Shown one piece after another: positions 1-64,000 of a stretch of DNA of 64,000 bases. The stretch comes from Mucilaginibacter sp. L3T2-6 (GTDB lineage: Bacteria > Bacteroidota > Bacteroidia > Sphingobacteriales > Sphingobacteriaceae), in the NCBI RefSeq assembly GCF_030519355.1, contig NZ_JAUMKC010000021.1, forward strand, positions 1 through 64,000, written 5' to 3'. Positions within the stretch are counted from its first letter, which is position 1; every line of letters starts with the position of its first letter. A model generated the notes under the pieces. The model searched no databases, was not told the DNA's origin, and was given only the letters and a program-made list of their open reading frames with translations. Both the position numbers and the translations under genes were made by a program.

Positions 1-75
1 CGCCGTATACGGAACCGTACGTACGGTGGTGTGAGAGAGCGGTGAAACGAATAAAAGTTTCGCCCTCTACTCGAT
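1..75 (+). mobile_element. Group II intron 3' end (domains V and VI)
   Basis: The window opens inside the catalytic domain V of a group II intron. Positions 1-8 pair with 21-28, positions 19-20 form the conserved two-base AC bulge, 9-11 pair with 16-18 and 12-15 are the terminal loop; CGC at 1-3 matches the catalytic triad. Domain VI follows: 33-35 pair with 70-72, 36-39 with 65-68, 41-48 with 57-64, leaving A69 bulged as the lariat branch point, seven bases from a 3' end reading ...GAT at 75. The reverse-transcriptase ORF and domains I-IV lie left of the window. The element ends about 50 bases from the fabI stop codon. The exact 3' boundary is inferred from the branch-point distance and the AY rule. 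Confidence 0.85.
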
Positions 76-124
76 ATAAACCTTTTTTTCGGCTTCAGAC
101 TTTCAGTACTTGATTGAATTGTTG

Positions 125-937
125 CTATTTCTCCATCTGCTCGATCACTTCCTGCGTTACACCCGTGAAGGAGAAACCTCCATCGTGAAAGAGGTTCTGC
201 ATAGTAACCATTTTGGTCAAATCGCTAAACATGCTTACACAATAATCTGCGCATTGGTCAGCGTCAGCATTGCCAAGCGGGCTCATTTTTTCAGCATAAT
301 TGATAAAGCCATCGAAACCCTTTACGCCCGAACCAGCAGTAGTGCGGGTTGGCGATTGTGATATGGTGTTGATGCGCACATGTTTCTTTTTACCGTAGTA
401 ATAGCCGAAACTACGGGCTATACTTTCCAGGTATGCTTTATTGTCGGCCATATCGTTATAGTCAGGAAATACGCGTTGAGCGGCGATATAAGTTAGTGCC
501 AATACCGATCCCCATTCGTTTATAGCATCCATTTTCATTGCGGTAGACAGAACCCTGTGGAGGCTCAGGGCCGATATGTCAAATCCTTTGTGGGTGAAAT
601 CATAATTATTTTCAGGATAGGGGATGCCTTTGCGTACATTCACGCTCATGCCAATAGAGTGCAGTATAAAATCGACACCACCGCCAAAATGCTCCTGTGT
701 TTTGGTAAACAGGTTAACCAGATCATCATTGCTGGTAACATCGGCGCCTATAACGGGGGCTTTACATTCTTCAGCCAGTTTATTTAATTCGCCCATGCGC
801 AAAGCGATGGGGGCATTGCTCAGAACAATTTCAGCGCCTTCCTGTACAGCGCGTTGTGCCACTTTCCAGGCTATAGATTGCTCGTTGAGCGCGCCAAAAA
901 TTATCCCTTTTTTACCTTTTAATAAGTTGTAAGCCAT
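125..937 (-). CDS. fabI: Enoyl-[acyl-carrier-protein] reductase (FabI)
   Basis: This 270-residue protein is the NADH-dependent enoyl-ACP reductase that completes each elongation cycle of type II fatty acid synthesis in the cytoplasm. The N-terminal dinucleotide-binding segment is the FabI variant of the Rossmann motif (around residues 11-21), LHSIGMS lies at 92-98, and the catalytic Tyr160-x6-Lys167 pair characteristic of FabI rather than classical SDR enzymes (Tyr-x3-Lys) is present. Length is normal for the family. It is transcribed alone, divergent from the sigma-factor gene. A -7-like box lies about 26 bases upstream of the start, and a palindrome overlaps the promoter region. Confidence 0.95.
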   Translation of the reverse strand: MAYNLLKGKKGIIFGALNEQSIAWKVAQRAVQEGAEIVLSNAPIALRMGELNKLAEECKAPVIGADVTSNDDLVNLFTKTQEHFGGGVDFILHSIGMSVNVRKGIPYPENNYDFTHKGFDISALSLHRVLSTAMKMDAINEWGSVLALTYIAAQRVFPDYNDMADNKAYLESIARSFGYYYGKKKHVRINTISQSPTRTTAGSGVKGFDGFINYAEKMSPLGNADADQCADYCVSMFSDLTKMVTMQNLFHDGGFSFTGVTQEVIEQMEK

Positions 938-962
938 GTGTTCAGTTTAATTATGATAAGGG

Positions 963-992
963 CAAAGGTATGTATTTATTGTTTACAATAAA
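963..992 (-). promoter_or_regulatory. fabI promoter box and overlapping palindrome
   Basis: On the minus strand TACCTTTG (963-970) matches the Bacteroidota -7 consensus TAnnTTTG. Just upstream, 975-992 is a perfect TTTATTG-TTTA-CAATAAA palindrome (7-4-7, written on the plus strand). A palindrome at this spot would suit a repressor site, but no regulator is identified here. No convincing -33 element at standard spacing was found. Confidence 0.5.
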
Positions 993-1033
993 ATTGACGG
1001 ACGCCGGATGTTTAACCACCGAGTACCAGGAAA

Positions 1034-1099
1034 GGGGCGAACAATGCAAAGAAAATATTTTACTGATTCGCCCCATAGTCCGGATTTTTTATTCCGGAC
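1034..1099. promoter_or_regulatory. Two adjacent inverted repeats upstream of the sigma-factor gene
   Basis: GGGGCGAA (1034-1041) is repeated inverted as TTCGCCCC (1067-1074), and GTCCGGA (1078-1084) as TCCGGAC (1093-1099). They lie in the gap between divergent fabI and the ECF sigma gene. The second hairpin has a T-rich loop. They could be operator, terminator or leader structures; the sequence does not decide. Confidence 0.4.
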
Positions 1100-1177
1100 C
1101 AAAGATTTTATCGATGATCCTGTAGCATTTTAAGCATCCCCGTATCTAACCATCAAAATAAGCGAATTTTACCTTTT

Positions 1178-1648
1178 ATGGTGTTCGAGGAGATTTATAA
1201 ACATTACTGGAACAAAGTTTACCGTATTTGCATGGGCTATGTAAATGATGCCGATTTGGCTAAGGATATGGCCCAGGAAACGTTCATCAACATCTGGAAG
1301 CAATTGCCCAACTTCAGGAATGAATCAGCAGTCGGTACCTGGATTTACCGCATTGCGGCCAATAACTGTCTGCGGCAGATTGAAAGGCTGAGCCGTATGC
1401 CTAAGTCTGATTTCCCTGAACACGTTGAGGATGTTGTGGGGCCCGATAAGGAAGGCCAAACCAAATTCCTTTACAAATGCATTGCTGAATTGCCGGAGAC
1501 GGACCGCATCATCATATCACTGGAACTGGAAGACGTTAAGCAAGCCGAAATTGCCAAAATAACCGGCCTGTCGGAAAGTAATGTTCGTGTTAAGATTTTC
1601 AGAATAAAAGAAAAGCTCACTCAAAAATTTAAAGATTATGAGCACTGA
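1178..1648 (+). CDS. ECF-type RNA polymerase sigma-70 factor
   Basis: This 156-residue protein has the two-domain layout of an extracytoplasmic-function sigma factor. Region 2 spans about residues 5-70, with the core-binding stretch MAQETFINIW at 31-40 and the -10 recognition part after it. Region 4, a helix-turn-helix for -35 recognition, spans about 105-150 (EIAKITGLSESNVRVKIFR). It lacks regions 1 and 3, as ECF factors do. The next gene overlaps its end by 11 bases, so translation is probably coupled. The target regulon cannot be read from this window. Confidence 0.9.
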   Translation: MVFEEIYKHYWNKVYRICMGYVNDADLAKDMAQETFINIWKQLPNFRNESAVGTWIYRIAANNCLRQIERLSRMPKSDFPEHVEDVVGPDKEGQTKFLYKCIAELPETDRIIISLELEDVKQAEIAKITGLSESNVRVKIFRIKEKLTQKFKDYEH

Positions 1649-2234
1649 GATAGATTTTAAATCGCTTTGGGGCCGCGAGAAAGCCAGCGCCCCTGATGTT
1701 AGCGAAATACTTGCCAAAGCCAACCGGCTCAACTATTGCTCGCGAAGGAAGATATGGATGTGCAATATTGTGCTGTCCCTTACAATTATAGTGCTTGCAA
1801 TGATATGGTGGCATCTTCACCCCCGCCTGATCACCACCAAAATTGGTCTTACTTTGATGATCTGCGCTATGGTTATTTTCATTATAACTACTAACCAGTT
1901 ATCTCCTTTACTTGCTAAAGCCGACATGCAAACGGATACGAATACTTTTTTATTGCAGATGATACGTATTAAGCATAAGCAAGAATTCATTAATAAAACC
2001 ATAACAACCATTTACTTTTTAATGCTGTGTGTCGGTCTGGGGCTTTATTTTATAGAATATATAAGTCGTGGGAATTGGGTTTTCCAGTTATGTGTGTATG
2101 GTATTACACTTACGTTTCTGGCTATAAATTGGTTCTACATTAATGCCCGAAGCGTACGAAAACAGCGCAAAGCGATTAACGAAATTATTGTAAAATTGGA
2201 AGAAGTAAACAGGCAAATGGGGAGTGGAACCTAA
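1638..2234 (+). CDS. Membrane protein co-encoded with the sigma factor, possible anti-sigma
   Basis: The 198-residue product starts inside the last codons of the sigma-factor gene (ATG at 1638, sigma stop at 1646-1648). It has a short soluble N-terminus of about 40 residues, then four hydrophobic segments at roughly 40-60, 68-86, 118-138 and 146-166, and a charged C-terminal tail. No zinc-binding anti-sigma motif (HxxxCxxC) is visible. Overlap with an ECF gene plus a cytoplasmic N-terminus on a membrane anchor suggests an anti-sigma role by position only; the family was not recognised. Confidence 0.6.
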   Translation: MSTEIDFKSLWGREKASAPDVSEILAKANRLNYCSRRKIWMCNIVLSLTIIVLAMIWWHLHPRLITTKIGLTLMICAMVIFIITTNQLSPLLAKADMQTDTNTFLLQMIRIKHKQEFINKTITTIYFLMLCVGLGLYFIEYISRGNWVFQLCVYGITLTFLAINWFYINARSVRKQRKAINEIIVKLEEVNRQMGSGT

Positions 2235-2253
2235 ATAAAAGGTTTTCAATCTG

Positions 2254-3906
2254 TTAACCCAACAATTCCCTGGCGTTTTGCAGCGCACTTTCACCCGGGT
2301 TATCACCGCTTAACATTTTGGCGATTTCTAAAACACGTTCATCTTTTGTTAACTGCCGTATGCGGGTGTAGGTGGTGGCGCTTTCGTTATCCTTGTAAAC
2401 AAAATAATGGCTTCGGCCTTTTGTGGCGATTTGTGGCAGGTGGGTTATGGTGATCACCTGTAAATTGTCCGCCAGCTTTTCCATTATCTGACCAACTTTA
2501 TTGGCTACCTCGCCAGATACACCTGTGTCAATTTCATCAAAAATTATGGTAGGTAGGGCCGTATTTTGAGCAATAAGTGATTTGATACTCAGCATCAGCC
2601 GCGATAGCTCCCCGCCAGACGCTACTTTGCTCATCTCGGCCAACGCATGACCTTTATTGGCGGTAAACAAGAATTTTACCAGGTCAATTCCGTCCGGCCC
2701 TAAACCATTAGACGAAGTTAATTCAATCTTTAAATTGGAATTTCCCATTCCCATTTCGGCAAGGATTTCTGAAACCTGCTTTTCGATGGATGGGATGGCT
2801 TTTATCCTATTAGCGGATAACCCGGCAGCTAATTTCCCGAGGTCCTTTTTATCAACCTCAAGTTGTTTTGATAGTTTTTCTATGGCCTCATCGCCGAATA
2901 CGGCCTGTTGTATTTTATCAGACAAGTCGCTTTGCAAGGCTAAGAGTTCGGCATTGGTGCTTACGCGATGTTTCTTTTGCAGCAGGTAGATCAGGCTTAA
3001 ACGGGTGTTGACTTCTTCTGCCCGCGCTTCATCGGTTTGGGTACGCTGTTCTATATTTTCTATTTCGGCAGCGATATCTTTTAGTTCGATCACAGCGCTG
3101 TTTAAACGCTGATGCAGCTCGGCAATTTGCGGGTTGAATTTTTCGAGCGAAGATAATTGATGACCGGCCTCGCGTAATTGTATGATGGCCGATGTTTCGC
3201 CGTCTTCCATCAGGTAAAAGGCGCCAAGCAAGTTACGCTTTATTTCGCCGGCATTGTTTAATGAATAAAGCTCCTGTTCCAAAAGTTCCTGCTCATCCGC
3301 AGATAGTGCTGCTTTTTCCAACTCGTCAAACTGGAACTGGTAATAATCCAGATCGGCTTTGGCCTTATCACTCTGTTCAATTAATTGTTGCAACATTGCC
3401 GCCGACTTTTTATAAGCGCGAAATTTTGAGCGATAATCATTCAGCAAGTCATCATGTTTTGCCACGGCATCCACTACGAGTAATTGAAATTCCGGGTCGT
3501 TAATTTCAAGCGTGGCATATTGTGAGTGGATATCTATCAGCCGTTCACCCAATGCCTTTAACGAATTAAGGTTTACAGGCGTATCATTCACAAAGGCTCT
3601 CGACTTACCATCAGCAGATATTTCGCGGCGAAGCACGGTTTCAGCCTCGTAATCCAGGTCATTATCCTCAAAAAACTGCTTTAAATGAAATGCGCCAATG
3701 GTGAAGGTGCCTTCGATTACACATTTTTTCTGTTGATTGAAAAAATAACGGCTCTCGGCCCGCTGCCCGAGGATCAGCGACAGGGCGCCTAAAATGATAG
3801 ACTTTCCTGCACCCGTTTCGCCGGTGAGTATATTTAAACCGCTATTGAAGCTGATCTCCAGATTATCAATTAACGCGTAATTACTGATACTAAGCTTTTG
3901 AAGCAT
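2254..3906 (-). CDS. recN: DNA repair protein RecN
   Basis: RecN is an SMC-like ATPase acting early in double-strand-break repair. The 550-residue protein has the Walker A motif GETGAGKS at 29-36, a long coiled-coil middle (about 150-360), the ABC signature in SGGELSRLML and Walker B with D-loop in IIFDEIDTGVSG in the C-terminal third. Length is normal. It converges with the sigma/membrane-protein pair with a 19-base gap. In many Bacteroidota recN sits beside porD and coaBC; here the bla-type genes separate them. Upstream lie a repeat block and the terminator of the preceding protease gene. Confidence 0.95.
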   Translation of the reverse strand: MLQKLSISNYALIDNLEISFNSGLNILTGETGAGKSIILGALSLILGQRAESRYFFNQQKKCVIEGTFTIGAFHLKQFFEDNDLDYEAETVLRREISADGKSRAFVNDTPVNLNSLKALGERLIDIHSQYATLEINDPEFQLLVVDAVAKHDDLLNDYRSKFRAYKKSAAMLQQLIEQSDKAKADLDYYQFQFDELEKAALSADEQELLEQELYSLNNAGEIKRNLLGAFYLMEDGETSAIIQLREAGHQLSSLEKFNPQIAELHQRLNSAVIELKDIAAEIENIEQRTQTDEARAEEVNTRLSLIYLLQKKHRVSTNAELLALQSDLSDKIQQAVFGDEAIEKLSKQLEVDKKDLGKLAAGLSANRIKAIPSIEKQVSEILAEMGMGNSNLKIELTSSNGLGPDGIDLVKFLFTANKGHALAEMSKVASGGELSRLMLSIKSLIAQNTALPTIIFDEIDTGVSGEVANKVGQIMEKLADNLQVITITHLPQIATKGRSHYFVYKDNESATTYTRIRQLTKDERVLEIAKMLSGDNPGESALQNARELLG

Positions 3907-3952
3907 AAAAGAGCCTGCTGTTTTAAAAGCCCCTAAATTACTGATTAGTTAA

Positions 3953-4035
3953 TAAAGTTGATGGGGCGATAGGTTGATTTAAATCAGCTTAACCCTACCA
4001 ACTTAATCCAACTTAGTCAACCTGATCAACTTAAG
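3953..4035. repeat. Imperfect GTTGATTAAGTTGA-type repeat block
   Basis: The recN upstream gap holds several variants of a word near AAGTTGATTAAGTTGA in both orientations (for example AACTTAGTCAACCTGATCAA at 4011-4030). Related words occur upstream of sdhA (about 51660-51740) and near 17431-17455. No coding potential was seen. Confidence 0.5.
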
Positions 4036-4040
4036 GTAAT

Positions 4041-4074
4041 AAAAAAAAGTCCCCTGCATTTTACCGCAAGGGAC
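4041..4074 (-). terminator. Rho-independent terminator after the first M56 protease gene
   Basis: On the minus strand GTCCCTTGC (4066-4074) pairs with GCAGGGGAC (4049-4057) with one wobble, followed by eight T residues (plus-strand A run 4041-4048). It lies 45 bases downstream of the stop codon at 4120, so it ends the blaI-protease-protease transcript before recN. Confidence 0.85.
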
Positions 4075-4119
4075 GCATAAACTTAACTCAAATTTGATGC
4101 TTATTGGCTAGAGGACTAG

Positions 4120-6141
4120 TTATTTTTGGTCTTCTGATTTTTCAGCCTTTTCAGCCTTTTCAGCTTTCTCCGGTTTATCCTCATCATTATCAAACTCGCG
4201 CCAGTTGTAATGCCTTGGGTGCGCTTTTTTATATTCTGCTAACCGCCTTTTAAAATCAGGTGTCTGCATATAGGCATGCATTTTTGCAGAGGCTTCATGT
4301 AACGCAGTTTTTTCCTTCTCTATTTCGGGATTATGACTAAGGCTGCGCATTTTTTCGCTTAAGGCATGCATTTCCGCTTTTTGTTGATCGGCTTGCGGAT
4401 TATGATAAGCTTTTCTTAAGCTATCACCAAGGCTGCGCAGCAACTCGCGTTGCTTTTCATGCTCCGGCGAACGGAAGTGTTCTCTCATTTTTGCGCCGGT
4501 AGCTTTTATTTCTGATTGAGCCTGGTGTATGTCGCCGGGAATATTTTTTTGCAATTCAGCCTCGTAAGCACGGTATTTTTCATCATCTTTATCAGAATAA
4601 GGGCGGTCATGCGGAACACCATATTTGTTTTCTAAAGCCTCATTCATCTTCCTGAACTCAGGGCTATTATAATATACATCCAGTTTTTTGCCCAGCGTTT
4701 CCATTTTCTGCTGCATTTCCCTGGTTTCGGAGGTCTCGCCCCAGTTTTTCTCAAAGTCCTGGCTGGCTTTTTCCATTTTGGCCTGCAGCTCTTTCAATTC
4801 AGGCTTGTCATAAAAGGCCTGCATTTCTTTGCCTTTTGCTTCCAGTTCTTCCTGTACTTTTTTAAACTCACCGCTTTCATAGTACTTGCTGATGGCGTTT
4901 CCATGTTTTTCAACCTCTTTACTCAGCCTGTCCAATTCAGGATCATGGAAATTCCAGTCATCGTCCCGGTCGTCTGAATAAGCGTAGATGTTATCGCCGC
5001 TTTTTTCTTTCATCTTTGTTTTGACGGTCGATTTAATAGCGGCCTTTTTTACTTTGGAGGCCTTTTTGCCGGTATCAGCCAGTATATGGTCGATTATCGG
5101 GGTAATTGATTTTACCGAGATCCTGCCTTCCGCCACTTCCGGCTTCAGGAGGGCCATGGCGCCTGCTGTCACAGTTAATATCAGCGTGGCCAGTAAAGTA
5201 GGGCGCAGGCTGGGCATTTGCTTTTTAGTTTTCATGATTCGTTCAATTCTGTTTAATAATTGGTACTTTTTGCCTGTGGCGGCCAGCGCTAGCTTCCAGT
5301 CGTTTTGGCGTGTTTGCTCCAGCTTAAATAAAGCCTTTGCGTATATGATAGGCTCTGCGGTTGCCTTTACAACAAGGTCGTCGCAGCAGTTCTCACGTTC
5401 TTCGTTTATAATTTTATTGATCAGTTGGGCGCAGGGGTTAAAGAACAGCAGGATTGCGATAACCTGCTGCGCCATGTTCACCAGGTAATCGTTTCGCTTG
5501 ATGTGCGCCAATTCATGAAGCAATATGGCTTCAATTTCTTCCTGAGACAAGAAGGTGGCCAGGTTGAACGGCAATAAAATAACCGGCTTCAGATAGCCCA
5601 TCATACAGGGAACATCGACCAGGTTGCTCATGCCGGCTTTTACCATCTTGCCAATATTCAACGCCTGGCTGAATCTATCCACAGTCTGTTGTATGGCGCC
5701 GTCAATAACCAGGCTGCTTTTAATGGTGTTTATTTTATTGCGCGATACCACCAGCCGGCAGGTATTGAAAATCAGCCCGGCTATGTACAACGCCGCTATA
5801 TATGGCAAGTAGGCTTCGATGTTATAATAATATCTTAGAGTTTGGCCGTTAAGCTTTGCGATACCTTCGGGTAACTCTGCTAACACAGGCATGACCGATA
5901 GCTTCGACGGCGTTACAGCCAGCCAATTGTAGATATTTATTTCGTTCATCAATGTATAGCCGAACCACCCGGTTATCGCCAATAAACTGCCAACCGCCAG
6001 CAGGTACTTTTTCGAGGCCGATAATTGTCCGCTGAACATCAACACCAGCTTTAATAAAAAATATATTACCAGGCCCTGCCACAATGAGTGGATAATGGTG
6101 ATGCCTAAAACCTGACTGATGTTATATAACAGATTCTGCAT
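4120..6141 (-). CDS. BlaR1/MecR1-like M56 family metalloprotease with helical C-terminal region
   Basis: The 673-residue protein begins with the M56 membrane protease module: hydrophobic segments near 12-36, 46-66, 108-130, 222-240 and 315-333, the zinc motif HELAH at 209-213 (LLHELAHIKRNDYL) and ERENCCDD near 248-255. In BlaR1 this module cleaves the BlaI repressor after a signal. The usual penicillin-binding sensor domain is absent. Residues 400-650 form a charged, probably helical region of loosely repeated units of about 35 residues containing PEF/PEL-type motifs, ending in repeated EKA. A paralogue lies 28 bases upstream and a BlaI-like gene beyond it, so the three probably form one operon. 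The signal sensed is unknown. Confidence 0.85.
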   Translation of the reverse strand: MQNLLYNISQVLGITIIHSLWQGLVIYFLLKLVLMFSGQLSASKKYLLAVGSLLAITGWFGYTLMNEINIYNWLAVTPSKLSVMPVLAELPEGIAKLNGQTLRYYYNIEAYLPYIAALYIAGLIFNTCRLVVSRNKINTIKSSLVIDGAIQQTVDRFSQALNIGKMVKAGMSNLVDVPCMMGYLKPVILLPFNLATFLSQEEIEAILLHELAHIKRNDYLVNMAQQVIAILLFFNPCAQLINKIINEERENCCDDLVVKATAEPIIYAKALFKLEQTRQNDWKLALAATGKKYQLLNRIERIMKTKKQMPSLRPTLLATLILTVTAGAMALLKPEVAEGRISVKSITPIIDHILADTGKKASKVKKAAIKSTVKTKMKEKSGDNIYAYSDDRDDDWNFHDPELDRLSKEVEKHGNAISKYYESGEFKKVQEELEAKGKEMQAFYDKPELKELQAKMEKASQDFEKNWGETSETREMQQKMETLGKKLDVYYNSPEFRKMNEALENKYGVPHDRPYSDKDDEKYRAYEAELQKNIPGDIHQAQSEIKATGAKMREHFRSPEHEKQRELLRSLGDSLRKAYHNPQADQQKAEMHALSEKMRSLSHNPEIEKEKTALHEASAKMHAYMQTPDFKRRLAEYKKAHPRHYNWREFDNDEDKPEKAEKAEKAEKSEDQK

Positions 6142-6169
6142 AGCAATTTAAGCTTTCTATCGATTCCGG

Positions 6170-7924
6170 CTAATTATTTTGGTCCACTGTATCTTTTTCG
6201 GGAACATACATTTTAGTTCCCCCTACAGTATCTCTCAACTTCCATCGCTTGTGGTAATACTTGCCACCTTTCCGGTATTCTTTCATCTTTTCCTTCCACT
6301 CAGGGCTGTTGAACTGTTTGCCTATATCCTCCATTTGCTTTTTCCACTCAGGGCTGTTGAACTGTTTGCCCATATCTTCCATCTGCTTTTTCCACTCGGG
6401 GCTGTTGAACTGTTTGCCCATGTCCTCCATTTGCTTTTTCCACTCAGGGCTGCTGAACTGTTTGCCCATGTCCTCCATTTGCTTTTTCCATTCGGGGCTG
6501 TTGAAGTGCTTTTGCATGCCTTCCATTTGCTTTTTCCACTCGGGGCTGTTGAACTGTTTGCCCATGTCTTCCATATGCTTCTTCCATTCGGGGCTATTAA
6601 ACTGTTTTTGCATAGCCATCATTTGGTTTTTCCATGCCTGGCTGTTAAACTGCTTCCGGATGTTTTCCATCTGCTGTTTCCATTGTGGGCTTCGGAAAAA
6701 TCTCTTTGCCGAGTCTGAAAGATATTCGTCGTCCCAATAATTTTCAGTAAGGTCCTGGTCTTTTTCTGATTTCAGTTTCTCAGCTTTCAGTTTTTGACTT
6801 TTAGTTTTGCTGATGGCTTTGCCCTTGTGTTTTCTTTTTGTGGTGTCCTGGCTGTAGCTATAAGTGGAATCGGTATTGCTGATCAACGCGGCTACACTGT
6901 TTGCCGTGTGCTTAATGTTAGCCAAAGCTGTTTTGGGGTTAAACCATGCGATACAGCTTAACGAGCCTGTTAATAAAAACAGGGCTACTATAAAGTGGCG
7001 TACACTGCCAATATGCTTTTTAGTTTTCATGATTCTTTCAATTCGGTTTAATAAGTGGAACTTTTTACCGGTTGCGGCAAGGGCGAGCTGGAAGTTGCTT
7101 CTGCGGGCCTCTTCAAGCTTTATCAAAGCCTGGGCGTATACAAGTGGCTCGCCGGTCTCTTCAACTACCAGGTCATCGCAGCCGTTCTCGCGCTCCTGAT
7201 TTATAATCCTGTTAATTAATTGGGTAAAAGGGTTAAAGAACAACAATACCGTTATAACCTGCTGCAGCAAATTCATCAGATAGTCGTTGCGCTTTATATG
7301 TGAAAGCTCGTGTAATATGATTGCTTCAACTTCTTCGGCCGACAGGTTGGTACATATCGATACCGGTAATAATATCAGCGGTTTAAAGTATCCGATCATG
7401 CAAGGTACATCAATCAGCTCGCTAAATTTTACGCCGATTTGCCTGCCGATGTTTAATTTCCTGGCAGCAGTGTTTATGTATTGTTGTAATTGCACTGCAG
7501 GCAGGCCGGTAGATTTAACCTGGCGAAGCTTACCCCATTCCATTACCAGGCGGGCAATGTTTATGGTAAAGCCGGTGAAGTAAACAGCGCAGATATAAGG
7601 TAAATAAACCTGTAGTTTGGCATACCAAATGGTTTGATAGTGTGTGGTGGCAGGCAACGCCAGGTATGGAAGCAACGACGGGTGCTGGTGCGGCTTTAAG
7701 GTTACCCAGCTGTAATCCTTTATCTCGGCAAATAAAGTGTAGATAAAACACGCAGTAATGGCTAACGATGCTGCAACTGCCCAATTGTATTTTTTAACCG
7801 CAGTAAGCGATGAACTGGCAGCAAATACTATTCTTAGTGCAATGTAAACCAGCAATCCCTGCCATAGCGAGTGGATGATGGTGATGCCTAAAATCTGGCT
7901 GATGTTATATAGTAGGGTTTCCAT
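6170..7924 (-). CDS. BlaR1/MecR1-like M56 family metalloprotease with 16-residue tandem repeats
   Basis: This 584-residue paralogue of the next gene downstream shares the N-terminal M56 module: a nearly identical first 25 residues, several membrane segments, HELSH at 205-209 and an ERENGCDD motif. The region after the last membrane helix has no beta-lactam sensor domain. Instead residues about 394-553 are ten copies of a 16-residue unit near FNSPEWKKQMEDMGKQ, with alternating charge suggesting amphipathic helices. A 31-residue tail follows. It is the middle gene of a likely operon blaI-this gene-paralogue. Cleavage of the neighbouring BlaI-like repressor is the expected role by family and position; the stimulus is unknown. 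Confidence 0.85.
   Translation of the reverse strand: METLLYNISQILGITIIHSLWQGLLVYIALRIVFAASSSLTAVKKYNWAVAASLAITACFIYTLFAEIKDYSWVTLKPHQHPSLLPYLALPATTHYQTIWYAKLQVYLPYICAVYFTGFTINIARLVMEWGKLRQVKSTGLPAVQLQQYINTAARKLNIGRQIGVKFSELIDVPCMIGYFKPLILLPVSICTNLSAEEVEAIILHELSHIKRNDYLMNLLQQVITVLLFFNPFTQLINRIINQERENGCDDLVVEETGEPLVYAQALIKLEEARRSNFQLALAATGKKFHLLNRIERIMKTKKHIGSVRHFIVALFLLTGSLSCIAWFNPKTALANIKHTANSVAALISNTDSTYSYSQDTTKRKHKGKAISKTKSQKLKAEKLKSEKDQDLTENYWDDEYLSDSAKRFFRSPQWKQQMENIRKQFNSQAWKNQMMAMQKQFNSPEWKKHMEDMGKQFNSPEWKKQMEGMQKHFNSPEWKKQMEDMGKQFSSPEWKKQMEDMGKQFNSPEWKKQMEDMGKQFNSPEWKKQMEDIGKQFNSPEWKEKMKEYRKGGKYYHKRWKLRDTVGGTKMYVPEKDTVDQNN
6266..6745 (-). repeat. Ten tandem 48-bp repeats inside the second M56 protease gene
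   Basis: Ten in-frame copies of a 48-base unit encode FNSPEWKKQMEDMGKQ and variants. The central copies are nearly identical, while the first two and the last are diverged, as expected for recent expansion by slippage or unequal recombination. Copy-number change would keep the frame. Confidence 0.95.
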
Positions 7925-8021
7925 GTTGGTATTTTTAGTCCGAAAGCCGGAAAGACTGTTCTATATTTTATAATGAATTTTTCTCCGATATCAACCTAAT
8001 CTCTGATTAACTGGCCTCTAA

Positions 8022-8393
8022 TCACTTCCCCTCAAATTGTTTCAAATAATCCTTAATAGCATCTATCTCATCCTTTGAGGCGCGGTGATGGCCTAAAGCT
8101 TGTATCACCAGATCAGAAGTCGATCCTTTAAACACCGTCGATATTATTTTATCGATTGCGGTTTGCTGTGCCTGTTCGCGTGTTACCAGCGCTTTGTACA
8201 AGTGGGTTTTTGAAGTCGTATCACGCTCAACCATTCCTTTGTCGTGCATTATTTGCATCAGCTTTAAGGTAGTGGTGTAGCCGGCGTCTTTATTTTTAGA
8301 CAATTCCTCATGCACGTCGCGCACGGTACACTGGCCGTTTTTCCAAATCACCTGTAAAATTTCAAGCTCGCTTTCTGTTGGTTTAATTTCCAT
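8022..8393 (-). CDS. BlaI/MecI/CopY family transcriptional repressor
   Basis: The 123-residue product starts MEIKPTESELEILQVIW, the usual beginning of BlaI-family winged-helix repressors; a longer frame reaching 8462 has 23 extra residues unlike the family and runs across the promoter and operator, so ATG at 8393 is chosen. The N-terminal winged helix spans about 5-75, with recognition helix in GYTTTLKLMQIMHDKG, and the C-terminus is the dimerisation helix. It lies about 100 bases upstream of the two M56 protease genes, the classical repressor-protease pairing. No beta-lactamase gene is nearby, so the regulated stimulus may not be a beta-lactam. Confidence 0.92.
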   Translation of the reverse strand: MEIKPTESELEILQVIWKNGQCTVRDVHEELSKNKDAGYTTTLKLMQIMHDKGMVERDTTSKTHLYKALVTREQAQQTAIDKIISTVFKGSTSDLVIQALGHHRASKDEIDAIKDYLKQFEGK

Positions 8394-8415
8394 TTTATCC
8401 TTTATACTGTACTTA

Positions 8416-8455
8416 TACGAATTTCTTCGTACAAAGATGTACGATGATTTTCGTA
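8416..8455 (-). promoter_or_regulatory. Probable BlaI-type operator array and promoter of the blaI operon
   Basis: Four half-sites alternate as TACGA (8416), TCGTA (8427), TACGA (8440) and TCGTA (8451). The central pair forms TCGTACA-AAGA-TGTACGA (8427-8444), a perfect 7-4-7 palindrome containing the TACA...TGTA core seen in BlaI/CopY operators. Dyad centres are 12 bases apart, about one helical turn. The minus strand across the centre reads CATCTTTG, one base off the -7 consensus, so repressor binding would block this promoter. Autoregulation is inferred. Confidence 0.7.
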
Positions 8456-8619
8456 TTTGCAAATATTTTATGAACTTTTTTAAATAAGACGCGGAGGGTA
8501 TGGGAAGTGTGACAAAAAATAAGGTGAAAAAGGTTAAAACCGAAGAGCAAGAGGCTAAAAATTGGCTTATTGAAGAATGGAAAAGCTTTTCAACGTTAAC
8601 CTTTCGCCTTTTACCTCAC

Positions 8620-9516
8620 TTATTGCTTTTGCATGTTCTGGTATTTCAAACCGTTAGCCGGGTCGGCCTGGTTGAGGATATTCATAGCTTGTACACGCTC
8701 TTGCGGGTCAGCTTTGCTCAAAATCGAGACCAGCTCGTCACTTTTTGCAGTGAAGAATACCAACGGGAACATAGCGCCAAGTCGTTGCCTGTCCACCTGG
8801 CTCAATTCGGGCAGGATGGCTGAGATAGCCTTACGGCCTTTGTTTACATTATCTGACATTAAATCGAGACCATTCCGGTGATAGTCGTAAACAAATTCAC
8901 GCAGTGGCTGGTACAATTTATTATTCAGGTTTTCAGCCAGCCAGTAGCGGTTATTATTGCTATCGAAGGCTTTCCAACCCTTGCTTGATGAGGTTTGTGC
9001 ATTGGTTACTACATTTTGTGCCGCTGTAAAGTAGGGGGTGCCGCCGAGCTTAGAAAAGCTATCATAATCCATACCGACTATAACATATGCATAAAAAGCC
9101 ATCAGCGAGGTTAAGTTGCTTTGAAAGTTTTGGTCGGTATAGTCTAAAGTCTGACCTTCAGTGTAAGTAAAGTCGATGTCTTTATCATTGATGTTGAGCA
9201 GGGTTGAACTGTAGGTTGATCCAAATACAGGCCTTGAGCTTTGTACCTGTAATTCGCCGTTAAAGCCGCTGCTGCCATCCCAGGCCGTAATATTCAGAAT
9301 AAAATTACAGTCGATGCGTTCCTGCGGCAATATGGGATCCGCACTCCATTTGCGTCCGTTCAGGAAATCCTTCATCGCTGTTTCAAGAGTTTGAAAGATT
9401 CGCTTGTTAGTGGATTGTACTTTTGGCGATACAATCTGTACACGTGCATTCAAATCCTGCGAAAAAGCGTTAATGCTCAAACATGCCAACAGAATGTAAA
9501 TGCAGAATATTTTCAT
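8620..9516 (-). CDS. porD: DUF4835 family protein, type IX secretion component PorD-like
   Basis: The 298-residue protein begins with a Sec signal peptide ending near AFSQ (about residue 20) and continues as a secreted or periplasmic domain without membrane helices. The sequence matches what I know as DUF4835, which recent annotation names PorD and links to the type IX secretion machinery of Bacteroidota. It overlaps the coaBC stop codon by four bases (ATGA), so the two are translationally coupled. The coaBC-porD pairing is a conserved neighbourhood in this phylum. The PorD name comes from recalled family naming, not from a motif with known function. Confidence 0.8.
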   Translation of the reverse strand: MKIFCIYILLACLSINAFSQDLNARVQIVSPKVQSTNKRIFQTLETAMKDFLNGRKWSADPILPQERIDCNFILNITAWDGSSGFNGELQVQSSRPVFGSTYSSTLLNINDKDIDFTYTEGQTLDYTDQNFQSNLTSLMAFYAYVIVGMDYDSFSKLGGTPYFTAAQNVVTNAQTSSSKGWKAFDSNNNRYWLAENLNNKLYQPLREFVYDYHRNGLDLMSDNVNKGRKAISAILPELSQVDRQRLGAMFPLVFFTAKSDELVSILSKADPQERVQAMNILNQADPANGLKYQNMQKQ

Positions 9517-10703
9517 TTTTTTATAAGTTCGATAATTTTCGTGCAGATGTCGCGCGCCACTTCAGTTTTTGATTTTAAGGTGTAGGCTGTTTTTTGCAAA
9601 TTCTTATCAATGATGGTTATTTTATTTGTGTCGGCTTTAAAACCGGCTCCTTCGTCTTTCAGCGAATTTAACACAATAAAATCGAGATTCTTCCGCTGTA
9701 GCTTATCAATCGCATTTAATTCCTCATCGTTTGTTTCAAGCGCAAAGCCTATCAATATTTGCCCGTCTTGCTTTTGCTTGCCCAATTCACTTAAAATATC
9801 TGTTGTTTTCTTTAAGCCGATACTGAAATCGTCATCTTTCTTTTTAATTTTTTGCTCAGCAACGGTAACCGGGGTGTAGTCTGCTACAGCCGCACTCATC
9901 ACGCATATATCCGACTCTTTAAAATATTGCAGGCAGGCTTCCAGCATTTCAGCAGCTGAGGTGACATTAATGCGGGTAACAGATTTCTGCTGACTAAGTT
10001 GCGCAGTCGGGCCGGCTACTAAAGTTACATCTGCACCCAACGCAGCCATTTCATCAGCAATAGCAAAGCCCATCTTGCCGGATGAATGGTTTCCTATAAA
10101 GCGCACCGGGTCTATGGCCTCATAAGTCGGTCCCGCAGTAACCAGGGCTTTCTTGTTAGCTAAGGGAAGTTTTTTTTTAATGCCGGCAATTATAAAAGCC
10201 TCAATTTCTTCCGGCTCGGCCATGCGCCCTTCGCCATGCAGGCCGCTGGCTAATTCGCCTGTGTTGGGCGGAATCAGGATATTTCCGAACGATTGGACCT
10301 TACTGATATTTTCCCGGGTGGCGGAATGTCTCCACATATCCAAATCCATCGCCGGGGCAAAATATACAGGGCATTTTGCCGAAAGATAAACCGCCATCAG
10401 TAAGTTGTCGCAGAGACCGTTGGCCATTTTGGCAAGTGTATTCGCACTGGCTGGGGCAATCAGCATTAAATCGGCCCAAAGGCCCAGCTCGACATGATTA
10501 TTCCATTCACCAGTTTCCGGAATAAAGTAATCAACTAAAACCGGGTTTTTTGATAATGTAGAAAGCGTAAGCGGCGTTATAAAACTTGTGGCATCAGGCG
10601 TCATCACTACCTTAACATTTGCTCCGCCTTTAACCAGCAGCCTAACCAATGTTGCCGATTTATAAGCCGCAATACTTCCGCAAATGCCTAAAATAATATT
10701 CAT
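9513..10703 (-). CDS. coaBC: Bifunctional phosphopantothenoylcysteine decarboxylase / phosphopantothenate-cysteine ligase
   Basis: CoaBC makes 4'-phosphopantetheine for coenzyme A: the ligase half joins 4'-phosphopantothenate to cysteine and the flavin-dependent decarboxylase half removes CO2. The 396-residue product starts [16 protein letters not shown], the standard CoaC beginning; a five-residue upstream extension comes from a palindromic repeat and is rejected. PAMDLDMW and GEGRMAEP mark the decarboxylase half, and [20 protein letters not shown] starts the CoaB half. It overlaps porD by four bases and follows rpoZ and bamD. A hairpin with T run sits between rpoZ and this gene. Confidence 0.95.
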
Positions 10704-10706
10704 AAC

Positions 10707-10738
10707 GCCGGGCCCCAATAACCCCTTAAAGGGGGAAC
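10707..10738. repeat. GC-rich palindromic repeat upstream of coaBC
   Basis: The stretch contains GGGCCCC then ACCCCTTAAAGGGGG, a diverged copy of the palindrome also found in thrB, at the thrA stop and in an ABC permease gene. A shorter partial copy (TCCCCCTTAGGGA) lies at 10817-10829. Confidence 0.65.
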
Positions 10739-10770
10739 AAAATTTAGATTAAGAAAAAGTAAAAATAACA

Positions 10771-10795
10771 AAAAAACTCCCGGAGGGAGTTTTTT
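10771..10795 (-). terminator. Rho-independent terminator downstream of rpoZ
   Basis: ACTCCC (10776-10781) and GGGAGT (10785-10790) form a six-pair stem with a GGA loop, flanked by A and T runs on both sides, so it could work in both directions. On the minus strand it lies 42 bases after the rpoZ stop and before coaBC. Confidence 0.75.
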
Positions 10796-10836
10796 ATGAT
10801 ACATTTCAGCCTTCAATCCCCCTTAGGGAATATTAC

Positions 10837-11169
10837 TTACTGCTGTTCTTTAGCCGGATTACGATAGTAAACCTTGCCATCTAAAAATTCCTGGATAGCC
10901 ACCAGGGATGGTTTTGGGAGCTTCTCGTAATATTTAGATATCTCAATTTGCTCACGGTTTTCAAAAACTTCTTCCAGATTATCGTTTGATGAGGCAAATT
11001 CAGAAAGCTTTTGATGCAATTCTTCCTTTATGTTGTTCGAAATCTGGTTAGCTCTTTTTGACATAATCACCAGCGACTCATAGATGTTCTCGGTTTTTAC
11101 ATCTAACTCACGCAAATCGCGGGTTACTGTGCTGCTTGCCACGGCAGGCTTATTACTGTTGTTAGTCAT
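10837..11169 (-). CDS. rpoZ: DNA-directed RNA polymerase omega subunit, Bacteroidota type
   Basis: The 110-residue cytoplasmic protein matches the Bacteroidota omega/Rpb6-like family, which helps assemble RNA polymerase. The core is KTENIYESLVIMSKRANQIS (about 25-44), corresponding to the conserved helix that contacts beta-prime. It lies four bases after bamD and ahead of coaBC, a conserved order in the phylum. It differs from the proteobacterial omega subunit and is often labelled hypothetical. Confidence 0.85.
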   Translation of the reverse strand: MTNNSNKPAVASSTVTRDLRELDVKTENIYESLVIMSKRANQISNNIKEELHQKLSEFASSNDNLEEVFENREQIEISKYYEKLPKPSLVAIQEFLDGKVYYRNPAKEQQ

Positions 11170-11173
11170 ATCT

Positions 11174-12103
11174 TTAATTTGGAATTTTTTTATCGCCGTT
11201 GTTCTTTTCAGACGGCGGTTGTGTTTTTACTGAATCTTTTTTTGACAGTTTCTTTGCCAGGTTAGGATTGATACTTGCTTCGGCTAAAAGACGCTTGGTT
11301 TTTTCCATATCTTCCTTTGCATCTTTTTTGTATTGAGCAACATCTTTTAAGTATTTACTGGTCGGAAACTTATCGGTAAACTGATCCGCAAGGGTTATAG
11401 TTTGCCCGAAACGGTCTTCCTGAAAGTATTCGTTGCTATGTTTTGCATACTGATATTGCGCTTCTACGGTAAGATATTCAATTTCCTCGCCATATTTTGT
11501 ATCCGGATAGTCCCTTAACGTTGACCCGAACGCAATTACAGCGGCCTGATAATCGCCGATAGTTAAATATAATTTTGCATTTTCAAAAGCCTTGGTTTCC
11601 AGTTTATCGCGTAGCGTTTGTATCAGTTTACCCGCTTCGGCAACGCGATCGCTTTTGGGATAAAGGTTGATAAACAGCTGCAATCCATCAATCGCTTTAG
11701 TAGTGTTAGTCTGGTCGAGCGAATAAATCGGAGAATCAAGATACAGGCAGTAAGCATACATAAAACGACACTCCTCGGCCCTAGGGCTGGATGGATAGGT
11801 GTCTGCAAAATTTTTGAAGTGATAACCAGCTGCGGTATAATCTTTTAGCTTATAGTTAGCATAAGCGTTATAGTAAAACAAGTCTTCGGCGCCCTCGTGT
11901 CCACGGTAACGTACAACCAGGTCGTCAAACAGCCCTAATGCCTTGGTGTACTCCCTTTTATTGTAAAGCTTAATGGCCTCGGAATATTTCTTAGCATTAT
12001 CATTACTGGCTTTCAGCTTTTCGTATTTGCTTTTGCAGCCGCCCAGTACAATTAATAACGCAGCAAATACACCCGCCAGTAACCGTAGTTGTTTTTTAAA
12101 CAT
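11174..12103 (-). CDS. bamD: Outer membrane protein assembly factor BamD (lipoprotein)
   Basis: BamD is the essential lipoprotein of the BAM complex that inserts beta-barrel proteins into the outer membrane. The 309-residue product has a type II signal peptide with lipobox LGGC (Cys23) and then tetratricopeptide-like repeats over about 35-250 (for example YNKREYTKALGLFDDLVVRY and SPRAEECRFMYAYCLYL). A Lys-rich tail ends the protein. It is first in a likely operon with rpoZ. Confidence 0.9.
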   Translation of the reverse strand: MFKKQLRLLAGVFAALLIVLGGCKSKYEKLKASNDNAKKYSEAIKLYNKREYTKALGLFDDLVVRYRGHEGAEDLFYYNAYANYKLKDYTAAGYHFKNFADTYPSSPRAEECRFMYAYCLYLDSPIYSLDQTNTTKAIDGLQLFINLYPKSDRVAEAGKLIQTLRDKLETKAFENAKLYLTIGDYQAAVIAFGSTLRDYPDTKYGEEIEYLTVEAQYQYAKHSNEYFQEDRFGQTITLADQFTDKFPTSKYLKDVAQYKKDAKEDMEKTKRLLAEASINPNLAKKLSKKDSVKTQPPSEKNNGDKKIPN

Positions 12104-12267
12104 TTTGCAAAGATAGTTAATATTATAAATCAGTCAATTATTTATTTAAAGGCTAATATATAACGGTTATTTGGCCCCGCTGATATGTGCGGGCGTTATT
12201 TAACATCTTTTAACAGGGAAGTACATAGCTCATGCTTCACGAATGAAAGGCTATAGTAAAAAATTGA

Positions 12268-12319
12268 ATGGTCCATAATTCATTTGCTGAAACGCTACGG
12301 CTTATGAACTATGGACCAT
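12268..12319. repeat. ATGGTCCAT-type inverted repeat downstream of pruA
   Basis: ATGGTCCATAATTCAT (12268-12283) pairs with ATGAACTATGGACCAT (12304-12319) with one mismatch, starting 17 bases after the pruA stop. It could end the pruA transcript, though no T run follows. Related words occur at about 59918-59942 and 63868-63895. Confidence 0.65.
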
Positions 12320-12335
12320 TGCCAATTAACTGATA

Positions 12336-13973
12336 TTAACCCTCTTTTTGTAAGAAAGGATAGCGATAATCCTTAGGCGGATCGAAGGTTTCTTTGATGG
12401 TACGTGGTGATACCCAGCGCAGCAGGTTAATCATCGAACCGGCTTTATCATCGGTGCCCGAACCGCGTGCTCCGCCAAATGGCTGCTGACCAACCACGGC
12501 ACCGGTTGGCTTGTCATTGATATAGAAATTGCCGGCCGCGTTGCGCAAACGATGTGTTGCTTTCGCGATGGCATATCTGTCTTGCGAAATGATCGAACCC
12601 GTTAAAGCGTAAATAGATGTTTTATCAACCACATCCAGTATTTCGTCGAATTGATGATCCTCGTATACGTAAACTGACAGTACAGGGCCGAATAATTCTT
12701 CACACATGGTTACATAGTATGGATCGTCCACGCGGATAACGGTTGGTTCGATAAACCAGCCTTTGGTTTTATCGTAATTGCCGCCGGCAACAATTTCGGT
12801 TTTGTTATCATTTTTTGCAGCGTCAATGTATTTGGCAAGTTTGTCAAATGATGCTTCGGTTATAACGGCGTTGATAAAGTTCTCAAAATCCTCAACCGGC
12901 CCCATTTTAAAAGAGGCTATATCGCGTTGCATATTTGCTTTTACCGCGGGCCACAGCGATTTAGGGATATAAGCTCTGGAAGCGGCTGAACATTTTTGCC
13001 CCTGGTATTCAAAGGCGCCGCGCACTAAAGCCGTGCTAACTACATCAGCGTCAGCACTTGGGTGGGCAAGAACAAAGTCCTTACCGCCAGTTTCGCCAAC
13101 TATACGCGGGTAACTTTTGTATTTGTGGATATTGTTGCCAATAGTTTGCCAGATATTCTGGAAAACGCCGGTTGAACCGGTGAAGTGAATGCCCGCAAAA
13201 TCGGGATGGCTGAAGATCACATTGCCGGCAATTGGGCCGTCAACATAAATCAAGTTGATCACACCTGCAGGTACGCCCGCTTCTGTAAACACTTGCATCA
13301 GCACATTTGCAGCATAAATTTGGGTATATGCCGGTTTCCAAACCACCACGTTCCCCATCATAGCAGCCGAAGTGGGCAGGTTGCCTGCAATAGCCGTAAA
13401 ATTGAATGGGGTTAAAGCAAAAACAAAGCCTTCAAGCGGGCGCTGTTCAACACGGTTCCAAACGCCCTTACCCGAGATGGGAGGCTGTTGCTTATAGATC
13501 TCGGTCATATATTCTACGTTAAAACGCAGAAAATCTACTATTTCGCAGGCTGAATCAATCTCGGCCTGGTAGGCATTTTTCGACTGTCCCAGCATAGTGG
13601 CCGCATTTATTTTTGCGCGATACGGGCCGGCAAGCAATTCGGCTGCTTTTAAAAATATTGAAGCACGGTGTTCCCATGGAAGTTCTTCCCAATCAGCCTT
13701 TGCGGCTAAAGCAGCATCAATAGCAGCCGTTACATGCCCGGCGTCACCTTCGGAGAAAGTGGCCAGCACATGCTGGTGGTCATGTGGGGGGCGAATTTCT
13801 TTTTTATTATTGGTGCGGACTTCTTTGCCGCCGATATACATAGGTATATCAATTTTTTGGGAGCGTGCCTCTTCTAAAGCAGCTTTAAGCGTTGCCCTCT
13901 CTGCGCTGCCCGGGCCATAATTCAATACCGGCTCGTTCTGCGGCGCAGGAACGTTGAAAAATCCTTTAAGCAT
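12336..13973 (-). CDS. pruA: L-glutamate gamma-semialdehyde dehydrogenase (delta-1-pyrroline-5-carboxylate dehydrogenase)
   Basis: This 545-residue NAD-dependent aldehyde dehydrogenase oxidises glutamate gamma-semialdehyde to glutamate, the second step of proline breakdown. The catalytic Cys328 lies in FEYQGQKCSAASRA and the general base Glu294 in GETGGKDF; GSTGVF (266-271) is the cofactor site. Length and N-terminal extension match the monofunctional P5CDH family of Bacteroidota, not the bifunctional PutA. No proline dehydrogenase gene is in the window. It is divergent from the DUF2911 gene. Confidence 0.93.
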   Translation of the reverse strand: MLKGFFNVPAPQNEPVLNYGPGSAERATLKAALEEARSQKIDIPMYIGGKEVRTNNKKEIRPPHDHQHVLATFSEGDAGHVTAAIDAALAAKADWEELPWEHRASIFLKAAELLAGPYRAKINAATMLGQSKNAYQAEIDSACEIVDFLRFNVEYMTEIYKQQPPISGKGVWNRVEQRPLEGFVFALTPFNFTAIAGNLPTSAAMMGNVVVWKPAYTQIYAANVLMQVFTEAGVPAGVINLIYVDGPIAGNVIFSHPDFAGIHFTGSTGVFQNIWQTIGNNIHKYKSYPRIVGETGGKDFVLAHPSADADVVSTALVRGAFEYQGQKCSAASRAYIPKSLWPAVKANMQRDIASFKMGPVEDFENFINAVITEASFDKLAKYIDAAKNDNKTEIVAGGNYDKTKGWFIEPTVIRVDDPYYVTMCEELFGPVLSVYVYEDHQFDEILDVVDKTSIYALTGSIISQDRYAIAKATHRLRNAAGNFYINDKPTGAVVGQQPFGGARGSGTDDKAGSMINLLRWVSPRTIKETFDPPKDYRYPFLQKEG

Positions 13974-14152
13974 AAAATTGTCAGTTACTGAGCGGCAAAG
14001 ATAAGGATTTTGACAGGGATAATATTTGATGCAATGTCAAAAATGCATCTGTCAGCTTTGGATAAAATTCAATTGGCAAAGCAATAAATAATGCAACGTC
14101 TTCAACAATCTGACATGAATTTTTTAATAACTTGGCTTCAAATATAATTACC

Positions 14153-14995
14153 ATGAAATTAAACCTAAAACTCATTTTTCTGGGTGCTTTAACATTTTGT
14201 ACCGTAAGTACTTATGCGCAGCTTACACCCGCTCCCAGTTCTACGCAAAGCATTACACAGGAGTTCGGTCTGGGCAAAATCAACCTGACATATTCACGCC
14301 CGGATGTTAAAGGCCGAAAGATATTTGGCAATGTTGAACCTTACGGAAAAGTATGGCGCACCGGTGCAAACTCGGCAACTGTAATTAAATTCAGCGATGA
14401 TGTAACTATGGAGGGCCATAAAGTAATGGCGGGCGAATACGGTTTATTCAGTATCCCAGGTGAAAAGGAATGGACTATCATCCTGAGCAAAAACTCAAAA
14501 CAATGGGGCGCCTATACTTATAAGGATGCAGACGATTACCTGCGCTTTGTTATAAAACCCATCAAACTGAATGAAAAGATAGAAACGCTGACCATGCAGT
14601 TTGCCAACGTATTCCCAACTACTTCCGAGTTACATATCATGTGGGAACATACGGCGCTGGTAATCCACATGACTACTGACATTGATGCCAGGGTAATGGC
14701 CCGTATAGACTCTGCGATGAAGACTGATAAAAAACCTTACTACGATGCAGTGGTCTACTATTATAACAATAATAAAGATATGAAAAAAGCCTTACCGTGG
14801 GCTGAGGAAATGGCCACGCTCCCAGGCTTACCATCCTATGTTGCCAATTTATGGAAAGCCCGCGTGTTACTACGAACAGGCGACAAAGCTGGTGCAGCCA
14901 AAGTTGCCGCCGAAGGCGTTGAAGCTGCTAAAAAAGGGAATAATGATGAATACGTCCGGCTGAATAGCGAGGCTCTTGCGCAGGCTAAAAAGTAA
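14153..14995 (+). CDS. DUF2911 domain-containing secreted protein
   Basis: The 280-residue product starts MKLNLKLIFLGALTFCTVS with a signal peptide ending near TYAQ. Residues about 25-175 match what I know as DUF2911 (motifs SRPDVKGRKIFG, YGKVWRTGAN, AGEYGLFSIPG), a family of unknown function common in Bacteroidota. The C-terminal third looks like tetratricopeptide helices. ATG at 14153 is preferred over an in-frame TTG 21 bases earlier because it begins the signal peptide. The gene stands alone and ends at a hairpin. Confidence 0.88.
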   Translation: MKLNLKLIFLGALTFCTVSTYAQLTPAPSSTQSITQEFGLGKINLTYSRPDVKGRKIFGNVEPYGKVWRTGANSATVIKFSDDVTMEGHKVMAGEYGLFSIPGEKEWTIILSKNSKQWGAYTYKDADDYLRFVIKPIKLNEKIETLTMQFANVFPTTSELHIMWEHTALVIHMTTDIDARVMARIDSAMKTDKKPYYDAVVYYYNNNKDMKKALPWAEEMATLPGLPSYVANLWKARVLLRTGDKAGAAKVAAEGVEAAKKGNNDEYVRLNSEALAQAKK

Positions 14996-15017
14996 TTAAT
15001 AAATATGTATGAATTAT

Positions 15018-15060
15018 AAGGGGCAGTCTTTTACGACAGTCCCTTTACTGCAGTTTTATT
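15018..15060 (+). terminator. Probable terminator after the DUF2911 gene
   Basis: AAGGGGCAGTC (15018-15028) pairs with GACAGTCCCTT (15035-15045) with one mismatch and one wobble, followed by TACTGCAGTTTTATT. The T run is short and displaced, so strength is uncertain. Confidence 0.6.
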
Positions 15061-15215
15061 GTATAAAGCGTGTTCACAAATAAATAAGTTAAGAGTGCAG
15101 AAGAGGTGTAATTTTAAAGCACCGCAGGCAAACGGCCTTTACAGATTGCCCTAATCAAAATGAACCGAAATGACCGGACTTTTTTTACAAAACGCTCAAG
15201 AGCACCGGTTCTGAA

Positions 15216-15890
15216 TTATTTTACAGCCTGCCCTATAATAATATACCTGTTTCTGGGCGGAATAAAGTATTCAAGAGTCTTATCAATTTTGCCCAGAAAG
15301 TTTCGCTGCCATTCGTTGCGGCCAAAGCAACCCAGAAAACCTGTTGTAGTATATTTAACGCTTGAGAAGGATGAAAATATACTATCTACTTCATTCATTT
15401 TTAAATAATTCCAGCCCCGGGTTCCGAATTTCTTTCTAAAAAATTTATGCATAAAGGTTGATTCAAGATTCTCGGCGAAAAGTAACCTCCCGTTCGGCTT
15501 TAAAGCCTTATAAACCTGTTCGATGATACGCTTTTTGTTTTGCTGGTTTGCGAAGCTGATCCCGCCCATGATCGATTTAAAGATGATAATGTCAAAGCTG
15601 TTTTCGAAAGGAATATTGGTGGCGTCAATACTGCCATAGGTAATTCTCGAACCGCAATCATACGCTTTATGAATATCATATGCGGCTTGTTCAGGGCCAT
15701 TCAGATCAGTGCAATATACATTATTGCCTTTTAGCGCCAGCCACAGTGACAATCCCCCTTTACTCGCGCCCAGTTCCAGGCAATTGAACTCTTTATTTGA
15801 AACCGGACAATGCTCTTCCCAAAATTTGAGCGCTCTCGACCAATTTTCAACATCCCAGGCAATTACTGTTTTATTAGTAGGTGTTTTCAT
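15216..15890 (-). CDS. Class I SAM-dependent methyltransferase
   Basis: The 224-residue protein has the Rossmann methyltransferase order: motif I as CLELGASKGGLSLWLA (about 38-53), acidic loop CTDLNGPEQA, motif II region ATNIPFENSFDIIIFKS and a post-motif with KALKPNGRLLFAEN. The substrate cannot be told from the sequence; SAM binding is the only confident claim. A hydrophobic-aromatic C-terminus (LEYFIPPRNRYIIIG) may hold substrate. It is monocistronic. The gap to the next minus-strand gene contains that gene's hairpin. Confidence 0.8.
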   Translation of the reverse strand: MKTPTNKTVIAWDVENWSRALKFWEEHCPVSNKEFNCLELGASKGGLSLWLALKGNNVYCTDLNGPEQAAYDIHKAYDCGSRITYGSIDATNIPFENSFDIIIFKSIMGGISFANQQNKKRIIEQVYKALKPNGRLLFAENLESTFMHKFFRKKFGTRGWNYLKMNEVDSIFSSFSSVKYTTTGFLGCFGRNEWQRNFLGKIDKTLEYFIPPRNRYIIIGQAVK

Positions 15891-16057
15891 GTCTCCCCGA
15901 TTACCTCGAATGTACTATAATAGCTTAATTTTACAAGATAAAATGGCGATCAATGTGATTTACAAAAAGTGTATAATGTGTGTAGTTGCGGTTAGGTGAT
16001 GGATAAAAATGATTAGCATTGCCGGTAAACAAAAACGACGTCTCGCTAAAATAAACT

Positions 16058-16088
16058 GCCCCCAAATAGTGTCTAACTTTTTGGGGGC
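16058..16088 (-). terminator. Probable terminator after the acidic protein gene
   Basis: GCCCCCAAA (16058-16066) and TTTGGGGGC (16080-16088) form a perfect nine-pair stem with a 13-base loop, 27 bases downstream of the minus-strand stop at 16115. The following minus-strand sequence is AGTTTATTTTAG, a modest T tract. Confidence 0.65.
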
Positions 16089-16114
16089 GGTGTAGATCGC
16101 GGAGCGGGCACTTT

Positions 16115-16540
16115 TTATTTGGGACGATCGTTTTTTGGATAACCTTCTTCGTCAAGGTCCTGGCGGTCATCTTCGGGGGTATGGCTTAACGCCTTGTCGG
16201 CGGCATCAAGCTCAACTATGTGGCCGCTGTCAATATGCATACCTAACTTATCCACGTCAGTTTCCAATGATTCATTGGGAATATATTCTTCGCCGGCGTC
16301 GTAAGGATTAGCTTCATCGTAAGTAGAATTGAAATCCTCACCGTTTTTTACAGAAGTATTATAAGGGTCCTCGTGCTGATAATCCGGGTCATCGCTTTTT
16401 ACGTCGTATTCAAAGCTGTCGTCGTCGGCATTATATTTAAGGTCTTCCTTATCAATGGTTTCGCCGAGCTGGTCTTTTAAGGTGCGGTCCCTGTCCTCGC
16501 CTTCACTATCAAAAACGGGGTCAAATGGTTTATTATTCAT
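16115..16540 (-). CDS. Highly acidic hypothetical protein
   Basis: The 141-residue product is rich in Asp, Glu, Asn, Tyr and Pro, with no signal peptide, membrane segment or hydrophobic core. It is probably disordered. Repeated DDPDY/EDPYN/EANPYD motifs lie in the middle and the end is rich in Asp, Glu and Lys (DDRQDLDEEGYPKNDRPK). I do not recognise a named family, though similar acidic proteins are common in Sphingobacteriaceae. It has its own upstream gap and downstream hairpin, so it is probably transcribed singly. Confidence 0.65.
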   Translation of the reverse strand: MNNKPFDPVFDSEGEDRDRTLKDQLGETIDKEDLKYNADDDSFEYDVKSDDPDYQHEDPYNTSVKNGEDFNSTYDEANPYDAGEEYIPNESLETDVDKLGMHIDSGHIVELDAADKALSHTPEDDRQDLDEEGYPKNDRPK

Positions 16541-16618
16541 AGGTTTTGAGTTTAATTGTATAAAAGTTTTAAGTGTTAAAACCGGTACCGTTTTAACTAC
16601 TCCAACATTTACAACTGC

Positions 16619-17329
16619 CTAATAAGTAATTTGTTTTCTGTAAGATGTAAGAGCCGAGCCAATAGCAAATTTTACGCCAAGAGTAAATTGGGTGTAAACG
16701 TCCTTTTTGCCACCGGCTACAAAACCGTCCAAATCATCACCCAATATATAATTGTAACCGTAGCCGAGGTCTATCTTTGCGCTCGGCTGCGAATACCGGT
16801 TAAATAATTTGATTTCATAACCAATGCGCAAGGGTATAAAAGGCTCTTTGCTTTTGTCATCGCCGCCGGTATAAAAATCTGCTATTTGTTGCGAATTACG
16901 GCTTACCTGTGTGATGTGGTTCCGGACGAAGCCTAATCCGGCAGATACGTACAGATTTTTAAGCGCATTTTGAAGAGGGCTGCGCGAATAATCCATTATT
17001 TCGCCCAACTGCAGTTGCCCGCGGAAAATAAAAGCTGCGAAATCATTATTAAAATACCGCCCCGATTTAGTCAATACCGAGTCGCCACCGCGCAGCTTGC
17101 CCAATTGAGTTTCGAATACAAAATTTACGAAAGGCGTAGCGTTGTAAGTAAAGTTAAAATGGATAGATTGGGTGGTGGTAACTGTTTCCGCATCGCCATA
17201 AACCTTATCAAAGCCAACTGCAGTACCAATATCATATTGTGCATAATTGTAGCCATTTTGCGCCCTGGCCATAAATGCGGAACAAACTAACAGAATTATG
17301 GGTAGAGTTTTAAGTAGATGTTTTGTCAT
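16619..17329 (-). CDS. Hypothetical outer-membrane beta-barrel-like protein
   Basis: The 236-residue protein has a signal peptide (MTKHLLKTLPIILLVCSAFM, cleavage near ARAQ) followed by alternating strands rich in Tyr, Phe and Gly, for example GTAVGFDKVYG, FVNFVFETQLGKLRG and YTQFTLGVKFAIG. This pattern fits a small outer-membrane porin-fold protein. The last 11 residues after FAIGSA are not a typical terminal beta strand. Function is unknown. It is divergent from icd across a 333-base gap. Confidence 0.7.
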   Translation of the reverse strand: MTKHLLKTLPIILLVCSAFMARAQNGYNYAQYDIGTAVGFDKVYGDAETVTTTQSIHFNFTYNATPFVNFVFETQLGKLRGGDSVLTKSGRYFNNDFAAFIFRGQLQLGEIMDYSRSPLQNALKNLYVSAGLGFVRNHITQVSRNSQQIADFYTGGDDKSKEPFIPLRIGYEIKLFNRYSQPSAKIDLGYGYNYILGDDLDGFVAGGKKDVYTQFTLGVKFAIGSALTSYRKQITY

Positions 17330-17662
17330 AAAATTATAACTACGCTTTGGTAACGTACTAACCGCCGGTTTAATTATATTTTATAAAAATAGTATCTAGG
17401 TTTATAAAAACAGCATGGAGGGTAAAGAAAAGTTGAATAGTTGATTAAGTGTTGATATTGCCTGAATGTTGCAAAGTTAAAATGTTGTCTATTTATTTTC
17501 GACCAGGGTTAGTTAATACAGAGTTTGGAACAGGGGTAATCGGCCGCGCTTTGCACGTGCCTGACAATATGTTTAAGCCTTTCTGACTTTGCCGACTTTC
17601 CGGATGTTCGGACTTTTTTGAACCATTTTTATATATTTGGCACCACTAAAAACGTATCAAAC
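17330..17662. other. Intergenic region between divergent genes, with repeat words
   Basis: No gene is seen in this 333-base gap. About 17431-17490 holds words of two repeat families found elsewhere in the window (AGTTGATTAAG-like and ATGTTGCAAAGTT-like). TATATTTG at 17632-17639 matches the -7 consensus and places an icd start site about 20 bases before its ATG. Confidence 0.55.
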
Positions 17663-18892
17663 ATGTCGAAAATTAAAGTAGCCAATCCCGTAGTCGAGCT
17701 GGACGGCGATGAAATGACCCGCATTATATGGAAATTTATCAAGGATAAGCTGATTATTCCTTACCTGGACCTTGATATTAAATACTACGACCTTGGTTTG
17801 GAGTATCGTGACGAAACCAACGACCAGGTAACGATTGATGCTGCTAATGCCATTAAGCAATATGGTGTTGGCATCAAATGCGCCACCATTACGCCTGACG
17901 AAGCCCGTGTGAAGGAGTTTAATTTAAAACAAATGTGGAAATCACCGAATGGTACGATCCGTAATATTCTGGACGGTACTGTTTTTCGCGAGCCGATAGT
18001 TATGGCTAACGTTCCGCGTTTGGTGCCAAACTGGACTGCTCCGATATGCATTGGCCGTCACGCATTTGGCGACCAATACCGTGCCACCGACTTCCTAACT
18101 AAAGGCAAAGGCAAACTAACGATTACATTCACGCCGGAAGATGGTGGAGAGGTACAGTCGTTCGATGTGTTTAATTTTAAAGGTGATGGGGTTGCTTTAG
18201 CAATGTACAACACCGACGAATCGATAAAAGGATTTGCCCGTGCATGCTTTAACCAGGCTTTGCTGAAAAAATGGCCTTTATATCTTTCTACAAAAAATAC
18301 GATCCTTAAAAAATACGATGGCAGGTTTAAAGATATCTTCCAGGAGATATATGAAAACGAATTCAAACTTGAATTTGAAGCTAACCAACTTACTTACGAG
18401 CATCGTTTGATTGACGACATGGTTGCCTCTGCATTGAAATGGCACGGTAACTTTGTTTGGGCTTGTAAAAATTATGATGGCGACGTGCAGTCTGACACAG
18501 TTGCACAGGGCTTTGGCTCATTAGGCTTAATGACCTCGACACTGGTTACTCCGGATGGAACGGTTATGGAAGCGGAAGCAGCCCACGGTACTGTAACCCG
18601 CCACTACCGCGAGCACCAGGCCGGTAAGCCTACCTCAACCAACCCAATCGCGTCCATATTTGCATGGACCCGTGGTTTGGAATTCCGTGGCATGCTGGAC
18701 AAAAACGAAGAGCTTATTAACTTCTGCAAGACCTTGGAACAGGTTTGTATCGAAACCGTTGAGAGCGGTAAGATGACCAAGGATTTGGCTATCACCATAA
18801 AACCTAAAGTTGAGCACGGCAAAGATTTCTTGTACACTGAAGAATTCCTCGCTGCAATTGACGAGAACCTTAAAGCGAAATTGGGTAAGTAA
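17663..18892 (+). CDS. icd: NADP-dependent isocitrate dehydrogenase
   Basis: The 409-residue enzyme oxidatively decarboxylates isocitrate to 2-oxoglutarate in the TCA cycle. The start [20 protein letters not shown] is that of the dimeric eukaryote-like IDH subfamily; a 15-residue upstream extension is rejected because it runs through the promoter region. Substrate-binding features include [20 protein letters not shown], and the conserved metal-binding segment reads IDDMVA. The C-terminal [18 protein letters not shown] is diagnostic. It ends at a strong terminator and is monocistronic. Confidence 0.95.
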
Positions 18893-18938
18893 TCACTCGC
18901 CGGGACACAATATTTTGTGCCTTGGCTGAATAAATTAA

Positions 18939-18967
18939 AGTCTGCATAGCAATGTGCGGACTTTTTT
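18939..18967 (+). terminator. Rho-independent terminator after icd
   Basis: AGTCTGCAT (18939-18947) pairs with ATGTGCGGACT (18952-18962) including wobble pairs, directly followed by six T residues (18962-18967). It lies 47 bases after the icd stop codon. Confidence 0.85.
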
Positions 18968-19022
18968 GTTGCCATAATTTGTGTAACCTGTTTGCTTTTG
19001 TAATGGTCATAGCGACTAAACT

Positions 19023-19706
19023 ATGCAGATAAACATAACTTTTCGCTATTGCCTGGCTTTCATGGCGTTCGTTTTTGTATTCGGTCAGCTACACGAGGTG
19101 GCGCATTTAACAGCGGCGTTCGTGGTATGTGGCTATCCGGGCAGCCAGGCCGATTTTAATTTGTGGACATTGTGCGGCGACTGCCAGGTTAACCCTAATG
19201 GCTATATCGCAACCATATTCGGTCCTGTTTTTAGTTATCTGATGATGTGGACAGGATATTTTCTACTGCGCTCTTGGAATAAAAAATACTGGGGCGTTGC
19301 ATTTGTCCTGATACTCGGAAACCTCCCTTTCGCCCGGATTTTTACTGCAGGTATGGGCGGCGGTGATGAAACTACGGTTTTAAAAACTCTCTTCAGCGCC
19401 GAGCCGGTTTGGCTTATTAAAATTATTGGTTTTTTGATAGTAGCCGGCCTGGCCTTCCCGCCAATTTTCATGGCTTATAAGCGGTTGCACTACAAACGCA
19501 AACTGCTCCTTATCATTACCTTTTGTGTTGCGCCAATGCTGATCATGATGCCTTATGAATTCATTTTGCTCGGAAAGGTGCTGAAATCCGGGTTTATGGC
19601 AGATCAGCATTTTTTAGGCATCGCCGATTTTATTTACCTGCATACCCTATTGATGGCTATGATTGTTTTAATTTTTAGAAAAACATTATTTGCCTTCTCA
19701 AAGTAA
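19023..19706 (+). CDS. Polytopic membrane protein with HExxH motif (M50-like)
   Basis: The 227-residue protein has about six hydrophobic segments. The first carries HEVAH at 24-28 (GQLHEVAHLTAAF), placed inside a transmembrane helix as in site-2-type M50 metalloproteases. A second segment reads VNPNGYIATIFGPVFSYLM, where M50 enzymes often carry NPxG-type sequence and an additional zinc ligand. Four cysteines (about 36, 51, 54 and in late helices) could bind metal or form disulphides. I do not recognise a named family, and the assignment as a protease is inference. It is followed by manA 27 bases later, but manA has its own promoter-like box. Confidence 0.6.
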   Translation: MQINITFRYCLAFMAFVFVFGQLHEVAHLTAAFVVCGYPGSQADFNLWTLCGDCQVNPNGYIATIFGPVFSYLMMWTGYFLLRSWNKKYWGVAFVLILGNLPFARIFTAGMGGGDETTVLKTLFSAEPVWLIKIIGFLIVAGLAFPPIFMAYKRLHYKRKLLLIITFCVAPMLIMMPYEFILLGKVLKSGFMADQHFLGIADFIYLHTLLMAMIVLIFRKTLFAFSK

Positions 19707-19714
19707 TAACTTTG
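19707..19714 (+). promoter_or_regulatory. Probable manA -7 promoter box
   Basis: TAACTTTG matches TAnnTTTG and starts at the stop codon of the upstream gene, 20 bases before the manA ATG. TTTG lies at 19689-19692 upstream, but closer than standard -33 spacing. Confidence 0.5.
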
Positions 19715-19733
19715 GCGTTTTAAACATTTACTT

Positions 19734-20714
19734 ATGTCAGCATTATATCCTTTAAAATTCAAAACCATTTTTAAAGACAAAATCTGGGGCGGCCAGAAAA
19801 TCAAGACTTACCTGCATAAAGATTTTGGTTCATTACCAAACTGCGGTGAAACCTGGGAAATATCAGGCGTTAAATCGGATGTTTCGGTGGTTAACGGAGG
19901 GGCGTTGGATGGCGAATCGCTGGCTGACTTACTGGAACGTTTTAAAGGTGAACTGGTAGGGGAGAAAGTGTATGCCCATTTTGGAAATGTCTTCCCGTTG
20001 CTTGTAAAGTTTATAGATGCCAATGACGATTTATCGATACAGGTTCATCCCAATGATGAACTGGCTAAAAAACGACATAACTCTTTCGGCAAGACCGAAA
20101 TGTGGTATGTTATAGAATCGGACCCCGGCTCAACCTTAATATCTGGCTTTAACAAGGAAACAAACGAGCAGGAGTACCTCGACAAGCTGAATAGCGGGCA
20201 TATCATGGATATTCTAAATCGCGAAGATGCTAACGCGGGTGATGTTTTCTTTTTGCCGGCCGGTCGCGTACATACTATCGGTAAAGGCTTACTGATTGCC
20301 GAAATTCAGCAAACATCAGACATAACCTACCGCATTTACGATTTTGACCGTGTGGATGACAAAGGCCATAAACGCGAACTGCATACCGAAGAAGCGCTGG
20401 CAGCCATAGACTATAAGCACTACCCTGAGTATAAAACCAAATATCAACCTGAAAAGGATGAGACTGTTCAACTGGTAAGCTGCCCATATTTTACTACCAG
20501 CATACTTGACTTCGATAAATCTACCAGCAAGGATTACAGCGATCTTGATTCATTTATAATTTATGTATGCTTTGAAGGGGGATTTACACTGAAAGCTAAT
20601 GGCGAAGAATATCCTGTGAAAGTGGGAGATTGTATTTTGCTGCCAAAGGTAATTGAGAAAGTGGAGTTAGTAACCAGCAATGGGTTTAAGATTTTGGAGA
20701 GTTACATAAAGTAA
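19734..20714 (+). CDS. manA: Mannose-6-phosphate isomerase, class I
   Basis: The 326-residue cupin enzyme interconverts mannose 6-phosphate and fructose 6-phosphate, feeding GDP-mannose synthesis or mannose use. Characteristic segments are KDKIWGGQKIKTYLHKDFG near the N-terminus, GETWEISG (about 37-44), the zinc-site region SIQVHPNDELAKKRHNSFGK (about 100-120) with EMWYVIE, and PAGRVHTIGKGLLIAEIQQ (about 176-194). Length is that of the short bacterial type I enzymes. Its stop codon abuts the left arm of the IVP cassette. Confidence 0.93.
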   Translation: MSALYPLKFKTIFKDKIWGGQKIKTYLHKDFGSLPNCGETWEISGVKSDVSVVNGGALDGESLADLLERFKGELVGEKVYAHFGNVFPLLVKFIDANDDLSIQVHPNDELAKKRHNSFGKTEMWYVIESDPGSTLISGFNKETNEQEYLDKLNSGHIMDILNREDANAGDVFFLPAGRVHTIGKGLLIAEIQQTSDITYRIYDFDRVDDKGHKRELHTEEALAAIDYKHYPEYKTKYQPEKDETVQLVSCPYFTTSILDFDKSTSKDYSDLDSFIIYVCFEGGFTLKANGEEYPVKVGDCILLPKVIEKVELVTSNGFKILESYIK

Positions 20715-21199
20715 AAGAGATCAGAAGCCCGAGGTCAGAGATCAGGAAAGAGAACACAAATTGGATTAATTATTTTTCTGCTTGTTTTCTCAAATAAGCG
20801 GTATAGCCGTTAATCATCCTCATTATTTCGTCGCAGTCTTTTTGTAACTGTTCTGAGTTTTCTTTGCTGATGAACTTATTATCCTCAGCAATTATGAGAT
20901 GATCCATAGTCTCAGAAGCCGAACCGCGAGCGGTGACCAAGAATTTTGAGGCATCAATATAATGAAATCTCCCGTGTCCTTCAGCAATATTGTTACCTAT
21001 CGAGCGAGACGACCGGATTATTTGATCCGTTAAGCGATATTTTTCCTCAGCCGGAAATGACTTAACCAATTCGGTGATACTATTTCGTAATGTCCTGGAT
21101 TTTTTCCAAACTTCTAAATCGGTAAAGGCTGCCATAGGATGGTAAATTCGCTAATATAAGGAAAAGTTTTTAAACCGGTCTCTGGCCTCTGACCTCTTT
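20714..21199 (-). mobile_element. IVP cassette 1: inverted-repeat-bounded four-helix-bundle gene
   Basis: Two 20-base arms, 20714-20733 and 21180-21199, are inverted relative to each other. In minus-strand RNA, the coding strand of the enclosed gene, 19 of 20 positions pair (17 Watson-Crick and two G-U). The left arm begins at the last base of the manA stop codon and the right arm ends three bases before the kinase stop codon at 21203, so the cassette fills the gap exactly. This is the layout of 23S rRNA intervening sequences carrying an IVP gene, here between protein genes. Mobility is inferred. Confidence 0.6.
20770..21135 (-). CDS. Four-helix-bundle protein (23S rRNA intervening-sequence protein family)
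   Basis: The 121-residue protein is a clear member of the IVP/S23 four-helix-bundle family: FTDLEVWKKSRTLRNSITEL opens helix 1, then YRLTDQIIRSSRSIGNNIAEG (the signature second helix), then FLVTARGSASETMDHLIIA and a final long helix. Homologues are encoded within 23S rRNA intervening sequences in Leptospira, Coxiella and others, and Avd of diversity-generating retroelements is related. The biochemical role is unknown. No reverse transcriptase or variable repeat is adjacent, so a retroelement role is unsupported here. Confidence 0.9.
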   Translation of the reverse strand: MAAFTDLEVWKKSRTLRNSITELVKSFPAEEKYRLTDQIIRSSRSIGNNIAEGHGRFHYIDASKFLVTARGSASETMDHLIIAEDNKFISKENSEQLQKDCDEIMRMINGYTAYLRKQAEK

Positions 21200-21202
21200 A
21201 AA

Positions 21203-22684
21203 CTAAACCAATCTTATCGTAAACTTCGTCCCCACATTCACGGTACTATCAACCTTGATGGTGCCGCCCATTGATTCAATCTGGTTGCGGGTAATAAACA
21301 GGCCTATACCTTTGGCGTCTGAATTTTGGTGGAAGGTTTTATACATGCCGAATAGCTTATCGCCATAACGCTCCATATCAATACCAACGCCGTTATCTTC
21401 AAACAACATGTAAACATGGTTATTATCTCTTAACGTGCGGCATGTAATAACCGGCGGCCGGTCAGGATGGCGATACTTAAGCGCGTTGGTGAGCAGGTTT
21501 TGAAATATGCTTTCCAGGTAAGCGGGTATATATTCAATTACCGGGCATTGATTAAAGTCATATTCTACCCTGGCATTAGTTGAATCGATATTGCTTTGTA
21601 AAGCCGAAACGACTGTCTTAAACACGCCTTCAAATTCCAGTGTTTTACGCTCTTTATCTGTCTCGGTGTGAATCATCACGATTTCGTTCAGATGCTCAAC
21701 GGTGGTAGCTAAGCTGCTACTGATAGATTTGATGTGAGCGAACACCTCGGCCCTGTCTTCTGCCGACTCGCTTTCTTCATGCAGGTTAACCATAAATTGA
21801 AGGTTACCAGAATGGGAGCGAAGGTTATGCGAAACGATGTAAGCAAAATTCTGGAGGCGTTTGTTTTGGTCGTTAAGCGAGTTGATTGAGGATTGCAGTG
21901 CCAGCCCCTTCTTTTTAATGCTATCTATGTCCTGCAGTATGCCGCGTATTTTAACACACTTGCCGTAGTCATCAATAATCGGCAAGCCTTTAGTGCGCAC
22001 CCATATTAAGTTGCCTCTGGCAGAACGGAAAAGCAATTCCAAATCATAGGGCTTGCAAAACTTTATAGCATTATCAATCGCATCATTTATCAGCGGACGA
22101 TACTGCGGCTCAAAATAACCCACCGCATCTTCGATACTTAGCTTGTACTGGTCGTTTAATTCATAAATATCGTAGGCTTCTTTAGACAGCCACAGGTTCA
22201 TGGTTGGCACATCTATCTCGAAACCGCTGATTTTAGCTATCGTTCCGGTCTCAGCAAACAGAAAATCATTTTGTGCCGAACGAAGACTTAATATCTTGGA
22301 TTTGTTAATATTAACGAGCGAACCAGTGAACTTTGCTATACCGTTATCTTCCCACTTCCTGGTAACGCTTTCGAACCACTGATAGCCGGAAGATTTGGTT
22401 AAAAGCCTGATTTGAACTGTGTTGGTTTGATCGGCAGAGCGGGTGTGGATAGCTTTTAAAAATATAGGCTTATCATGATGATATAGCAGTTCATCAAGAA
22501 AAAAGTTGTAGGAACACTCAATCTCTCCCGGCGCATATCCTAAAATAGCGTAGAAACCGGCAGACCATTTAACGTTTTTTGTGCTAACGTTATATTCCCA
22601 GATACCCGCATTTAATTGATCAATTATTTGAGCAAGATGGGACGCATCGTCAGAATAAAAGTTGTTCCCCTCAATAATGCTCAT
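21203..22684 (-). CDS. PAS domain sensor histidine kinase
   Basis: The 493-residue cytoplasmic protein has two PAS domains (about 15-128 and 148-255), a coiled linker, a HisKA-type dimerisation helix with phospho-acceptor His286 in FAYIVSHNLRSHSGNL, and a HATPase_c domain with N box NLLTNALKYRHP, G1 box EDNGVGID and G2 box AKGIGLFI. No membrane segment or receiver domain is present. No response-regulator gene lies nearby, so it is an orphan in this window. The ligand sensed by the PAS domains is unknown. Confidence 0.92.
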   Translation of the reverse strand: MSIIEGNNFYSDDASHLAQIIDQLNAGIWEYNVSTKNVKWSAGFYAILGYAPGEIECSYNFFLDELLYHHDKPIFLKAIHTRSADQTNTVQIRLLTKSSGYQWFESVTRKWEDNGIAKFTGSLVNINKSKILSLRSAQNDFLFAETGTIAKISGFEIDVPTMNLWLSKEAYDIYELNDQYKLSIEDAVGYFEPQYRPLINDAIDNAIKFCKPYDLELLFRSARGNLIWVRTKGLPIIDDYGKCVKIRGILQDIDSIKKKGLALQSSINSLNDQNKRLQNFAYIVSHNLRSHSGNLQFMVNLHEESESAEDRAEVFAHIKSISSSLATTVEHLNEIVMIHTETDKERKTLEFEGVFKTVVSALQSNIDSTNARVEYDFNQCPVIEYIPAYLESIFQNLLTNALKYRHPDRPPVITCRTLRDNNHVYMLFEDNGVGIDMERYGDKLFGMYKTFHQNSDAKGIGLFITRNQIESMGGTIKVDSTVNVGTKFTIRLV

Positions 22685-22755
22685 AGTAATATCCAGCTCA
22701 TATGTTTAATCAACAGCCAACAGGATTACCAATAGAAAAATTTATGCCAAAAACA

Positions 22756-22811
22756 CAAGCGGCCGAATTGGTAAGCCAACCTTATACGAAAGCCGCTTGA
22801 AAATGGTTGGC
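22756..22811. other. Interleaved inverted repeats, possible pseudoknot
   Basis: CAAGCGGC (22756-22763) pairs with GCCGCTTG (22792-22799), and GCCAACC (22775-22781) pairs with GGTTGGC (22805-22811). The two perfect stems interleave in the order a-b-a'-b', as in an H-type pseudoknot. It lies in the 201-base gap between alkD and the kinase gene, on the 5' side of the kinase. Function unknown. Confidence 0.5.
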
Positions 22812-22885
22812 AATTATATGTAAATTGAAAGGATGAGTGATAATTTTTGACGCTAAAAGCCTGAAAATTAATTAATAATTATCAG

Positions 22886-23542
22886 TTATTTGCCTGAGAG
22901 TTCATTTAGCGCATCGGTCGCAATCCACCTGGCACTTTTGGTATTTTGGGCTAAAATCCGACGCGCAGTATCCATGGCTTCGGTACGCAGATCTGCATTT
23001 CGTTTGCCGATTTGACGCAGCGCCCAGTTGACAGCTTTCTTCACAAAATTCCGGCCGTCCCAGGCCTCGCTTTCTATAATAGCGAAAAATGGCCTAAAAA
23101 CTTCGTTTGGAGCCTTTTTATCATGCACAGCCAATTCTGCCATTAACACAAACCCTGCCCGTTTTACAAATTCATTTTCGCTCCTGGAATATTGCCGGGC
23201 CTTGTCAATGGCGAACGGCGTCTTATCGAGCAGGTTGCCGCAGACCTGGTCGCATACATCCCAGGAATAGAAATCATGCACCCAACTGTCGGCTTGCGCC
23301 TCAGTTAATTGCTTTGGGTCGGCAATCATAGAAGCAAGCAGCCGCGCTTCATGAATTTTAGTTTTCCACAAGTCAAGCGCAAGGGAATGATCGGATTTTA
23401 TCAGCTTCGCTATCTTCCTCAATTCGGGGAGGCGGATACCCAATGCAAATTCATCAACTATACCAAAACGCTTCATTCCTGCTTTGTATTTCTCGTTGGA
23501 TTTTTCCTTCAGGATGTCGATGATTTCGTCTGCCGTGGTCAT
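22886..23542 (-). CDS. DNA alkylation repair protein, AlkD-like HEAT-repeat family
   Basis: The 218-residue protein matches the AlkD family of HEAT-like-repeat DNA glycosylases and relatives that act on bulky alkylated bases. Recognised segments are GIRLPELRKIAK (about 35-46), SWVHDFYSWDVCDQVCGNLL (about 86-105), FVKRAGFVLMAELAVHDK and NFVKKAVNWALRQIGKRN. Length is normal. In this phylum many annotated members are uncharacterised, so glycosylase activity is a family-level inference. It precedes the kinase gene on the same strand with a structured 201-base gap. Confidence 0.88.
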   Translation of the reverse strand: MTTADEIIDILKEKSNEKYKAGMKRFGIVDEFALGIRLPELRKIAKLIKSDHSLALDLWKTKIHEARLLASMIADPKQLTEAQADSWVHDFYSWDVCDQVCGNLLDKTPFAIDKARQYSRSENEFVKRAGFVLMAELAVHDKKAPNEVFRPFFAIIESEAWDGRNFVKKAVNWALRQIGKRNADLRTEAMDTARRILAQNTKSARWIATDALNELSGK

Positions 23543-23593
23543 AAAAAAGGCCGGACTATTGCCCGGCCTAAAAATAATTAAAATCCAAGATCT

Positions 23594-24718
23594 TTACAGG
23601 TTTCCCCTTATCTCCTGCTCCCGCTCAATTGCTTCAAACAGAGCTTTAAAATTTCCGGCGCCGAAAGATTTAGCGCCTTTACGTTGTATAATTTCGAAGA
23701 ATAAAGTTGGTCTATCTTCAACAGGTTTGGTAAATATCTGCAACAGGTATCCCTCATCATCGCGATCAACCAATATGCCGAGTTTAGCCAGCGGTTCCAG
23801 ATCTTCATCAATATGGCCCACGCGGTCTATAAGCTCATCATAATAGGTAGTTGGTACACTTAGAAATTCAATGCCCCGGCTTTGCAGGGTGGTAACGGTA
23901 TTTACAATATCGTTGGTAGCCAGCGCCAGGTGCTGTACGCCTTCGCCTTCATAAAACTCAAGGTACTCCTCAATCTGTGATTTCTTTTTGCCTTCAGCCG
24001 GCTCATTTATCGGGAATTTAACAAAACCATTGCCATTGCTCATTACTTTGCTCATAAGCGCAGAGTATTCGGTCGAGATCATCTTGTCGTCGAAGGTTAA
24101 TATGTTACGGAAACCCATAATGTCCTCATAAAAATTAACCCACTCGTTCATTTTGTGCCAGCCCACATTACCTACACAATGATCTATATGCAGTAGACCA
24201 GTCGGTGTTGGATGATAACCGGTATCAACTTTTTGATAGTTGGGTAAAAAGGCTCCCCGGTAGTTTTTTCGTTCAATAAACAGGTGAACAGTTTCGCCGT
24301 AAAGCTTGATTCCGCTTGTACGTACTTCGCCAAATTCGTCGGTCAGGGTTTGAGGTTGCTGATAAGGCTCCGCGCCGCGTTTGGTGGTTTGATAAAAGGC
24401 ATCGTAAGCATCATCAACCGATAAAGCCAGCACCTTTACGCCATCACCGTGTTTTTTCACGTGTTCGGCTATCGGGTGGTCAGAATGCAGTGGCGTGGTT
24501 AGCACGAGGCGGATTTTGCCCTGCTGCAATACGTACGAAGCGCGGTCACGCACCCCTGTTTCAGGACCGGCATAGGCCAGGTCCTGGAAGCCGAACGCGG
24601 TTTTATAATAATAAGCTGCCTGCTTGGCATTGCCCACATAAAATTCAACATAATCGGTACCGTTAAGCGGTAAAAAATCAGTTGTTTTTTGTTCTTTATC
24701 TAAGGTTAGTGTTTCCAT
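23594..24718 (-). CDS. hpd: 4-hydroxyphenylpyruvate dioxygenase
   Basis: This iron-dependent dioxygenase turns 4-hydroxyphenylpyruvate into homogentisate, the second step of tyrosine breakdown. The 374-residue product has two vicinal-oxygen-chelate domains; C-terminal iron ligands are in LLHIDHCVGNV, GVQHLALATNDI and LFFEIIQRKG. Start METLTLDKEQ at 24718 is preferred; a 32-residue extension to 24814 translates an inverted repeat and looks unlike the family. The hmgA gene lies upstream on the same strand, with a repeat-bearing gap of 107 bases. Confidence 0.94.
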   Translation of the reverse strand: METLTLDKEQKTTDFLPLNGTDYVEFYVGNAKQAAYYYKTAFGFQDLAYAGPETGVRDRASYVLQQGKIRLVLTTPLHSDHPIAEHVKKHGDGVKVLALSVDDAYDAFYQTTKRGAEPYQQPQTLTDEFGEVRTSGIKLYGETVHLFIERKNYRGAFLPNYQKVDTGYHPTPTGLLHIDHCVGNVGWHKMNEWVNFYEDIMGFRNILTFDDKMISTEYSALMSKVMSNGNGFVKFPINEPAEGKKKSQIEEYLEFYEGEGVQHLALATNDIVNTVTTLQSRGIEFLSVPTTYYDELIDRVGHIDEDLEPLAKLGILVDRDDEGYLLQIFTKPVEDRPTLFFEIIQRKGAKSFGAGNFKALFEAIEREQEIRGNL

Positions 24719-24825
24719 TTTTACGTTGTTTGAAAGTTGGAAAAGTTGGAATGTTGTAATGTTCTGTCGGGTTGATGACGATGCAGGTAACTTTTCAACC
24801 TTACAACGTTTCAACCTCTCAACAA
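24719..24825. repeat. GTTGGAAAAGTTG-type palindromic repeat between hmgA and hpd
   Basis: The gap contains GAAAGTTGGAAAAGTTGG on one side and CTTTTCAACCTTACAACG, with CAACCTCTCAAC, on the other, forming an imperfect inverted repeat. It belongs to the same word family as 26309-26388 and the flanks of the second IVP cassette. It sits inside a likely operon. Confidence 0.6.
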
Positions 24826-25983
24826 TTAACTAATCCAGCTTTTATAATAATTTTCGTCCTCAATTTTAATTGCATCTTCGGTAAGCATCAGCGGCCTGAA
24901 GGGGTCTATCATCACGGCCAGCTCGTCGGTAGCTTCTTTGCCGATGGATTTTTCAACAGCGCCGGGATGCGGCCCGTGCGGGATGCCGCCGGGATGCAGG
25001 GTTATTTGTCCTTTTACCACACTTTTACGGCTCATGAAATCGCCATCGACATAATAGAGCACTTCATCACTGTCGACATTGCTATGGTTGTATGGCGCAG
25101 GTATCGACAGCGGATGGTAATCATATTTGCGCGGAACAAAAGAGCAGATCACAAAATTGTGCCCTTCAAAGGTCTGGTGCACCGGCGGCGGCTGGTGCAG
25201 CCGGCCAGTTATCGGCTCAAAATCATGAATTGAAAATGCCCATGGATAATGGAAGCCATCCCAGCCGATAAAGTCGAAAGGGTGGGTGCCGTAGATGTAT
25301 GGATAAATCAGTCCCTGCTTTTTAATCAGGATCTTAAAATCCCCTTTTTCATCATGGGTTTCCAAACCGGCAGGGCGCTTTATGTCACGCTCGCAGTATG
25401 GCGCCTGCTCAGTCAGCTGACCATAGGCGTTGGTATAGCGTTTAGGTATCCGTATCGGGCTGAAGCTTTCTACAATGAACAAACGGTTATCCGGCGAATC
25501 AAACTCCATTTGATAGATAGTGCCGCGCGGGATCACCAGGTAATCGCCATAAGCGAACCTGATATTACCATAGCCGGTTTTCAGCTTCCCCGAGCCTTCA
25601 TGAACGAATACAATTTCATCAGCCTGGCTGTTTTTATAGAAATAATCCGTCATAGACTTGCGTGGCGCGGCCAGCGAGATATGAAGGTCGCTATTAACCA
25701 GAACGGGTTTCCGGCTTTTCAGATAATCGTCTTCCGGGCCGGTTTTAAAACCAATCAGGCTGGTATGCTTCAGGTGCCTTTCGCGGGCGATTTTCGGCTC
25801 AACACTGTACGGCTCCCCCAATTCTTTTACCAGGGTGGGAGGATAAGTATGGTAAACCAGTGAATAAAGGCTGCTAAAGCCTTCGGTCGATACCAGCTCT
25901 TCTGCATAAAGCGTACCATCCGGCTTGCGGAATTGCGTGTGCCGCTTCGGCGGGATGGCTCCTAAGGTATGATAAACAGGCAT
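24826..25983 (-). CDS. hmgA: Homogentisate 1,2-dioxygenase
   Basis: The enzyme opens the homogentisate ring to maleylacetoacetate. The 385-residue product has the family's cupin core, with SQADEIVFVHEGSGKL and GDYLVIPRGTIYQ near the middle, and the iron-ligand segment ITLHPGGIPHGPHPGAVEKS near the C-terminus. It is shorter than human HGD (about 445) but normal for the compact bacterial type. It is upstream of hpd and divergent from fah and the flavin reductase. A possible 35-codon ORF with its own promoter box lies upstream. Confidence 0.93.
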   Translation of the reverse strand: MPVYHTLGAIPPKRHTQFRKPDGTLYAEELVSTEGFSSLYSLVYHTYPPTLVKELGEPYSVEPKIARERHLKHTSLIGFKTGPEDDYLKSRKPVLVNSDLHISLAAPRKSMTDYFYKNSQADEIVFVHEGSGKLKTGYGNIRFAYGDYLVIPRGTIYQMEFDSPDNRLFIVESFSPIRIPKRYTNAYGQLTEQAPYCERDIKRPAGLETHDEKGDFKILIKKQGLIYPYIYGTHPFDFIGWDGFHYPWAFSIHDFEPITGRLHQPPPVHQTFEGHNFVICSFVPRKYDYHPLSIPAPYNHSNVDSDEVLYYVDGDFMSRKSVVKGQITLHPGGIPHGPHPGAVEKSIGKEATDELAVMIDPFRPLMLTEDAIKIEDENYYKSWIS

Positions 25984-26143
25984 TGTTTTTATATTGAAAA
26001 GTTTGAATGTTGCAAAGTTGGAATGTTACCAGCCTGCAGCACATAATCGGTTTAAATAAAAACGTTTGGAAGTATATATAGTTTTAAAGCTTGGTTGATA
26101 ATCAAAACATTACAACCTTCCAACTTTAAAACCTTATAACAAG

Positions 26144-26251
26144 TTAGTATTGCGCCAGTACGATTTTAGCGAGCACAGCATCCCTGAAAGAAGAAGCATC
26201 ACTCATTGAAGTGAGGCCCAGGGAAAATAGAAAATGCCTTTGTATGCTCAT
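26144..26251 (-). CDS. Possible 35-residue leader-like ORF upstream of hmgA
   Basis: An ATG at 26251 opens a 35-codon frame starting MSIQRHFLFSLGLTSMSDAS and ending AKIVLAQY before TAA. A perfect -7-type box TAACTTTG (minus strand, 26264-26271) lies 12 bases upstream, which would give a very short leader. It precedes hmgA by about 160 bases. It contains three Phe and a terminal Tyr codon, which is suggestive beside a tyrosine catabolic gene, but no attenuator hairpin pair was worked out. Translation is unproven. Confidence 0.4.
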   Translation of the reverse strand: MSIQRHFLFSLGLTSMSDASSFRDAVLAKIVLAQY

Positions 26252-26263
26252 AATTTGGATATA

Positions 26264-26271
26264 CAAAGTTA
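26264..26271 (-). promoter_or_regulatory. -7 promoter box driving the hmgA-hpd direction
   Basis: The minus strand reads TAACTTTG, matching TAnnTTTG. It is the best promoter candidate for the small ORF and hmgA-hpd. No -33 element is asserted. Confidence 0.5.
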
Positions 26272-26308
26272 GGGGATTTTTTTTGAAAGATGCAAGCAGT
26301 TGGAATAC

Positions 26309-26388
26309 GTTGTAAAAGTTGCAGTAGTTGCAAAGGTTTTGGTGTGGTTACTATTTCAACTTACTACAACCACTGCAACTTTTACAAC
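26309..26388. repeat. Long inverted repeat, GTTGTAAAAGTTG family
   Basis: Two 22-base arms at 26309-26330 and 26367-26388 are inverted copies with a single mismatch, separated by 36 bases. Arm 1 begins GTTGTAAAAGTTGCAG and arm 2 ends GCAACTTTTACAAC. It lies about 40 bases upstream of fah. No ORF is enclosed. Confidence 0.85.
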
Positions 26389-26430
26389 CTAATTCCTTAG
26401 CTTTGGCGCAACCACCAATTTGTAAAATCT

Positions 26431-27429
26431 ATGAAATTAGTTTCGTATAAAACCGAAGACCGCGAACACCTTGGCGTTTTTATAAAGGGACATATCTATA
26501 ACCTCAATTCGTGCGATAAACTTATACCCGATAACATGAACGAATTTTTATGGGGAGGGGATGAGTTGATGGAGCGCGCACAGAAGGTAAACGCTGCCAT
26601 TAGTTCCGGCGAATTGGAGGCTAAAGAAGAACTGTTTTTCGAAATGCTGGCGCCCGTTCCTCATCCAACTTCCTGCCGGGATGGCTATGCTTTCAGGCAA
26701 CATGTCGAGTCGGCAAGGCGGAATCGTGGCGTAGGGATGATAGCTGAATTTGACCAATACCCAATATTTTATTTTACTAACCACAACGCTATTCAAGGGA
26801 TTGGTGAAATTGAGTGCATGCCAGACCATTTTGAAAAACTCGATTTTGAGCTTGAGGTTGCTGTGGTGCTTAACAAAAAGGCGCGCAACATTAAAGCCGC
26901 CGAGGCCGACAGTCTTATTGCGGGCTATATGATCATGAACGATATGAGTGCCCGGACGCTGCAAATGGAAGAGATGCTGCTGAACCTTGGCCCGGCAAAA
27001 GGGAAGGATTTTTGTACGGTTATTGGTCCATGGCTGGTGACACCTGACGAACTGGAGCAGTACAAAGTTGATGCTAAGCCGGGCCATACGGGTAATGCTT
27101 ATAACCTGGAGATGAAATGCATTGTAAATGGAAAGCAGGTATCATTAGGCAACATGGCGGATATGGACTGGACATTTGCTGAAATCATTGAACGCTGTGC
27201 TTACGGTTGTGACGTATTGCCTGGCGACGTGATCGGCTCAGGGACAGTAGGGACAGGCTGCTTTTTGGAGCTTAACGGCACAGGACTACTGCATGACCCT
27301 AACTATCAGACCCAATGGCTTCAGCCCGGAGACCTGGTGGAAATGGAAATTACAGGTTTAGGCGTACTGTCAAATGTTATCGAAAAGGCCGATTCGGATT
27401 TTTCAATACTTAAACTAAAGAAAAAATAA
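26431..27429 (+). CDS. Fumarylacetoacetate hydrolase family protein
   Basis: The 332-residue protein belongs to the FAH family and, next to hpd and hmgA, probably splits fumarylacetoacetate into fumarate and acetoacetate, the last step of tyrosine degradation. Motifs include RDGYAFRQHVESARRNRG (about 79-96), metal-binding DFELEVAVVLNKKARN (about 137-152), GYMIMNDMSARTLQ and MDWTFAEIIERCAYG. It is followed 36 bases later by a flavin reductase gene on the same strand. No maleylacetoacetate isomerase gene is seen. Confidence 0.88.
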   Translation: MKLVSYKTEDREHLGVFIKGHIYNLNSCDKLIPDNMNEFLWGGDELMERAQKVNAAISSGELEAKEELFFEMLAPVPHPTSCRDGYAFRQHVESARRNRGVGMIAEFDQYPIFYFTNHNAIQGIGEIECMPDHFEKLDFELEVAVVLNKKARNIKAAEADSLIAGYMIMNDMSARTLQMEEMLLNLGPAKGKDFCTVIGPWLVTPDELEQYKVDAKPGHTGNAYNLEMKCIVNGKQVSLGNMADMDWTFAEIIERCAYGCDVLPGDVIGSGTVGTGCFLELNGTGLLHDPNYQTQWLQPGDLVEMEITGLGVLSNVIEKADSDFSILKLKKK

Positions 27430-27465
27430 CCTTCCACTTTACAAAGTTCTAATTTTTCAAAAAGG

Positions 27466-28344
27466 ATGCTCACACTGAAGACGTCGGAACTATCGCCTGT
27501 TGAGGTACAAAGTGTATTGAATTGCGCGGTGGCGCCGCGGCCTATATGCTTTGCCTCTACCGTCGATAGAGAAGGCAACGTTAATTTGAGCCCCTTCAGC
27601 TACTTTAACGTTTTCAGTGTAAATCCGCCAATTTGCGTGTTCTCTCCATCGCGCCGGGTTCGGGATAATACTACCAAGCATACCCTGGAAAACATTCGTG
27701 AAGTGCCCGAATGTGTGATCAACATCGTTAATTACAATATGGTGCATCAGGCTTCGCTTGCAAGTGTGGAATATCCAAAAGGCACTAACGAATTTATAAA
27801 AGCAGGGTTTACCATGCTGCCGTCAGAGATGGTCAAACCACCAAGGGTTGCCGAATCGCCGGTACAACTGGAATGTTTAGTAAAACATATTACACCATTA
27901 GGAGATGGCGCCGGTGCAGGTAACCTGGTGGTTGCAGAAGTTAAGCTGATACACGTCAGCGAGTCGGTTTTGGGCGATAATGGCAAAATAGACCAGCGTA
28001 AGATGGACCACGTGGCCCGCCTGGGCGGTGATTGGTATTGCCGCGTTACAAATGATAACCTTTTTGAGGTAACCAAGCCGGTGAGAAGTATAGGCATCGG
28101 CGTAGATGCTATTCCATTTGCGATCCGCAATTCAAAAGTACTTACGGGCAATAACCTTGGCCAGTTGGGTAATGTTGAGGCTTTACCCTCATTGGAGCAA
28201 ATTGCAGGTTACAGATCATCTTGGGAGATACAAGAGCTACTTAATGCAGATGATGCGGAAATGCAAATTCACTTAAAAGCTAAAAAACTGCTGGATGAAT
28301 GCAAGGTGATGGAGGCGTGGATGGTATTGCTTGCAAAAAAATAA
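27466..28344 (+). CDS. Flavin reductase family protein (FMN-binding split barrel)
   Basis: The 292-residue product has an N-terminal flavin-reductase-like split barrel: APRPICFASTVDREGNVNLS (about 23-42), SPFSYFNVFSVNPPICVFSP and the later NLVVAEVKLIHV. A C-terminal extension of about 80 residues is present. Such proteins often lie beside homogentisate genes in Bacteroidota, but the electron acceptor and role are not defined by the sequence. It shares a likely transcript with fah. Confidence 0.82.
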   Translation: MLTLKTSELSPVEVQSVLNCAVAPRPICFASTVDREGNVNLSPFSYFNVFSVNPPICVFSPSRRVRDNTTKHTLENIREVPECVINIVNYNMVHQASLASVEYPKGTNEFIKAGFTMLPSEMVKPPRVAESPVQLECLVKHITPLGDGAGAGNLVVAEVKLIHVSESVLGDNGKIDQRKMDHVARLGGDWYCRVTNDNLFEVTKPVRSIGIGVDAIPFAIRNSKVLTGNNLGQLGNVEALPSLEQIAGYRSSWEIQELLNADDAEMQIHLKAKKLLDECKVMEAWMVLLAKK

Positions 28345-28353
28345 AAAGTTTTT

Positions 28354-28386
28354 CATTGCGGGGAACGAAGCAACCTCGTCGCAATG
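28354..28386. repeat. Short palindromic repeat (CATTGCG...CGCAATG)
   Basis: CATTGCG (28354-28360) and CGCAATG (28380-28386) enclose GGGAACGAAGCAACCTCGT. The arrangement resembles a dispersed repeat I know from many Bacteroidota genomes. It lies ten bases after the flavin reductase stop codon, between convergent genes. Confidence 0.65.
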
Positions 28387-28461
28387 TATCGCGAACTATA
28401 CATAGAGGTCATAGCATAACGGGGGTTGATTCGCCGTTACTCGCTAGCAAAGGCAAGTTTA

Positions 28462-29067
28462 TTAGAATATCTCGAATTGCGCTAACCTTTCTCTCAACGC
28501 TTCTGCCCCAATAAAATGCACACAATGTATCCCTAATTTTTCAGCGGCTAAAATATTGCGGTAATTATCGTCAATAAACAAGGCTTCATCTGCTTTTACC
28601 TGGTAACGGTCCAAAAGCAATTGGTAAAACTCCGGCGCGGGTTTGCGCATTTTTTCCGCGCCTGATACAACAACTCCGTCAAACCAATGCAAAAATTCAA
28701 ACCGATCTAAAGCAACCGGGAATGTCTCTGCCGACCAATTAGTCAACGCGTATATTTTGTGTTTGCCGCCTTCTTTCAGTTCTTTAAATACCTCAACAGT
28801 ATCGTGGAATGCCTCACCCAGCATTTCATCCCAGCGGCCATAAAAGGCACGAATATTAGCTTCATGCTCCGGAAATTGTTTAACCAATAGTTCGGTACCC
28901 TCTGCCAATGGCCGGCCGGCATCCTGTTCCTCGTTCCAGTCCGGGGTGCAAACGGTTGCCAGGAAATTTTTCATTTCTTCTTCATCGCTGAAGAGGGTGC
29001 GGTACAAATAATGAGGGTTCCAGTCGATCAAAACTGCGCCGAGGTCGAAGATAATGGTGTTAATCAT
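28462..29067 (-). CDS. HAD superfamily phosphatase
   Basis: The 201-residue protein has the HAD motifs in order: motif I IIFDLGAVLIDWNP (about 5-18, nucleophile Asp8), motif II ALTNWS, motif III Lys in KPAPEFY and motif IV FIDDNYRNI (about 166-174). The helical cap between I and II places it in the subfamily I group resembling YihX/epoxide-hydrolase N-terminal phosphatases. Motif I has Ala12 where Asp is often the acid/base residue, which may limit phosphatase activity. Substrate unknown. Confidence 0.87.
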   Translation of the reverse strand: MINTIIFDLGAVLIDWNPHYLYRTLFSDEEEMKNFLATVCTPDWNEEQDAGRPLAEGTELLVKQFPEHEANIRAFYGRWDEMLGEAFHDTVEVFKELKEGGKHKIYALTNWSAETFPVALDRFEFLHWFDGVVVSGAEKMRKPAPEFYQLLLDRYQVKADEALFIDDNYRNILAAEKLGIHCVHFIGAEALRERLAQFEIF

Positions 29068-29091
29068 GGAGGTAAAAGTAGGAAATAAACA

Positions 29092-29556
29092 TTATTTGGC
29101 TTGCCAAAGAATATTCACTGCCGACAGGACTTCATCCTCCAGCCTCAAGTCATTATTAACGGTAAAGCCATTTTTAAGATAGAAATTTATTGGCGATGGA
29201 TAGGGCCTGCCATCTGGCTTTACATCGTTATTGTGGTCTATGGCCCAGGCAAATAATTGCGGGCCTTCCTTTTTTAGCTCGTTCAGTAAAATAGTTCCAT
29301 AACCTTTTCCATGATAAGCGCCATGCAGCATTATAAAAAAGCTGCGGACTGGCCCTGCGGTAAAAGTAGCAGCCCAACCGGCTGTATTTTCATTATCTAA
29401 AAGAAAATAGTATTTAGGCTCCAACAACGTGGCTAAAAATTCTTCAAAATCTGCCAGTGCAGCCATCTGGAGCCTTACGGGGTATTCTGTGTTCCAGATT
29501 TTTAGCGCAATCTCTTTTTGCTCGCCGGTTAAATATGTTTGGGTTGTTATTTTCAC
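29092..29556 (-). CDS. GNAT family N-acetyltransferase
   Basis: The 154-residue protein has the acetyl-CoA-binding signature GAYHGKGYGTILLNELK (about 79-95; Q/R-x-x-G-x-G/A type), a preceding beta strand SFFIMLHG and a C-terminal YLKNGFTVNND. The fold is therefore GNAT; the acceptor is unknown. It lies 24 bases upstream of the HAD gene on the same strand, so both may be co-transcribed. Confidence 0.82.
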   Translation of the reverse strand: MKITTQTYLTGEQKEIALKIWNTEYPVRLQMAALADFEEFLATLLEPKYYFLLDNENTAGWAATFTAGPVRSFFIMLHGAYHGKGYGTILLNELKKEGPQLFAWAIDHNNDVKPDGRPYPSPINFYLKNGFTVNNDLRLEDEVLSAVNILWQAK

Positions 29557-29633
29557 GGTTTAGCTTTTGGGTTCACTGGTCAGTTGTGCCTCCACAGCCG
29601 ACGGCAGCATTTTGCCTTAAGTACGATGTTTAA

Positions 29634-30944
29634 CTATGCGTTCTCCGCCAAATATTCCTTAAATCCATCAAAATCCTTGCCTAAACTTACAACCTGTTTT
29701 TGCTTGCTATGCAACCCTTTTACTTGTTCAGGAACATCAATCTTAGCTGCTATGCTTCCGGGAAAAACATCCGGAAATTTGCATGGGTGTGCGGTTGATA
29801 AAAATACACCGGCCGTATCGGCTTTAAAATTATCCTGCTGATAATCACGAAGGGCCTGCCAGGCTATAGCTGTATGAGGGCAGGCGACATAATTGTAATT
29901 ATCGTTAATGAACTTTACCGCCTCCAATGTTTCTTCATCGTTATAGCGGTAACCGCTTACAAGGTTTTTCAATACATCGCTATCTTCTTTAAACAAATCT
30001 GCAATTCGCACCCAGTTGCTTGGATTCCCTACATCCATTGCATTGCTTAATGTGGCTACTGACGGCTTGGGGTGATAGATGCCAGATTTTAAATACTCAG
30101 GTACAGTATCGTTTGCGTTGGTAGCCGCTATAAAATGCTCTGCAGGCAAGCCCATTTTCCAGGCTAGTAAGCCTGCTCCCAAATTACCGAAATTGCCACT
30201 CGGCACCGAAAATACTACTTTGCTGATACCCTGTTTTAATAACTGAGCATAAGCGTTAAAGTAATAAAAGGTTTGTGGTATCAGTCGGGCAATGTTGATA
30301 GAATTAGCAGATGTCAGTCTGAACTTCTCATTCAAATCCTTATCGGTAAAGGCTTGTTTTACTAATGCCTGGCAATCATCAAAGGTACCGCCGACCTCAA
30401 TAGCGCGAATATTTCGTCCGTTGGTGGTTAGTTGTAATTCCTGTATGCCGCTCACTTTTCCTTTAGGAAAAAGTATAGTAACGCGGGTATTGGGTACGCC
30501 TAAAAATCCCAAGGCCACAGCGCCGCCGGTATCACCGGAAGTGGCAACCAGTACATCCAGCTGTTTTTCACCTTCTTTCAAAAAGTAGCTCATCACCCGG
30601 CTCATAAACCGTGCGCCAAAATCCTTGAAAGCGAGGGATGGCCCGTGCCACAATTCCAGCACAAATACATTATCTTCTAATTTGACAACTGGCGCCAGGA
30701 AGTTGATTGCACCATGTATAATGTTTTGCAAATCACCATCCGGAATATCATCGCCAAGCAGATTTTTGGCTACATGAAAAGCGATTTCGGGCAAAGTGTA
30801 CTGGTCGAGATTGTTGAGGAATTTATCATCCAGGCGGGGAATTGCAGCCGGCATGTAAAGGCCTTTGTCCTGCGGCATGCTGTTAAAAACTGCCTCTTTA
30901 AAAGATACGCGTGTGGCTGGGTTATTAGTGCTGTATAGTTGCAT
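29634..30944 (-). CDS. thrC: Threonine synthase
   Basis: The 436-residue PLP enzyme converts O-phosphohomoserine to threonine. The PLP lysine is in SLAFKDFGARF (about 108-118), the cofactor-phosphate loop region in SGDTGGAVALGFLG, and VPSGNFGNLGAGLLAWKMG (about 243-261) is diagnostic. Length matches the short bacterial form. It is the third gene of the thrA-thrB-thrC run, 89 bases after thrB. Confidence 0.95.
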   Translation of the reverse strand: MQLYSTNNPATRVSFKEAVFNSMPQDKGLYMPAAIPRLDDKFLNNLDQYTLPEIAFHVAKNLLGDDIPDGDLQNIIHGAINFLAPVVKLEDNVFVLELWHGPSLAFKDFGARFMSRVMSYFLKEGEKQLDVLVATSGDTGGAVALGFLGVPNTRVTILFPKGKVSGIQELQLTTNGRNIRAIEVGGTFDDCQALVKQAFTDKDLNEKFRLTSANSINIARLIPQTFYYFNAYAQLLKQGISKVVFSVPSGNFGNLGAGLLAWKMGLPAEHFIAATNANDTVPEYLKSGIYHPKPSVATLSNAMDVGNPSNWVRIADLFKEDSDVLKNLVSGYRYNDEETLEAVKFINDNYNYVACPHTAIAWQALRDYQQDNFKADTAGVFLSTAHPCKFPDVFPGSIAAKIDVPEQVKGLHSKQKQVVSLGKDFDGFKEYLAENA

Positions 30945-31033
30945 TGTTGACTTCGGATTTCGGAATTTCGATTTCGGATCTGTTTAATTATTTAAGTTTT
31001 CATTCGCACATCTGCAGGTTACACAACCGCAGA

Positions 31034-32035
31034 TCACAAAACTCTTGGCCCATTATCATTGATGGTTGATACATAAGTATTACTGCCGATACTTAAAGCG
31101 GTTAAATGCTGCTGCAGTTTTTGGGTGATGCGATGCGCCGTATCCGCATCTTCTGTAAAAGCAAAAACAGATGGCCCGGAGCCTGATATGCCAAAGCTTA
31201 TTGCGCCCGCTTCCATTGCCATATCGCGCATTTTGTAAAAATCAGGTATCAGCATAGAACGTACCGGCTCTACCAAAACATCTTTCATGCTGCGGCCAAT
31301 CAGGTTAAGGTCGTTCATAAATAAACCGCTTACTAAACCTGCAATATTGCCCCATTGCGTAACCGCATCTTTCATCTGAATATTTTTGCGGATAATTTGC
31401 CGGGCCTCGCGGGTAGGGACGTCTACATCGGGGAAAACAATGGCACAATGCAGGTTTTCAGGATGCGGCAGCCGGATAACATCCAGCGGCTCATAGCTGC
31501 GTATCAGCACGAATCCACCGAATAAGGCGGGGGCAACATTATCCGCATGACCGTACCCGCAGGCCATTTCTTCGCCTTTCATTGCGAAAGGTAATAACCT
31601 GGCCGGATCGGCATCATCGCCTAACAGTGTTTTAATAGCAAACAATCCCGCTACCGTGCTGGCCGAACTTGACCCTAGCCCGCTGCCGATGGGCATCTTC
31701 TTATGCAGCTCGATATCAAGGCCAATCTCATTCCTGCCGATGCTGTTTAAATAATGCTGCACACTTACACTTACTGTGTTCTTTGCCGGGTCGAGCGGCA
31801 GGCGGCCGTTATCACCGGTAATTTTGCTGATAGTAATGCCCGGCTTGTTGGTCAGCCTCATAACTACCTCATCTCCCGGCTCGTTCACGGCAAATCCCAG
31901 CACATCAAAGCCGCATACTACGTTGGCGACGGTTGCCGGGGCGAAGACGGAAATAGCCGAAGCCTCCCGCCCCCCTAAAGGGGGAGTTTTAACGGCATTT
32001 AGAGCTTTTACTTCTTTTATATATTTTTCTTCCAT
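31034..32035 (-). CDS. thrB: Homoserine kinase with repeat-derived N-terminal insertion
   Basis: This GHMP kinase phosphorylates homoserine. The ATP-binding motif MPIGSGLGSSSAST lies near 113-126, and SGSGPSVFAF marks the C-terminal GHMP domain. Of its 333 residues, about the first 28 precede the usual family start ISVFAPATVANVV; residues 17-25, TPPLGGREA, are translated from a palindromic repeat (31962-31992) in frame. No alternative ATG exists between the repeat and the conserved core, so ribosomes must read through the repeat or use a non-standard start. Confidence 0.93.
   Translation of the reverse strand: MEEKYIKEVKALNAVKTPPLGGREASAISVFAPATVANVVCGFDVLGFAVNEPGDEVVMRLTNKPGITISKITGDNGRLPLDPAKNTVSVSVQHYLNSIGRNEIGLDIELHKKMPIGSGLGSSSASTVAGLFAIKTLLGDDADPARLLPFAMKGEEMACGYGHADNVAPALFGGFVLIRSYEPLDVIRLPHPENLHCAIVFPDVDVPTREARQIIRKNIQMKDAVTQWGNIAGLVSGLFMNDLNLIGRSMKDVLVEPVRSMLIPDFYKMRDMAMEAGAISFGISGSGPSVFAFTEDADTAHRITQKLQQHLTALSIGSNTYVSTINDNGPRVL
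31962..31992. repeat. Palindromic repeat inserted in frame in thrB
   Basis: The plus strand reads GCCTCCCGCCC then CCCTAAAGGGGGAGTTTTAA. The minus-strand copy is 27 bases of open frame giving TPPLGGREA. Closely similar copies lie at 45591-45618 (coding) and 32063-32085 (thrA end), and a diverged one at 10707-10738. Confidence 0.85.
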
Positions 32036-32062
32036 TTTAACAGATTTAATTATTGAACATTC

Positions 32063-32085
32063 GTTCCCTTTAGGGGTCAGGAGGC
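32063..32085. repeat. Palindromic repeat at the thrA stop codon
   Basis: GTTCCCTTTAGGGG followed by TCAGGAGGC is a copy in the opposite orientation to the thrB one. The thrA stop codon (minus-strand TGA, 32077-32079) lies inside it, so the last codons and termination point of thrA come from the repeat. Confidence 0.75.
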
Positions 32086-34527
32086 TGCTACGTTGATAAG
32101 GTCTGCAAACACGCCCGCAGCGGTCACTTCAGCGCCTGCTCCAGGACCTTTCACTACTAATGGCCGTTCCTTATACCTGTCCGTGGTGAATGAAATGATA
32201 TTATCGCTGCCGGATAGTGTATAAAACGGGTGACTTTCATCCACCATTTGAAGGGTAATAGCGGCCTTGCCGCCTTCCAGCTTGCCGATATAGCGTAATA
32301 CTTTCCCGCTTGCTTCGGCTTTATTTTTTAAATCTGCAAAAAAAGCGTCTTCGGCTTTCAATGCGGCATAAAAATCATCTACAGACTGCGCTTCCAGGCA
32401 TGCCTGGGGCAGTACACTCTCAATCTGTATATCTGTTTCTTCCATGGGGTAACCTGCATCCCGCGCCAGGATTAATATTTTGCGCATAAAATCTCTTCCG
32501 CTTAAATCATCACGCGGATCAGGTTCGGTGTAGCCTTTGTCCTGTGCCTCTTTTACCACATCATGAAAACTGGCGCCGCCTTTAAAATTATTAAAGATGA
32601 AAGAGATAGTACCTGATAATATGGCTTCAATTCTGGCTATCCTGTCGCCACTGTTCATCAGATTTTTTAACGTGCCGATGATGGGCAGCCCTGCGCCAAC
32701 GTTGGTCTCATAAAAAAAGTCGACACCGTGCTGTTTAGCCGCGTCGTGAAAGGTTTTGTATTGTTGATACGACGCGGAGTTTCCGATTTTATTGCAAGTG
32801 ATGACAGATATGTTCGATTTAAAAACTTCCTCATAAAACTTAACCGGGTTCGGACTTGCGGTATTATCTATAAACACGCAGTTAGGCAGGTTCATGCCTT
32901 TCATGCGCTCTACAAATGCTTCCAGGTCTGCGGTCTCCCCGTTCATTTGTAATTCTTGCTGCCAGTCGTCTAATGAAATACCATCGCCATTAAAAATCAT
33001 TTTGCGGGTATTGGCTACTCCGGTAATTTTTACCTGGATGCCGTTATGCTCCTGCAGGTAATCGCTATGCGCGTTTAATTGCTTAAACAGAGTTTGCCCG
33101 ATGTTGCCGGTCCCGAGGCAAAACGCATGCAGGGTTTTAGTGAGTTGGGTAAAAAATCCATCATGTACTGCATTCAATGCTTTTGCCAGATCATGTGCCG
33201 AAATAATAACCGAAATATTGTACTCTGATGAGCCTTGTGCAATTGCCCTTACATTTACACCGTTCCTGCCGAGTGCATGAAACAACTTGCCAGATACGCC
33301 GGGAGTTTGCTTCATGTTTTCGCCCACTATGGCGATAATTGCAAGATTTTGCTCAACAACTACTTCATCCAGCTTTTTAGCCATTAGTTCCAGTTCAAAT
33401 TCCTGCTCGATCAGTTGTTTGGCTTTGGCGGTATCTTCCGGATTCACGGCGAAAGTTATGCTATGCTCTGATGACGATTGCGTAATTAAAATAATATTGA
33501 TCTGTTCCCTGGCCAGCAATGAAAACAGTCTGCCGCTAAAGCCAGACTTACCCACCATACCGCTCCCTTCCAGGTTGAGAATGCTGATATTATTAATGGA
33601 TGATATACCTTTTATCGGCAGCTTCGATGGTTTGCAGTCGTGGCGGATAACTGTACCCTCAAAATCCGGTTCAAACGTATTTTTAATAACGATGGGAATC
33701 TTTTTCAGAAACGCCGGTATCATAGTAGGCGGATAAATAACCTTCGCCCCGAAATAGGATAGCTCCATCGCCTCTGTATAAGTTAACTCCGGCAGAGAGA
33801 ATGCTTTTTTCACCATGCGCGGGTCGGCGGTCATCATGCCATTTACATCAGTCCATATTTGTATTTCCTGTGCATTCAAAGCTGCGCCGAATATGGCCGC
33901 GGTATAATCGCTGCCACCACGGCCTAGGGTGGTTACCTGTCCGGCCTCGTTTGATGCAATAAAGCCGGTTACAAAAAGCACCTTATCGCGATGCTCCTGC
34001 TGGAAGTTGCGGATAAGCAATTCAGTCAGCTCCATATTCACCTTTGCATTGCCGAAGGCGCTGTCGGTTTTTATTAATTCAGATGCATCTGCGCAATGCG
34101 ATTGCGGGATGTGCTGTGCGGCTATTTTGCAGATCATCAGAGTCGAGCAGCGTTCGCCAAAGCTTACAATTTGGTCGCGGGTTTTTGGCGTAAGTTCGCG
34201 CAGCGTCAAAACGCCCTGCAGCAGATCTTCCAGCTGGTTAAAATAGATTTTAAGCCTGGTAAAGGCAGGGTTCTGGTTTTGAACTGTAAGCAAACTTTTT
34301 ACCACGGCAAAATGGCGGGTTTCCAGTTCATTTAATGAAACGGAATAGTCCACGCCGTTGGCAGCGCCTTCGGCCATTGAAAGCAGGAGGTTTGTCACTC
34401 CACTCATGGCCGACAATATAACTACCGGCCGCTCGCCGTTTGCCACTTCTGTTTTCAGAATGTTTAGTAAGGTCTGGATGCTTTGTACAGAACCCACTGA
34501 AGTGCCGCCAAATTTTAAAATCTTCAT
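32077..34527 (-). CDS. thrA: Bifunctional aspartate kinase / homoserine dehydrogenase I
   Basis: The 816-residue fusion catalyses the first and third steps of the aspartate pathway. The kinase half starts MKILKFGGTSVGSVQ; ACT domains lie about 300-460; the dehydrogenase half has the NAD(P) motif FCLGTGNIGQTLF (near 465-477) and ETNVGAGLPIIGTLKNL. ATG at 34527 matches the family start better than a start seven codons upstream. It is the first gene of thrABC and is preceded by a Thr-rich leader attenuator. The stop codon falls in a palindromic repeat. Confidence 0.95.
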   Translation of the reverse strand: MKILKFGGTSVGSVQSIQTLLNILKTEVANGERPVVILSAMSGVTNLLLSMAEGAANGVDYSVSLNELETRHFAVVKSLLTVQNQNPAFTRLKIYFNQLEDLLQGVLTLRELTPKTRDQIVSFGERCSTLMICKIAAQHIPQSHCADASELIKTDSAFGNAKVNMELTELLIRNFQQEHRDKVLFVTGFIASNEAGQVTTLGRGGSDYTAAIFGAALNAQEIQIWTDVNGMMTADPRMVKKAFSLPELTYTEAMELSYFGAKVIYPPTMIPAFLKKIPIVIKNTFEPDFEGTVIRHDCKPSKLPIKGISSINNISILNLEGSGMVGKSGFSGRLFSLLAREQINIILITQSSSEHSITFAVNPEDTAKAKQLIEQEFELELMAKKLDEVVVEQNLAIIAIVGENMKQTPGVSGKLFHALGRNGVNVRAIAQGSSEYNISVIISAHDLAKALNAVHDGFFTQLTKTLHAFCLGTGNIGQTLFKQLNAHSDYLQEHNGIQVKITGVANTRKMIFNGDGISLDDWQQELQMNGETADLEAFVERMKGMNLPNCVFIDNTASPNPVKFYEEVFKSNISVITCNKIGNSASYQQYKTFHDAAKQHGVDFFYETNVGAGLPIIGTLKNLMNSGDRIARIEAILSGTISFIFNNFKGGASFHDVVKEAQDKGYTEPDPRDDLSGRDFMRKILILARDAGYPMEETDIQIESVLPQACLEAQSVDDFYAALKAEDAFFADLKNKAEASGKVLRYIGKLEGGKAAITLQMVDESHPFYTLSGSDNIISFTTDRYKERPLVVKGPGAGAEVTAAGVFADLINVAAS

Positions 34528-34540
34528 CGAATAAGCTATT

Positions 34541-34674
34541 AAAAACAAAGCGCCTTCCCCGTTTTGGAGGAAGGCGCCTGTTTGGTTTTTATCTTCGTTT
34601 ACACCATACGACTATCTTCCTCCGGTTTTTACGCCGGTGGTTGTTGTAGTTGTTGATGTAATTATTGTAATCAT
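34541..34674 (-). promoter_or_regulatory. Transcription attenuator of the thr operon
   Basis: All parts of a leader-peptide attenuator are visible on the minus strand. Segments 1:2 are CCACCGG within the leader's Thr codons and CCGGAGG (hairpin over 34621-34642). Segment 2 GGAGGAAG (34616-34623) is perfectly complementary to segment 3 CTTCCTCC (34566-34573), giving the antiterminator. Segments 3:4 form the terminator: GCGCCTTCC (34569-34577) pairs with GGAAGGCGC (34550-34558), followed by TTTGTTTTT. Ribosome stalling at Thr codons would free segment 2 and allow read-through into thrA. Confidence 0.88.
34612..34674 (-). CDS. thrL: thr operon leader peptide
   Basis: The 20-residue ORF encodes MITIITSTTTTTTGVKTGGR and ends with TAG. 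Nine of 20 residues are Thr, six of them consecutive (codons 8-13), and three are Ile, the same logic as the E. coli thr leader. It overlaps the first pairing segment of the attenuator and lies 85 bases upstream of thrA. It is too short for usual gene finders. Confidence 0.88.
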   Translation of the reverse strand: MITIITSTTTTTTGVKTGGR

Positions 34675-34712
34675 ATAATGTCTGTAAAGGAAGTAGATAT
34701 TTTTTAAAGATG

Positions 34713-34720
34713 CAATAGTA
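34713..34720 (-). promoter_or_regulatory. Weak -7-like box upstream of thrL
   Basis: The minus strand reads TACTATTG, one base off TAnnTTTG, 38 bases upstream of the leader ATG. No better candidate was seen in the gap up to 34893. Confidence 0.3.
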
Positions 34721-34805
34721 TTTTGTTTTTTATGAAAATTGAAATAAATGCAGCTATTTAATCAGCGTATTTGCGATTATGTTAAAGATTGACAGGGTTT
34801 TGTAG

Positions 34806-34824
34806 AGACACAATTCTTGTGTCT
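34806..34824. repeat. AGACACAA hairpin repeat
   Basis: AGACACAA-TTC-TTGTGTCT is a perfect eight-pair hairpin, preceded by TGTAG and followed by TTTTG. It resembles a GTAGAGACGCAA...TTGCGTCTC repeat I associate with Bacteroidota and cyanobacterial genomes. A terminator role on the plus strand is possible, but no plus-strand gene precedes it. Confidence 0.5.
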
Positions 34825-34880
34825 TTTGCATGCGTTTTATTAGGTCATTCCCGAATAAATCCATTCGGTAAATAAAAGTA

Positions 34881-34888
34881 TATATTTG
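34881..34888 (+). promoter_or_regulatory. -7 promoter box of the 57-residue ORF
   Basis: TATATTTG is a perfect TAnnTTTG box only six bases before the ATG at 34894, implying a leaderless or nearly leaderless transcript if used. Confidence 0.45.
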
Positions 34889-34893
34889 ATACT

Positions 34894-35067
34894 ATGAAAA
34901 ATAGGTTATCGAAGTCAGATAAAGAAGCAGAACAACCCATAAAAGATATGGAACGTCAGATTATCGAAGAAGTTCAGATTTTGAACAAGTTTGATTGTAA
35001 TGCAGAACTTATCGAAGAATTTGAAGTAGCTTCATCGACCGATTTAAACAAAAGTTCGGAACAATAA
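34894..35067 (+). CDS. Hypothetical 57-residue protein
   Basis: An ATG at 34894 opens a 57-codon frame ending TAA at 35067. The product (MKNRLSKSDKEAEQPIKDME at the start) is charged and probably helical over DMERQIIEEVQILNKF, with one Cys and no signal peptide or membrane helix. A perfect -7 box lies immediately upstream, and the frame ends ten bases before the convergent hydrolase gene. Length and codon composition look gene-like, but no family is recognised. Confidence 0.55.
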   Translation: MKNRLSKSDKEAEQPIKDMERQIIEEVQILNKFDCNAELIEEFEVASSTDLNKSSEQ

Positions 35068-35076
35068 CGCAATAAT

Positions 35077-35865
35077 TCAATAATAATTCTCCGGCTTAAA
35101 CCTCTTCGCCAGTAATCCGGTAGCTTTGCTCAAGTCAATTTCAGCCACAAACACCCCCGGTTCGCCGTAAACCGCATGTGCAACACATTTTCCATCAGGT
35201 GCGATTAATGCGCTCGCTGAATCGGGAAATAATGAGGCGTAATTTGAGCTGGCAAAGTAGATGGTGTTTTCGAGCGCGCGCATCATCATGGCCTTTTCAT
35301 AGTACGGGTTATCTTTATGGCCCCATTCGGTCAGCTGTGGACCGTCAATATTGCTGCCGGCGCAATGCGGGTGAAATACTATTTGTGCTCCGTTTCTGGC
35401 AGACCATCTAACCGATTCCGGGTAACGGAAGCCTTCGTGGCAAATAGTAATACCTATTTTTACACCATCCAAATCAAAAACCCGGCGTGCGATACCTGCC
35501 GACCAAATGTTGTCTTCAGTTGGGTCGAGTTGATTTTTAGACTGATAGCCCAGTATTTTCCCGGTGCGCGAAATTACCTGGGCGATATTAAAATACTTGC
35601 CATCCTCATACCAATCCATAGGTAAAATAATGGCAACGTTGTTTCCGGCGGCTATCGCACAAGCTTTATCAAGCGCAGCCTGCATCTTTCCGGGCGTGCT
35701 TTGCTCAACCTTGCATTCTTCCAGCGGATAGCCGGGGATAAACGATTCCGGGAAGCATATCACATCGGCACCCTTTGCAGATGCCTCTTTGGTTAGTTTT
35801 TCGAGCCAGTACAGGCCATCATTGATGGATTTGGGAAATGGGGGAGATGCAACGGCTACTTTCAT
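35077..35865 (-). CDS. Carbon-nitrogen hydrolase (nitrilase superfamily)
   Basis: The 262-residue protein has the nitrilase catalytic triad in order: Glu40 in CFPESFIPGYP, Lys110 in YQSKNQLDPTE and Cys142 in ITICHEGFRYPE. These enzymes cleave amides or nitriles; this subfamily's substrate cannot be assigned from the sequence. It is cytoplasmic and full length. Its start is 46 bases from the divergent rsgA start. Confidence 0.88.
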   Translation of the reverse strand: MKVAVASPPFPKSINDGLYWLEKLTKEASAKGADVICFPESFIPGYPLEECKVEQSTPGKMQAALDKACAIAAGNNVAIILPMDWYEDGKYFNIAQVISRTGKILGYQSKNQLDPTEDNIWSAGIARRVFDLDGVKIGITICHEGFRYPESVRWSARNGAQIVFHPHCAGSNIDGPQLTEWGHKDNPYYEKAMMMRALENTIYFASSNYASLFPDSASALIAPDGKCVAHAVYGEPGVFVAEIDLSKATGLLAKRFKPENYY

Positions 35866-35896
35866 AAGGAAGCTGAACGGATGCTAACAAATTTAA

Positions 35897-35904
35897 TACC
35901 TTTG
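35897..35904 (+). promoter_or_regulatory. rsgA -7 promoter box
   Basis: TACCTTTG matches TAnnTTTG and lies seven bases before the rsgA ATG, which would place the start site within a base or two of the start codon. Confidence 0.55.
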
Positions 35905-35911
35905 CCTGATA

Positions 35912-36832
35912 ATGCAGGGATTAATTACAAAATCGACGGGAAGCTGGTACCAGGTGCAAACGCCGGGCGGGCAGGTTATTGATTGCCGCATAAAAGGTAA
36001 ATTCCGTATTAAAGGAATCGTTACTACCAATCCGTTAGCCGTAGGAGATATCGTTGATTTTGAAATGGAGCCGGATAGCGAGAATGGCGTTATAACTACC
36101 CTGCATCCGCGCAAAAATTATATTATCCGCAAATCGGTTAACCTGTCCAAGCAGGGGCAGATCATCGCTGCTAACCTGGATCAGGCGATGCTGGTGGTAA
36201 CATTAGCCTCGCCGCGTACATCCTTGGGGTTTATTGACAGGTTCCTGGTAACAGCCGAGGCTTACGATATTCCTGCAATGCTGATCTTCAATAAGCTCGA
36301 CTTATTCAGCGATGAAGGACTTGAAGTATTGGCTGATTATAAAGCCATCTACGAAAATATAGGCTATCCGTGTTACGAAGTATCAGCCCTAAAGGGAACT
36401 AATATCGAACAGGTACAAGCATTGCTGCAGCATAAGGTTACACTGTTTTCCGGCCATTCCGGCGTAGGTAAATCAAGCCTGATCAATGCTTTATTACCTG
36501 ACCTGGGCCTGCGTACCCATCAAATATCCGACTGGAGCGATAAAGGCATGCATACTACTACTTTTGCTGAGATGTACGAACTGCCGCAGGGCGGTTACAT
36601 TATCGATACCCCGGGCATCCGCGAGCTTGGCGTTATTGATATAGAAAAACAAGAGTTAAGCCATTTCTTCCCCGAAATGCGCGAGCGCATGCACGATTGC
36701 CGCTTTAACAATTGCCGCCATATAAACGAACCCGGCTGTGCCGTGCTGGCTGCACTTGAAGAAGGCGAGATCGAGCTGTCGCGGTATGAAAGCTATCTGA
36801 GTATTTATAATGGGAATGATACCAGGGCTTGA
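35912..36832 (+). CDS. rsgA: Ribosome small subunit-dependent GTPase A
   Basis: RsgA is a circularly permuted GTPase that checks late 30S ribosome assembly. The 306-residue product has an N-terminal OB fold (about 1-68), G4 NKLD at 127-130, G5-like SALKG near 158, then G1 GHSGVGKSSL at 181-190 and G3 DTPG further on, the permuted order. The C-terminal zinc site is CRFNNCRHINEPGC. It converges with the next gene, leaving eight bases between the stop codons. Confidence 0.95.
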   Translation: MQGLITKSTGSWYQVQTPGGQVIDCRIKGKFRIKGIVTTNPLAVGDIVDFEMEPDSENGVITTLHPRKNYIIRKSVNLSKQGQIIAANLDQAMLVVTLASPRTSLGFIDRFLVTAEAYDIPAMLIFNKLDLFSDEGLEVLADYKAIYENIGYPCYEVSALKGTNIEQVQALLQHKVTLFSGHSGVGKSSLINALLPDLGLRTHQISDWSDKGMHTTTFAEMYELPQGGYIIDTPGIRELGVIDIEKQELSHFFPEMRERMHDCRFNNCRHINEPGCAVLAALEEGEIELSRYESYLSIYNGNDTRA

Positions 36833-36840
36833 TGAATAGA

Positions 36841-38079
36841 TCAATCACCCAAAGCCGTTTTAAAGTCTTCCAGCAGATCATCTAAATCCTCGATACCTAC
36901 CGATAGCCTGATCAACGAATCATCAATCCCCATCTCCGCGCGTTTGGCAGCGCCCAGTTCATTAAAGATGGTGTGAGCGACAGGTATTGCCAGTGTGCGG
37001 GTATCGCCAAGGTTGCTCGATTTGATGACAAGTTTCAGTTTATTTAAAAAGCCAAACAGGTCGATGCTATTATCAAGTTCAAAACTCATCAGTGCACCGT
37101 ATTTGGTAAATAGCTCACCGGCAAGTCCATGCTGCGGGTGCGATTTCAAACCGGGGTAGTAAACTTTCTTAATTAGCGGGTGCGATTCAAAGAATGTAGC
37201 CAGTGCTAAGGCATTGGTACAAGCACGCTCCATACGCAAGGCCAACGTTTCTGACCCTACCGATAAAACATGTGCCGCTTCGGGCGATAGGGTACCCCCC
37301 GCATCGCGCAAACCCTTTTTGCGAATTTGCGTCATGCCTAAAACCTCAGGCTTAACCTGGGTTTTAAAGGTTGGGAATATGTTGGGGAAGTTGCTCCAAT
37401 CATATAAACCTGTATCGGTAACACTGCCGCCTAACGCATTGCCATGACCGCCGATATATTTGGTGAGCGCATTTATCACCAGGCTTGCCTTTACATTAAC
37501 CGGTTTAAACAGGTAGGGCGAGGTCATGGTGTTATCAACCACATAAATAATGCCTTTTTCCTGGCACAGGTCGCCTATTTTTGCAAGGTCGGCAATCTGG
37601 GTTCCCGGGTTGGCTATGGTTTCCACAAAGATCATCCGGGTGTTTTCCTTAACTCCGGCTGTTATATTATCGATAGAAGTTGCATCGGTGAAAGTAATGT
37701 CCAGCCCCAGATCAATAAACGACTGAAACACGCTGCGGGTGTTACCGAACAAATACGAACTTGCCAGTACGTGGTCACCATGCTTCATTAACGACAATAT
37801 AGTGGCTGATATAGCTGCCATACCTGTAGAAAAGCAAATAGAGGCCATGCCGTTTTCCATCTGCGTTACCTTATGCTCCAACGCCGAAACCGTGGGATTC
37901 CCCTGGCGCGAATAAGCATAGCCTTTCTTTTTATTTTGAAAGATATCAACCAAATCCTGCACATCGTCGAACCCGTAAGTTACCGCGGTATGGATAGGTT
38001 TATGCAAAGCGCCGTGTTCGGGTTTGCCAAGGCGGTCAGAATGAAGTATGGTAGTTGTAAAACCTCTGTTGGTGCTCAT
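36841..38079 (-). CDS. Trans-sulfuration PLP enzyme (cystathionine gamma-synthase family)
   Basis: The 412-residue fold-type I PLP enzyme belongs to the Cys/Met metabolism family. PLP lysine is Lys207 in NALTKYIGGHGNALGG, with YSRQGNPT (56-63) and FSTGMAAI (83-90) as cofactor-site motifs. This clade covers cystathionine gamma-synthase, O-acetylhomoserine sulfhydrylase and methionine gamma-lyase; sequence reading alone does not separate them. It stands alone between rsgA and dtd. Confidence 0.85.
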   Translation of the reverse strand: MSTNRGFTTTILHSDRLGKPEHGALHKPIHTAVTYGFDDVQDLVDIFQNKKKGYAYSRQGNPTVSALEHKVTQMENGMASICFSTGMAAISATILSLMKHGDHVLASSYLFGNTRSVFQSFIDLGLDITFTDATSIDNITAGVKENTRMIFVETIANPGTQIADLAKIGDLCQEKGIIYVVDNTMTSPYLFKPVNVKASLVINALTKYIGGHGNALGGSVTDTGLYDWSNFPNIFPTFKTQVKPEVLGMTQIRKKGLRDAGGTLSPEAAHVLSVGSETLALRMERACTNALALATFFESHPLIKKVYYPGLKSHPQHGLAGELFTKYGALMSFELDNSIDLFGFLNKLKLVIKSSNLGDTRTLAIPVAHTIFNELGAAKRAEMGIDDSLIRLSVGIEDLDDLLEDFKTALGD

Positions 38080-38215
38080 AATAGTATTACAGTAATACGA
38101 ATTGCGAAACTAATAAAATACGGAAGGAGTTTTAATTAAATCTGAAATTATTGCTCTGACGGCTTGATAGATTTACATTAAGTTGATTATGTTTGGGCTT
38201 TAACTAATTCAACCT

Positions 38216-38674
38216 ATGAGGGCAGTTATCCAGCGTGTAACCGAAGCAAGTTGTACAGTCGACCATGTGATAACAGGAAAAATCGGCGCCGGGTATGTGG
38301 TTCTGCTTGGTATCGAGGATGCAGATACAGATGAAGATGTTCAATGGCTTGCCCAAAAAATCGTTAACCTGCGTGTGTTTGGTGATGAAAATGGGCTGAT
38401 GAATAAAGCATTGGCTGATATTAACGGAGACATACTGCTTATTTCGCAGTTTACATTATTTGCTCAAACAAAAAAGGGAAACCGGCCGTCATTCATCCGC
38501 GCTGCAAAACCTGACAAGGCCATACCCATATATGAGCGTATGATACAGGTTATGACAGCCCTTACCGGAAAAAAAGTAGAAACCGGCATTTTCGGCGCCG
38601 ATATGAAGATCAGGCTGCTTAATGATGGACCGGTGACAATTATAATGGATACGAAGGATAAAGATAATCACTAA
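38216..38674 (+). CDS. dtd: D-aminoacyl-tRNA deacylase
   Basis: Dtd hydrolyses D-aminoacyl-tRNAs as translation quality control. The 152-residue product starts MRAVIQRVTEASC and has both active-site motifs, LLISQFTLFA (SQFTL) and LLNDGPVTIIMD (NxGPVT). Length is standard. The MazG-like gene follows 75 bases later, a pairing seen in other Bacteroidota. Confidence 0.95.
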   Translation: MRAVIQRVTEASCTVDHVITGKIGAGYVVLLGIEDADTDEDVQWLAQKIVNLRVFGDENGLMNKALADINGDILLISQFTLFAQTKKGNRPSFIRAAKPDKAIPIYERMIQVMTALTGKKVETGIFGADMKIRLLNDGPVTIIMDTKDKDNH

Positions 38675-38749
38675 GGGGCAGTAGCTGTGGTAAGTGCCAG
38701 TGACCGGCCTGTTACCGCAACTGCTGTTTATCACTGCTACTATTTTAAC

Positions 38750-39076
38750 ATGACTATTGAAGAAGCACAGCAATTGGTTGATAACTGGATAAAGACAACG
38801 GGAATCCGTTACTTTAATGAGCTTACCAATACAGCCATCCTGATGGAAGAGGTAGGAGAGGTGGCCCGCATTATGGCCCGGCAGTATGGCGAGCAGTCGT
38901 TTAAGAAATCTGATACGGAGGTTAACCTGGCAGACGAAATGGCCGATGTATTATTTGTGCTGATATGCCTGGCTAACCAAACAGGCATTAACCTAACCGA
39001 TGCGCTGGAAAAAAACCTGCAAAAGAAAAGTATTCGGGACGCTGAACGGCACAAGAATAACGAGAAATTGAAATAA
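38750..39076 (+). CDS. MazG-like nucleotide pyrophosphohydrolase
   Basis: The 108-residue product starts MTIEEAQQLVDNWIKTTG; a 21-residue upstream extension is rejected because it lacks family similarity. It has the all-alpha NTP-pyrophosphatase pattern: EEVGEVARIMARQ (about 31-43) and the metal-binding DEMADVLFVLICLANQTG (about 62-79). Such enzymes cleave nucleoside triphosphates to monophosphates and pyrophosphate. Substrate is not evident. Confidence 0.88.
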   Translation: MTIEEAQQLVDNWIKTTGIRYFNELTNTAILMEEVGEVARIMARQYGEQSFKKSDTEVNLADEMADVLFVLICLANQTGINLTDALEKNLQKKSIRDAERHKNNEKLK

Positions 39077-39100
39077 TAATACAGAAGCTTATAGCAGGTT

Positions 39101-39814
39101 TTATATTAGCAATTTCACTAACTTTTCTCCTTCAAGCACCGGAATTGCCGTCGTCAAATCAACCTGAAGGCAAAACTCAATATCCTTTTCTATACCCAGT
39201 TTTTTAAGCCGTTCGCTGTGCGACGTTTTTTTGAGATAACCGTTAATGTCGTTCCTGCCGGCTTGAAATAAATCATTTGCCGCAATTGCAGGGTCGTCAA
39301 GCTTAAAATTACCATATTTTAATTGCTCCGTAACGGCGCCTGCAAAAAGGGTATCTTCCAGGTTGAAATTGTTTTTCCAGCCGGCGCATACCAGCAGGAT
39401 ATGATCATTTTGCGTTTTAAGCCAATCGCAAAGCGCGGTAAGGTTTAAAAATGAACCGATTACCACGCGCTTAGCCGTCCGTGATAAATGCAGCGCCTGT
39501 GTACCATTTGTGGTGGTAAGTACAACAGTTTTACCGGCTACCTTGTCCGCAGTATATGAAAAAGGCGAGTTACCAAAATCAAATCCTGTTACTACCTCGC
39601 CATTGCGCTCGGCCGCCAGCAGGTGACCATGCGTGCGGTAGGCTTCGCATTCTTCAATTTCAGCAACTGGAATTATAGCGTTTGCACCATTTTCAATACC
39701 GTAGCAAATAGAAGAAGTTGCGCGAAAAATATCGATGATAACTACAATGTAGTTTTCAACATTATATAAGGAAAGCAGGGAAGGAGTAAGGCAAACGTTA
39801 AGGTCATTAGTCAT
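39101..39814 (-). CDS. comB: 2-phosphosulfolactate phosphatase family protein
   Basis: The 237-residue protein matches the ComB family: VVIIDIFRATSSICYGIENG (about 24-43) near the N-terminus, FDFGNSPFSY, VVLTTTNGTQAL (about 96-107) and VCAGWKNNFNLEDTLFAG. ComB dephosphorylates 2-phosphosulfolactate in coenzyme M biosynthesis of methanogens; bacterial members probably serve other sulfonate or phosphate metabolism. The start codon lies inside a 7-base tandem repeat; nearer upstream ATGs in that repeat are out of frame or hit a stop, so 39814 is supported. Confidence 0.85.
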   Translation of the reverse strand: MTNDLNVCLTPSLLSLYNVENYIVVIIDIFRATSSICYGIENGANAIIPVAEIEECEAYRTHGHLLAAERNGEVVTGFDFGNSPFSYTADKVAGKTVVLTTTNGTQALHLSRTAKRVVIGSFLNLTALCDWLKTQNDHILLVCAGWKNNFNLEDTLFAGAVTEQLKYGNFKLDDPAIAANDLFQAGRNDINGYLKKTSHSERLKKLGIEKDIEFCLQVDLTTAIPVLEGEKLVKLLI

Positions 39815-39947
39815 TAGTCATTAGTCATTAGTCATTAGTCATTAGTCATTTGTCATTAGTCATTTGTCATTAGTCATTAATGCCATTTGTCATTGGTCAG
39901 GTAGCTATTCGCTTTTACGAATGACTACCTGACCAGTGACTAATGAT
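39803..39947. repeat. GTCATTA tandem array and adjoining inverted repeat
   Basis: From 39803 to 39879 the plus strand is eleven copies of GTCATTA/GTCATTT (period 7), overlapping the first codons of comB on the minus strand. Further partial copies continue to about 39898. GGTCAGGTAG (39895-39904) is then repeated inverted as CTACCTGACC (39925-39934), with CAGTGACTAATGA beyond. The inverted part directly follows the gcvT stop and may end that transcript. Confidence 0.85.
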
Positions 39948-41026
39948 TATTTTATAAATGGCGGTTTTACAACTTGTGCCTTTACTTTATTATCGCGGAT
40001 ACTAATATATATTTCTGTGCCTTCTTTAGCATAAGCATTATCTACATAACCCATTCCGATAGCCTTTTGCAGCGATGGCGATTGTGTGCCTGAAGTTACA
40101 CGGCCGATTTTGTTGCCATCTGCGTCTTCAATGTCATAATCATGGCGCGGGATGCCGCGGTCAATCATTTCAAAGCCTACCAGCTTGCGCTTAAGGCCGT
40201 CTGCTTTTTGTTGTTGCAGCGCGGCAGAATTGTTAAATTCTTTGCTGAATTTAGTTACCCAGCCTAAGCCGGCCTCAAGGGGCGAAGTAGTATCGTCAAT
40301 GTCGTTTCCGTAAAGGCAGAAACCCATCTCCAGGCGCAGGGTATCGCGTGCGCCAAGCCCGATAGGTTTTATGCCAAAAGGCTTGCCGGCTTCAAAAACG
40401 GCGTTCCAGATATGTTCAGCATTCTCATTATCAAAATAGATCTCAAATCCGCCGGCGCCGGTATAACCTGTGGCTGAAACCAATACGTTACCGATACCTG
40501 CGAAAGTGCCTTTTTTAAAGGTATAATACTCCATCGAAGCCAGGTCGATAGCGGTAAGGCTCTGCAAAGCGGCTGCGGCTTTAGGCCCCTGGATTGCTAA
40601 AAGCGAAGTGCGGTCGGAGATATTTTTCATCTCGGCGCCCATGGTATTGAATTTTGAAATCCACTGCCAATCTTTTTCGATGTTTGATGCGTTAACTACC
40701 AGCATATAGGTTTTTTCGTCGATGCGATAGACCAGCAAGTCGTCGACTATACCGCCATCAAGATTAGGCAGGCAGGAGTATTGCACTTTACCGTCGTACA
40801 GTTTGGAAGCATCATTACTGGTAACCCGCTGGATCAAATCCAAAGCATGGTCGCCTTTAATGATGAATTCGCCCATGTGGCTCACGTCGAACACACCAAC
40901 ACCGGTGCGTACGGTTTCGTGTTCCGCATTAATGCCTGTATATTGCACGGGCATGTTATATCCGGCAAATGGCACCATTTTAGCGCCTTCTTTTATATGA
41001 ACTTCGGTTAAAGCTGTATTTTTCAT
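39947..41026 (-). CDS. gcvT: Glycine cleavage system aminomethyltransferase (T protein)
   Basis: GcvT transfers the methylene group of glycine from the H-protein to tetrahydrofolate. The 359-residue protein starts [20 protein letters not shown] and carries [30 protein letters not shown] (about 46-55), [22 protein letters not shown] and [18 protein letters not shown] (about 228-245). Length is normal. P and H protein genes are not in the window. Confidence 0.95.
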
Positions 41027-41115
41027 TTACAATTATTAAGCGGCAAAAATAATACGATTTAGGGATTTAAAGGATTTATTAGATTTTTTATTGAATCGCG
41101 CTGTCCTGATATTCT

Positions 41116-42318
41116 TCAAAGCTTAATAGTATCGTAAAACGACACCAGCATGTTGGTTACCTTCTCCAGGTTGTGTTGTTCTTCCATCAGCTTTCTTGCG
41201 TTTATACCTATATTTTTGCAAAAATCCTCGTCGGAAATACAAAGCTTAATGGCCTCATAAAACTCGTCGTAATTATTGGCAATAATGATATTTTCGTGGT
41301 TGGTGTAATTGATCCCCTCCGCTCCAAGCGATGTAGAAATGATACATTTCTGCATAGCCATGCCTTCTACAATTTTTACCCGCATGCCCCCGCCCGACAT
41401 CAGGGGTACAATCATTATCGATTTGCTGTTTACAAATTCCAGCGCATCATCAACTTCCCCCTGTATAAATATCTTGCCCATTACGTCGTAGTCGTCAAAA
41501 CGTTCGGGGATATCGTTGCCGGCCACATAAAACTTTACCCGCAGGTCGCCGTCGGTTAAATCCTTGTTAAAATTTTCAATAAACCACTCTATGCCTTCGC
41601 GATTGGGCAGCCAATCCAACGAGCCCAGGAAGAAAAGGCTGGGAAATTCGGTTTTGGTAAAGTCTGGTTTATAATGCTCCAGGTTCAGGCCAACCGGCAA
41701 TTCTTCAATGGGGATGTTAATACCATATCCCAGCAATGTATTTCTGTCCTGGTTGGTAAATACGGCGATGCCATCAAAACTGTTCAGCTGCTGCAATTCA
41801 TAGTTTTTAATACGCTTTGCATGCATTTTCAGATACGACTTTTTAAAGGGGTCGTTTTTTTGTTCCGACATTCGCTGCCATACCTGGTTCTCTATATTAT
41901 GAGAACGATAGATGAGTTTTGCCTTTGATGCTTTGCGCACAGCGGGCAGGTAAAGCGACACATATAAGCCTTCAAACTGGATAATATCATAATCCTTATT
42001 CCTAAGTTCGCGTACCAGCAGCTTTTCAAATTCGGCGTCGTAATACTTATCAATGTTAAATGATGTTCTGCTGAAGAGATTTACCGCTACATCCAATACC
42101 GAAACATTGGTATCAATGTCATAAGCCCGGTAGTTTATTTTAGAGAGGAGGTAATTATCATCATCCGTGTGTTCATGATGGTTTTTACGTGCGTTAAGGG
42201 CGACTAATGAAACCTCGTGCCCCTGGTTTACGAGGCCGCGGATAGTATTGCAAACTACTATTGCATAGCCACCATTTTGCGGAAACGGAACGCGGTGGGT
42301 TAAAATTAGTATCCTCAA
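41116..42318 (-). CDS. Glycosyltransferase, GT-B fold family 4-like
   Basis: The 400-residue protein has a GT-B layout: an N-terminal domain starting MRILILTHRVPFPQNGGYAI with a glycine-rich loop, then a C-terminal nucleotide-sugar domain with FLGSLDWLPNREGIEWF (about 229-245), IFIQGEVDDALEFVNSKSIM and GGGMRVKIVEGMAMQKCIIS (about 311-330). The E-x7-E pattern is relaxed. Donor and acceptor are unknown. It is transcribed alone on the minus strand. Confidence 0.82.
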   Translation of the reverse strand: MRILILTHRVPFPQNGGYAIVVCNTIRGLVNQGHEVSLVALNARKNHHEHTDDDNYLLSKINYRAYDIDTNVSVLDVAVNLFSRTSFNIDKYYDAEFEKLLVRELRNKDYDIIQFEGLYVSLYLPAVRKASKAKLIYRSHNIENQVWQRMSEQKNDPFKKSYLKMHAKRIKNYELQQLNSFDGIAVFTNQDRNTLLGYGINIPIEELPVGLNLEHYKPDFTKTEFPSLFFLGSLDWLPNREGIEWFIENFNKDLTDGDLRVKFYVAGNDIPERFDDYDVMGKIFIQGEVDDALEFVNSKSIMIVPLMSGGGMRVKIVEGMAMQKCIISTSLGAEGINYTNHENIIIANNYDEFYEAIKLCISDEDFCKNIGINARKLMEEQHNLEKVTNMLVSFYDTIKL

Positions 42319-42458
42319 CTGTTTGCAGGTTTTTTAACAAAAATATAAAAAATGACCAATCAGGGCCACTGATGATAGCATATAGTCAATTTTTTGCACT
42401 GAAATTACAAAAAATGGAAAAATAATCTTAAACCAAGCCTGCTGTGTGAGACGTTAAA

Positions 42459-43064
42459 TCAAACCTCGCCGAATAATTCTAATTGAGGGTCTGTAACTCT
42501 AAACGTACGCCGGTGATACGGCGTATAACCTATTTTCATTACCGTTTCGCGATGTTTTACGGTGGGATAGCCTTTATTCTGGTGCCAGTCATATTCCGGG
42601 TGTTCTTCGGCTATTTTTTTCATGTAATCGTCGCGATAGGTCTTTGCAAGGATAGAAGCTGCTGCAATGCTGAAGTATTTCCCGTCTCCCTCAACTATAC
42701 ACTGGTGGGGCACCTTTTTATATTTATTGAACCGGTTACCGTCTATGATCAGGAATTCGGGAATGAGGTGCAGTTTTTCAATTGCCCGGTGCATTGCCAG
42801 AAAAGAGGCATTCAAGATGTTAATTTCATCTATTTCATTGTTATCAACTATGCCGACTGCGTGGGCAAGCGCCCGCTCCTCTATTTCCATGCGTAACTGG
42901 TACCTTATTTCTTCAGTAAGCTGCTTGGAGTCGTTTAATAAATCGTGCTCAAAATTATCAGGGAGTATAACAGCAGCCGCGAACACCGGTCCGGCAAGGC
43001 AGCCTCTCCCGGCCTCATCACAACCAGCCTCTAAAAACTCGAATTGATATCGTGATAACAGCAT
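42459..43064 (-). CDS. rnhB: Ribonuclease HII
   Basis: RNase HII removes ribonucleotides from DNA. The 201-residue product has the signature [18 protein letters not shown] (metal ligands Asp16 and Glu17), LIIDGNRF with the third acidic residue, and [15 protein letters not shown]. Length is normal. The upstream gap contains the left arm of the second IVP cassette. Confidence 0.95.
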
Positions 43065-43076
43065 TTATTGTTGGAA

Positions 43077-43609
43077 TGTTGTAAAGTTGTAACGTTGGAA
43101 TGTTTATTTTCTTTTGTTAAGTTTTTGTGCTTTTCAATATAGTTTTTTTCTTAGCTGCCTCAAATTTTTTTAAATAATCTATCAGGCTTTTAGTTTTGCT
43201 TGAAAATTCGATACTTCTGGCATAAAGTTCCCGGCAAATATCGTCATCAATCTTGTTTGCTAAATTTAAAATTGAAAGTTTATTGCGGAATTCCCCGGAT
43301 GACCCCTTAGCATAATTAAGAAAACGAATAAAATCCGGATTGTTATTATACTCAAAGCCCTCTGCAATATTGTCAGACATTGAGCAAGCTGCCCTTTTGA
43401 TTGGGTCTTTCATCCCCCAGTCAGTTTTAATGGCTCCATGTCACACAATAAATAAACATCTACGGCTATAGAAACTGCTAATTTCCAAATCTCCAGGTCC
43501 TCAAATCGTTCAATTTTTGCCACGCGAATAAGTTGTTACCACTATCAAATCCATAAACTGTAACCCAGCTAATAACATTAAAACTTTTTAACCTTTCAAC
43601 TTTACAACA
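43077..43609 (-). mobile_element. IVP cassette 2: inverted-repeat-bounded, frameshifted IVP gene
   Basis: TGTTGTAAAGTTG (43077-43089) and CAACTTTACAACA (43597-43609) are perfect 13-base inverted arms, with weaker complementarity continuing inward. They enclose one gene, the damaged IVP gene, and fill the gap between rnhB (start 43064) and the phosphatase (stop 43614). The arms belong to the same word family as the ORF-less repeat at 26309-26388. Same architecture as cassette 1, different arm sequence. Confidence 0.6.
43117..43523 (-). pseudogene. Frameshifted four-helix-bundle (IVP family) gene
   Basis: The C-terminal 98 codons (from 43413) read MKDPIKRAACSMSDNIAEGF..., an IVP protein lacking its first helix. 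Upstream, another frame from GTG at 43523 encodes AKIERFEDLEIWKLAVSIAV, the missing N-terminus, then stops at 43410-43412. Adding one A to the four-A run at 43425-43428 (plus-strand T run) would restore ...LKTDWGMKDPIKRA, as in intact relatives. This is a one-base deletion, slippage site or sequencing error. Start codon uncertain. Confidence 0.8.
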
Positions 43610-43613
43610 AAGA

Positions 43614-44849
43614 TCAAAATATTCTGAGCGTTAGCAGCGTCACGTCATCAATTGGCTTACCTTTTATAACAAGGTTAATGTGGTTCATCAGCAACTGGTT
43701 GAAATCATTTGGAGATAAGTGCCCGTTAGCTTTAATAAAATCCAGCAAACTTTCTTCAGTCCAGTTCTTGTTGGGGTGCTCGTGGTCCATCAAGCCGTCA
43801 GTGTAGTTTACAATCATAGTGCCGGGTTCAATGTCAACTTCACCCTGGTTAATGAAGGGCAGCTCATCAAACACGCCAATCATGGTAGTACCCAGCTTAA
43901 GAGAGATATTTTCGCCATTGAGTACCATCACCGTTGCATTGTGGCCGGCATTTATGTAGCTTAATTTATGTGTACGTTCGTTATATTTAGCAAGGAAAAG
44001 GGTGATAAACCGCTCGCCTTTGGTGTTATTAATAACAACTTTATTCAGGCGGTCAATGATGTTTGCCAAATCGTCTTCTACAGCTGCCCATGCATGCAAA
44101 CTGGCCTGGAAATTAGCCATCAGCAGCGCCGCTGAAATACCTTTGCCCGACACATCTGCAATACACCATAAAAATTCATGCTCATTCAAACGTATAAAGT
44201 CGAAATAATCTCCGCCTATGTTTTGATGAGGGATATAGCGCGCGCTAACCTCAACACTTTTGTCTTTATAGGCTTTTAACGGAATAAGCATATTCTGCAC
44301 CTCAACGGCAAGTTCCATCTCACGCTGAAAACGTTCTGATTGCAGCCTTTCGCGGAAAAGTTTTTTATTTTCAAGCGCTACTACAATAACGTTTATTACG
44401 GTCTGGATAAAATTAAGATCGTTGTTGAGCAATTCGCTTGAAGTATTGAAATCGCCGATCAGCGCGAAAGCCAAAGCTTTCTTTTTATGGTAAATAGGAA
44501 TAAAGTAGTCATACTTTGCCAGCAGCGGATTTTCATTATTGGCAAGCGGGGTTGGCCATTTAAATTTCCCCAGTTTAAGGCAGGCTTTATGCAGCTCGGT
44601 AAGTGGCTCAATATCGCCACCATATTTGGATAACAGCACATAAGTGCCGTCTTTTTCTATTAAAAATCTAAGTTTACCAACCTGCAGATAGCTTTTTAGA
44701 ATTACCTGCAGCATCTGCAGCAGGGTAGAGGTGGCTGTGTCCTTGTTAATGGCCTGCGTAACCTCAAGCAAAGCGTTTAATTCGGTTTGCCGTTTAAGCA
44801 GCAAGCGTATCAGTTCGTCTTCGGCTGAGAGTTCGTCAATATTATCCAT
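43614..44849 (-). CDS. GAF-linked PP2C-type (SpoIIE-like) serine phosphatase
   Basis: The 411-residue cytoplasmic protein has a GAF-like sensor domain at about 20-165, a short coiled linker, and an RsbU/SpoIIE-type PP2C phosphatase over about 185-410. Metal-binding motifs are IGGDYFDFIRL, IADVSGKGISAALLMANF, YINAGHNATVMV, IVNYTDGLMDHEH and DDVTLLTLRIF. Such enzymes often control anti-anti-sigma factors in partner-switching pathways; no partner genes are in the window. Confidence 0.9.
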   Translation of the reverse strand: MDNIDELSAEDELIRLLLKRQTELNALLEVTQAINKDTATSTLLQMLQVILKSYLQVGKLRFLIEKDGTYVLLSKYGGDIEPLTELHKACLKLGKFKWPTPLANNENPLLAKYDYFIPIYHKKKALAFALIGDFNTSSELLNNDLNFIQTVINVIVVALENKKLFRERLQSERFQREMELAVEVQNMLIPLKAYKDKSVEVSARYIPHQNIGGDYFDFIRLNEHEFLWCIADVSGKGISAALLMANFQASLHAWAAVEDDLANIIDRLNKVVINNTKGERFITLFLAKYNERTHKLSYINAGHNATVMVLNGENISLKLGTTMIGVFDELPFINQGEVDIEPGTMIVNYTDGLMDHEHPNKNWTEESLLDFIKANGHLSPNDFNQLLMNHINLVIKGKPIDDVTLLTLRIF

Positions 44850-44890
44850 CAGTTAATTGGGAAGGGCAGCCTAAAATAAAGATTATTTTT

Positions 44891-45994
44891 TTAAATGCGG
44901 GTACTTTGTGATTTTATATCAAAAGCATCTCTTAATCCTACCGTTACAAGGTTAAAGGCATAAACCAGCACCATTATAGCCAATCCCGGAATAATAGCCA
45001 GGTATGCCGAATCCATTACAATATATCCGTAATGCTCTTTAATCATACTGCCCCAGGTGGGCATAGGCGGCTGCGCACCAAACCCCAGGAAGCTTAATCC
45101 TGCTTCGAGCAATATGGCGGATGCAAAGTTGGATGATGCTAAAACCAGTATCGGGCCGATAATGTTTGGCAAAATATGCCTGGTGATAATACGTGCGTTG
45201 TTGAATCCCAGTGAGCGCGCTGCTTCTATGTATTCTACCTGTTTTAAACTTAAAACCTGTCCGCGTACCAGGCGTGCTACCTCAACCCACATAGACAGGC
45301 CTACGGCAATAAAAATTTGCCATAGCCCCTTGCCCAGCGCAAACGAAATGGCAATAACCAGGAGTAATGCAGGTAACGACCATAAAATATTCATCAGCCA
45401 GCTTAAGGCCGCATCAATCCATCCGCCAAAATAACCCGCAATAGCCCCTATGCTTACCCCCAGCAGCATGCTTATAATAACAGACATTAAACCTACCGAT
45501 AAAGATATGCGCGTGCCCAGAATCAAACGGCTTAAAAGGTCGCGGCCGTAAATGTCAGTTCCGAACCAATACGTGCGCTGGATAATATCAGCTCCCCGGC
45601 CTCCCAAAGGGGGAGTAAATTTGTAAGCTTTCTTTTCCGGCTTATCCTCTGCCCCGATATACTCGTTTACATATATGGAGTCTTTTATTACGTGGTAGCC
45701 GGTAATGGGTATTTCCCTGTAAAAGGAAGGCTGACCGAAGAGCATTTTGTTAAAGAAATTAACTGTGTCGACCGGTTCCGTTTTGCGGAGACGAAGTATA
45801 GTGAATGAAGAGCCGGGCTTTTTCACGCTAAGCTGTATCGTCATGTTATTAGCAAGTGGGGTAGAATCGGGCATTATAAGATAACCTAGTACAGCTACCA
45901 CAAGCATTAAAACAATCAGGGCCAGGCCTGCGACAGCGAGCTTATTGCGCTTAAATATTGTCCAGGTTCGTTTAGAGGGGCTGAGCTCGGTCAA
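44891..45994 (-). CDS. ABC transporter permease, oligopeptide/dipeptide type (OppC/DppC-like)
   Basis: The 367-residue inner-membrane protein has one N-terminal helix (about 18-40), a periplasmic segment of about 110 residues, and a transport domain with five helices and the cytoplasmic EAA loop EYIEAARSLGFNNARIITRH. FGTDIYGRDLLSRLILG is typical of OppC/DppC. In the periplasmic segment residues 127-135, TPPLGGRGA, come from an in-frame palindromic repeat at 45591-45618. Partner permease, ATPases and binding protein are not adjacent. Confidence 0.92.
   Translation of the reverse strand: MTELSPSKRTWTIFKRNKLAVAGLALIVLMLVVAVLGYLIMPDSTPLANNMTIQLSVKKPGSSFTILRLRKTEPVDTVNFFNKMLFGQPSFYREIPITGYHVIKDSIYVNEYIGAEDKPEKKAYKFTPPLGGRGADIIQRTYWFGTDIYGRDLLSRLILGTRISLSVGLMSVIISMLLGVSIGAIAGYFGGWIDAALSWLMNILWSLPALLLVIAISFALGKGLWQIFIAVGLSMWVEVARLVRGQVLSLKQVEYIEAARSLGFNNARIITRHILPNIIGPILVLASSNFASAILLEAGLSFLGFGAQPPMPTWGSMIKEHYGYIVMDSAYLAIIPGLAIMVLVYAFNLVTVGLRDAFDIKSQSTRI
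45591..45618. repeat. Palindromic repeat inserted in frame in the permease gene
   Basis: The plus strand reads GCTCCCCGGCCTCCCAAAGG then GGGAGTAAAT. The minus-strand 27-base open frame gives TPPLGGRGA. It is the same element and same coding frame as the thrB copy at 31962-31992. Confidence 0.85.
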
Positions 45995-46127
45995 TTGTTT
46001 CTGTGAATACTTGGTTAAAGATAAGTTTTAATTGATCAAATTAATTGACAGAATAACCGATTGGGCCGGCCTTATTCAATATGTGACTTTAAGATGGCTG
46101 TTAACAAAAAGAGAGTTGTATATATGT

Positions 46128-47042
46128 TCAGGATATCGGTTCTTTTCCCAGTTCTGCAGAATTTAGCCGGCCTGAGTGCTTATTCAAAAAATCATTAATC
46201 TCATCTTCAGTCCCCAGAAATGGGCCCGAGGCCTCCATTTTAAGGCTGGCCATAGCAGCTGCAAATTCTCCTGCATGCTGAATATCATCCCCTTTAAGCC
46301 GGCGATAAAGATAGCCCGCCATATAGGTGTCGCCGCAGCCCGTTGCATCCACAACTTCCCGGGGGGCAAATGCCGGTATGACATAGCGTTTTCCGTCCTG
46401 AAAAATCTCCGAACCGTGGCTGCCGTTGGTTACTACAATTTCTTTTACACCCCATTCGGCTAATTGTTGCGCCCCCTGTTTAGTAGTTTCGCATCCAGTC
46501 AAGGCCTGCAATTCGGCAACATCGGCTTTCACAATCTCTGCGCAGGCAAGTGCTGCCTGTTTATCCGGCCAGCCCGTGGCATATACTTTTTGGTTTTCTA
46601 CCCTGCGCAGGTAGCCCTGCACATCAATACTTACACGCCCCCTGGCTGCCAGCTCTGCTATCAGCTCAACATCCATATCGCCTGCCAGCAGCGGGCCTAA
46701 ATGAAATAGCTGCGCATTTACATCAGAGAGCCCGCCTGGCTCAAACGGGTCGGCCGTATCCAAAACGTTTTGAGTGCGCTCATCCTGGTTTTCGCCATAA
46801 ATATTTTCAAAAACAACAGTATGGGCGCTTGGCAGTACCTGCACGTTTATGTCTTTTTCTCGCAGGGCTGTCACATAGTGCATCTCGGCGGGGGCCAATG
46901 CTGTCACCAGCAAGTAATCAATATCCAGCTTGCTTACTGCGCACGAAAAATAATACGCCGTGCCACCAGGCATGTGTTTAGTAGCTTTGGTTGTAACTAC
47001 CTTATCAGACGTGATATGACCTATACAACAGAGTTGGGACAT
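46128..47042 (-). CDS. PfkB family carbohydrate kinase
   Basis: The 304-residue ribokinase-like enzyme starts MSQLCCIGHITSDKVVTT, has the sugar-binding glycine motif MPGGTAYYFSCAVSKL (about 24-39), and the C-terminal signature VVDATGCGDTYMAGYLYRR (about 230-248) with catalytic Asp in GCGD and anion hole. It resembles inositol or sugar kinases of the phylum; the substrate is not assigned. It lies alone between the ABC permease gene and a small DUF gene. Confidence 0.87.
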   Translation of the reverse strand: MSQLCCIGHITSDKVVTTKATKHMPGGTAYYFSCAVSKLDIDYLLVTALAPAEMHYVTALREKDINVQVLPSAHTVVFENIYGENQDERTQNVLDTADPFEPGGLSDVNAQLFHLGPLLAGDMDVELIAELAARGRVSIDVQGYLRRVENQKVYATGWPDKQAALACAEIVKADVAELQALTGCETTKQGAQQLAEWGVKEIVVTNGSHGSEIFQDGKRYVIPAFAPREVVDATGCGDTYMAGYLYRRLKGDDIQHAGEFAAAMASLKMEASGPFLGTEDEINDFLNKHSGRLNSAELGKEPIS

Positions 47043-47081
47043 AATTAAACATTAAAGTAATTCGCAAGATAGGAATTTATT

Positions 47082-47140
47082 TGATGTGCGGATGTGCAGA
47101 TGATTGATGTGCGAATTTCTGATGCGGGGATGTGCAAATG
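47082..47140. repeat. ATGTGCAGATG-type degenerate tandem repeat
   Basis: The stretch repeats a word near GATGTGCGGATGTGCAGATG several times with changes. The same words occur inverted at about 30999-31013 (between thrB and thrC) and 59089-59107 (upstream of dapF). Confidence 0.6.
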
Positions 47141-47240
47141 GAAAAAACTATTTCCACAAACAAGATCAGTAAAAAAATGCTCCAATGGAATTACTTACTG
47201 CGGCACAAATAGTAGCCTGAGCATCGACAGGCGAGATGAT

Positions 47241-47275
47241 AAAAAAATCCGGCCCCGCGATTGCAGAGCCGGACT
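47241..47275 (-). terminator. Rho-independent terminator after the DUF3606-like gene
   Basis: On the minus strand TCCGGC (47268-47273) pairs with GCCGGA (47248-47253), followed by a T run (plus-strand A run 47241-47247). It lies about 40 bases downstream of the stop at 47313. Confidence 0.8.
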
Positions 47276-47312
47276 AAAAATCTTTAGTTAAATCGTTTAG
47301 GCCTTTCGGGGC

Positions 47313-47495
47313 TTAATAGCTAAAAGTTTTGTTTTTTGCAGCAACCTCCAATATCTTGTCGGTTATGCTCATGCGATGGCTTTTTGCTTTTAGTTCGTCG
47401 GTGGATACACCATATTTTTTTGTCCAGTACTCATCTGCTGAATTTGCCTGGATCTGCGTTATTTCCCGGTTTTGATTTTGACTGTTGTTTTTCAT
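47313..47495 (-). CDS. Small DUF3606-like protein
   Basis: The 60-residue product contains ADEYWTKKYGVSTDELKAKS, resembling the DUF3606 family's conserved YWTKKFGVSxEEL core, after a Gln/Asn-rich N-terminus. No signal peptide or membrane helix. Function of the family is unknown. It is monocistronic with a clear terminator. Confidence 0.72.
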   Translation of the reverse strand: MKNNSQNQNREITQIQANSADEYWTKKYGVSTDELKAKSHRMSITDKILEVAAKNKTFSY

Positions 47496-47786
47496 AGCTC
47501 AATTGATTTTAGCGAACGGTTAATGGAATTAATTTACTTAAACATTTACTCTACGCTAAGATTGCAATTACGGACTTACAACCTTCTGACTTAAGCTGAA
47601 ACTAATTTTTAATGCTTTTTTAACGATCGTTTAACACTAAGAACCAGCTCTGCTTTGTCAGTTAGCAGTGTTGTAAAGGTAAGGTTAACAGATTAACAGG
47701 AAATTACGGCTATGTTAAGTTAATGTTAATCAAATTCAGCGCGCCCCCTTCATTTTCGCGGGATGCCCGGCAAACCGGTTATTAAA

Positions 47787-48332
47787 TTATATCCTTCTAA
47801 CCAGCATATTAAAATCGACACCAACTACCGGGATTTTTTTCCAATGGCTGTCTTTATAAGTCCAGGTGCCTCCGTTTAATATAACTACGGGAAAATGATT
47901 GTCTCCGCCATAATCAGCCAGGCTCTCAATAGCGACTAATATGGCGCCTTTTGTCTGCAGATGGTAGGGTTCGAGATCGATATTTACACAGCTTTTCCCT
48001 TTTGGCGCTGCACCATAGATATCCTGCGTGAACAGCTTTTCCTGCGGACCATCATCATTGAACCTGTAAACATTCACTTTAAATCTAAGGCTATCACTGT
48101 TGCCGTTCTCCACATCGAAATGAAACTTCAGCAATTGTGCCGGCTTGTGCCCGATATTCATTTTAACACCTACCTGGTTGCCCTTTCGCAGGTCGAAGCT
48201 GCTGTTTGCCGAACCATCGCGGGGCTTATTGCCGATATGCCTGGTTTTATACTTGTTTTGCGCGATTACAGTAGTTGTGGTCAGCAAAAGTATTACTGCT
48301 GCACATTTTAGTTTAGAGGGTAAGGTCATCAT
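47787..48332 (-). CDS. Secreted hypothetical protein
   Basis: The 181-residue product has a signal peptide (about 1-25, ending VIAQ) and a predicted beta-rich mature domain with KFHFDVENGNSDSLRFKVNV, YRFNDDG and AILVAIESLADYGGDNHFPV. It resembles carboxypeptidase-regulatory or cell-surface beta-sandwich proteins only in general composition. No family is recognised and no cysteine is conserved. Upstream is a long gene-free gap. Confidence 0.72.
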   Translation of the reverse strand: MMTLPSKLKCAAVILLLTTTTVIAQNKYKTRHIGNKPRDGSANSSFDLRKGNQVGVKMNIGHKPAQLLKFHFDVENGNSDSLRFKVNVYRFNDDGPQEKLFTQDIYGAAPKGKSCVNIDLEPYHLQTKGAILVAIESLADYGGDNHFPVVILNGGTWTYKDSHWKKIPVVGVDFNMLVRRI

Positions 48333-48850
48333 CTTTATAGGGTTTTAAGGCAAGACGATATTCTTACAAAAATGGTTGCATTGTGTTACTTTTTCGCGCA
48401 TTACTATTGATAAACTGCCTTGATTGAATTGAGATATATAGCAGAGAACCGGTGTTTTATGAAAAACGGTAATGCGTTTGCTGATGTTGCATGCCTTGTA
48501 ACCAACAAACCGATAACGGCCATATTAGGCAATAGGGAGGAAATATAGATTTTTTGTTAAATATCTGTAAATCAATAGTTTATTGTAAATTAATAATGGT
48601 TGCAGGTTTGGCTCCAACGTTTCAGTCTAATTAATTTATTTTCAGTTAGTTACATCAAGGGTTTACATAAAAAACTGTAAAGTACCTGTAAACCATGGCC
48701 GGGTAAATCCTGCCGGGCAAACAGCCGGGTTGTAGCTGCCTTTTAATTGTGGCGACGCTGCAACGAATGTAATTATCCACAGCGAATTAAAAAATAAAAG
48801 CCCCGTGATTTCCCACGGAGCCTTATCGTAATTAAACAATTGTGTGCTAT
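48333..48850. other. 518-base intergenic region
   Basis: No convincing gene is seen. GGTTTAC (48660-48666) and GTAAACC (48688-48694) form a seven-pair hairpin. The right end holds the sdh terminator. A 29-codon plus-strand frame starting near 48459 has no supporting signal. Confidence 0.5.
48791..48823 (-). terminator. Rho-independent terminator of the sdhCAB operon
   Basis: On the minus strand GCTCCGTG (48814-48821) pairs with CACGGGGC (48800-48807), with one wobble, followed by TTTTATTTTTTAA. It lies 30 bases after the sdhB stop. Confidence 0.85.
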
Positions 48851-49642
48851 CTATTCACCGCCCGCATGATCATGTGCAGCTTCCTGCCTGAACAGCTTGG
48901 CGCTGAAGTAATCATTATTCATGCGGCTGATATTGGTCATTTTGATTTCCTTAGGACATTCGGCTTCGCAAGCGCCTGTATTGGTGCAATTGCCAAATCC
49001 TTCTTCATCCATTTGCGCTACCATAGCCTGCACACGGCTGTAACGCTCGGGCTGGCCCTGGGGCAACATACCCAACTGGGTAATTTTTGCAGAAACAAAT
49101 AACATAGCGGATGCATTTTTACAAGCCGCTACGCAGGCGCCGCAACCTATACATGTAGCCGAGTTGAAGGCTTCATCGGCAATTACCTTTGGGATAGGGA
49201 TAGCATTCGCATCGACAGTAACGCCGGTATTTACCGAGACGAAACCACCCGCCTGTTGTATCCTGTCGAACGCTGAACGGTCAACCGCCAGGTCCTTCAC
49301 AACCGGGAATGCAGCGGCACGCCATGGCTCAATCACGATAGTTTCACCATCGTGAAATGAACGCATGTGCAACTGGCAGGTTGTAATTGCCTGCTTAGGC
49401 CCGTGCGGATGCCCGTTGATATAGAGCGAACACATTCCGCAGATACCCTCGCGGCAATCGTGATCAAAATGGATAGGCTCCTCGCCTTTATGGATAAGGC
49501 TCTCGTTTACCACGTCGAGCATTTCCAGGAATGACATGTCAGGCGAGATGCCTTCAGCCTTGTAAGTAACAAAAGCGCCCTTGGTCTGGGCATTTTTCTG
49601 CCTCCAGACTTTTAGCGTCAAATTCATATTTCCAGTACTCAT
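48851..49642 (-). CDS. sdhB: Succinate dehydrogenase / fumarate reductase iron-sulfur subunit
   Basis: SdhB carries electrons from the flavoprotein to quinone. The 263-residue subunit has the three cluster motifs in order: [16 protein letters not shown] with a later CQLH (2Fe-2S), [15 protein letters not shown] (4Fe-4S) and [16 protein letters not shown] (third cluster). An internal N-terminal segment is longer than in E. coli, typical for the Bacteroidota type. It is last in sdhC-sdhA-sdhB, after a hairpin-containing 70-base gap. Confidence 0.96.
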
Positions 49643-49662
49643 ATTATTAAGTCTTGAGCCCT

Positions 49663-49707
49663 AAGTTTAAAGTCCTGAGCCGGTAAGCGACTCAAGGCTT
49701 TAAACTT
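49663..49707. promoter_or_regulatory. Intercistronic hairpin between sdhA and sdhB
   Basis: AAGTTTAAAGTCCTGAG (49663-49679) pairs with CTCAAGGCTTTAAACTT (49691-49707): 16 of 17 positions, one of them wobble, loop 11 bases. It starts six bases before the sdhA stop at 49713 and precedes sdhB within the operon. It may protect or process the mRNA; a related word (AAGTCTTGAGCC) lies just upstream at 49650-49661. Confidence 0.7.
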
Positions 49708-49712
49708 TAGAC

Positions 49713-51647
49713 TTATTTATAACTACGTTGTGACGGATGAACAAATTCAAACTCGAGCATTTCTTTATGCATGTTTTCAGGCTGATTGTCACCGGTGTAC
49801 TCCCATGCTGCAACAAACGAGAAATTATCATCGTCGCGAAGCGCTTCGCCTTCAGGAGTTTGCGATTCCAGGCGGAAGTGACCGCCGCATGATTCTTTGC
49901 GCTGCAGGGCATCGTCAACCATCAGTTCACCCAATTCCAGGAAGTCGGCTACGCGGCCGGCACGCTCAAGGGCAGGGTTAACTTCATCATTCTCGCCTAC
50001 TACTTTGGCATTTTTCCAAAAGTCGGCCCTTAACTCGCGTATTAAACCTTTAGCTTTGATCAGGCCTTCTTCGGTGCGCGCCATTCCGCAATATTCCCAC
50101 ATAATGTGGCCCAGTTCACGGTGATATTCAACTACTGTTTTGTTGCCTTTTAGGGCAAGCAACTTATTTATCCGGGCGATAACCTCCTGTTTGGTTTGCT
50201 CAAATGCCGGGTGCTTAATATCCACCGGTTTTGGCCCTATTGATGCTAAGTAATCGCCCAATGTATATGGTATAACGAAATAGCCGTCGGCCAAGCCTTG
50301 CATCAGTGCAGATGCACCCAGGCGATTGGCGCCGTGATCGCTGAAGTTACATTCACCCAAAGCATACAGGCCGGGCACGTTGGTGCTCAGGTTATAATCT
50401 ACCCAAAGACCGCCCATAGTGTAATGCACCGCGGGGTATATACGCATTGGCTGGGTGTATGGGTCTTCGTTAGTGATCTGGTAGTACATGTCAAACAGGT
50501 TACCATATTTTGCAGATACGGCGTCCTTGCCCAAACGGTTTATGGCGTCAGCAAAGTCAAGGAATACGGCTATGCCCGAACCGCCTACGCCCCTTCCGTC
50601 GTCAACCATTTCCTTGGCGTTACGCGAAGCCACGTCGCGTGGCACCAGGTTGCCGAATGACGGATATTTTCTTTCCAGGAAGTAATCCCTGTCTTCTTCT
50701 TTCACATCTGCAGCTTTAAGCTCTCCTTTGCGAAGGCGCTCGGCAACAGCCTGGGTTTTCGGAGCCCAGACACGTCCGTCATTACGCAGCGATTCCGACA
50801 TCAGCGTCAGCTTCGACTGGTGGTCGCCGGTTACAGGGATACAGGTCGGGTGTATCTGTGTATAGCAGGGGTTTGCAAAGAATGCACCGCGTTTATGCGC
50901 GCGCCACGCAGCAGTTACGTTTGAGCCGATAGCATTGGTAGATAAGTAAAACACATTGCCGTATCCCCCGGTTGCCAGTAATACCGCGTGACCGCTGTGT
51001 GTCTCAATCGCGCCTGTAATCAGGTTACGGGTAACTATACCTTTGGCATGACCATCAATCATCACCACGTCCAGCATTTCGGTACGGGTGTACATTTTAA
51101 CCTTGCCTAAATGTATCTGCCGGTTTAGCGCTGAATAAGCGCCCAGCAATAATTGCTGCCCGGTTTGGCCCCTGGCATAAAATGTACGCGATACCTGCGC
51201 ACCACCAAATGACCGGTTATCAAGCAAGCCGCCGTATTCGCGGGCAAACGGAACGCCTTGTGCCACGCACTGATCGATGATATTCACCGACACCTCGGCC
51301 AAACGGTAAACGTTTCCTTCGCGGGCACGGTAGTCTCCGCCTTTAATAGTATCGTAAAACAGGCGGTAAACGCTGTCGCCATCATTCTGATAGTTTTTAG
51401 CGGCGTTTATACCACCCTGCGCGGCAATAGAGTGCGCACGGCGCGGGCTGTCCTGGAAACAAAACGCTTTTACGTTGTAGCCCAGCTCGGCCAGTGATGC
51501 CGCTGCTGCTCCCCCGGCCAAACCCGTACCTACAACAATCACGTCGTATTTACGCTTATTGGCGGGGTTAACCAGCTTTAAGTCGAATTTATGCTTGCTC
51601 CATTTTTCGGCTAATGGACCTTTTGGAATTTTAGCATCTAAAGTCAT
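49713..51647 (-). CDS. sdhA: Succinate dehydrogenase / fumarate reductase flavoprotein subunit
   Basis: SdhA binds FAD covalently and oxidises succinate to fumarate. The 644-residue product starts [20 protein letters not shown]; an upstream in-frame extension to 51725 reads repeat sequence and is rejected. The FAD motif is [20 protein letters not shown] (about 40-59), the flavin-His segment is [14 protein letters not shown], and [12 protein letters not shown] marks the active site. It lies between sdhC and sdhB on the minus strand. Confidence 0.95.
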
Positions 51648-51659
51648 TTCTCTTTTATA

Positions 51660-51740
51660 TTTAGTGAGTGGTTGATCAGGTTGAGTTGCTGACCAGGTTT
51701 CCCCGTTCAACTGCTCCTTAATCAACTAATCTAACTTAGT
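51660..51740. repeat. GTTGATCAGG-type repeat block between sdhC and sdhA
   Basis: The gap contains GGTTGATCAGGTTGAGTTG and, downstream, TTAATCAACTAATC with AACTTAGTCAACT, an imperfect inverted arrangement of the word family also found upstream of recN (3953-4035). Confidence 0.55.
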
Positions 51741-51743
51741 CAA

Positions 51744-52532
51744 CTATTTACTTATAACATTTATATAATAGTACCAAATCGGCATCAGTGCAAATCCTAC
51801 AGGGATTATTACAGCAAACAGCCAGGTACCTACAAATTCAACAATAGGCGTATACTTCCGGTGCGTCCATCCTAATGTGCGGAAAGCACTCTGAAAGCCG
51901 TGCAGCAGGTGGTAGGCTACCGCTATCATGGCTATCACATAGAATAAGTCATACACCGGGTTTTTAAAGCTCTCTGCTACCCGTGCATGCAAATCTTTCA
52001 CTTTAATAACTTCAACGTTATTTTCTGTAGTTACCGATTTTTCAAAATCAGACGTTACCGGCGTGAACGCTTGTGAGGTGGTCTTATCAGTCGCTAAATC
52101 TGTACGGTATTCTTTATAAGGCACCTTGTTGCTGTATTTATAGGCAAACCAAAAATCACTCATGTGGATTACAATGAACAGCAGCAGGATTGAGCCCAGC
52201 AGCCCCATGTTTTTTGACGACCATGTAGCGGGCGACCTGTTTGGTGTTGCATAGCTTACAGGCCTTGCCTTGCGGTTTTTGATGGTTAAGACCAGGGCGT
52301 AGATAGCATGTATTACAATCGAGATGTAAAGGATATATGCTATCACCTCGATTGGCGGAAAATGCGTCAGGAAATTAGCATAAAGGTTGAAACCATAGCC
52401 ATCGTCATTTCTGAACAGCAACAGGTTGCCGCCAAGGTGCACAATTAAAAACGTACACAAAAACAAGCCCGTTAAAGCCATTATCAGCTTTTTCCCTAAC
52501 GACGAGTTAAAGGTTTGTTTAAATTCGCTCAT
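51744..52532 (-). CDS. sdhC: Succinate dehydrogenase cytochrome b subunit
   Basis: The 262-residue membrane anchor has five hydrophobic segments (about 13-33, 58-80, 108-128, 195-215 and 235-256) and a hydrophilic loop at about 140-190. Conserved His residues lie in helices (IVHLGGNLL, IVIHAIYALV, YHLLHGFQS) for two heme b groups, as in single-subunit type B anchors. There is no separate sdhD. It is the first gene of sdhCAB. Confidence 0.93.
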   Translation of the reverse strand: MSEFKQTFNSSLGKKLIMALTGLFLCTFLIVHLGGNLLLFRNDDGYGFNLYANFLTHFPPIEVIAYILYISIVIHAIYALVLTIKNRKARPVSYATPNRSPATWSSKNMGLLGSILLLFIVIHMSDFWFAYKYSNKVPYKEYRTDLATDKTTSQAFTPVTSDFEKSVTTENNVEVIKVKDLHARVAESFKNPVYDLFYVIAMIAVAYHLLHGFQSAFRTLGWTHRKYTPIVEFVGTWLFAVIIPVGFALMPIWYYYINVISK

Positions 52533-52555
52533 TATATTGTCAGATTTATTTTCCG

Positions 52556-52563
52556 CAAAAGTA
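52556..52563 (-). promoter_or_regulatory. sdhCAB -7 promoter box
   Basis: The minus strand reads TACTTTTG, matching TAnnTTTG, about 24 bases upstream of the sdhC ATG. Confidence 0.5.
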
Positions 52564-52633
52564 TTTATTATATGCCAAAAGATATTAATGGATTCAGCTT
52601 ATTGAGTATGAATTAGCTATTTAGAAACAATCT

Positions 52634-52720
52634 AAAAAGAGGCTGAAAGGATCACGAACCCGGACCTAAGCGCAATTGCTGACTTGTGATGATTAGTTTT
52701 ATTTCTGTGCCTCTTTTTTA
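52634..52720 (+). ncRNA. Possible structured RNA or terminator-like element
   Basis: AAAAAGAGGC (52634-52643) pairs perfectly with GCCTCTTTTT (52709-52718), enclosing a nested ATCAC (52651-52655)/GTGAT (52686-52690) stem, with a T run at the end. This nested layout upstream of a plus-strand gene could be a leader terminator, or simply a bidirectional structure. No known riboswitch class was recognised. Confidence 0.35.
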
Positions 52721-52767
52721 TATCTTGGCGTTTGATTCTTAACTGTTAACCGATTCTAACCACACAA

Positions 52768-53907
52768 ATGAAATTCCCTTATCTTATCGCAATAGCTGTT
52801 GTAATAGCCGGCTGCAAAAAACAAGCACAAATAGAATTTTCCGGGAGTGTACCCGGTTTAAAGAGCGGTGTGTTTACAATTAAAAACATGGCAGACAGCA
52901 CTGTGTTTGGCGAAAATATTAAAGACGGGAAGTTTGCCATAGCGCAAAAGCGGCTTAACCACCCGGGCTTCTATAAAATGAGTATATCCGAAGATGGCAA
53001 TAACGAGGATCGCGGCGAATTTGAAGTTTACCTGGATGGTGGCAAATACACTATAGGAGCCACCGCAAGTCAGCTATATAAATATCCCAAAATTACTTCT
53101 CCTTCAAAAGCCCAGGCAGAACTGTCGTCATTTTATACGATGGCTGATAGCCTTAGTGCAGGCGCACAACAACAGATATTAAAGATTAACAAAAAGCTTA
53201 AAGACGATTACGCCAAATTAACGCCCGACGCTTATAATAGCCTTTTGGCTAAGCTCGGGGAAAATGAAGCTAAGCTGCGAAATGCCAATGCTGTTGTTTT
53301 CGGGCAGTTTTTAAAACGATATCCGCAAAGTGAAATAGCCGCTCATATTTTTTCGAAGCTTGACTATGAGGGCGACCCGGCTACTTACTATGCGCTGTTT
53401 AAAACTCTTTCGCCTGCCGCACAACAAAGTGAAGACGGGCAGGAAATAGGGGATAAGCTAAGCCACATGGTAAAGCTGGTAGCCGGAAAAAAGGCGCCCG
53501 CACTGGAGGGTAACACGCCGGACGGAAAACCATTCGACCCTAAAAGCATCCATAAAAAGTTAATCGTCCTGGACTTTTGGAAGGCCGGTAATTCATTCAG
53601 CCGGACCAGCCACGACCAGATTAAAACGCTGCTGGAACAACCGGATGTTAAAAATAATGTAGCTTTTATCAGTGTATCACTCGATTCAAAACCGGATTGG
53701 TGGAAAACAGCCCTGAGAGACGATCAGTTAAACTGGATGCAAGTATCTGACCTTAAAGGCAACGACTCGCCCAATGCAGCGAATTATAATATAACCGAGA
53801 TACCAAGCTATTACCTGCTCGACGGCAACTGGACGATCTTAGTCCCCCAAATAGGCTTGAAAAGTATTGGTTTCGAAGTTGGGGAATATTTGAAGAAGCA
53901 CCCTTAA
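52768..53907 (+). CDS. TlpA/thioredoxin-like lipoprotein lacking the active-site cysteines
   Basis: The 379-residue lipoprotein has a short signal with lipobox AGC near residue 16, a DUF4369-like N-terminal domain (about 20-125), a helical middle, and a C-terminal thioredoxin-fold domain (about 245-378). Where active TlpA-like proteins have WCxxC, this one reads FWKAGNSFSR: both cysteines are replaced. The cis-Pro loop (ITEIPSYYLLDGNW) is kept. It is therefore unlikely to be an oxidoreductase and may be a binding protein. The stop overlaps the convergent pdeM stop by four bases. Confidence 0.82.
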   Translation: MKFPYLIAIAVVIAGCKKQAQIEFSGSVPGLKSGVFTIKNMADSTVFGENIKDGKFAIAQKRLNHPGFYKMSISEDGNNEDRGEFEVYLDGGKYTIGATASQLYKYPKITSPSKAQAELSSFYTMADSLSAGAQQQILKINKKLKDDYAKLTPDAYNSLLAKLGENEAKLRNANAVVFGQFLKRYPQSEIAAHIFSKLDYEGDPATYYALFKTLSPAAQQSEDGQEIGDKLSHMVKLVAGKKAPALEGNTPDGKPFDPKSIHKKLIVLDFWKAGNSFSRTSHDQIKTLLEQPDVKNNVAFISVSLDSKPDWWKTALRDDQLNWMQVSDLKGNDSPNAANYNITEIPSYYLLDGNWTILVPQIGLKSIGFEVGEYLKKHP

Positions 53908-54569
53908 TCAATCGTCAGCACTTTATCTTTTGCTATCGCGAATATCTTGTCGCTTTTACTGCTGCGTATGGCTACTTTCCCGGTAAATTTACCGAAGGAG
54001 GGCAGCACAACCTGCTTTTGCCCAAACGCAAAACATGGCAATGTAATGGACTGCCGCCCACGGCCGATCAATCTTACGCCGGGATGTATATGTCCGCAAA
54101 ATACATAGCCTTCGGTATCTTTAAGTTTGCTGTCCGTTAATGGGTGGTGCAGCATCAGAAAAGGCCCGATAAGCAACTGCTCATGTAAGCTGATATTAAG
54201 CTGCAGGTAGTGACTGTCGTCTATAATATCGTGATTGCCGCGTATCAGTATAATTTCAAGCTTTGGAAACTGGCTGCGCCAAAGAATGAACCAGTCCCAG
54301 TCGGCATTCATGTCGCTGTGAAAAAAATCGCCGAGCAGAATTAACTTTTCCGGCTTATGCTCAAATATAAGATCAGACAGCACTGCCAGTTCGTTTTGTT
54401 CCATATCCCGCGGAACGGCTATGCCGGCCTTGCGAAAGTGGCCTACTTTGCCCAAATGCACATCGGCAGCAATAAGGGCGTTTTCCTGTTTCCAGTAGAC
54501 GGCCCGCTGTGGCAACAATAAAAGGTCCTGATTTAGTAAATTGAAAGATTTCCCGCTCCCCATAATCAT
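53904..54569 (-). CDS. pdeM: Ligase-associated DNA damage response endonuclease PdeM
   Basis: The 221-residue calcineurin-like metallophosphoesterase has the metal motifs ADVHLGKVGHFRKAG, LLGDFFHSDMNADWDWF, RGNHDIID and FCGHIHPGVRLIGRGRQS. The combination with a preceding VYWKQENALIAADVHLGK is the PdeM pattern. Related genes (ATP-dependent ligase, exonuclease, Lhr-like helicase) usually cluster with it but are not seen in this window. Two start codons, MIM, are equivalent. Confidence 0.87.
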   Translation of the reverse strand: MIMGSGKSFNLLNQDLLLLPQRAVYWKQENALIAADVHLGKVGHFRKAGIAVPRDMEQNELAVLSDLIFEHKPEKLILLGDFFHSDMNADWDWFILWRSQFPKLEIILIRGNHDIIDDSHYLQLNISLHEQLLIGPFLMLHHPLTDSKLKDTEGYVFCGHIHPGVRLIGRGRQSITLPCFAFGQKQVVLPSFGKFTGKVAIRSSKSDKIFAIAKDKVLTID

Positions 54570-54643
54570 GGGGCAAAAATAGGAAACCGGATAAGAATTG
54601 CGAAGTTTTATAAACAGGGTAATTCTAATGCTTATCTTTGAGT

Positions 54644-55171
54644 GTGCTTGATTTTTTAAAATATATAATAAAATACTTTGATTCCCGGCAAATTCCTTAT
54701 ATGCTGTCAGGCAGTATGGCGATGAGTCTTTATATGGTTCCCCGCTCCACCAGGGATTTTGATTTTGTTGTTAACCTCCGTCCTGAAGACGTGGATGAGT
54801 TTGTTAACTATTTTCAAGCCGATTTCTATTGCAGTAAAGAAGCTATAATCGATGCTATTGAGCGGCAAAGCATGTTCAATATTATAGACCCTGTTTCAGG
54901 ATTCAAGGCCGACTTTGTAATCCGGAAAAACAACGACTATAGGCTGGCTGAGTTTGAGCGGCGACAATTAGTAGATTTTGGAGATATGCAGATTTACGCT
55001 GTATCAAAAGAGGACCTGTTAATTTCAAAGCTCATATGGATACAGCAATTGCAATCCGCCATACAAATGGAAGATATAAAAAACCTTTCTTCATTACCCG
55101 ACCTACAAAGGGAATATGTAAATTACTGGATAAATACTTTAAATTTGAAAACATTCAATTTAGTTATATAG
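54644..55171 (+). CDS. Nucleotidyltransferase-fold protein (MNT/DUF6036-like)
   Basis: The product has the nucleotidyltransferase core: YMLSGSMAMSLY (GS motif) then STRDFDFVV with metal-binding Asp residues (DxD), and a later FKADFVI strand. About 175 residues. No ATG precedes the conserved N-terminal helix; TTG at 54638 or GTG at 54644 must start it. TATCTTTG at 54633-54640 overlaps this spot. A small ORF follows with a one-base overlap. Such two-gene sets resemble MNT-HEPN-like or AbiEii-like toxin-antitoxin arrangements, but this is not demonstrated. Confidence 0.7.
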   Translation: MLDFLKYIIKYFDSRQIPYMLSGSMAMSLYMVPRSTRDFDFVVNLRPEDVDEFVNYFQADFYCSKEAIIDAIERQSMFNIIDPVSGFKADFVIRKNNDYRLAEFERRQLVDFGDMQIYAVSKEDLLISKLIWIQQLQSAIQMEDIKNLSSLPDLQREYVNYWINTLNLKTFNLVI

Positions 55172-55335
55172 TGGAGGATACACCAGAACATGTAAAAAAA
55201 CTTCAGCTTGAAATCTGGTTGTCTAAACCGCCAGGGGAAAGATTAAAGCTGGCAATTCAATCAAATGAGGAGTTGCACGCCTTTTGGAATGCCGGCAAAA
55301 AAAATATCGGATCCAAAGCACAAAAGAATAAGTAA
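55171..55335 (+). CDS. Small partner protein of the nucleotidyltransferase
   Basis: A GTG at 55171 shares its first base with the preceding stop codon (TAGTG) and opens a 54-codon frame starting MEDTPEHVKKLQLEIWLSKP (GTG read as Met) and continuing PGERLKLAIQSNEELHAFWN. The PPGERLKLA segment resembles small helical proteins found beside nucleotidyltransferase genes in many bacteria. Coupling implies a functional pair. Longer in-frame extension into the upstream gene is rejected. Confidence 0.65.
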   Translation: MEDTPEHVKKLQLEIWLSKPPGERLKLAIQSNEELHAFWNAGKKNIGSKAQKNK

Positions 55336-55657
55336 GGGCATATTCGCGATCAGCAACTTTAATTATTTTCAATGGGTTTAACTGCAGTTGACCAACTTCT
55401 CTTCGCAAAATTTACTACAGCCGCAAACCGAAACACTAGCCATCAATGAAGCCATTGATAAAGAAAAATCTCTCCTGTAATGAAAAATATCCAGTGAAGC
55501 ATCTGCGTATGCTCCATTAATTATCTAATCTATTTGATCGCTGATTGATTGGCAAGTCAGTCAGGCATAAATACCATATTACTGGTGTATTTACTATAAA
55601 TAGCCACAACCATTTTCGCTATTTTTCGTAAAATGCATAAAAGCTAATTTATAATTA
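55336..55657. other. 322-base intergenic region
   Basis: No gene, terminator or repeat of the listed families was seen between the small partner gene and the PAS-protein gene. Confidence 0.5.
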
Positions 55658-57286
55658 ATGTCTGTAAATCACGTCCGAAAAGGGATGCTGCGCTATGAGC
55701 GATTCGTGAAAACCCGCTGGGCCGATGACGTCAAGACCGATAAAGACGATATCAATAACTGGAAAGACCGGCTGTTTATACAATTCCTGATTTATTGTTT
55801 CCCGGTAAGCTTTATAGCCGCTGTACCCGGCATTTATATATCGTTTACTACGGGCCACCCGGTTGTCGGGATCATCGACACTTTCTGCATGGTGTTCCTG
55901 GCAGTAAGCACATTTGCCCGCCGACTGAAATTGCGAAGCAGAAAAGTTATTGTCATTTTTTTGTTTTACCTCCTGGCAGTTTTTTTGACGGCAAACCTCG
56001 GGTATATAGGCCCGGGGATATTTTACTTATTCGCCATTACAATTTTAACGGCACTTATATTTCCGGTAAAATTCAGCTATTGGTCAATAATCGCCAATAC
56101 CTCAATACTCGCCGGCTTTGCTGCATTGATTTATCTGAAGCCTTTTAATTCAGCTATTGAAAATGACTATTCAGCCGGGCAATGGATTGCCTTCAGCTCG
56201 AATCTTGTTTTTCTAAGCATTGTGCTGGTTATGCTTATTCATAAAATGTTTAACGGCTTGCAATTGTCCATCACTAAAAAGGACCAGCTGAAACTCAGGT
56301 ATAAAACCATTTTTGAAACCAGCCCGCAGCCCATGTGGCTTTTTGATGTGGAGTCGCTGAAATTTTTGGATGTTAACGAGGCTGCTATCGCACAATACGG
56401 CTACAGCAAAGAGGAATTTCTAAATATAACAATAAGAGAAATTCGTCCGGCGCAATATGTAAAGGGCATTGAGCAGGTGGTTCAGTTTCATAAGAATGAG
56501 CATAAATTCTATAACGACAATATCGTTCATTTAAAAAAGAACGGGCAGCAGATCAACGTAAAAATAGAAAGCAGCTTCCTGGAATTTAACGGTTACAAAG
56601 CCAAGCTTGTTTTAGCAACCGACATTACAGCGCAGGTAAGAAGCCGGGCGGAAATTCAGAAATCGAACGAAAAGGTTAAACAGTCGGAGTCAAATCTTCG
56701 CGCCATATTTGATAACACGAATGAAGGATTTGTATTATTGAACACTGACAATGATATTATCACATCAAATTCAAAAGCCAGGGAGTCGGTAATATTTAAT
56801 AAGAATAAAATTGAGTTTGAAGCAGGCCGCAGTATTTTTGATTTTGTGGAGTCTGCGTTAAGGGCAGGATTTAAAGATTTGTTGCGCCGCGTACACAACG
56901 GCGAAACGATTGAATACGACCGCGATTTTTATGTAAACGGCGAGACCAAATGGATACATTTTGCGTTGACGCCGGTTTTTGAAGGCGGAATAATTGCAGG
57001 CGCCTGTATAACCGGGCGCGACATTACCGAGCACAAAAAGTATGTGCAAACAATTGAGATGCAAAACAAAACGCTCAGGGAAATATCCTGGATACAATCG
57101 CACCTGGTAAGGGCGCCATTAGCGCGCATTATGGGATTAATTACACTGCTGTCTGCCGAAACTAATGAGAAAGAGAAGGAAGAAATTATTAATTTGCTCC
57201 AGGTTTCGTCAGGTGAACTCGATGAAATTATAAAAGATATTACCCAAAAAACCACCATCACCAGTAAATCACTGGTTGAGGTATAA
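55658..57286 (+). CDS. Membrane PAS-domain protein with DHp-like helix but no ATPase domain
   Basis: The 542-residue protein has about six N-terminal hydrophobic segments (roughly 30-190), two PAS domains (about 210-320 and 345-465; the second includes VLLNTDNDIITSNSKARESV), and ends in a histidine-kinase-like dimerisation segment ISWIQSHLVRAPLARIMGLI at about 475-494, with His480. No N, G1 or G2 boxes follow; the protein stops at about 50 residues beyond. It cannot autophosphorylate by itself. It may be a phosphotransfer or partner protein. Terminator follows. Confidence 0.85.
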   Translation: MSVNHVRKGMLRYERFVKTRWADDVKTDKDDINNWKDRLFIQFLIYCFPVSFIAAVPGIYISFTTGHPVVGIIDTFCMVFLAVSTFARRLKLRSRKVIVIFLFYLLAVFLTANLGYIGPGIFYLFAITILTALIFPVKFSYWSIIANTSILAGFAALIYLKPFNSAIENDYSAGQWIAFSSNLVFLSIVLVMLIHKMFNGLQLSITKKDQLKLRYKTIFETSPQPMWLFDVESLKFLDVNEAAIAQYGYSKEEFLNITIREIRPAQYVKGIEQVVQFHKNEHKFYNDNIVHLKKNGQQINVKIESSFLEFNGYKAKLVLATDITAQVRSRAEIQKSNEKVKQSESNLRAIFDNTNEGFVLLNTDNDIITSNSKARESVIFNKNKIEFEAGRSIFDFVESALRAGFKDLLRRVHNGETIEYDRDFYVNGETKWIHFALTPVFEGGIIAGACITGRDITEHKKYVQTIEMQNKTLREISWIQSHLVRAPLARIMGLITLLSAETNEKEKEEIINLLQVSSGELDEIIKDITQKTTITSKSLVEV

Positions 57287-57292
57287 CAAGAA

Positions 57293-57323
57293 AGCCCGGC
57301 AATTTCACCAGGCTCTCTTTTCT
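57293..57323 (+). terminator. Terminator between the PAS-protein gene and degP
   Basis: AGCCCGG (57293-57299) pairs with CCAGGCT (57308-57314) with one mismatch, followed by CTCTTTTCTT. It can serve the plus-strand gene and possibly the convergent degP gene. Confidence 0.65.
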
Positions 57324-57346
57324 TATATAATCACTTAAATTTTCTG

Positions 57347-58897
57347 TTACTGCACTTCCACAGCAACTTTTAATCTTGAACCGTCAGGATAAACACCCGA
57401 GATCAACAGAATGCCATTCCGCGGGTTGCTCAATGCACGATCAAGGTCATCAACGCTATTGATGGTTTGACGGTTTACCTGGTTGATTACAGAACCCACA
57501 GGGATTTCGGTGTTGTCGAACAAGCCGCCTTCCCTAACCTGGGTAACTATTACGCCATTGTTAACATGGAACTTAGCTTTTTGCGATGCATTCAGCGGTA
57601 CAAAGCTTGCACCTATCCTGTTGAACATTTCTTCAGACGATTTGGAAACAGCCATTTTTGGCGCGCCGGCATCAGCTTTCAGCGTAACTGTAAAGTTCTT
57701 TTCATCGCCGCCGCGTAAAACGGTCAGGTGAATTTTATCACCAGGGCCCATGCGGCCGACACGTTCCTGCAAGTCTGAAGACTCATAAACAGTATTGCCT
57801 TCAACTTTGGTAATAATGTCGCCTTCTTTCAGACCTGCCTGTTCGGCGCCGCTGCCCGGTACAACCTGGCTTACATATAAGCCGTAGGTTCTGTTAACTT
57901 TTAGTTCTTTGGCATTGTCCGGATTAAGTTCGGCAAAGCTTACGCCTACATAACCACGTTTTACAGCGCCGTATTTTTCAATATCATCTAATACTTTTTT
58001 CGCAAGGTTGATAGGGATAGCAAAACCATAACCTTCATACGAGCCGGTATGTGAAGCGATAGCAGAGTTAATACCGATCAATTCGCCGTTAGTATTTACC
58101 AATGCGCCACCGCTGTTACCAGGATTAATGGCTGCGTCTGTCTGAATAAACGACTCGATGGCCCGGTTAAGCTTAGGCTGGTTTGACTGGTACTGGGTAC
58201 GGCCAAAAGGATTTTCATCCTCTTGATTCTCCGTTCCGATAATACCAATGCCACGGCCTTTTGCGCTCACGATACCGGCTGTAACGGTTGATGTAAGCTT
58301 AAAGGGGTTACCTACAGCCAACACCCATTCGCCAACTTTAACGGCATCAGAGTTACCGAGCTTAACTATTGGCAGGTCATGACCATTGATCTTGATGAGG
58401 GCAAGGTCGGTATTAGGGTCGGTACCTATTATTTTTGCCTGATAAGTACGATGGTCGTTAGTTACGATATCAATTTTATCAGCCTTCTCCACAACGTGGT
58501 TATTCGTAACGATATAGCCGTCAGGCGAAATAATTACGCCGGAACCCGAGGCCATTTGCGGGCCAGAAGGGCGTACGCGCTGACCGAACATATCGCCAAA
58601 CCATTGCTGTAGCTGGCTTTGCTGGTCGTTACCCGTTTGATTGGAGTAAGTAGTGCGGATATAGACAACCGCAGGCGTTACCGCCGCCGCTGCCTGGGTA
58701 AGATCGACCTGCCCGGCCGATGACAAAGTGGTTGTGTTTGGGGTTGGGGTTAAATGATTACTTGTAGCGTAGTACACCTTTTGTTTATCCTCGAAGCTCA
58801 TGTTGTCGGCATACTTGTTTTCAATAATCTTGTATGCTCCCAAAGCCATGGCCCCGCCAACAAAGGCAGTCAATAATGTTAAACCAAACTTTTTCAT
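57347..58897 (-). CDS. degP: Do-family serine endopeptidase DegP/HtrA
   Basis: DegP/HtrA-type proteins degrade misfolded envelope proteins. The 516-residue product starts MKKFGLTLLTAFVGGAMA with an N-terminal signal or anchor helix, has the trypsin-like triad His134 (TNNHVVEKAD), Asp164 (NTDLALIK) and Ser262 (NPGNSGGALV), and two C-terminal PDZ domains (about 300-395 and 420-510). The upstream GTG start is less likely than this ATG. A -7 box lies about 40 bases upstream. Confidence 0.95.
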   Translation of the reverse strand: MKKFGLTLLTAFVGGAMALGAYKIIENKYADNMSFEDKQKVYYATSNHLTPTPNTTTLSSAGQVDLTQAAAAVTPAVVYIRTTYSNQTGNDQQSQLQQWFGDMFGQRVRPSGPQMASGSGVIISPDGYIVTNNHVVEKADKIDIVTNDHRTYQAKIIGTDPNTDLALIKINGHDLPIVKLGNSDAVKVGEWVLAVGNPFKLTSTVTAGIVSAKGRGIGIIGTENQEDENPFGRTQYQSNQPKLNRAIESFIQTDAAINPGNSGGALVNTNGELIGINSAIASHTGSYEGYGFAIPINLAKKVLDDIEKYGAVKRGYVGVSFAELNPDNAKELKVNRTYGLYVSQVVPGSGAEQAGLKEGDIITKVEGNTVYESSDLQERVGRMGPGDKIHLTVLRGGDEKNFTVTLKADAGAPKMAVSKSSEEMFNRIGASFVPLNASQKAKFHVNNGVIVTQVREGGLFDNTEIPVGSVINQVNRQTINSVDDLDRALSNPRNGILLISGVYPDGSRLKVAVEVQ

Positions 58898-58934
58898 ATT
58901 GTTTCTCACTTTTCTTTTATATTGTTTTACAAAA

Positions 58935-58942
58935 CAAATTTA
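58935..58942 (-). promoter_or_regulatory. degP -7 promoter box beside a palindrome
   Basis: The minus strand reads TAAATTTG, matching TAnnTTTG. TTGTTTT-AC-AAAACAA (58922-58937) is a perfect 7-2-7 palindrome at the expected start site and could be a regulatory site. Confidence 0.5.
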
Positions 58943-59125
58943 ATACCATATAGACGTCATAACCTATATTAAGTTATGTGTATTTTTGTTAAATTTTGTT
59001 AAATCAATAAAACCAGGGAAAATTAGCTTAACCATTAACGAATGTATTGACATGCAAATGATTAAAAAAAGCGACAATCGTGCGCACATTTGCACACCTG
59101 CACATTCGTATATTAATTAATAGCC

Positions 59126-59911
59126 GTGAAAATACATTTCTATAAATACCAGGGCGCCGGGAACGACTTTATTTTAGTCGATAACCGCAATAATGCCGTC
59201 AATCACCATAATCCAGAATTAATTGCCAGGTTATGCGACCGGCGTTTCGGCATTGGCGGCGATGGGATGATGTTTCTGCAAAACATTGCCGGCTACGATT
59301 TCGAGATGGTTTATTACAACTCCGACGGCCAGCCAAGCAGCATGTGCGGTAACGGAGGACGCTGCATTGTAGCTTTTGCCAAACACCTTGGAGTTTTTGA
59401 CAGTGAAACAAACTTTTTGGCAGTAGATGGCCCGCACTATGCCAAAATTTCAGCAGAAGGAGATTGGGTAAGCCTGCAGATGATTGATGTAGATACCGTC
59501 AATCGTGATCAGGACGCTTATGTGATCAATACTGGCTCACCGCATTACATCGCCTTTGCAGAAAACCTTAGAGACAAAAATGTTTACGAGGAAGGGTACG
59601 CCATCCGCAATAATGATACTTACCGCAAAGAGGGCATCAACATCAACTTTGTAGAACCAACAGCAGAAGGCTACTTTGTGCGCACATTTGAACGCGGCGT
59701 TGAAGACGAGACCTATGCATGCGGTACCGGCGTTACTGCAGTAGCGCTGGCTATGGCCAAACACAATAATCAGTCAGGCCACATCACTACGCCGGTAAAA
59801 GTACTGGGCGGAGACTTGAACATCCGCTTTGATTATGACGGCCTTAAGTTTACAAATATATTTTTAGAGGGACCTGCAAAAAAGGTGTTTGAAGGTGAAG
59901 TGGAGGTTTAG
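59126..59911 (+). CDS. dapF: Diaminopimelate epimerase
   Basis: DapF converts LL- to meso-diaminopimelate for lysine and peptidoglycan. The 261-residue product starts with GTG (MKIHFYKYQGAGNDFILVDN) and has the two catalytic cysteines in SMCGNGGRCIVAFA (near 70-83) and ETYACGTGVTAVAL (near 195-208). Length is normal. It is divergent from degP and followed 177 bases later by the helicase gene. Confidence 0.95.
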   Translation: MKIHFYKYQGAGNDFILVDNRNNAVNHHNPELIARLCDRRFGIGGDGMMFLQNIAGYDFEMVYYNSDGQPSSMCGNGGRCIVAFAKHLGVFDSETNFLAVDGPHYAKISAEGDWVSLQMIDVDTVNRDQDAYVINTGSPHYIAFAENLRDKNVYEEGYAIRNNDTYRKEGININFVEPTAEGYFVRTFERGVEDETYACGTGVTAVALAMAKHNNQSGHITTPVKVLGGDLNIRFDYDGLKFTNIFLEGPAKKVFEGEVEV

Positions 59912-60088
59912 TCTAAAGACCATAGTCAATAGCCATAGAACGTTAATCATGCCAATGAGCTATCAACAGCGATCCATGGCGGATTTGTTAGCAACTATTT
60001 CGAAAAAAATATTTCTACTTCACCCAAATTCTGTTTACGTTTGAATTTTTTCTTGATGTAGCTTCTATAAATTTTTTTATCAGAAGTT

Positions 60089-62989
60089 ATGTTACGTGTC
60101 GATAGCAGCAAGCCTTGCCAGATTATTTATGCCATTGCCAAACATGAATATTTATCGTACGTAATTGAACCCCACGTAGTTCAATTGAACCCCAATGGCG
60201 AATTTTCGCTTACCTACCAGCGCCTTTTTTCAAATACCGCTAAAGAGTTTGCCCACTATGCCGACGAGCTGGATATTAAACTAATTAAAGTACTTGAGGA
60301 AATGGAGCAGGGAAACCTGATTAAAAAGTTTTACAAAAAGCCTATCCGTCCGTTTGAGTTTTTTACCAAAGTATTTAACGACCAGCTTTTTGATATGCTG
60401 CGTCCGAAAATAGAAAAACGAATGGCCGAAGCGCTGGCGTTGCTGAAGGACAAACCCCTGTACCTGATGAGCAAAGAGGGCTATCCTGCCGAGCGCAAGC
60501 TGCAAATGGCTGCGGAGCCGGCTTCGGTACTGTTTCATTTCAGGCGCAATGAAGAGGAAATACGCTATTTCCCTACCATTAAATACCAGGGTATGCGTAT
60601 TGAGTTTATGTTTAAAAATGCCGAGGTTGTCTGTAACCACCCGGCATGGATGCTGCTTGATGACACCCTTTACTATTTTGAGAAAGAGATTGAAGGTAAA
60701 AAGTTGGTGCCATTTTTAAACAAGCGGTATATAGCTATTCCCAAAACTTCCGAGCACTCGTATTTTGAAAAGTTTGTAGCGCCGCTTATCGAAAAACACC
60801 ACGTGTATGCCGAAGGCTTTACCATCAACACTGAAAAATATGATGCCCGGCCGGTAATTAAACCGATTTACATAGAAGGCGGCACGTCGCAGATCCAGCT
60901 TTATTTTAAATATGCGGGTTACGTTTTCCCTTACGGTGATGAACGCCTGATTTCGGTGCGAATGGAAAAAAATGGCGATGATTATACTTTCCACCGTATC
61001 AAACGATCGGTTACGTGGGAGAAAAATAAGTTCGCGCAGCTGGAGGCGCTTGGATTGAAAACGGCATCTGCCATGTTTAAAAACCTGGAAGTAGCTGTTA
61101 ACGACGATGAGGACAATAACTCATTTTCGGTGTTCGAATGGATTAACCAGCATTATGATAAGCTGGTAGCCGAAGATTTTGAAATTGAGCAACCGGATTC
61201 CCGCGATCAGAAACGCTATGTATTCGGCGCCAGCAAGATTGACCTTACTGTTTCGGAGAATAACGACTGGTTCGACATTGAGGCCATCGTATATTTCGGT
61301 TCCTATAGCATACCTTTTATCCAGCTAAAAAATCATATCCTTAACCGCAAGAAAGAATTTTTGCTGCCCTCGGGAGAGATTGCCATTATTCCTGAGAAAT
61401 GGTTCTCCCAATACGGTAACCTGCTGCACTTTTCTGATGGTGATACCGCTATCAAATTGCGCAGACAGCACATCGGCCTGGTAAATGCCCTTGAGGAAGG
61501 CGAAATGGCCAGCGTTACGATGAACAGGAAGCTGCAGAAGCTGCTTGACTTTGACGAACTGGAGGATGTGGCTATGCCTCAAAATTTCGCGGGCGATTTG
61601 CGTCCTTACCAGAAAGCTGGCTATAACTGGTTTCACTTTTTAAAAGATTACCATTTTGGCGGCTGCCTGGCAGATGATATGGGCCTGGGTAAAACTATAC
61701 AAACCCTGGCATTGCTGCAAAAGCATAAAGAAGATACGGAGGCCGCGGGTGGCAAAGCTACTTCGCTGGTGATTATGCCCACATCGCTTATCTATAACTG
61801 GCTTAACGAGGCTAAAAAGTTCAGTCCGCAATTAAGGCTGATGGTGCATACCGGTACATTTCGGTATAAGTCGCCGGAGGTGTTTGTCAATTATGATGTA
61901 GTAATAACCACTTATGGTATTATACGTATAGATATCGATCTGTTCAGTAACTACTTTTTCGATTATGTCATCCTGGATGAGAGCCAAAACATCAAAAACC
62001 CTTCCTCAAAATCGTTCCAGGCGGTACGGCAATTAAAATCACGTTTTAAGCTGATATTGAGCGGAACGCCGGTTGAAAACTCGGTAAATGATTTATGGAC
62101 ACAAATGTCGTTCATCAATCCGGGTTTGCTTGGTGCGCAGCAATTTTTCCTGAATGAGTTTGTAACGCCGATTGAAAAGAAAAAGGATGAAGATAAAGCC
62201 CGTAAGCTGCAGGCCCTGATCAAGCCATTTGTTTTACGCCGCACCAAGGAGCAGGTGGCAACCGAGCTGCCGCCTAAAACTGAAAATCTTTTCTATTGCC
62301 AGATGAGCGAAGAGCAGGCCGAGGTTTATGAAAACATCAAGTCTGAATATCGAAACGAGCTTTTAAAAAGCCTGGAAGAAGGTACCTTCGCCAAAACGCA
62401 GATTCACGTTTTGCAGGGTCTTATTAAACTAAGGCAGATTGCCAATCACCCGGTAATGATAGACGATGATTACGAGGGTGACTCTGGTAAATTTGAGAAC
62501 GTAGTGCATACCCTTGCCAATGTGCTGGAGGGTAAACATAAAGTGCTCATCTTTTCTCAATTCGTAAAACAGCTGAATATTTACCGTCAATATTTCGACC
62601 GTGGAAAAATTACTTATGCCTATTTGGATGGCAGTACGCAAAATCGCGGCGATGTAGTGAAACAATTCCAGGAAGATGAAAAAACACGGGTATTCCTGAT
62701 TTCGATAAAAGCAGGCGGGGTAGGTCTTAATCTTACTGAAGCAGATTATGTTTTTATCCTCGACCCATGGTGGAATCCTGCAGTCGAGCAACAGGCTATA
62801 GACCGTACCCACCGCATTGGCCAAACTAAAAACGTGTTTATTTACAAATTCATTACAAAAGATACCGTCGAAGAAAAAATTCTTGCCCTGCAACAGCGCA
62901 AGCTAAGTGTGGCCCGCTCGCTGATCACCACAGAGGAAAGCTTTATCAAATCGCTTTCGGTGGAGGATATTAAAGAGATTTTGGGGTGA
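60089..62989 (+). CDS. SNF2-family DNA/RNA helicase
   Basis: The 966-residue protein has a long N-terminal region (about 1-490) of the bacterial SNF2 type, then the Swi2/Snf2 ATPase: motif I ADDMGLGKTIQTLALLQ (about 528-545), motif II DESQ (about 629-632), motif III SGTPVENSVNDLWTQM, motif V KAGGVGLNLTEADYVFILDP and motif VI QQAIDRTHRIGQ. DESQ replaces the usual DEAH in motif II, which is common in bacterial members. Substrate and role (transcription recycling or repair) are unknown. Confidence 0.92.
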   Translation: MLRVDSSKPCQIIYAIAKHEYLSYVIEPHVVQLNPNGEFSLTYQRLFSNTAKEFAHYADELDIKLIKVLEEMEQGNLIKKFYKKPIRPFEFFTKVFNDQLFDMLRPKIEKRMAEALALLKDKPLYLMSKEGYPAERKLQMAAEPASVLFHFRRNEEEIRYFPTIKYQGMRIEFMFKNAEVVCNHPAWMLLDDTLYYFEKEIEGKKLVPFLNKRYIAIPKTSEHSYFEKFVAPLIEKHHVYAEGFTINTEKYDARPVIKPIYIEGGTSQIQLYFKYAGYVFPYGDERLISVRMEKNGDDYTFHRIKRSVTWEKNKFAQLEALGLKTASAMFKNLEVAVNDDEDNNSFSVFEWINQHYDKLVAEDFEIEQPDSRDQKRYVFGASKIDLTVSENNDWFDIEAIVYFGSYSIPFIQLKNHILNRKKEFLLPSGEIAIIPEKWFSQYGNLLHFSDGDTAIKLRRQHIGLVNALEEGEMASVTMNRKLQKLLDFDELEDVAMPQNFAGDLRPYQKAGYNWFHFLKDYHFGGCLADDMGLGKTIQTLALLQKHKEDTEAAGGKATSLVIMPTSLIYNWLNEAKKFSPQLRLMVHTGTFRYKSPEVFVNYDVVITTYGIIRIDIDLFSNYFFDYVILDESQNIKNPSSKSFQAVRQLKSRFKLILSGTPVENSVNDLWTQMSFINPGLLGAQQFFLNEFVTPIEKKKDEDKARKLQALIKPFVLRRTKEQVATELPPKTENLFYCQMSEEQAEVYENIKSEYRNELLKSLEEGTFAKTQIHVLQGLIKLRQIANHPVMIDDDYEGDSGKFENVVHTLANVLEGKHKVLIFSQFVKQLNIYRQYFDRGKITYAYLDGSTQNRGDVVKQFQEDEKTRVFLISIKAGGVGLNLTEADYVFILDPWWNPAVEQQAIDRTHRIGQTKNVFIYKFITKDTVEEKILALQQRKLSVARSLITTEESFIKSLSVEDIKEILG

Positions 62990-63083
62990 TGTTCCAAAAC
63001 CTATACATCTTGAGGCTTAAACTTTTTATAAACCCGGAACTTCTGTTTTAACTCGAAATATTATCCAGGAAATTAAACAAGAT

Positions 63084-63120
63084 AGACAGGTAAAAAATAA
63101 TTGAGCCATGCAACCTGTCT
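63084..63120 (-). terminator. Possible hairpin downstream of the DUF2007-like gene
   Basis: AGACAGGT (63084-63091) and ACCTGTCT (63113-63120) form a perfect eight-pair stem with a 21-base loop, 56 bases after the stop at 63176. No T run follows, so termination is uncertain. Confidence 0.4.
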
Positions 63121-63175
63121 CGTTCCGAATATTCGTACACCCTGTTACCATCGGGGAGCGTCTTTTTGTAATTTT

Positions 63176-63685
63176 TTAAATCCAGCCAATAAAAACCCCA
63201 AAAATTCCTCCTAAAACCGCAGCCAGGTAACCTATTATGATCCAGTTTGTCTGCGGTTTATCAGGCTGCTTTAATTGCTCAATCCTTTTTTCTTCAATCT
63301 CCTTTAATTGTTTATCGCTTAATTCTCTTCCCCGTTCAGCAAGCAACTTTCGGGCAAGCTGAACATCAAATACATTCCATTCATCGGCCTTAGCAATAAC
63401 ATCCATCAATTCTTCATTGGTAAAGGCTAACAGGTAATAGCCGGCATTCACCTCCTCAAGACTTTTTTCTATATCCCGTTTTAGTAAATCATTTATCTTT
63501 TCAAAATCTTCGGGCCTTACTTTTACTGCGTATTCTTTTGTGTCGGTATATGAAAACGCCGGGTTAAAAACCAAATCCTCTTCTTGTAAAAAATAAGCAA
63601 CATTATTTTCATCCAGCAACTCAGCAAGATCGTTTGCCAACGCTATATCGTTAAATTTTTTATAGGTGATAAATTCAGGTTCCAT
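63176..63685 (-). CDS. DUF2007-like domain protein with C-terminal membrane helix
   Basis: The 169-residue product starts MEPEFITYKKFNDIALANDL, resembling DUF2007, a ferredoxin-like signal-transducing domain (strand-helix-strand pattern ALANDLAELLDENNVAYFL and KEYAVKVRPEDFEKINDLLK). A helical middle region follows, and residues about 147-169 (WIIIGYLAAVLGGIFGVFIGW) form a single C-terminal membrane helix. It is probably a membrane-attached cytoplasmic protein. Function unknown. Confidence 0.75.
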   Translation of the reverse strand: MEPEFITYKKFNDIALANDLAELLDENNVAYFLQEEDLVFNPAFSYTDTKEYAVKVRPEDFEKINDLLKRDIEKSLEEVNAGYYLLAFTNEELMDVIAKADEWNVFDVQLARKLLAERGRELSDKQLKEIEEKRIEQLKQPDKPQTNWIIIGYLAAVLGGIFGVFIGWI

Positions 63686-63867
63686 GCTGTTGACATATAG
63701 TTATCACGCAATTTATAAATTAGTTCCATATCAAATACATTTTGAGCCTTGCGCAAACAAATTCACCCAACTTTGGTTTTTTGATACACTTATTTAACTG
63801 CTTATAAAACCAGCATAAAGACACAAAATAACTTTCAGACGTTTGACAATGGTAAAACCACAAAAAC

Positions 63868-63895
63868 TATGGTCTATGGCCCATGGACTATGGAC
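63868..63895. repeat. TATGGTCTATGG-type repeat
   Basis: CTATGGTCTATGGCCCATGG followed by ACTATGGAC is a short self-complementary run of the same word family as 12268-12319 and 59918-59942. Confidence 0.5.
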
Positions 63896-63949
63896 ATATT
63901 TCCCTAACATTGCAAAAACATTCTGCCTTTGACTGCCCGCGGTAAAAAA

Positions 63950-64000
63950 CTACTCTCTTATCTCCTCAAATTCGGTATCCTGGTACTTGCGGCGTGGTTT
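63950..64000 (-). CDS. Possible 3' end of a gene running off the window
   Basis: The minus strand reads an open frame from the window edge, KPRRKYQDTEFEEIRE, ending in TAG (63950-63952). The charged C-terminus is plausible for a real protein, but 16 residues are too few to name it. The rest lies outside the window. Confidence 0.35.
   Translation of the reverse strand, partial: KPRRKYQDTEFEEIRE

Follow-up and report, generated by a model that had tools for sequence, protein, structure and literature searches.

In REPIN/RAYT systems (RAYT, REP-associated tyrosine transposase), a small gene lying within inverted repeats is accompanied by paired repeats dispersed in intergenic regions, gene-free copies, and a repeat type specific to the gene lineage, with an HUH/Y1 tyrosine transposase encoded beside the repeats. 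TRAP (trp RNA-binding attenuation protein) is a ring whose subunit number matches a series of evenly spaced short repeats. PF05635, the family of 23S rRNA-intervening sequence proteins (IVP), is widespread in Bacteroidota and of unknown function. The intervening sequence (IVS) elements of rRNA carry stems and IVP (S23) open reading frames (ORFs) and are cleaved by RNase III (PMC4990558), and a pentameric four-helix-bundle fold related to the DGR accessory protein Avd has been described (PMC10053308). In addition, TAACTGA heptamers are reported from Beggiatoaceae, Cyanobacteria, and some Bacteroidetes, where they form direct repeats upstream of start codons and have no identified protein partner (PMC4679880). 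No paper linking IVP to heptad hairpins was found among open-licence PMC papers, and the bracketed IVP described here points to an undescribed protein-and-repeat element.

The window (the whole 64,000-nucleotide stretch of Mucilaginibacter sp. L3T2-6 that was analyzed) carries an IVP gene in the convergent junction between manA and a histidine kinase gene. Its product belongs to PF05635, as the profile match (E value of 7e-37, 126 bits) lies above the curated cutoff of 33.8. A 20-bp stem around this gene had been reported in an earlier note on the same DNA. The features of the locus are the following:

20770..21135, minus strand: IVP ORF (PF05635, 23S rRNA-intervening sequence protein), 121 amino acids, four-helix-bundle family
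20714..20733, plus strand: left half of the 20-bp stem, AAAGAGATCAGAAGCCCGAG
21180..21199, plus strand: right half of the 20-bp stem, CTCTGGCCTCTGACCTCTTT (reverse complement AAAGAGGTCAGAGGCCAGAG)
21175..21204, minus strand: arm 5′ of the IVP gene, AGTTTAAAGAGGTCAGAGGCCAGAGACCGG, carrying five RG boxes spaced 7 nt apart
20716..20752, plus strand: arm 3′ of the IVP gene, five RG boxes plus one CG at 7-nt spacing

The two halves of the stem do pair at 19 of 20 positions, through 17 Watson-Crick and two G-U pairs with a single mismatch, and the reported boundaries hold as well, with the left half starting on the last base of the manA stop codon (20714) and the right half ending three bases short of the kinase stop codon (21203-21205). 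These two pairs count as G-U solely in minus-strand (IVP-coding) RNA. Minimum free energy folding of that RNA contains the stem, and the whole stretch is slightly more stable than shuffled sequences (z of −1.7). Taken alone, the stem is modest (score of 25, while 3.5% of 402 control genes reach 26), and it is the comparison across loci that gives it significance. A promoter and terminator scan of positions 20600-21400 returned no match. The reported stem is the tip of a larger structure, being part of degenerate heptad arrays of the form [RG N5]n in inverted orientation, with GAGGTCA as the heptad word at this locus. The first AG of the 5′-side arm falls inside the kinase stop codon (TAG). Read with the same polarity on the plus strand, the 3′-side arm has AG at 20716, 20723, 20737, 20744, and 20751 and CG at 20730; an inverted repeat involving this arm was also found by a separate repeat search.

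The genome from which the window was taken has seven PF05635 matches, and inspection by eye showed each of the seven to lie between inverted sets of degenerate 7- or 8-mers, nearly every one with a different word (besides GAGGTCA: GTTGTA, GATTTGAA, TGTGCGGA, ATCGAAT, and others). A second of these loci, as well as several arrays devoid of an IVP gene, lies within the window:

43195..43425, minus strand: the window's second IVP gene (PF05635 match), arranged in the same way with a different repeat class
43077..43105, plus strand: arm of this second element, octads of the GTTGTAA type
43581..43609, minus strand: opposite arm of the second element
24730..24822, no strand given: gene-free hairpin of the class of the second element
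25998..26135, no strand given: gene-free hairpin of the class of the second element
26306-26391: gene-free hairpin of the class of the second element
39802..39950, no strand given: TAGTCAT heptad array (about 8 units) with inverted partner, no IVP gene
49650..49679, plus strand: one arm of the heptad hairpin, devoid of a gene, in the sdhA-sdhB junction of the window itself

In 464 kb of this genome, 30 repeat-like five-box arrays were counted versus 0 in shuffles, and the genome has gene-free hairpins belonging to the classes of three of its IVPs. The IVP-free genome G036 had 2 such arrays per 235 kb.

PF05635 matches are present in 60 of 61 genomes of the genus and 90 of 118 genomes of the phylum, and heptads bracket the gene likewise at thirty further IVP loci from the genus. 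Flanks were compared in matched and swapped combinations at 103 loci, comprising 73 from the genus and 30 from the rest of the phylum. Complementary flanks are general in relatives of the window locus, so that the first finding named in the earlier note as refuting its proposal does not arise: 85% of the 73 genus loci have complementary flanks of their own, versus 7% for flanks swapped between loci, and the corresponding values for the 30 other loci are 37% and 1.6%. Only 3.5% of the 402 non-IVP control genes behave in this way. An independent set of 77 IVP loci from named genomes, found with a narrow IVP alignment because a broad alignment of 36 sequences was too diverse for scanning contigs, gave 61% versus 6% and carries the pattern to Ignavibacteria, Chloroflexi, Acidobacteriales, Thiobacillus, and Lambdaproteobacteria. 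Over 180 IVP loci from Bacteroidota, with a few from Chloroflexi, Ignavibacteria, Acidobacteria, and Proteobacteria, 81% have an RG array on at least one side, and 34 show no run of at least four RG boxes on either side. Most loci come from one Sphingobacteriaceae genus and share ancestry, and related genomes are not independent; the independent contig set, together with the cross-class control given below, reduces this effect without abolishing it.

The arms have a period of 7, less often 8, other periods being at or near shuffle level in two locus sets, and in both sets a single position is shared by every class, a G (about 80%) with a purine before it. The strand of the 5′ arm contains little C, and the five letters between RG boxes are private to each IVP lineage. 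Polarity is fixed: among 2,628 arm pairs, none match in the opposite sense and 7.2% match in the same sense, and heptad order is mirrored between the two arms beyond what composition explains in 40 of 73 loci. When RG boxes were counted at strict spacing in the unselected flanks of the 180 loci, runs of at least four were found upstream in 133 and downstream in 109, versus 21 and 14 on control strands, while runs at other spacings were near background. Five was the commonest number of boxes in these flanks (74 loci upstream and 62 downstream). Exactly five boxes were likewise found in 82 of 139 and 35 of 87 IVP arms that passed the pairing test, and gene-free arms have the same mode. The two arms hold their RG boxes on opposite strands, and one RG array stands toward the 5′ end of each strand, which is the arrangement that two equivalent DNA ends would have. 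Two solved relatives of IVP, 2gsc (E value of 2e-12) and 2rld, have five chains each, and the title of the 2gsc paper, as cited in PMC10053308, refers to five four-helix bundles. We infer that the five boxes meet the five IVP subunits.

To relate the arms to the protein they enclose, heptad class was mapped on a tree of 103 IVP proteins, taking in the nine classes with more than one member. Class required 8 changes, which is the minimum, compared to a mean of 37 for shuffled labels; genomic site on the same tree required 25 changes against a minimum of 18. Since class tracks the protein tree with the minimum number of changes and site does not, the gene and its arms therefore travel together. 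Pairs of IVPs at different sites share on average 64% identity if they belong to the same class and 38% if they do not, and class c3, to which the window IVP was assigned by its protein, occurs at several different sites. These results support the view that the IVP gene and its flanking arms form one unit, situated between protein genes.

Two junctions were examined for their occupancy. Within the genus, the convergent junction of manA and the kinase gene is conserved and is not occupied identically in all relatives, most of which have no IVP there. Some carry heptad hairpins of the window class without an IVP (L045, L046, L047, and L051) or heptad hairpins of other classes (L050, L053, L056, and L060), others unrelated repeats (L038-L040 and L043), and the remaining ones other genes, plain sequence, or, in L059, a simple hairpin resembling a terminator. 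Another two hairpin types that look dispersed were seen in this gap, TAGGGGCGTATTGCATACGCCC (L040 and L043) and ATTGCGAGCGCAGCGCGGCAATC (L038 and L039). The 94 distinct sdhA-sdhB junctions divide into 4 empty, 17 with an IVP, 4 with another gene, and 69 short ones. All 17 IVP-bearing junctions are of the AGATTTG class; 51 of the 69 short junctions have a scored hairpin, in more than 10 classes. Some junctions are mixed, as in L328, where the left and right arms are of different classes, and in L269 and L270, where one heptad class is nested within another. The two junctions act as hot spots in which the hairpin type changes over time. At sdhA-sdhB, both empty and filled states exist, in genomes too distant to show a target-site duplication. 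As a separate observation, the extra gene between sdhA and sdhB in L267, L277, L278, and L282 occupies about 600 to 800 bp with its flanks, and in L278, direct and almost identical copies of one heptad arm with a spacer lie on both sides of it.

Gene-free hairpins were followed across genomes with a pattern for class c0, AGTATCAAGTANNNAGTATCA, which was counted in 61 genomes of the genus. Copies ranged from 0 to 181 per genome and, at the listed places, often formed plus/minus pairs. With presence set at three copies and c0 IVP detected by protein search, c0 arrays were present in 16 of 17 genomes with a c0 IVP versus 13 of 44 without (P = 5e-6). The reversed control pattern of c0 happens to fit class c2, for which arrays were found in 19 of 24 genomes with a c2 IVP versus 14 of 37 without (P = 0.002). 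Cross-class tests were null, and this control argues against kinship as the cause of the co-occurrence. As exceptions, several genomes have many c0 (AGTATCA) arrays and no IVP of the c0 clade, namely, G022 (181), G007 (67), G014 (34), and G042 (34), which would be due to a gene lost recently or to some other driver. Hairpins of genome G056 (among L384-L395) consist of near-identical 35-nt arms around unrelated loops, so that the arm rather than the whole hairpin is spread or kept alike; arm-limited gene conversion or independent writing of arms would fit as well. Copy-and-paste of whole hairpins was discarded, loops within G056 and G026 being mostly unrelated. Some of the G056 loops look like host terminators. 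No IVP remnant was detected at an E value below 0.01 in the gene-free loops of sdhA-sdhB, manA-kinase, or c0 hairpins, so there is no sign that solo hairpins are recent deletion products.

The earlier note took the locus for an IVS-like element living between protein genes, possibly mobile and processed at the RNA level. The arms would then pair in RNA, RNase III would cut the stem, and the IVP RNA would be released. The window arms can pair, with two G-U, and rRNA IVS combine stems and IVP (S23) ORFs with RNase III cleavage (PMC4990558). However, selection on RNA-level pairing should bias mismatches toward G-U, and no bias was seen either across the 73 IVP arm pairs (55 G-U on coding-strand RNA versus 71 of the opposite kind; P = 0.18) or in the sdhA-sdhB junctions (54 on the transcribed strand versus 66; P = 0.32), which weakens this reading. 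The two G-U pairs of the window, formerly taken to favor selection on RNA, are therefore no evidence for it. An Rfam search of the window locus and 13 other IVP loci found no rRNA, and the period-7 structure of most arms exceeds the needs of pairing alone. The unit of gene and complementary flanks between protein genes is thus retained from the earlier proposal, whereas membership in the rRNA type of IVS and RNA-level processing are unsupported; we consider release of an IVP RNA improbable. IVP may still bind single arrays in RNA. A related possibility is that the pentamer is a TRAP-like regulator that recognizes, as RNA or DNA, the five-box array at its own gene and those at other operons carrying the same class, the hairpins being lineage-specific regulon sites instead of the ends of a mobile element. 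The match of five boxes to a pentamer, the coevolution of heptad class and IVP protein, and the location of hairpins between operon genes such as sdhA-sdhB all agree with such a role. Nonetheless, variation of the class at one junction among more than 10 types within a genus would be odd for regulatory sites, copy numbers run from 0 to about 180 between species, the boxes are kept on opposite strands in both arms, and mismatches have no RNA-strand bias, which leaves regulation a rather unlikely main function. The hairpins could also be ordinary intergenic repeats or terminators arising by slippage, among which IVP genes lie by chance. Many hairpins do lack an IVP, and some loops resemble host terminators. 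However, the class follows the IVP protein tree perfectly across different sites, the enrichment is class-specific, five boxes make a defined length, and other genes, including RAYT genes, have no such brackets. This passive origin is already disfavored by the class-on-tree result and seems very improbable.

The best-supported reading is a REPIN/RAYT-like dispersed repeat system built on pentameric IVP, and the window locus is probably one copy of a widespread protein-plus-repeat element with the IVP between inverted arrays. The IVP gene has an inverted array on either side, usually with five RG boxes at a spacing of 7 (sometimes 8) nt, and copies with the gene as well as gene-free hairpins of its class are dispersed through intergenic regions. 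Against this reading stand the genomes rich in c0 arrays with no c0 IVP, the unrelated loops within G056, and the 34 of 180 loci that have no run of four boxes. IVP would be the recognition protein and the hairpins its putative cis sites. By analogy with TRAP, each protomer may bind one RG box of a strand unwound from the arm, and recognition of the array may mark the ends of the element. Spread would occur at the DNA level, aided by a host or other enzyme, since we know of no catalytic, nuclease, or polymerase motif in IVP. The gene-free hairpins would be non-autonomous passengers, as REPINs are to RAYTs. The mobility proposed earlier is probable. More tentatively, and as a possibility we would not yet favor, IVP pentamers may read the RG code with one box per subunit and so set the boundaries of a mobile or arm-copying element common to the whole family. 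This element would have repeatedly seeded and re-typed intergenic hairpins across bacterial phyla, with one heptad word per IVP lineage, and its arms would spread or be overwritten without regard to the DNA that they enclose.

These results give PF05635 a partner in cis and a code for its specificity, as well as a stoichiometry of five boxes to five subunits that can be tested. They also provide a source for one class of hairpins dispersed between genes and may illuminate what Avd-like pentamers do with nucleic acid. Compared to known systems, the window element has in common with the 23S rRNA IVS the same protein family and complementary ends and differs in lying between protein genes, in its heptad arrays, and in showing no sign of RNA-level selection; it sits in the manA-histidine kinase gap and not in a 23S rRNA gene. 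Homology of IVP to Avd is weak (bAvd, E value of 4e-4). A reverse-transcriptase/DGR mechanism was rejected for the window's own genome, which has 0 matches to RVT_1 (PF00078). The likeness to TRAP is by analogy only, TRAP having an unrelated fold, 11 subunits, and RNA triplets as its target. The TAACTGA heptamers of PMC4679880 share the seven-base period; with AGTTATC as their reverse complement, they have RG boxes at seven-base intervals and may follow the rule seen here. RAYT ownership of the heptad hairpins was rejected, since the Y1 (RAYT) loci of the genus have different, non-heptad flanks. Six of these genes (L356, L357, L358, L362, L364, and L369) carry long inverted flanks, TTTGTAG ... 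TGCCCCATAGGGGCTACCC, apparently their own REP family. The IVP element differs from REPIN/RAYT in that the protein encoded beside the repeats is PF05635 and not HUH/Y1, and in having heptad five-box arrays in place of GTAG-tagged REPs; it shares with that system a small gene within inverted repeats, dispersed paired repeats with gene-free copies, and a repeat class specific to the gene lineage.
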